A stretch of 13,843 nucleotides of DNA. It comes from Candidatus Muproteobacteria bacterium RIFCSPHIGHO2_01_FULL_65_16 (lineage in GTDB: Bacteria > Pseudomonadota > Gammaproteobacteria > Acidiferrobacterales > Sulfurifustaceae). The notes below the pieces were generated by a model. It saw only the letters and a program-made list of their open reading frames with translations, was not told the DNA's origin and made no database searches. The position numbers and the translations under genes were made by a program. The stretch covers positions 1-13,843 of the forward strand of contig MFSY01000004.1 of the NCBI GenBank assembly GCA_001785175.1, given 5' to 3'. This document shows, in pieces, positions 1 through 13,843 of this stretch; the first letter of the stretch is position 1, and each line of letters begins with the position of its first letter.

Positions 1-1088
1 TCGGCGCGCTGTTCCGGTGTCAGCCGCCCGTGCGTGGTCGTGGCCGGATGCGTGATCGTGGTCCTGGTGTCGCCGAGGTTGGCGGTGATGGATATGAGCC
101 GGACCGAATCAATCAGCCGCCAGGCCGCGTCTCTGCCGTCCACCTCGAAGGAGACAATGCCGCCGAAGCCGGACTGCTGTTTTTTCGCCAGCTCGTGCTG
201 CGGGTGCGACGGCAGCCCCGGGTAAAACACGCGCTGCACGCGCGGCTGTTTTTCCAGCCACTGCGCGAGGGTGAGCGCATTTTCGCTGTGCGCCCGCATG
301 CGCACGGGCAGCGTCTCCAGTCCTTTCAGGAATACCCAGGCATTGAACGGGCTCAGGGACGGACCGCAGGTGCGCAGGAAGCTGAAGATCTCTTTCCCCA
401 CCAGCTCGGCGTCGCCGATGACGGCGCCGCCGACGCAGCGGCCCTGGCCGTCGAGGTACTTGGTGGCGGAGTGGATGACGAGATCGGCGCCGAGCTTCAG
501 GGGCAACTGCTGCACCGGGGTACAGAAGACGTTGTCCACCGCCAGCAGGCACTTGCGGGCGCGCGCGAGCTTGCTCAAGCGCGCGATGTCGGCGATCTCG
601 GTCAGCGGGTTCGAGGGCGTCTCCAGGAACAACAGCTTCGTGTTCGGCCTGATCGCCCGCTCCCACGCGGCGTAATCGGTCAGCGAGACGTAGGTCGTCT
701 CGACGCCGAACTTGGCCAGGTAGTTGTTGAACAGCATCACCGTGCTGCCGAAGATGTTGCGCGACGCGACCAGGTGATCGCCGCTCTTCAGCAGCGTGAG
801 GCAGGTCGTGAGGATCGCGGCCATGCCGGAGGCGGTGGCGATGCAGCGCGCGCCGCCCTCGAGCGCCGCCAGGCGCTCCTCGAAGGCGCGCACCGTGGGA
901 TTGGTGAAGCGCGAATAGATGTTGCCCGGCTGCGCGCCCGAGAACCGCGCCGCCGCCTCGGCGGCATTTTTAAAAATGTAGCTGGAGGTGGCGAAGATCG
1001 GCTCGGAGTTCTCGCCCTCGTTCGTGCGATGCTGCCCCGCGCGCACCGCGCGCGTATCGAAGGCCCAGTCGTTATTGTCGTCGGTCAT
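1..1088 (-). CDS. metZ: O-succinylhomoserine sulfhydrylase MetZ (3' end cut by window edge)
   Basis: PLP enzyme that converts O-succinylhomoserine (or the acetyl form) and sulfide to homocysteine in methionine synthesis; cytoplasmic. Translating the minus strand from the ATG at 1088 gives an uninterrupted 362 residues that run off the left edge; the family is about 390-400, so about 30 C-terminal residues are missing. It reads as a Cys/Met-metabolism PLP enzyme: N-terminal TRAVRAG, NPTVRAFEERLAALEGG, ATASGMA (the loop binding the cofactor phosphate), and SATKY with the PLP lysine at about residue 210, followed by a near C-terminal ITANLGDTRT segment. The start is supported by AAGGAG at 1099-1094, five bases before the ATG. 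MetZ usually follows purF in this neighbourhood, as here. Expression appears to be controlled by its own promoter and a SAM-II riboswitch upstream. Substrate choice (succinyl versus acetyl) is inferred from neighbourhood only. Confidence 0.95.
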   Translation of the reverse strand, partial: MTDDNNDWAFDTRAVRAGQHRTNEGENSEPIFATSSYIFKNAAEAAARFSGAQPGNIYSRFTNPTVRAFEERLAALEGGARCIATASGMAAILTTCLTLLKSGDHLVASRNIFGSTVMLFNNYLAKFGVETTYVSLTDYAAWERAIRPNTKLLFLETPSNPLTEIADIARLSKLARARKCLLAVDNVFCTPVQQLPLKLGADLVIHSATKYLDGQGRCVGGAVIGDAELVGKEIFSFLRTCGPSLSPFNAWVFLKGLETLPVRMRAHSENALTLAQWLEKQPRVQRVFYPGLPSHPQHELAKKQQSGFGGIVSFEVDGRDAAWRLIDSVRLISITANLGDTRTTITHPATTTHGRLTPEQRA

Positions 1089-1093
1089 ACCCG

Positions 1094-1099
1094 CTCCTT
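1094..1099 (-). promoter_or_regulatory. metZ ribosome-binding site
   Basis: AAGGAG on the minus strand, five bases upstream of the metZ ATG at 1088. It fixes the start and lies directly after the palindromic repeat of the leader. Confidence 0.8.
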
Positions 1100-1115
1100 A
1101 TCGCTAACCAGAACT

Positions 1116-1208
1116 ACTCAACGCGAAGACGCAAAGGCGCAAAGGGCCGCAGAGTCTGTAGAAAAAATTCCAAACCCCTCTTTGCGCCCCGGCGCCTTTG
1201 CGTTGAGT
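1116..1208. repeat. Palindromic dispersed repeat (CGCAAAG type) in the metZ leader
   Basis: Two arms of iterated CGCAAAG-like units face each other. ACTCAACG at 1116-1123 pairs exactly with CGTTGAGT at 1201-1208, and the inner parts (GACGCAAAGGCGCAAAG on the left, CTTTGCGCC and GCGCCTTTGCG on the right) are imperfectly complementary. The same unit type recurs at 8399-8476 in this window. It sits in the metZ 5' untranslated region between the terminator and the ribosome-binding site, so it would be transcribed as a long hairpin. It has no coding content. Confidence 0.8.
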
Positions 1209-1238
1209 TTTTCGGCAGGCCGGTCGGCGGTAAAAACG

Positions 1239-1259
1239 AAAAAAGCCGCAAATGCGGCC
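1239..1259 (-). terminator. Intrinsic terminator of the metZ leader (riboswitch expression platform)
   Basis: On the minus strand GCCGC (1258-1254), loop ATTT, GCGGC (1249-1245), then six T (1244-1239): a canonical intrinsic terminator upstream of metZ and downstream of the SAM-II aptamer. Its 5' half, GCATTTG at 1255-1249, can instead pair with CAAATGC at 1292-1286, part of the aptamer core. Forming one structure excludes the other. Confidence 0.85.
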
Positions 1260-1274
1260 GGAAGCGAAGTTATC

Positions 1275-1327
1275 TCGCTTTAGCGGCATTTGTACCGCGC
1301 CCGCAAGCTGAAGCTCAAATCGGCGCC
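1275..1327 (-). ncRNA. SAM-II riboswitch aptamer upstream of metZ
   Basis: Read on the minus strand, this segment carries the conserved blocks of the SAM-II class in order. These are a P1 strand GCGCC (1326-1322), the GATTTGA block (1321-1315), GCTTGC (1308-1303), the P1 partner GGCGC (1301-1297), then GGTACAAATG and GCTAAAG (1284-1278). A pseudoknot helix can form between loop GCTT (1314-1311) and AAGC (1280-1277). Spacing and order follow the SAM-II structure as I know it. SAM-II senses S-adenosylmethionine and sits mainly before methionine genes of Alphaproteobacteria, which fits metZ. The transcription start predicted from the promoter is only a few bases before P1. The platform downstream is a terminator with a competing antiterminator: CAAATGC (1292-1286) with GCATTTG (1255-1249), enclosing AAGCGA (1280-1275) paired with TCGCTT (1267-1262). 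Bound SAM should lock the core, free the terminator and shut metZ off. The motif is recognised by eye, not by covariance search. Confidence 0.87.
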
Positions 1328-1336
1328 AAGTGCTAA

Positions 1337-1365
1337 AATCTATCCGTCCCTCGACACGGTGTCAA
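1337..1365 (-). promoter_or_regulatory. Sigma-70 promoter of metZ
   Basis: Minus strand: TTGACA at 1365-1360, spacer of exactly 17 nt, TAGATT at 1342-1337. The -35 is perfect and the -10 differs little from TATAAT. The expected start near 1330 falls at the first bases of the SAM-II aptamer, which independently supports both calls. metZ is thus expressed apart from purF. Confidence 0.85.
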
Positions 1366-1420
1366 CGCCAAGAAGGCGCGCGGCGCGCGGACCGGCGCGC
1401 GAAACATGCTGACCGGAGGG

Positions 1421-1436
1421 CCGCCGCGCGCGGCGG
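1421..1436. repeat. 16-bp perfect GC palindrome between divergent genes
   Basis: CCGCCGCGCGCGGCGG is its own reverse complement. It lies between the metZ promoter and the plus-strand gene at 1486, in very GC-rich DNA. It could be an operator or a hairpin, or simply a product of base composition. Confidence 0.45.
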
Positions 1437-1485
1437 GGCCGGGTAAAATGACTACGGTACGGAAAATATTTAAGGAGTATCTGTC

Positions 1486-1809
1486 ATGCTGAAACGAGCC
1501 TGTCTCACGGCGCTGCTGCTTGCGCTTGCCGCCACCCCCGCTGTCTTCGCCAGAGGCGGCGGAGGACCCGGCGGCGGGCACGGGGGCGGCAAGGGCGGCG
1601 CCCACATGAGCGCCCCGGGCGCGGCCAACACCAACGCCCAGTCCCTGCCCGGCTCCACCCGGGGCCAGGACCGGGCGCAGGAGCGCATGAGCGACCAGGG
1701 CCTGGCGCATCAGAAATCCGGAAAGAAGAAGGATGGCGCCGCGGGCGCCGGATTGCCGCTCCCGCCGGTTCCCAAGAAGCTCGCGCCGCCGAAACCGCCG
1801 CTGCCGTAA
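1486..1809 (+). CDS. Small exported Gly/His-rich protein of unknown function
   Basis: 107 residues. Residues 1-22 form a signal peptide: MLKR, a Leu/Ala core, then VFA before the predicted cleavage. The mature part begins with a Gly-rich, His-containing run (residues about 23-42), then ANTNAQS, RGQDRAQERMSDQGLAHQK, and a Lys/Pro/Ala-rich tail. The segment with RA, ERMS and GL.H resembles a motif I associate with short exported proteobacterial proteins of no known role. The start is supported by AAGGAG at 1472-1477, eight bases before the ATG. It is transcribed away from metZ and is antisense to any purF/hicAB read-through. No cysteines and no enzyme motif. I do not assign a function; metal or surface binding by the Gly/His stretch is speculation. 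Confidence 0.72.
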   Translation: MLKRACLTALLLALAATPAVFARGGGGPGGGHGGGKGGAHMSAPGAANTNAQSLPGSTRGQDRAQERMSDQGLAHQKSGKKKDGAAGAGLPLPPVPKKLAPPKPPLP

Positions 1810-1846
1810 TTCCGCGGCATGGACGCCGAGCCGCGCGTGGTACCGC

Positions 1847-1892
1847 AGCTATCAGCGATCTGTTGCCCCGCCGACAGCTGATAGCTGATAGC
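1847..1892. repeat. Hairpin repeat with 7-nt units (AGCTGAT)
   Basis: AGCTATCAGC at 1847-1856 is exactly complementary to GCTGATAGCT at 1877-1886, a 10-bp stem with a 20-nt loop. The right arm continues as tandem 7-mers to 1892. It lies 3' of the plus-strand small gene and 3' of hicB, so it could end transcripts from either side, but no T-tract follows. Confidence 0.7.
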
Positions 1893-1907
1893 TTCTTTAC
1901 TTATCGC

Positions 1908-1926
1908 GAAACGTCAGCACCTCGGC
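1908..1926. repeat. Direct repeat, distal copy (displaced purF 3' end)
   Basis: Nineteen bases, GAAACGTCAGCACCTCGGC on the plus strand, identical to 2497-2515 inside the last codons of purF. On the minus strand this copy reads Ala-Glu-Val-Leu-Thr-Phe-Arg-Asp-Lys-stop, a plausible alternative purF end. The two copies bracket hicA-hicB. Confidence 0.85.
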
Positions 1927-1932
1927 ATCTCT

Positions 1933-2154
1933 CTACCGCCCGACTTGGTAGATGACGGGCCGATAGCGCGGTGGGGGAATAGGCTTGCCAGCCTCTTTCG
2001 CCGCCTCGATCCAAGCGGCTTTGGCGCGCTCGACTTCCCGCAACGCTTCCTCGGGAGTCGCCCCGAAGGCCGAACAGGAGTCGAGGTCGGGGATATCGGC
2101 GATGTAACCCCCGTCTTCCTCGCTGTAAAAGATATTGATGTGGTATTCCTTCAT
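1933..2154 (-). CDS. hicB: HicB-family antitoxin (short form)
   Basis: 73 residues. The partial RNase H-like fold of HicB is recognisable: YHINIFYSEEDGGYIADIPDLDSCSAFGATPEEAL, then a helix ending KEAGKPIPPP. HicB binds and neutralises the HicA mRNA interferase. This copy stops at residue 73 without the C-terminal ribbon-helix-helix or HTH DNA-binding domain of longer HicBs, so self-repression may be absent. The chosen ATG at 2154 begins MKEYHINIFY; AGGAG overlapping the hicA stop precedes it. It starts five bases after the hicA stop codon and is surely co-transcribed with it. Confidence 0.88.
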   Translation of the reverse strand: MKEYHINIFYSEEDGGYIADIPDLDSCSAFGATPEEALREVERAKAAWIEAAKEAGKPIPPPRYRPVIYQVGR

Positions 2155-2159
2155 GACTC

Positions 2160-2408
2160 CTAGTTTAGCTTCAAACCGTGTCGCTCGACCAGCCGCAGGA
2201 ATTGGCGGATTTGATATGGCTTGGCCTGGCCTCCAACATCCTGCAGGTTCACCTGCTCGGGAATCCCAGGGTGCGCGAAGATATGGTGGCTGCCTGTAAC
2301 GCGCAGTAACCGAAATCCTAAGCCCTCCACCAACTTGACCATGTCGCGAAACGACACGTTTTGCAACGCGCCTCGGGCCAGGCGCTGAAATAGCCGTTCG
2401 CGGTTCAT
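2160..2408 (-). CDS. hicA: HicA-family mRNA interferase toxin
   Basis: 82 residues. The HicA core spans about 18-80: SFRDMVKLVEGLGFRLLRVTGSHHIFAHP (written here in parts: SFRDMVKLVEGLGF, then GSHHIFAHP at 39-47), VNLQ, and a helix QIRQFLRLVERHGL. The His at about 41 in GSHH is the expected catalytic residue of this dsRBD-like fold, which degrades mRNA. About 17 residues precede the core, longer than the minimal ~60-residue HicAs. It follows purF by 80 bases in the same direction and precedes hicB. No integrase or other mobility gene accompanies the pair. The ribosome-binding site is weak. Confidence 0.88.
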   Translation of the reverse strand: MNRERLFQRLARGALQNVSFRDMVKLVEGLGFRLLRVTGSHHIFAHPGIPEQVNLQDVGGQAKPYQIRQFLRLVERHGLKLN

Positions 2409-2439
2409 AAATCAATTCAGATCGGCTCGGAAAGGGTTA

Positions 2440-2463
2440 GCCCCGCAAGACATCGAGCGGGGC
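2440..2463 (-). terminator. Hairpin downstream of purF, possible terminator
   Basis: GCCCCGC (2440-2446) and GCGGGGC (2457-2463) form a 7-bp GC stem with a 10-nt loop between purF and hicA. The following minus-strand bases (TAACCCTTTCC) are only weakly T-rich, so it may pause or partly terminate rather than fully stop transcription into hicA. Confidence 0.35.
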
Positions 2464-2488
2464 CAGAAGAAGAGCGGGGGCGGCTGAA

Positions 2489-4012
2489 TCAACGCGGAAA
2501 CGTCAGCACCTCGGCGTAGGCCACCTCGTTCGTCATCGCGCCCTGCCGTCTGGTCTTGGCCGCGTCGCAGCGGATGCTCTCGATGCGGTCGAGGTAGTCG
2601 CGGCTCACGTCGCCGGTGACGTACACGCCGTCGAAGCACGAGGCGTCGAAGCGGCTGATCTTAGGATTGCCCTCGCGCGCGGCCTCGATCAGATCGGGCA
2701 GGTCCTGATAGATCAGGCGGTCGGCGCCGATCTCGCGCGCCACCTCGTCCACGCTGCGGCCGTTGGCGACCAGCTCCTGCGCCGAGGGCATGTCTATGCC
2801 GTAGACGTTGGGGTAGCGCACCGGCGGCGCCGCCGAGGCGAAGTAGACCTTGCGCGCGCCGGCCTCGCGCGCCATCTGGATGATCTGCCTTGAGGTCGTG
2901 CCGCGGACGATGGAGTCGTCCACGAGCAGCACGTTCTTGTCGCGGAACTCGAGATCAATGGCGTTCAGCTTCTGGCGCACCGACTTCTTGCGCTCGGCGT
3001 GGCCGGGCATGATGAAGGTCCGCCCGATGTAGCGGTTCTTGATGAAGCCCTCGCGGTACTTGATGTTGAGCTCGTGGGACATCTGCAACGCCGCGGTGCG
3101 CGAGGTGTCCGGGATCGGGATCACGACCTCGATGTCGTGGTCCGGCCACTCGCGCTTGATCTTGTGGGCCAGGCGCTCGCCCATGCGCAGCCGGGTCTTG
3201 TGCACGGCGATGCCGTCAATGATCGAGTCCGGCCGCGCCAGGTAGACATATTCGAAGATGCATGGCGCGTTCAGCGGATTGTCGGCGCACTGGCGCGCGT
3301 GCACCTCGCCGTTGAGGTCAATGCAGATCGCCTCGCCGGGCCCGACATCGCGCACCAGCTCATACCCCGATACATCCAGCGCCACGGACTCGGAGGCGAA
3401 CATGTGCTCCGGCCCTTGATCGGTCTCGCGCCGGCCGTACACCAGCGGGCGGATGCCGTAAGGGTCGCGGAAGGCGAGGATGCCGAAGCCGGCGATCAAC
3501 GCGGTCACGGCGTAGGCGCCCTTCACCCGCCGGTGCACGGCCGCGACGGCGCGGAAGAGCTGCTCGGGCGTGAGCCGGAGCTTCGCCACCGCCTGCAACT
3601 CATGGGCGAAAACATTGAGCAGGATCTCGGAGTCGGAATCGGTGTTGATGTGGCGCAGGTCCTCGCGGAACAACTCGTCCTTGAGCTGCTCGGCGTTGGT
3701 CAGATTGCCGTTGTGCGCCAGCGCCAGCCCGAAGGGGGAATTGACATAAAACGGCTGGGCCTCCGCGGGTGAATCGCAACCGGCCGTGGGATAGCGCACG
3801 TGGCCGATGCCCGTGTTGCCCTTGAGGCCGAGCATGTGGCGCTGCAGGAACACGTCGCGCACCAGGCCGTTGTCCTTGCGCAGGTAGATGCGGCCGCCGT
3901 CGCTCGTGAGGATACCGGCGGCGTCCTGGCCGCGGTGTTGCAGCACCGTCAGGCCGTCATAGAGCGCCTGATTGGCCTGACCCTTCGCCAGAATGCCGAT
4001 GATGCCGCACAT
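2489..4012 (-). CDS. purF: Amidophosphoribosyltransferase PurF
   Basis: 507 residues, normal for the Gram-negative type. It makes phosphoribosylamine from PRPP and glutamine, the first committed purine step. The protein starts MCGIIGI with Cys2 as the N-terminal nucleophile of the class II glutamine amidotransferase domain and has no propeptide. NGNLTN (102-107) and HINTDSDSE (121-129) complete that site. The PRPP loop [16 protein letters not shown] lies at about 361-376 in the phosphoribosyltransferase domain. It begins 30 bases after the cvpA stop, the usual cvpA-purF pair. The last codons ([12 protein letters not shown]) contain one copy of the 19-bp direct repeat flanking hicAB, so the present 3' end may have been supplied by an insertion. 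Confidence 0.98.
2497..2515. repeat. Direct repeat, proximal copy within purF 3' end
   Basis: Exact 19-bp match to 1908-1926, offset 589 bp. It covers the final purF codons for Ala-Glu-Val-Leu-Thr-Phe. Confidence 0.85.
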
Positions 4013-4042
4013 GTGAGAAACGTCAGCGGTTAAAGTCCAAGT

Positions 4043-4537
4043 CTAGCCGTAGCGGATATGGCGGGCAACATCCCGCGGGAGATAGTCGCTGACGTAGCCC
4101 GCCAGCGACTCGAAAACCGGGGCCAGCACGGCCTCGCGCCACCACGGCCGCTGCGGCGCCGCGGTGAGCCCGCCCAGAAGAAAAATGATCACGATCAGCA
4201 CCACGCCGCGGGCGGCGCCGATCAACCCCCCGAGCACGAGATTGGGCAGCTTGAACGAGCGCCGCGCCGAGACCATGCGGTGGACCATGAACGTGGCGAT
4301 CAGGCCGACGACGAACACCAGCACGAACACCGCCACGAAGCCCGCCACCAGGCGCAGCGCGGGATCGCCGAGCCACTCGTCGAACAATCCGGCCGCGTCG
4401 TCGGCGAACAACCAGGCGATCGCGCTCGCCAGCACCCAGGTCACGAGCGACATCGCCTCGCGCGCGAAGCCGCGCAGCGCGCCGATGACGGCGAAGGCCG
4501 CGAACACCGCGACGATGATGAAATCGAAACTGGTCAT
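4043..4537 (-). CDS. cvpA: CvpA family inner-membrane protein
   Basis: 164 residues with about four hydrophobic segments (roughly 5-22, 30-46, 64-86 and 100-122) and the family's RGF/RE motif after the first segment (GALRGFAREAMSLVTW in residues 19-34). CvpA is named for colicin V production and is linked to envelope homeostasis; its biochemical function is unclear. It lies 22 bases after the SPOR gene and 30 bases before purF, the standard order. The ribosome-binding site is weak, so translation may depend on the gene upstream. Confidence 0.93.
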   Translation of the reverse strand: MTSFDFIIVAVFAAFAVIGALRGFAREAMSLVTWVLASAIAWLFADDAAGLFDEWLGDPALRLVAGFVAVFVLVFVVGLIATFMVHRMVSARRSFKLPNLVLGGLIGAARGVVLIVIIFLLGGLTAAPQRPWWREAVLAPVFESLAGYVSDYLPRDVARHIRYG

Positions 4538-4559
4538 TCTGCGGTCGGACCGGCGGCGC

Positions 4560-5171
4560 TCACGGATAGGCCAATACCACCCCTTGCACTCCGACCTCCT
4601 GCTGGATCCGCGCCTGCGCCTTCAGCGCCAGGGGCCTGTCGTGGAACGGTCCCACGCGCAGCCGCACCGCCTTGGCGCCGCCGTCGAGCGTGACGTTATC
4701 CGCGCTGACCTTGTGCCCCTGGGCCTTCAGCTTCTCCTCCAGACGCGCGGCGTTGTCGGCGTTGGAGAAGGTGCCGACCTGCACCACCCAGCCCTTGTCC
4801 GGTTTCGCGGCGGCCTTTTCCACCGCGGGCCCGGCCGGGGATTTGCCCTGCGGCTTCTGCTCCCGGGCGGCCTTCCGGCCCTCGTCCGCGGCGCGCTTGG
4901 CGCCCGCGACCGGCACTTTCGTGGAATCCGGTTCCACCGCGCCGGCGGCCTTGTCCTTCGTCGCGGGTCCCGGCACGGACGAGATCACGATCCTGGTCTC
5001 GCCCGCCTCGGTCTTCGCGGGCATGGCCGTGACCGCCTTCGGGTCCACCGGCGGCGCGCGCTCGTCCAGGATCATGGGCACGAAAATCACCGCGAGCGAC
5101 ACCACGATGATCGCGCCGACGATGCGATGCTTGGGATTGAATTCCGCGCTGGGTTGGTCTTTATCCGCCAT
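4560..5171 (-). CDS. SPOR-domain membrane protein (DedD-like)
   Basis: 203 residues. A short cytoplasmic N terminus (MADKDQPSAEFNPKHR) is followed by one membrane span at about 17-36, a Lys/Ala/Pro-rich periplasmic linker (about 40-125), and a C-terminal SPOR domain (about 126-203: GWVVQVGTFSNADNAARLEE, VRLRVGPFHDRPLA, and a final VQGVVL). SPOR domains bind denuded peptidoglycan at the division septum, so a role at the septum is likely. The ATG at 5171 overlaps the end of folC by 11 bases, implying translational coupling; GAGG lies upstream. Further upstream starts would lie inside folC. The gene is in the position of dedD, but the linker is too variable to claim orthology. Confidence 0.9.
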   Translation of the reverse strand: MADKDQPSAEFNPKHRIVGAIIVVSLAVIFVPMILDERAPPVDPKAVTAMPAKTEAGETRIVISSVPGPATKDKAAGAVEPDSTKVPVAGAKRAADEGRKAAREQKPQGKSPAGPAVEKAAAKPDKGWVVQVGTFSNADNAARLEEKLKAQGHKVSADNVTLDGGAKAVRLRVGPFHDRPLALKAQARIQQEVGVQGVVLAYP

Positions 5172-6444
5172 GGGCCGTGCCTCGACCAAGGCGGGATAGT
5201 ATATCACCGACGGTATGGAAGGAGCCAAACACCACCACCCGGTCGCGCGCGTCGGCGTCGCGGCAGGCGGCGTCATAGGCGCCGATGACGTCGGCGTGCG
5301 CCAGCACCGGCGCGGTGACGCCGGCCCGGGCGAGGGCCGCGGCGATTTCGTCGGCCGTGGCGCCGCGCGGCGTGTGCAGCGTGGCGACATACCAGCGGTC
5401 AACGACGCCCTCCATGGCGCGCGCGCTGGCGGCGATGTCCTTGTCCTTGAGCATCCCGAACACCGCCAGGGTCTTTCCGCCCGCCGGTTGTTGCCGCAGC
5501 GTGGCGGCGAGCGCCCGCACCGCGTCGGGATTGTGCGCGACATCGAGCACGCGCACGGGCGCCCCCGGCAACACCTGAAACCGCCCCGCGATCGCGGCGT
5601 TGAGCAGGCCGGCGCGGATGTGCGCCTGGCTGAGCGGAAATCGCCCGGACAGCAGCTCCAGCGCCGTCACGGCGCAGGCGGCGTTGCGCAGCTGATAGTC
5701 CCCGCGCAGGGCCGGATACGGAAGCCCGGCGCGCACGCGGCTCCCGTGGCGCCAGGTCCAGCCGTCCGCGCCGCGCTCGATGAAGAAATCGCGGTCGAGC
5801 AGCAGCAGGTCCGCGCCCACGGCGGCGGCCGTTGCGGCGATGCTCGCCGGCGGCGCGGGATCGCCGCAGATCGCCGGCCGCCCGGCGCGGAAGACGCCGG
5901 CCTTCTCGCGTCCGATGGACTCGCGATCGGGCCCGAGCCAGCTGGTGTGGTCTATGCCGATGGAGGTCACGATGGCGGCGTCGGCGTCAATGCCGTTGAC
6001 CGCGTCCAGCCGCCCGCCCAGGCCGACCTCGAGCGCGGCGACCTCGGTCCCGACCGCGCGGAAAAGATCGAACGCGGCCAGCGTGCCGAATTCGAAATAG
6101 GTCAGCGGCGTCGCCCCGCGCGCGGCCTCGACGCGCGCGAACGCGTCGCACAGCTCCGCGTCCGTGGCCGCGCGGCCGTCGAGGCGCACGCGCTCGTTGT
6201 AGCGGACGAGGTGCGGCGAGGTGTAGGCGCCGACCTTGTAGCCGGCGGCGCGCAGGCAGGCCTCGAGCATGGCCACGGTCGAGCCCTTGCCGTTGGTGCC
6301 GGCGACGGTGACGGCGCAAAAACCGGGGCGCCGCAGGTCCATCTGCTCCAGCACTGCGTGCACCCGCTCCAGGCCGAGCTCCATCGTGCGCGGATAGACG
6401 CCCTCGATCCACGCGAGCCACTCAGAAAGCGTTCGCGTATTCAG
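5161..6444 (-). CDS. folC: Bifunctional folylpolyglutamate/dihydrofolate synthase FolC
   Basis: About 427 residues. It adds glutamate to folates and joins dihydropteroate with glutamate, using ATP. From the chosen start, the ATP loop GTNGKGST is at 49-56, then YTSPHLVRYNERV, the EVGLGGRLDAVN segment, and IDHTSWLG, with LDVAHNP in the C-terminal Mur-ligase-like domain. There is no in-frame ATG at the expected place. The protein aligns from CTG at 6444 (NTRTLSEWLAWIE matches the normal family N terminus); ATT at 6456 with GAGG nine bases before it is the alternative. A TTG at 6588 would add 48 residues translated from a dispersed repeat, which I reject. The start is uncertain by about 12 bases; the rest is firm. 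A palindromic repeat separates it from accD, which normally lies very close. Confidence 0.93.
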   Translation of the reverse strand: MNTRTLSEWLAWIEGVYPRTMELGLERVHAVLEQMDLRRPGFCAVTVAGTNGKGSTVAMLEACLRAAGYKVGAYTSPHLVRYNERVRLDGRAATDAELCDAFARVEAARGATPLTYFEFGTLAAFDLFRAVGTEVAALEVGLGGRLDAVNGIDADAAIVTSIGIDHTSWLGPDRESIGREKAGVFRAGRPAICGDPAPPASIAATAAAVGADLLLLDRDFFIERGADGWTWRHGSRVRAGLPYPALRGDYQLRNAACAVTALELLSGRFPLSQAHIRAGLLNAAIAGRFQVLPGAPVRVLDVAHNPDAVRALAATLRQQPAGGKTLAVFGMLKDKDIAASARAMEGVVDRWYVATLHTPRGATADEIAAALARAGVTAPVLAHADVIGAYDAACRDADARDRVVVFGSFHTVGDILSRLGRGTAHGG

Positions 6445-6493
6445 ACCTGGAGAAATTGAAGGGAGCCTCGAAAAATTACTGAAAGCATGGTTT

Positions 6494-6572
6494 TCACCAC
6501 AGAGAACGCAGAGTACGCAGAGAAAAACTGTTTTTGTTCCAATAACTCCGCGCCTATGCGTCTCCGCGGTGA
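6494..6572. repeat. Palindromic dispersed repeat (ACGCAGAG type) between accD and folC
   Basis: Left arm TCACCACAGAGAACGCAGAG plus a second ACGCAGAG unit (6494-6522) faces CCGCGCCTATGCGTCTCCGC plus GGTGA (6548-6572). The reverse complement of the right arm (TCACCGCGGAGACGCATAGG...) follows the left arm with substitutions. It fills the accD-folC gap and ends about 50 bases before the folC start. Confidence 0.78.
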
Positions 6573-6619
6573 GCCGATGTTCCGTCAAGAAAACGGGTTT
6601 TTTAGATATTCCTTGTCGT

Positions 6620-7537
6620 TCAAGAAGATTCGGCGAAGCCTGATTCGGATCCGGCCTCGGTGGTCGCGCGCGCGGCGGCGGGTTCCGGCCGGCGCGTCAG
6701 CATCGCCAGCTGCGAGGCGATCTTGTCGCGCATCTCGCGCCGGTCGAGGATCATGTCAATCGCGCCGTGCTCGATCAGGAACTCGGAGCGCTGGAACCCC
6801 TCGGGCAGTTTCTCGCGCACCGTCTGTTCGATCACGCGCGGACCGGCGAAGCCGATGAGCGCCCTGGGCTCGGCGATGACGAGGTCGCCGAGCATGGCGA
6901 GGCTCGCGGACACGCCGCCCATGGTGGGATCGGTGAGCACGGAGATATACGGGACGCCGCTCTCGCCCAGGCGCGTGAGCGCGGCCGCGGTCTTGGACAT
7001 CTGCATGAGCGACAGCAGCGCCTCCTGCATGCGCGCGCCGCCGCTGGCCGAGAAACAGACCAGCGGGATTTTCTTCTCCAGGCAGGTGTTCACCCCGCGC
7101 ACGAAGCGCTCGCCCACGACCGAGCCCATGGAGCCGCCCATGAAGGTGAATTCAAACGCCGCCGCGACCAGCGGCAGGCCCTTGAGCGCGCCCTCCACGA
7201 CGACCAGCGCGTCCATCTCGCCGGTCGCCTGCTGCGCCTCGGCGAGGCGGTCCTTGTACTTTTTGGTGTCCTTGAACTTGAGCGGATCCAGCGGCCGGAG
7301 ATTGGCGCCGATCTCGTGCCGCGGCTCGGGATCGAGAAACACGTCGAGGCGCCGGCGGGCGCCGATGCGCATGTGGTGCTGGCATTTGGGGCAGACTTCC
7401 AGATTGCTTTCGATCTCGGCGCCGTAAAGCACGGCGTTGCACGCCGGGCACTTCTTCCATAGGCCCTCGGGGACGGCCTTCTTGGCGCCCTGGCTCTTTA
7501 TCTTCGGCGGCAGTAGCTTGTCAAACCACGAACTCAT
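6620..7537 (-). CDS. accD: Acetyl-CoA carboxylase, carboxyltransferase subunit beta AccD
   Basis: 305 residues, normal length. AccD with AccA transfers carboxyl from biotin carrier to acetyl-CoA, giving malonyl-CoA for fatty acids. The N-terminal zinc ribbon is intact: Cys30, Cys33, Cys49 and Cys52 (CPAC and CPKC). The carboxyltransferase core follows: [32 protein letters not shown] and [10 protein letters not shown], ending with [15 protein letters not shown]. The ATG overlaps the trpA stop as ATGA, so it is translationally coupled to trpA. The last ~25 residues are Ala/Glu/Ser-rich and probably disordered. Confidence 0.98.
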
Positions 7538-8373
7538 CGGCTGGCTCCGGAGGCTTGCATCTGGGGTGCGGTCCCGTCCATGGCGGCGCGCAGTTGCGCC
7601 AGGAACCGCGGCACTTCGGTCAGTATCTTATCAGGTTGCGCGGCCGATTCCTCCATGCGCCGGACGATGGCGCTGCCCACGATCACCGCGTCCGCGACCG
7701 CGGCCACCGCCGCGGCGGCCTCGGGGCCGCTGACGCCGAACCCGACGCCGAGCGGCAGGTCCGTGTGGCGGCGGATCTCCTCGAGTTTGGCCGCCACCTC
7801 GCGCACGTCGAGATGGGCCGCGCCGGTCACGCCGCGCAGCGAGACGTAATAGATGAAACCGCTCGCGGCGGCGGCGATGCGCCGGATGCGCTCGGGCGGG
7901 CTGGTCGGCGCGAGCAGAAAGATCGCGTCGAGCTTGTGACGCCGCAGCGCCTGTCTCAGCTCGCCCGCCTCTTCCGGCGGCAGGTCCACCGTGAGCGCGC
8001 CGTCCACCCCGGCCGCGGCCGCCCGCCCGGCGAAGGCCTCGTAACCCATGACCTCGATCGGGTTGAGATAGCCCATGAGGATCACCGGCGTGGCGGCGTC
8101 GCCGGTGCGGAACTCGCGCACCATGTCGAGCACCTGCGTGAGGCTCACCTTGTGCTTCAGCGCGCGCTCGGCGGCGCGCTGGATCACCGGGCCGTCGGCC
8201 ATCGGGTCGGAGAACGGCACGCCGAGCTCGAGGATGTCGGCGCCGGCCTTCACCAGCGCGTGCATGAGCGGCACGGTGACCCACGACTCCGGATCGCCGG
8301 CCGTGACATACGGGATCAGTGCCCGGCGGCCCTGCTTTTTCAGCTCCGCGAAACGTTGCGCGATGCGCGCCAT
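7534..8373 (-). CDS. trpA: Tryptophan synthase alpha subunit TrpA
   Basis: 279 residues. It cleaves indole-3-glycerol phosphate to indole, which is channelled to TrpB. Catalytic Glu49 ([10 protein letters not shown]) and Asp60 (MADGP) are at the classical positions when the ATG at 8373 ([11 protein letters not shown]) is used. AGGGG nine bases upstream supports this start, while the 14-residue upstream extension would be encoded by a dispersed repeat. Further motifs are YVTAGDP near residue 21, the FIYYVS segment and [10 protein letters not shown]. It ends in the ATGA overlap with accD. Unusually it is separated from trpB by 122 bases containing the repeat. Confidence 0.97.
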
Positions 8374-8398
8374 CAGCAAACCCCTGAAATACGATCTT

Positions 8399-8476
8399 TC
8401 AACGCAGAGACGCAAAGATATTTTGCATTTTTTACACTCGATTCTTTTCTCTGCGCCTTTGCGCCTTTGCGTCGAA
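8399..8476. repeat. Palindromic dispersed repeat (CGCAAAG type) between trpB and trpA
   Basis: Left arm TCAACGCAGAGACGCAAAGA (8399-8418) faces CTCTGCGCCTTTGCG, CCTTTGCGTCGAA (right arm about 8449-8476). Arms are complementary over most of their length. Units match those of the metZ-leader repeat at 1116-1208. The repeat occupies the trpB-trpA gap and would be transcribed within the operon. Confidence 0.82.
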
Positions 8477-8495
8477 CGATCATATAAATCATTCC

Positions 8496-9695
8496 TTAGA
8501 ATGAAATACCTTCGAGCTGGGCCACGGTGTGGATGTCCTTGTCGCCGCGACCGGAGAGGTTGACGACGATGCTCTTGTCCTTGCCGAGCTCGCGCGCGAG
8601 CTTCGCAGCGTAGGCGAGCGCATGTGCGGATTCGAGCGCCGGCATGATGCCCTCGATGCGCGTCAGCTCGTGGAACGCCGCGAGCGCCTCCCGATCCGTG
8701 ATCGCGGCGTAGCGCGCGCGGCCGGAGTCCTTGAGGAAGGCGTGCTCCGGCCCGACGCCGGGGTAGTCGAGGCCGGCTGAGATCGAGTGCGTCTCGATGA
8801 TCTGGCCGTCGTCGGTCTCCAATAGATACGTCCGGTTGCCGTGCAGCACGCCGGGCCGGCCGGCGCAGAGCGTGGCCGCGTGGTGGCCGGTCGCGACGCC
8901 TTCGCCCGCGGCCTCGACGCCGTGGAGCGCGACCTCGGCGTCATCCAGGAACGGATAGAACAACCCCATGGCGTTCGAGCCGCCGCCGACGCAGGCGACG
9001 AGCGCGTCCGGCAGCCGCCCCTCGAACTCCATGATCTGATAGCGCACCTCGCGCCCGATCACGGACTGGAAATCGCGCACGAGCATCGGATATGGATGCG
9101 GCCCGGCGACGGTGCCGATGATGTAAAACGTGTTCTCGACATTCGTCACCCAGTCGCGCATCGCCTCGTTGAGCGCGTCCTTGAGCGTCTTCGAGCCCGA
9201 CTCGACCGGCACCACCTCGGCGCCGAGGAGCTTCATGCGATAGACGTTGATCGCCTGGCGCCTCATGTCCTCGGAGCCCATGTACACGACGCATTTCAAG
9301 CCGAAGCGCGCCGCCACGGTGGCGGTGGCGACGCCGTGCTGGCCGGCGCCGGTCTCGGCGATCACGCGCCGCTTGCCCATGTGCCGCGCGAGCAGCGCCT
9401 GGCCGATGGTGTTGTTGATCTTGTGCGCGCCGGTGTGGTTCAGGTCCTCGCGCTTGAGATAGATTCGCGCCCCGCCCCAGTTCGCGGTGAGGCGCTTGGC
9501 CGGATAGAGTGGCGAGGGGCGACCGACGTAGAGCCGCAGGTCCTCAGTGAATTCTTCTTGGAATTGCGGGTCAGCGCGCAGCCGCTCGTAGGCCGCGCGC
9601 AGTTCCGCGAGCGGCTGCATCAGGGTCTCGGCGACGAAGATCCCGCCGTAGGGACCGAAGTGGCCGCGCTGGTCGGGCAGATCGTAGGCGCTCAC
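8496..9695 (-). CDS. trpB: Tryptophan synthase beta subunit TrpB
   Basis: 399 residues, normal length. PLP enzyme that joins indole with serine to make tryptophan. The start is GTG at 9695, overlapping the trpF stop as GTGA; the N terminus [17 protein letters not shown] is typical. [11 protein letters not shown] has the PLP lysine at residue 92. [10 protein letters not shown] and [10 protein letters not shown] (the phosphate loop) follow, and the C-terminal [10 protein letters not shown] is intact. It is translationally coupled to trpF but followed by a 122-base gap before trpA. Confidence 0.98.
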
Positions 9696-10312
9696 GCGGC
9701 GGCCCTCACGGCCTCGATGAAGGCGGAGATCTTTTGCGCGTCCTTGATCCCCTTGCCCGCTTCCACCCCGCTCGCGACATCCACGGCGTAGGGCTGGACC
9801 GCCTGGATCGCCGCGCGCACATTACCGGGGTTAAGGCCGCCGGCGAGGATTATCGGTTTTGCCAGACCGCGCGGCACCAGCGCCCAGTCAAAACTTTCAC
9901 CGGTGCCGCCGGCCGCGCCGGGGTGATAGGCGTCGAGCACCAGGCCCGCGGCCTCGGCATAGACGCGCGCGCTTGCGTGCAAATCAGTTCCGGGTTGCAT
10001 GTGGACGGCCTTGATGAAGGGGCGATTGTAGATGCGGCACTGTTCGTGGGTCTCGGTTCCGTGAAATTGTAACAGATCGAGGTTGACGCGGCTCAGCGCC
10101 TCGCGGATGCGCTCGGGCGCGTCGTTGACGAACAGGCCCACGACCGTGACAAACGGCGGCAGCGCGCGCGCGATGGCCGCGGCCTGATCGAGGCCCACGC
10201 AGCGCGGGCTCTTCGGATCGAACACGAGCCCGACCGCATCCGCCCCGGCCTGCGCGGCGGCGAGCGCGTCCTCGACGCGGGTGATGCCGCAGATTTTGAC
10301 GCGGATGCGCAT
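9692..10312 (-). CDS. trpF: Phosphoribosylanthranilate isomerase TrpF
   Basis: 206 residues, a TIM barrel that isomerises phosphoribosylanthranilate in tryptophan synthesis. With the ATG at 10312 the protein begins [12 protein letters not shown]; the acid/base pair Cys8 and Asp127 match the known catalytic Cys7/Asp126 positions. GLVF, LLQFHG, LAGGLNP and VDVASGVE give the phosphate site. An upstream ATG at 10339 would add nine residues derived from a short-unit repeat, so I prefer 10312. No clear ribosome-binding site precedes either. It overlaps trpB by four bases. The leader may hold a Trp-rich reading frame, treated separately. Confidence 0.96.
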
Positions 10313-10326
10313 AAATCGAAAAAAAG

Positions 10327-10354
10327 TTACAAGTTTCAAGTCTCAAGCAGCAAG
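10327..10354. repeat. Short tandem 7-nt units (CAAGTTT type) in the trpF leader
   Basis: TACAAGTTTCAAGTCTCAAG followed by CAGCAAG: degenerate 7-mers sharing CAAG at a 7-base period. It resembles one arm of the palindromic short-unit repeats elsewhere in the window, with no facing arm visible. Confidence 0.55.
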
Positions 10355-10407
10355 ATAATCCACCGCCACCACCTTGCCGCCTGCCGTTGATATTTAGAGC
10401 TTACCAG
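10336..10407 (-). other. Candidate Trp-rich leader peptide frame upstream of trpF
   Basis: On the minus strand TGG-TGG-CGG-TGG (10371-10360) is followed in frame by IILLLET and a TGA at 10338-10336, 24 bases before the trpF ATG. From CTG at 10407, with GGGG just before it, this would be a 23-residue peptide with three Trp in four codons, as in trp attenuator leaders. There is no ATG/GTG start nearby and no GC hairpin before the T-run at about 10325-10319, so it may be chance. Confidence 0.2.
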
Positions 10408-10484
10408 AGACCCCGGCGCGGCGGGAGCGCTCGCCCACGCCGCCCTCGCGACGTAAGATGGGCTGGAAACACCGGTAATTCGAC

Positions 10485-11228
10485 ATGATGAAATACTGCT
10501 TATGTCTATTCCTTGCCGCGCCGCTCTTGTTCCCGGGGGTGGCGGCATGGGGAGACGACGATCCCTACGCCGACGCGCGGCGGACCATGGTCGAGACTGT
10601 TCGGCGTGATGCGCAGGCAACCAGCCGCGAGCTGCGTCAGGAAACGCTCGGCGCCGGTATTCTCGCCGCCCTCGGCGCGGTGCCGCGCCATGAGTTCGTG
10701 CCGATGGAATACCGGGCCGCCGCCTACCACAACCGTCCGCTTCCCATCGGCTACGGCCAGACCATCTCGCAACCATACGTCGTCGCGGTCATGACCGACC
10801 TGCTCGGGCTCAAGCCCGGCGATCGCGCGCTCGAGGTCGGCACGGGCTCGGGCTACCAGGCGGCGATCCTCGCGCAGCTCAAGGTGCGCGTTTATACCAT
10901 CGAGATAATTCCGGCGCTGGGCGAGGCCGCACGCGAACGACTGCGGCGGCTCGGATACGGCGGCGTGGAAGTACGCGTCGGCGATGGCTACTACGGCTGG
11001 CGGGAGGCCGCGCCGTTCGACGGCATCGTCGTCACCGCCGCGGCCAACCACATCCCGCCGCCGCTCATCGAGCAGCTAAAGAACGGCGGGCGCATGGTGA
11101 TCCCCGTCGGCAACCCCTTCGGCGCGCAACAGCTCGTGGTCGTGAAGAAGGATTCCGCCGGCCGCGTCAGCACGCAAAAGATCCTGCCCGTGCGCTTCGT
11201 CCCCCTCACCGGCCGGCACGGGCCTTGA
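10485..11228 (+). CDS. Exported protein-L-isoaspartate O-methyltransferase homologue
   Basis: 247 residues. Residues 1-21 form a signal peptide (MMKYCLCLFL core, cleavage after GVAA). The rest is the PCMT fold: PRHEFVP at 67-73, QTISQP at 92-97, the SAM-binding motif I LEVGTGSGYQ at 116-125, and the later GDGYYGW and GGRMVIPVG segments. PCMTs methylate isoaspartyl residues in damaged proteins using SAM. The classical enzyme is cytosolic and has no signal; whether SAM is available outside the membrane is unknown. The gene is on the plus strand, between trpF (divergent) and truA (convergent), interrupting the usual truA-trpF neighbourhood. ATG at 10485 or 10488 are both possible; no strong ribosome-binding site is seen. 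Confidence 0.88.
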   Translation: MMKYCLCLFLAAPLLFPGVAAWGDDDPYADARRTMVETVRRDAQATSRELRQETLGAGILAALGAVPRHEFVPMEYRAAAYHNRPLPIGYGQTISQPYVVAVMTDLLGLKPGDRALEVGTGSGYQAAILAQLKVRVYTIEIIPALGEAARERLRRLGYGGVEVRVGDGYYGWREAAPFDGIVVTAAANHIPPPLIEQLKNGGRMVIPVGNPFGAQQLVVVKKDSAGRVSTQKILPVRFVPLTGRHGP

Positions 11229-11239
11229 AAAATATGATC

Positions 11240-11398
11240 TTGAACCGCCAAGGACGCCAAGAAAAGCTATTTCAAAGGTAAAAAAACAGCGCTCCCGGTG
11301 TCCTGGCGGTTCAATGTTTTTTTCAGATCTGTGCCAATCTGTGTAATCCGCGGATAAGAAAATGTTTTCTTGGCGTTCTTGGCGTCTTGGCGGTTAAT
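11240..11398. repeat. Composite inverted repeat (CGCCAAG type plus a CTGTG type) at the pcm/truA convergent junction
   Basis: Three arms of one unit type: TTGAACCGCCAAGGACGCC (11240-11258); GGTGTCCTGGCGGTTCAA (about 11298-11313), which is its near-perfect inverse with one bulge; and CTTGGCG units at about 11369-11394 at 9- and 8-base periods. Between the last two lies ATCTGTGCCAATCTGTGTAA and following bases (about 11327-11356), another short-unit pattern. The first pair forms a ~17-bp stem and could terminate both convergent genes. Confidence 0.8.
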
Positions 11399-11406
11399 CC
11401 CTCTTC

Positions 11407-12186
11407 TCACCACAGACCCACATCCCGCGAAAGCCGCGGGAGCTTGAAGTGTTCGGGATACTCGATCTCCGCAAGATAAAGCCCGTCGGGAGTGGCGGTG
11501 ATGCCGCCCTGCGCGCGGTCGCGGGCCGCGAGCACTTCTTTCGCCCACCCGGGCTCCTTCTCGCCCGCGCCGATGGTCATGAGCACGCCCGCGATATTGC
11601 GCACCATGTGCTGGAGAAAGGCGTTGGCATAGGCGCGGATGTGCACGAACTCGCCGTGGCGTTTGATTTCGAGCGCGCGCAGCTCGCGCACCGGGCTCTG
11701 CGCCTGGCACTCGGCGGCGCGGAACGAAGTGAAGTCATGCTCGCCTATAAGATGGCGCGCGGCCTTCTGCATGGGCGCGACATCGAGCAGACGGTAATCC
11801 CAGGTCACGCTCCGGCTGAGATACGTCGGCCTTATCGGGCGGTTCAGGATTACGTAGTGGTAATGGCGCCCGGTCGCCGAATAGCGCGCGTGAAATCCGG
11901 CATCCACTTCTCCGGCCCACAGGACGGCTACGGCGTCCGGAAGATTGCTGTTCGCCCCGCGCACCCAGGAGTATTCGCTGCGTGTCGCGTTCGTATCGAA
12001 GTGAATCGCCTGCGCCAGCGCGTGCACGCCGGCGTCGGTGCGCCCGGCGACGGTCACCTGGATCGGCTCGTCGGCGACCTTGGATAACGCTTCTTCAACT
12101 ACACCCTGCACCGAGCGCGCGTGCTCCTGCCGCTGCCAGCCGGAAAAGCCGGAGCCGTCGTACTCGATAATGGCGGCGATGCGCAT
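11407..12186 (-). CDS. truA: tRNA pseudouridine(38-40) synthase TruA
   Basis: 259 residues, normal length. It isomerises U38-40 in the anticodon arm of several tRNAs. The N terminus MRIAAIIEYDGSGFSGWQ is typical, and the catalytic Asp51 lies in AGRTDAGVHA. YHYVI, the HDFTSF segment and FLQHMVRNIAGVL follow. The ATG at 12186 has no obvious ribosome-binding site; it starts 39 bases after the DUF3147-like gene. In related genomes truA is next to trpF; here a plus-strand methyltransferase gene and repeats lie between. Confidence 0.97.
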   Translation of the reverse strand: MRIAAIIEYDGSGFSGWQRQEHARSVQGVVEEALSKVADEPIQVTVAGRTDAGVHALAQAIHFDTNATRSEYSWVRGANSNLPDAVAVLWAGEVDAGFHARYSATGRHYHYVILNRPIRPTYLSRSVTWDYRLLDVAPMQKAARHLIGEHDFTSFRAAECQAQSPVRELRALEIKRHGEFVHIRAYANAFLQHMVRNIAGVLMTIGAGEKEPGWAKEVLAARDRAQGGITATPDGLYLAEIEYPEHFKLPRLSRDVGLW

Positions 12187-12225
12187 GGGAGGCGTATTCT
12201 ACACGCGCCGCCCCGCCGCGCGCTG

Positions 12226-12576
12226 TCAGAGCTCGATCTTGAGTTGCCGCAACGCCGCCACCATCGCCAGATAACACGCGAGCATGGCGGCGATGGCCAG
12301 GCCGAGGCTGAGATAGAAATTACCCGTTTTCCGCAGCAGCCACGGCAGCGCGAGGAACAACGCGAGCGACGGCAGCACCAGCCAGAAGATGCTCTGCGAG
12401 AGCGCCGCGACCCGGTCGAGGCTGCGCGTGTCGAGATACAGCCACGCGAAGGCGAGGATCGAGACGATCGGCAGCGAGGCGATGAGGCCGCCGACGAAGC
12501 TGCTGCGCTTGGCCGCCTCCGCGATCGCAACGATCAGGACGGCCGACACCGCAACCTTGAGAACGTAGTAGCCCAT
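12226..12576 (-). CDS. DUF3147-like small membrane protein
   Basis: 116 residues with about four hydrophobic segments and short polar loops: MGYYVLKVAVSAVLIVAIAE, KRSSFVGGLIASLPIVSILA, then a WLYLDTRS loop, an IFWLVLPSLALFLALPWLL segment and a last LGLAIAAMLACYLAMVAAL span. The YVLKVAVSAVLIVAIAEAAKRSS beginning (residues about 4-26, quoted in parts) fits DUF3147 proteins. Function is unknown. ATG at 12576 follows AGGAGG by ten bases; a TTG at 12585 lies only one base after it and is rejected. It starts 18 bases after the DUF599-like gene and 39 before truA, so the three genes likely share a transcript. Confidence 0.8.
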   Translation of the reverse strand: MGYYVLKVAVSAVLIVAIAEAAKRSSFVGGLIASLPIVSILAFAWLYLDTRSLDRVAALSQSIFWLVLPSLALFLALPWLLRKTGNFYLSLGLAIAAMLACYLAMVAALRQLKIEL

Positions 12577-12594
12577 GGCCCACAAGCCTCCTGT

Positions 12595-13275
12595 TCAACG
12601 GTTCCTTAACATACGCAGCGCCTCGGAATGATACTCGCGCCAGTAGAGCACCGCGATCACGAGCGTGGTCGCCGCTATGAACACCCACGGGTTGACGAAC
12701 CAGCTCAACGCCGCGAGGCTGAAGTAGTAGGCCCGCAGGCCCTGGTTGAAGTCCTTCGAGGCGAGCGTGCTCACCTCCGCCGCGCGCAGCGCGTAGGCGT
12801 CGCCGGCGGACGATTTGGCGCCGGCGCCAGGCGCGGCGCCGATCAGGACCGAACAGTAGTTGAACTGGCGCAACGCCCAGGTGAACTTGAAGAAGGCGTG
12901 CACGAAGATGGCGATGAGCACCAGCAGCTTGAGCTCCCACTGCACGAGCGTCATCCTGCCGGTGAACGGCAGCTCACGGACCAGCTCGATCGCCTTGTCG
13001 GTCGCGCCCAGGATCGCCACCAGCCCGGCCAAGATCAGGAGCGTGGTGGAGGCGAAGAACGACACGCTCTGCAGCAAGTTGCCGATGATGTTGACATCCA
13101 CGATGCGGTCGCCGCGCCCGAGCATGCGCCGCATCCACTCGTAACGGTGGACATGCATCACCGCCCGCAGCGACCGCGCCCGCCGCGACACCCGGTCCGC
13201 ATACCAGGTGTAGCCGGTCCACACGGCCACGAACCACGCGAGGCTTACGATGTCGGCGGCTGGGATATTCGGCAT
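12595..13275 (-). CDS. DUF599-like membrane protein
   Basis: 226 residues. Hydrophobic segments lie at about 8-26, 66-90, 115-136 and 183-212, with a motif DVNIIGNLLQSVSFFAST after a basic cytoplasmic stretch that carries HRYEWM. FKFTWALRQFNYCSVLIG and GLRAYYFSLAALSWFVNP are characteristic of the DUF599 family. Function unknown. AGGAG nine bases before the ATG at 13275 supports the start. It heads the DUF599-DUF3147-truA run. Confidence 0.85.
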   Translation of the reverse strand: MPNIPAADIVSLAWFVAVWTGYTWYADRVSRRARSLRAVMHVHRYEWMRRMLGRGDRIVDVNIIGNLLQSVSFFASTTLLILAGLVAILGATDKAIELVRELPFTGRMTLVQWELKLLVLIAIFVHAFFKFTWALRQFNYCSVLIGAAPGAGAKSSAGDAYALRAAEVSTLASKDFNQGLRAYYFSLAALSWFVNPWVFIAATTLVIAVLYWREYHSEALRMLRNR

Positions 13276-13438
13276 GCTGGCGGCTCCTGGGATTTATTTT
13301 CAGGCATGATGCCGGAAAAATGTCAGCACCACAATCCGATTTATGTTTCCTCTGCTTCGACTGATCCCCGCAAAGCGACTTGACTCCGGCCAGCCACCAA
13401 CCACACTTAAACCAACGCAAAACAAAGAACGATAAAAA
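13276..13438. other. Divergent intergenic region, no gene
   Basis: Between the minus-strand DUF599 gene and the plus-strand gene at 13439. It is less GC-rich than its surroundings. GGCATGATGCC (13303-13313) is an 11-base inverted repeat. A possible minus-strand -35 (CTGACA, 13324-13319) with an 18-19-base spacer to an A/T-rich TGAAAATAAAT is a weak promoter candidate. For the plus strand TTGACT at 13380-13385 lacks a convincing -10. I see no RNA gene. Confidence 0.4.
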
Positions 13439-13843
13439 ATGCTCGTCAGAGCTGCTGCCTATACAACAGCCATCGAAGCGCACCTAGCCCGCATGCGACT
13501 TGAAGTGGAAGGGATTCCCGCGTTCGTGCTCCACGAACATCACGTCTGGGCAATATGGATGATTTCTCTTGCTCTCGGCGGCGTCAAGGTATACGTGCAC
13601 CGGAACGACCTGGATCATGCAAAGGCAATCATAAAGTCGCATGACCACGGCGAATATGCGATTGAAGAGGAACAAGAAGTTGTTTGCCCGCACTGCCAGG
13701 GCAGCAGCGTAGTCCGGCGCCGGCTGAGTTGGGCGTCGGCAATGCTCACGACCCACTTCGCGCACATCCCGCTTTATTTCCGCTGGGCCACGCTCAAATG
13801 CTTGCAGTGCGGCCATGGGTGGGATTTTAACGGCACTCGCGCC
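13439..13843 (+). CDS. DUF2007-like protein with C-terminal zinc ribbon (3' end cut by window edge)
   Basis: 135 codons are open to the right edge, so the gene is partial. An in-frame TAA two codons before the ATG makes this the first possible start. Residues about 3-66 fit the DUF2007 (putative signal-transducing) fold: an N-terminal RAAAYTTAIEAHLARMRLEV, a VWAIW segment, LGGVKVYVHRNDLDHA. Then Cys83-x2-Cys86 (CPHC) and Cys121-x2-Cys124 (CLQC) form a four-cysteine zinc ribbon. Family function is unknown; binding of a metal or nucleic acid is inferred from the cysteines only. It is divergent from the DUF599 gene. Confidence 0.78.
   Translation, partial: MLVRAAAYTTAIEAHLARMRLEVEGIPAFVLHEHHVWAIWMISLALGGVKVYVHRNDLDHAKAIIKSHDHGEYAIEEEQEVVCPHCQGSSVVRRRLSWASAMLTTHFAHIPLYFRWATLKCLQCGHGWDFNGTRA

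Follow-up and report, generated by a model that had tools for sequence, protein, structure and literature searches.

A probable SAM-II riboswitch with a predicted transcription attenuator upstream of metZ, and its relatives in the Gammaproteobacteria

In all probability the metZ leader in the stretch of DNA analysed here (13,843 nucleotides, hereafter the window) is a true SAM-II riboswitch equipped with an attenuator, and on the folds modelled for it we consider it highly likely that metZ is repressed through transcription attenuation by this element. As a representative of a known kind of switch, the leader is clean and open to testing. We also think it likely that SAM-II is a major methionine control element of the Gammaproteobacteria, taken broadly to comprise the betaproteobacteria as well, and that much of it goes unrecognised among sub-threshold matches to SAM_alpha, under the name of the 'metXZ' element and in the wrong-strand family Bp2_287; that the window leader is a member whose terminator arm captures the ligand-pocket strand; and that a GAGUUA sister form, mainly found before metK, is missed by Rfam. 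The features of the leader are as follows.

1337..1365, minus strand: sigma-70-type promoter, TTGACA 1365-1360, 17 nt, TAGATT 1342-1337
1297..1326, minus strand: SAM-II helix P1, GCGCC 1326-1322 with GGCGC 1301-1297 (models and covariation)
1315..1321, minus strand: conserved GAUUUGA, ligand-binding loop, invariant in the 57 aptamers of alignment A1
1303..1308, minus strand: 5' strand of the P2 pseudoknot, GCUUGC, pairing with GCUAAAGC 1284-1277
1277..1293, minus strand: L3/ligand-pocket strand ACAAAUGCC and P2 3' strand GCUAAAGC (core conservation in A1)
1249..1292, minus strand: predicted composite antiterminator (minimum free energy, MFE), CAAAUGC 1292-1286 with GCAUUUG 1255-1249, GCU 1284-1282 with GGC 1259-1257, and AAGCGAG 1280-1274 with UUCGCUU 1268-1262
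1239..1259, minus strand: intrinsic terminator GGCCGC-AUUU-GCGGCU followed by a U tract (terminator scan)
1117..1207, minus strand: long inverted repeat, a dispersed element between the terminator and the ribosome-binding site, outside the switch
1094..1099, minus strand: Shine-Dalgarno sequence AAGGAG (read from the sequence)
3..1088, minus strand: metZ, O-succinylhomoserine sulfhydrylase, running off the window (NF006003 and TIGR01325)

The blocks listed in a first-pass annotation of this DNA, P1 GCGCC/GGCGC, GATTTGA, GCTTGC, GGTACAAATG and GCTAAAG, are all present and in SAM-II order, and the core GAUUUGA, CUUGC, AAAU and GCUAAAG runs in order through the leader, which stands, as is expected of SAM-II, before a gene for methionine or SAM synthesis. 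The covariance search that the annotation had proposed returned a match of limited score: the Rfam model SAM_alpha (RF00521) gives the leader 26.2 bits (E 0.018 across the window, 5.2e-4 across 401 bases), short of a gathering cut-off of 36, which is an annotation threshold and no structural feature. By the Rfam score alone the identity would be doubtful, and it is the relatives that decide. Model R1, built from 57 aptamers, scored 75.5 bits on the window, a circular figure because the window was among its training set; R3 was therefore built from other loci, its 42 aptamers comprising 34 leaders of named metZ loci and 8 more distant metX/metZ/metK leaders, with the window and all loci fetched as same-family or same-order relatives left out. 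R3 gives the window leader 69.5 bits (E 3.9e-21, the E-values of R1-R3 being rough) and the next-best place in the window 8.4 bits. SAM-V, which has a related SAM pocket and pseudoknot (PMC2704228, in the text available to us), differs in that the Rfam search did not detect it anywhere in the window at E<=1.

Related leaders were drawn from several samples. Of 60 related genomes that were swept, 42 gave a match at E<=1 and 2 exceeded the cut-off, the former threshold being loose since 8 of 14 control genomes also matched; metZ lay within the locus in 24 of the 35 loci from the first sweeps (tblastn). The core pattern was present in 64 leaders among loci L001-L114, with duplicates of six loci set aside, and a strict core pattern in 43 of 80 named metZ loci. 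Conservation of the core in the 64 leaders is partly by construction, because they were picked by a core-motif pattern that required GATTT[GA]A and GCTAAAG. Five of the 64 carry an aptamer that repeats another's, and A1 comprises 57 of the 59 distinct aptamers, L058 and L092 being omitted for their long L3 inserts; AAAU is nearly invariant in this alignment and GCUAAAG invariant.

Covariation among relatives, a check suggested by the annotation, favours P1 and gives nothing for P2. P1 has 3 of its 6 pairs changed on both sides in A5, and its covariation score there is reached by none of 500 shuffles; A5, the alignment behind R3, omits L046, L058, L092, the window and L007-L031, and its 34 leaders from named MAGs may include members of the window's own family. 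Five of the 6 pairs are changed on both sides in A2, a broader alignment fitted to the structure on which its pairs are counted, and 2 of 6 in A1, whose covariation score is matched by 35 of 500 shuffles and is thus a weak signal. Further pair types in A5, A2 and A4 were no more numerous than in shuffles. The P2 strands are complementary in the window and in 95.6% of A1 cells and show no covariation in A1, which is uninformative because the strands are nearly invariant.

The frame that begins at 1088 was annotated as metZ, and it matches the NCBIfam O-succinylhomoserine sulfhydrylase models well above their cut-offs (NF006003, 644.5 bits, cut-off 522; TIGR01325, 548.7 bits, cut-off 510). Its nearest named MetZ relatives come from gammaproteobacterial MAGs, a 'Candidatus Muproteobacteria' MAG at 82% identity and an Acidiferrobacterales MAG at 80%, and the titles of the 80 kept metZ loci are gammaproteobacterial or simply proteobacterial, with genus names placed where we take them to belong. 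Given these relatives and titles, the host is probably a gammaproteobacterium, and the earlier guess of a beta- or gammaproteobacterial host was a fair one. The host's incomplete assembly holds one significant SAM-II match. HicA-like and HicB-like toxin-antitoxin genes lie between purF and metZ at 1936-2408 of the window (minus strand; Pfam), the HicB match being just above its Pfam cut-off.

The promoter TTGACA-17-TAGATT and the GC hairpin with its T run had both been described at first pass, and are found on the minus strand at 1365-1337 and 1259-1239, respectively. The promoter agrees with 10 of 12 consensus bases and ranks first among 3 promoter-like sites in the window, where shuffles lead one to expect 1.9; scored as at least 8 matches out of 12, a promoter is kept in 57 of the 64 leaders, 35-52 nt 5' of P1, against a shuffle expectation of 0.8. 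Transcription would start near 1330. The terminator hairpin is by itself unremarkable because the window has 17 such sites versus 10.3 expected; a script finds terminators in 62 of the 64 related leaders and recognised none in L012 and L015.

The aptamer and the terminator are linked by the predicted three-part antiterminator. In Vienna folding, which ignores the pseudoknot and kinetics, this structure is the MFE fold of nascent RNA, growing in transcripts that end at 1252 and 1250 and complete in those that end at 1248 and 1246, when the 5' arm and loop of the terminator have been made and its 3' arm is incomplete. The antiterminator is predicted to be incompatible with the SAM-bound pseudoknot because it uses up the pocket strand and the P2 3' strand, and in the same folds it also holds the terminator 5' arm. 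Thus terminator and antiterminator exclude each other in the model, and a bound aptamer would exclude the antiterminator, as in a transcription attenuator. Enforced at full length, the antiterminator and the terminator have the same energy, -34.3 kcal/mol, which fits a switch that can be tipped by its ligand. The free full-length fold of the window leader is the terminator one with an additional L3 hairpin, GCGGUA/UGCCGC, that the annotation lacked; because the folds are tied and the terminator fold is the one returned with this hairpin, some termination is likely in the absence of SAM and may be considerable.

Both complements pointed out earlier, CAAATGC with GCATTTG and AAGCGA with TCGCTT, are real, and the second extends to AAGCGAG with TTCGCTT through a terminal G-U. 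The mutual exclusion of ligand-bound fold and antiterminator that was derived from them holds as a prediction, with a different division of labour: AAGCGA:UCGCUU does not overlap the terminator stem and excludes the P2 pseudoknot, and the terminator is excluded by CAAAUGC:GCAUUUG together with GCU:GGC. When the window leader is shuffled by mononucleotides 5000 times, 88 of the shuffles contain a 7-bp Watson-Crick helix joining core and platform; in a single case such a helix is thus only moderately unlikely, and its recurrence in relatives carries the weight. Among the 11 leaders of the window's platform type (alignment A3, picked by eye, two of them from one genome), AAAUGC pairs with the GCAUU arm in the nascent fold of all 11, and the free full-length fold is without the terminator in 8. 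In many other leaders the platform is simpler: the pairing partner of GCUAAAG(CG) is a (CG)CUUUAGC-like stretch, which overlaps the 5' arm of the terminator. In nascent RNA, at least 4 bases of GCUAAAG are paired downstream in 55 of the 62 terminator-bearing leaders (mean with shuffled platforms, 10.3), the seven that lack this pairing being L017, L021, L048, L056, L082, L098 and L108, and at least 2 bases of the terminator 5' arm are held in 47 of the 62. An earlier single-helix test had given p<=0.05 in 39 of 64 leaders; it missed the composite platform because it was restricted to GCUAAAG and three bases, and the nascent-fold test replaced it. All shuffles in the antiterminator, platform and promoter tests were mononucleotide shuffles.

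We propose that RNA polymerase starts near 1330 and would make the aptamer first. With little SAM, the platform segments GCAUUUG, GGC and UUCGCUU would capture CAAAUGC of the ligand pocket and GCUAAAG of P2, keeping the terminator 5' arm in the antiterminator, and metZ would be transcribed. With SAM, the P1/P2 pseudoknot would close on the ligand and make CAAAUGC and GCUAAAG unavailable, leaving GGCCGC free for GCGGCU, and transcription would stop at the U tract near 1239. We infer SAM as the ligand and repression as the direction of the response; the OFF switch for methionine synthesis that the annotation had put forward is retained in this inferred form.

SAM-II has also been proposed to act mainly on translation, in the compact Sargasso Sea aptamer, which would make the terminator incidental; translational SAM-II is discussed in the available portion of PMC9373788, and in our own samples metK-type leaders and second aptamers of tandem arrays are, by eye, mostly without an obvious terminator and near the start codon. 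We regard such action as improbable for the window leader, where the metZ start codon lies some 150 nt past the terminator with the hairpin repeat in between, so that the aptamer does not touch the ribosome-binding site, and where the terminator recurs in nearly all relatives, as given above. At E<=0.001 the intervening repeat matches the host genome 24 times, for the most part partially, a count that includes the window copy and some places on both strands, and its family also occurs at 8449-8473 of the window (plus strand). MicroRNA matches at 1117-1207 were rejected, as they fall on this dispersed host repeat.

Weak Rfam matches to isrK (20.9 bits of 50, minus strand 1298-1239) and Bp2_287 (19.2 bits of 70, plus strand 1242-1362) could be read as a constitutive leader sRNA or an antisense sRNA. 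We give this reading very little credence: the isrK match falls within the same RNA, where it takes in the terminator and the aptamer's 3' half; the aptamer core, part of which was fixed by the collecting pattern, shows far more conservation than a plain terminator would require; and the Bp2_287 match is an echo of the riboswitch, being its antisense, because the family is a SAM-II leader in reverse complement. Neither was kept as a separate sRNA, and a match to ASpks at 5446-5523 (24.4 bits of 52) was treated as chance. That the ligand is SAH, methionine or another SAM relative is equally hard to credit: sequence leaves specificity short of certain, but the window retains the core letters of SAM-II, the controlled gene makes homocysteine for methionine, and SAM-II discriminates SAM from SAH more than 1000-fold (PMC6914780, in the part accessible to us).

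The SAM-II riboswitch thus preferred for the window shares with those of Alphaproteobacteria, such as that of Sinorhizobium meliloti metZ, the P1/P2 H-type layout, GAUUUGA, CUUGC and GCUAAAG, the position before metZ and predicted termination on SAM. It differs from them in its P1, GCGCC/GGCGC in place of the Rfam consensus P1, in its score below the Rfam cut-off, and in a platform type whose terminator arm region pairs with AAAUGC and GCUAAAG. SAM-II outside the Alphaproteobacteria is not new, since the available text of two papers reports it: with terminators in alpha- and betaproteobacteria and in isolated gammaproteobacterial cases (Barrick and Breaker 2007, PMC2258182), and as most common in Alpha-, Beta- and Gammaproteobacteria (2009, PMC2704228). 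As far as the accessible sections go, the 28 genomes for which Leyn et al. (2014, PMC4239095) list SAM_alpha are all alphaproteobacterial.

The description of the setting as uncommon does not survive a wider search, as many class genomes have the same element in front of metZ, metX or further methionine genes. R1 matches about 174 of 369 class genomes at E<=1e-6 (a hand count of rows) and 232 at E<=0.05, a threshold at which chance would give about 18, both counts covering class genomes only. RF00521 reaches E<=0.01 in 136 of the 369 and passes its gathering cut-off in 30, and matched none of the 14 control genomes. The difference between 30 and about 174 suggests that in a large bacterial class most SAM-II riboswitches go unseen at the standard cut-off, and the family search thereby bears on methionine-gene regulation in the Gammaproteobacteria in the wide sense. 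In a phylum sample, R1 matched 74 of 398 at E<=1e-4. A MetZ-like protein lies downstream in 25 of the 30 loci kept from the R1 class sweep, the window included; the other five precede a methionine-transporter ATPase, an AAA ATPase, MetF (twice) and MetK.

The search also offers an identity for the orphan 'metXZ' element. In the portion of PMC4239095 available to us, this betaproteobacterial element was reported as novel and apart from SAM_alpha, with six conserved regions and a pseudoknot followed by a terminator, before metXW/metZ; it resembles the class of the window leader in its pseudoknot, its terminator and the methionine genes metXW/metZ that it precedes. The SAM-II core is present in 12 fetched metX leaders (L152, L155-L157, L173, L196 and L198-L203), 9 of which have, by eye, a terminator-like hairpin and some of which have long L3 inserts. 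Judging from its description rather than its alignment, the metXZ element is probably SAM-II.

One Rfam sRNA family, RF02424 (Bp2_287, Bp2_Cand287_SIPHT, a Burkholderia sRNA), looks as though it was modelled on the strand opposite to the riboswitch. It matches locus L149 at 176-348 (minus strand) with 203.9 bits, opposite to the MetZ-like frame, and L148 at 1512-1688 (plus strand) with 157.2 bits; its consensus contains the reverse complement of GCGUCGAUUUGA...CAGCUUGCGGACGC...CAGCUAAAGCGAAG and, read backwards, corresponds to a SAM-II metZ leader with a terminator. It differs in being filed by Rfam as an sRNA, with the model on the strand opposite to metZ. The available part of PMC3521395 places Bp2_287 homologues upstream of methionine genes, metZ and metX among them, and suggests a cis-acting role, and does not there name them SAM riboswitches; the accessible text of open-licence papers naming Bp2_287 held no mention of SAM-II that we found.

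A variant occurs before metK, where 13 leaders (L151, L154, L172, L174, L188, L189, L191-L195, L204 and L206) carry a SAM-II-like aptamer with GAGUUA replacing GAUUUG and an invariant GCUAAAGCGU. Their P1 has 2 of 6 pairs changed on both sides, a number reached by 391 of 500 shuffles, and a covariation score reached by none of 500. L151, L154, L172 and L174 had no Rfam match over the aptamer at E<=0.01, and L154 alone scored 13.5 bits with SAM_alpha. Model R2, built on the metK leaders, is unspecific: it matched 149 of 369 class genomes at E<=1e-4, ordinary SAM-II included, and scored 34.5 bits on the window. GAGUUA was also seen before an AAA-ATPase-like frame in L211.

Right behind the U tract of the terminator, many leaders (for example L010, L046, L057 and L104) have an GUGCCCGC-like motif that is complementary both to the 3' arm of the terminator and to the 3' strand of P1; it is not present in that form in the window (both by eye). 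Tandem SAM-II-like aptamers about 100 to 170 nt apart were observed in L161, L162, L181-L183, L166, L171, L177, L209, L210 and L216, the second aptamer of L177 being identified by eye; five of these pairs (L161, L162 and L181-L183) are in one genome, G301. Often the first aptamer of such arrays has a terminator and the second is of the GAUUUAA type. Tandem SAM-II has been reported before, with 44 cases given in the accessible part of PMC9481103. Locus L169 (genome G013) has two SAM-II aptamers before one metZ, at 396-454 and 1191-1249 and thus 795 bases apart, each with its own terminator and promoter-like site and with slightly different platform types.
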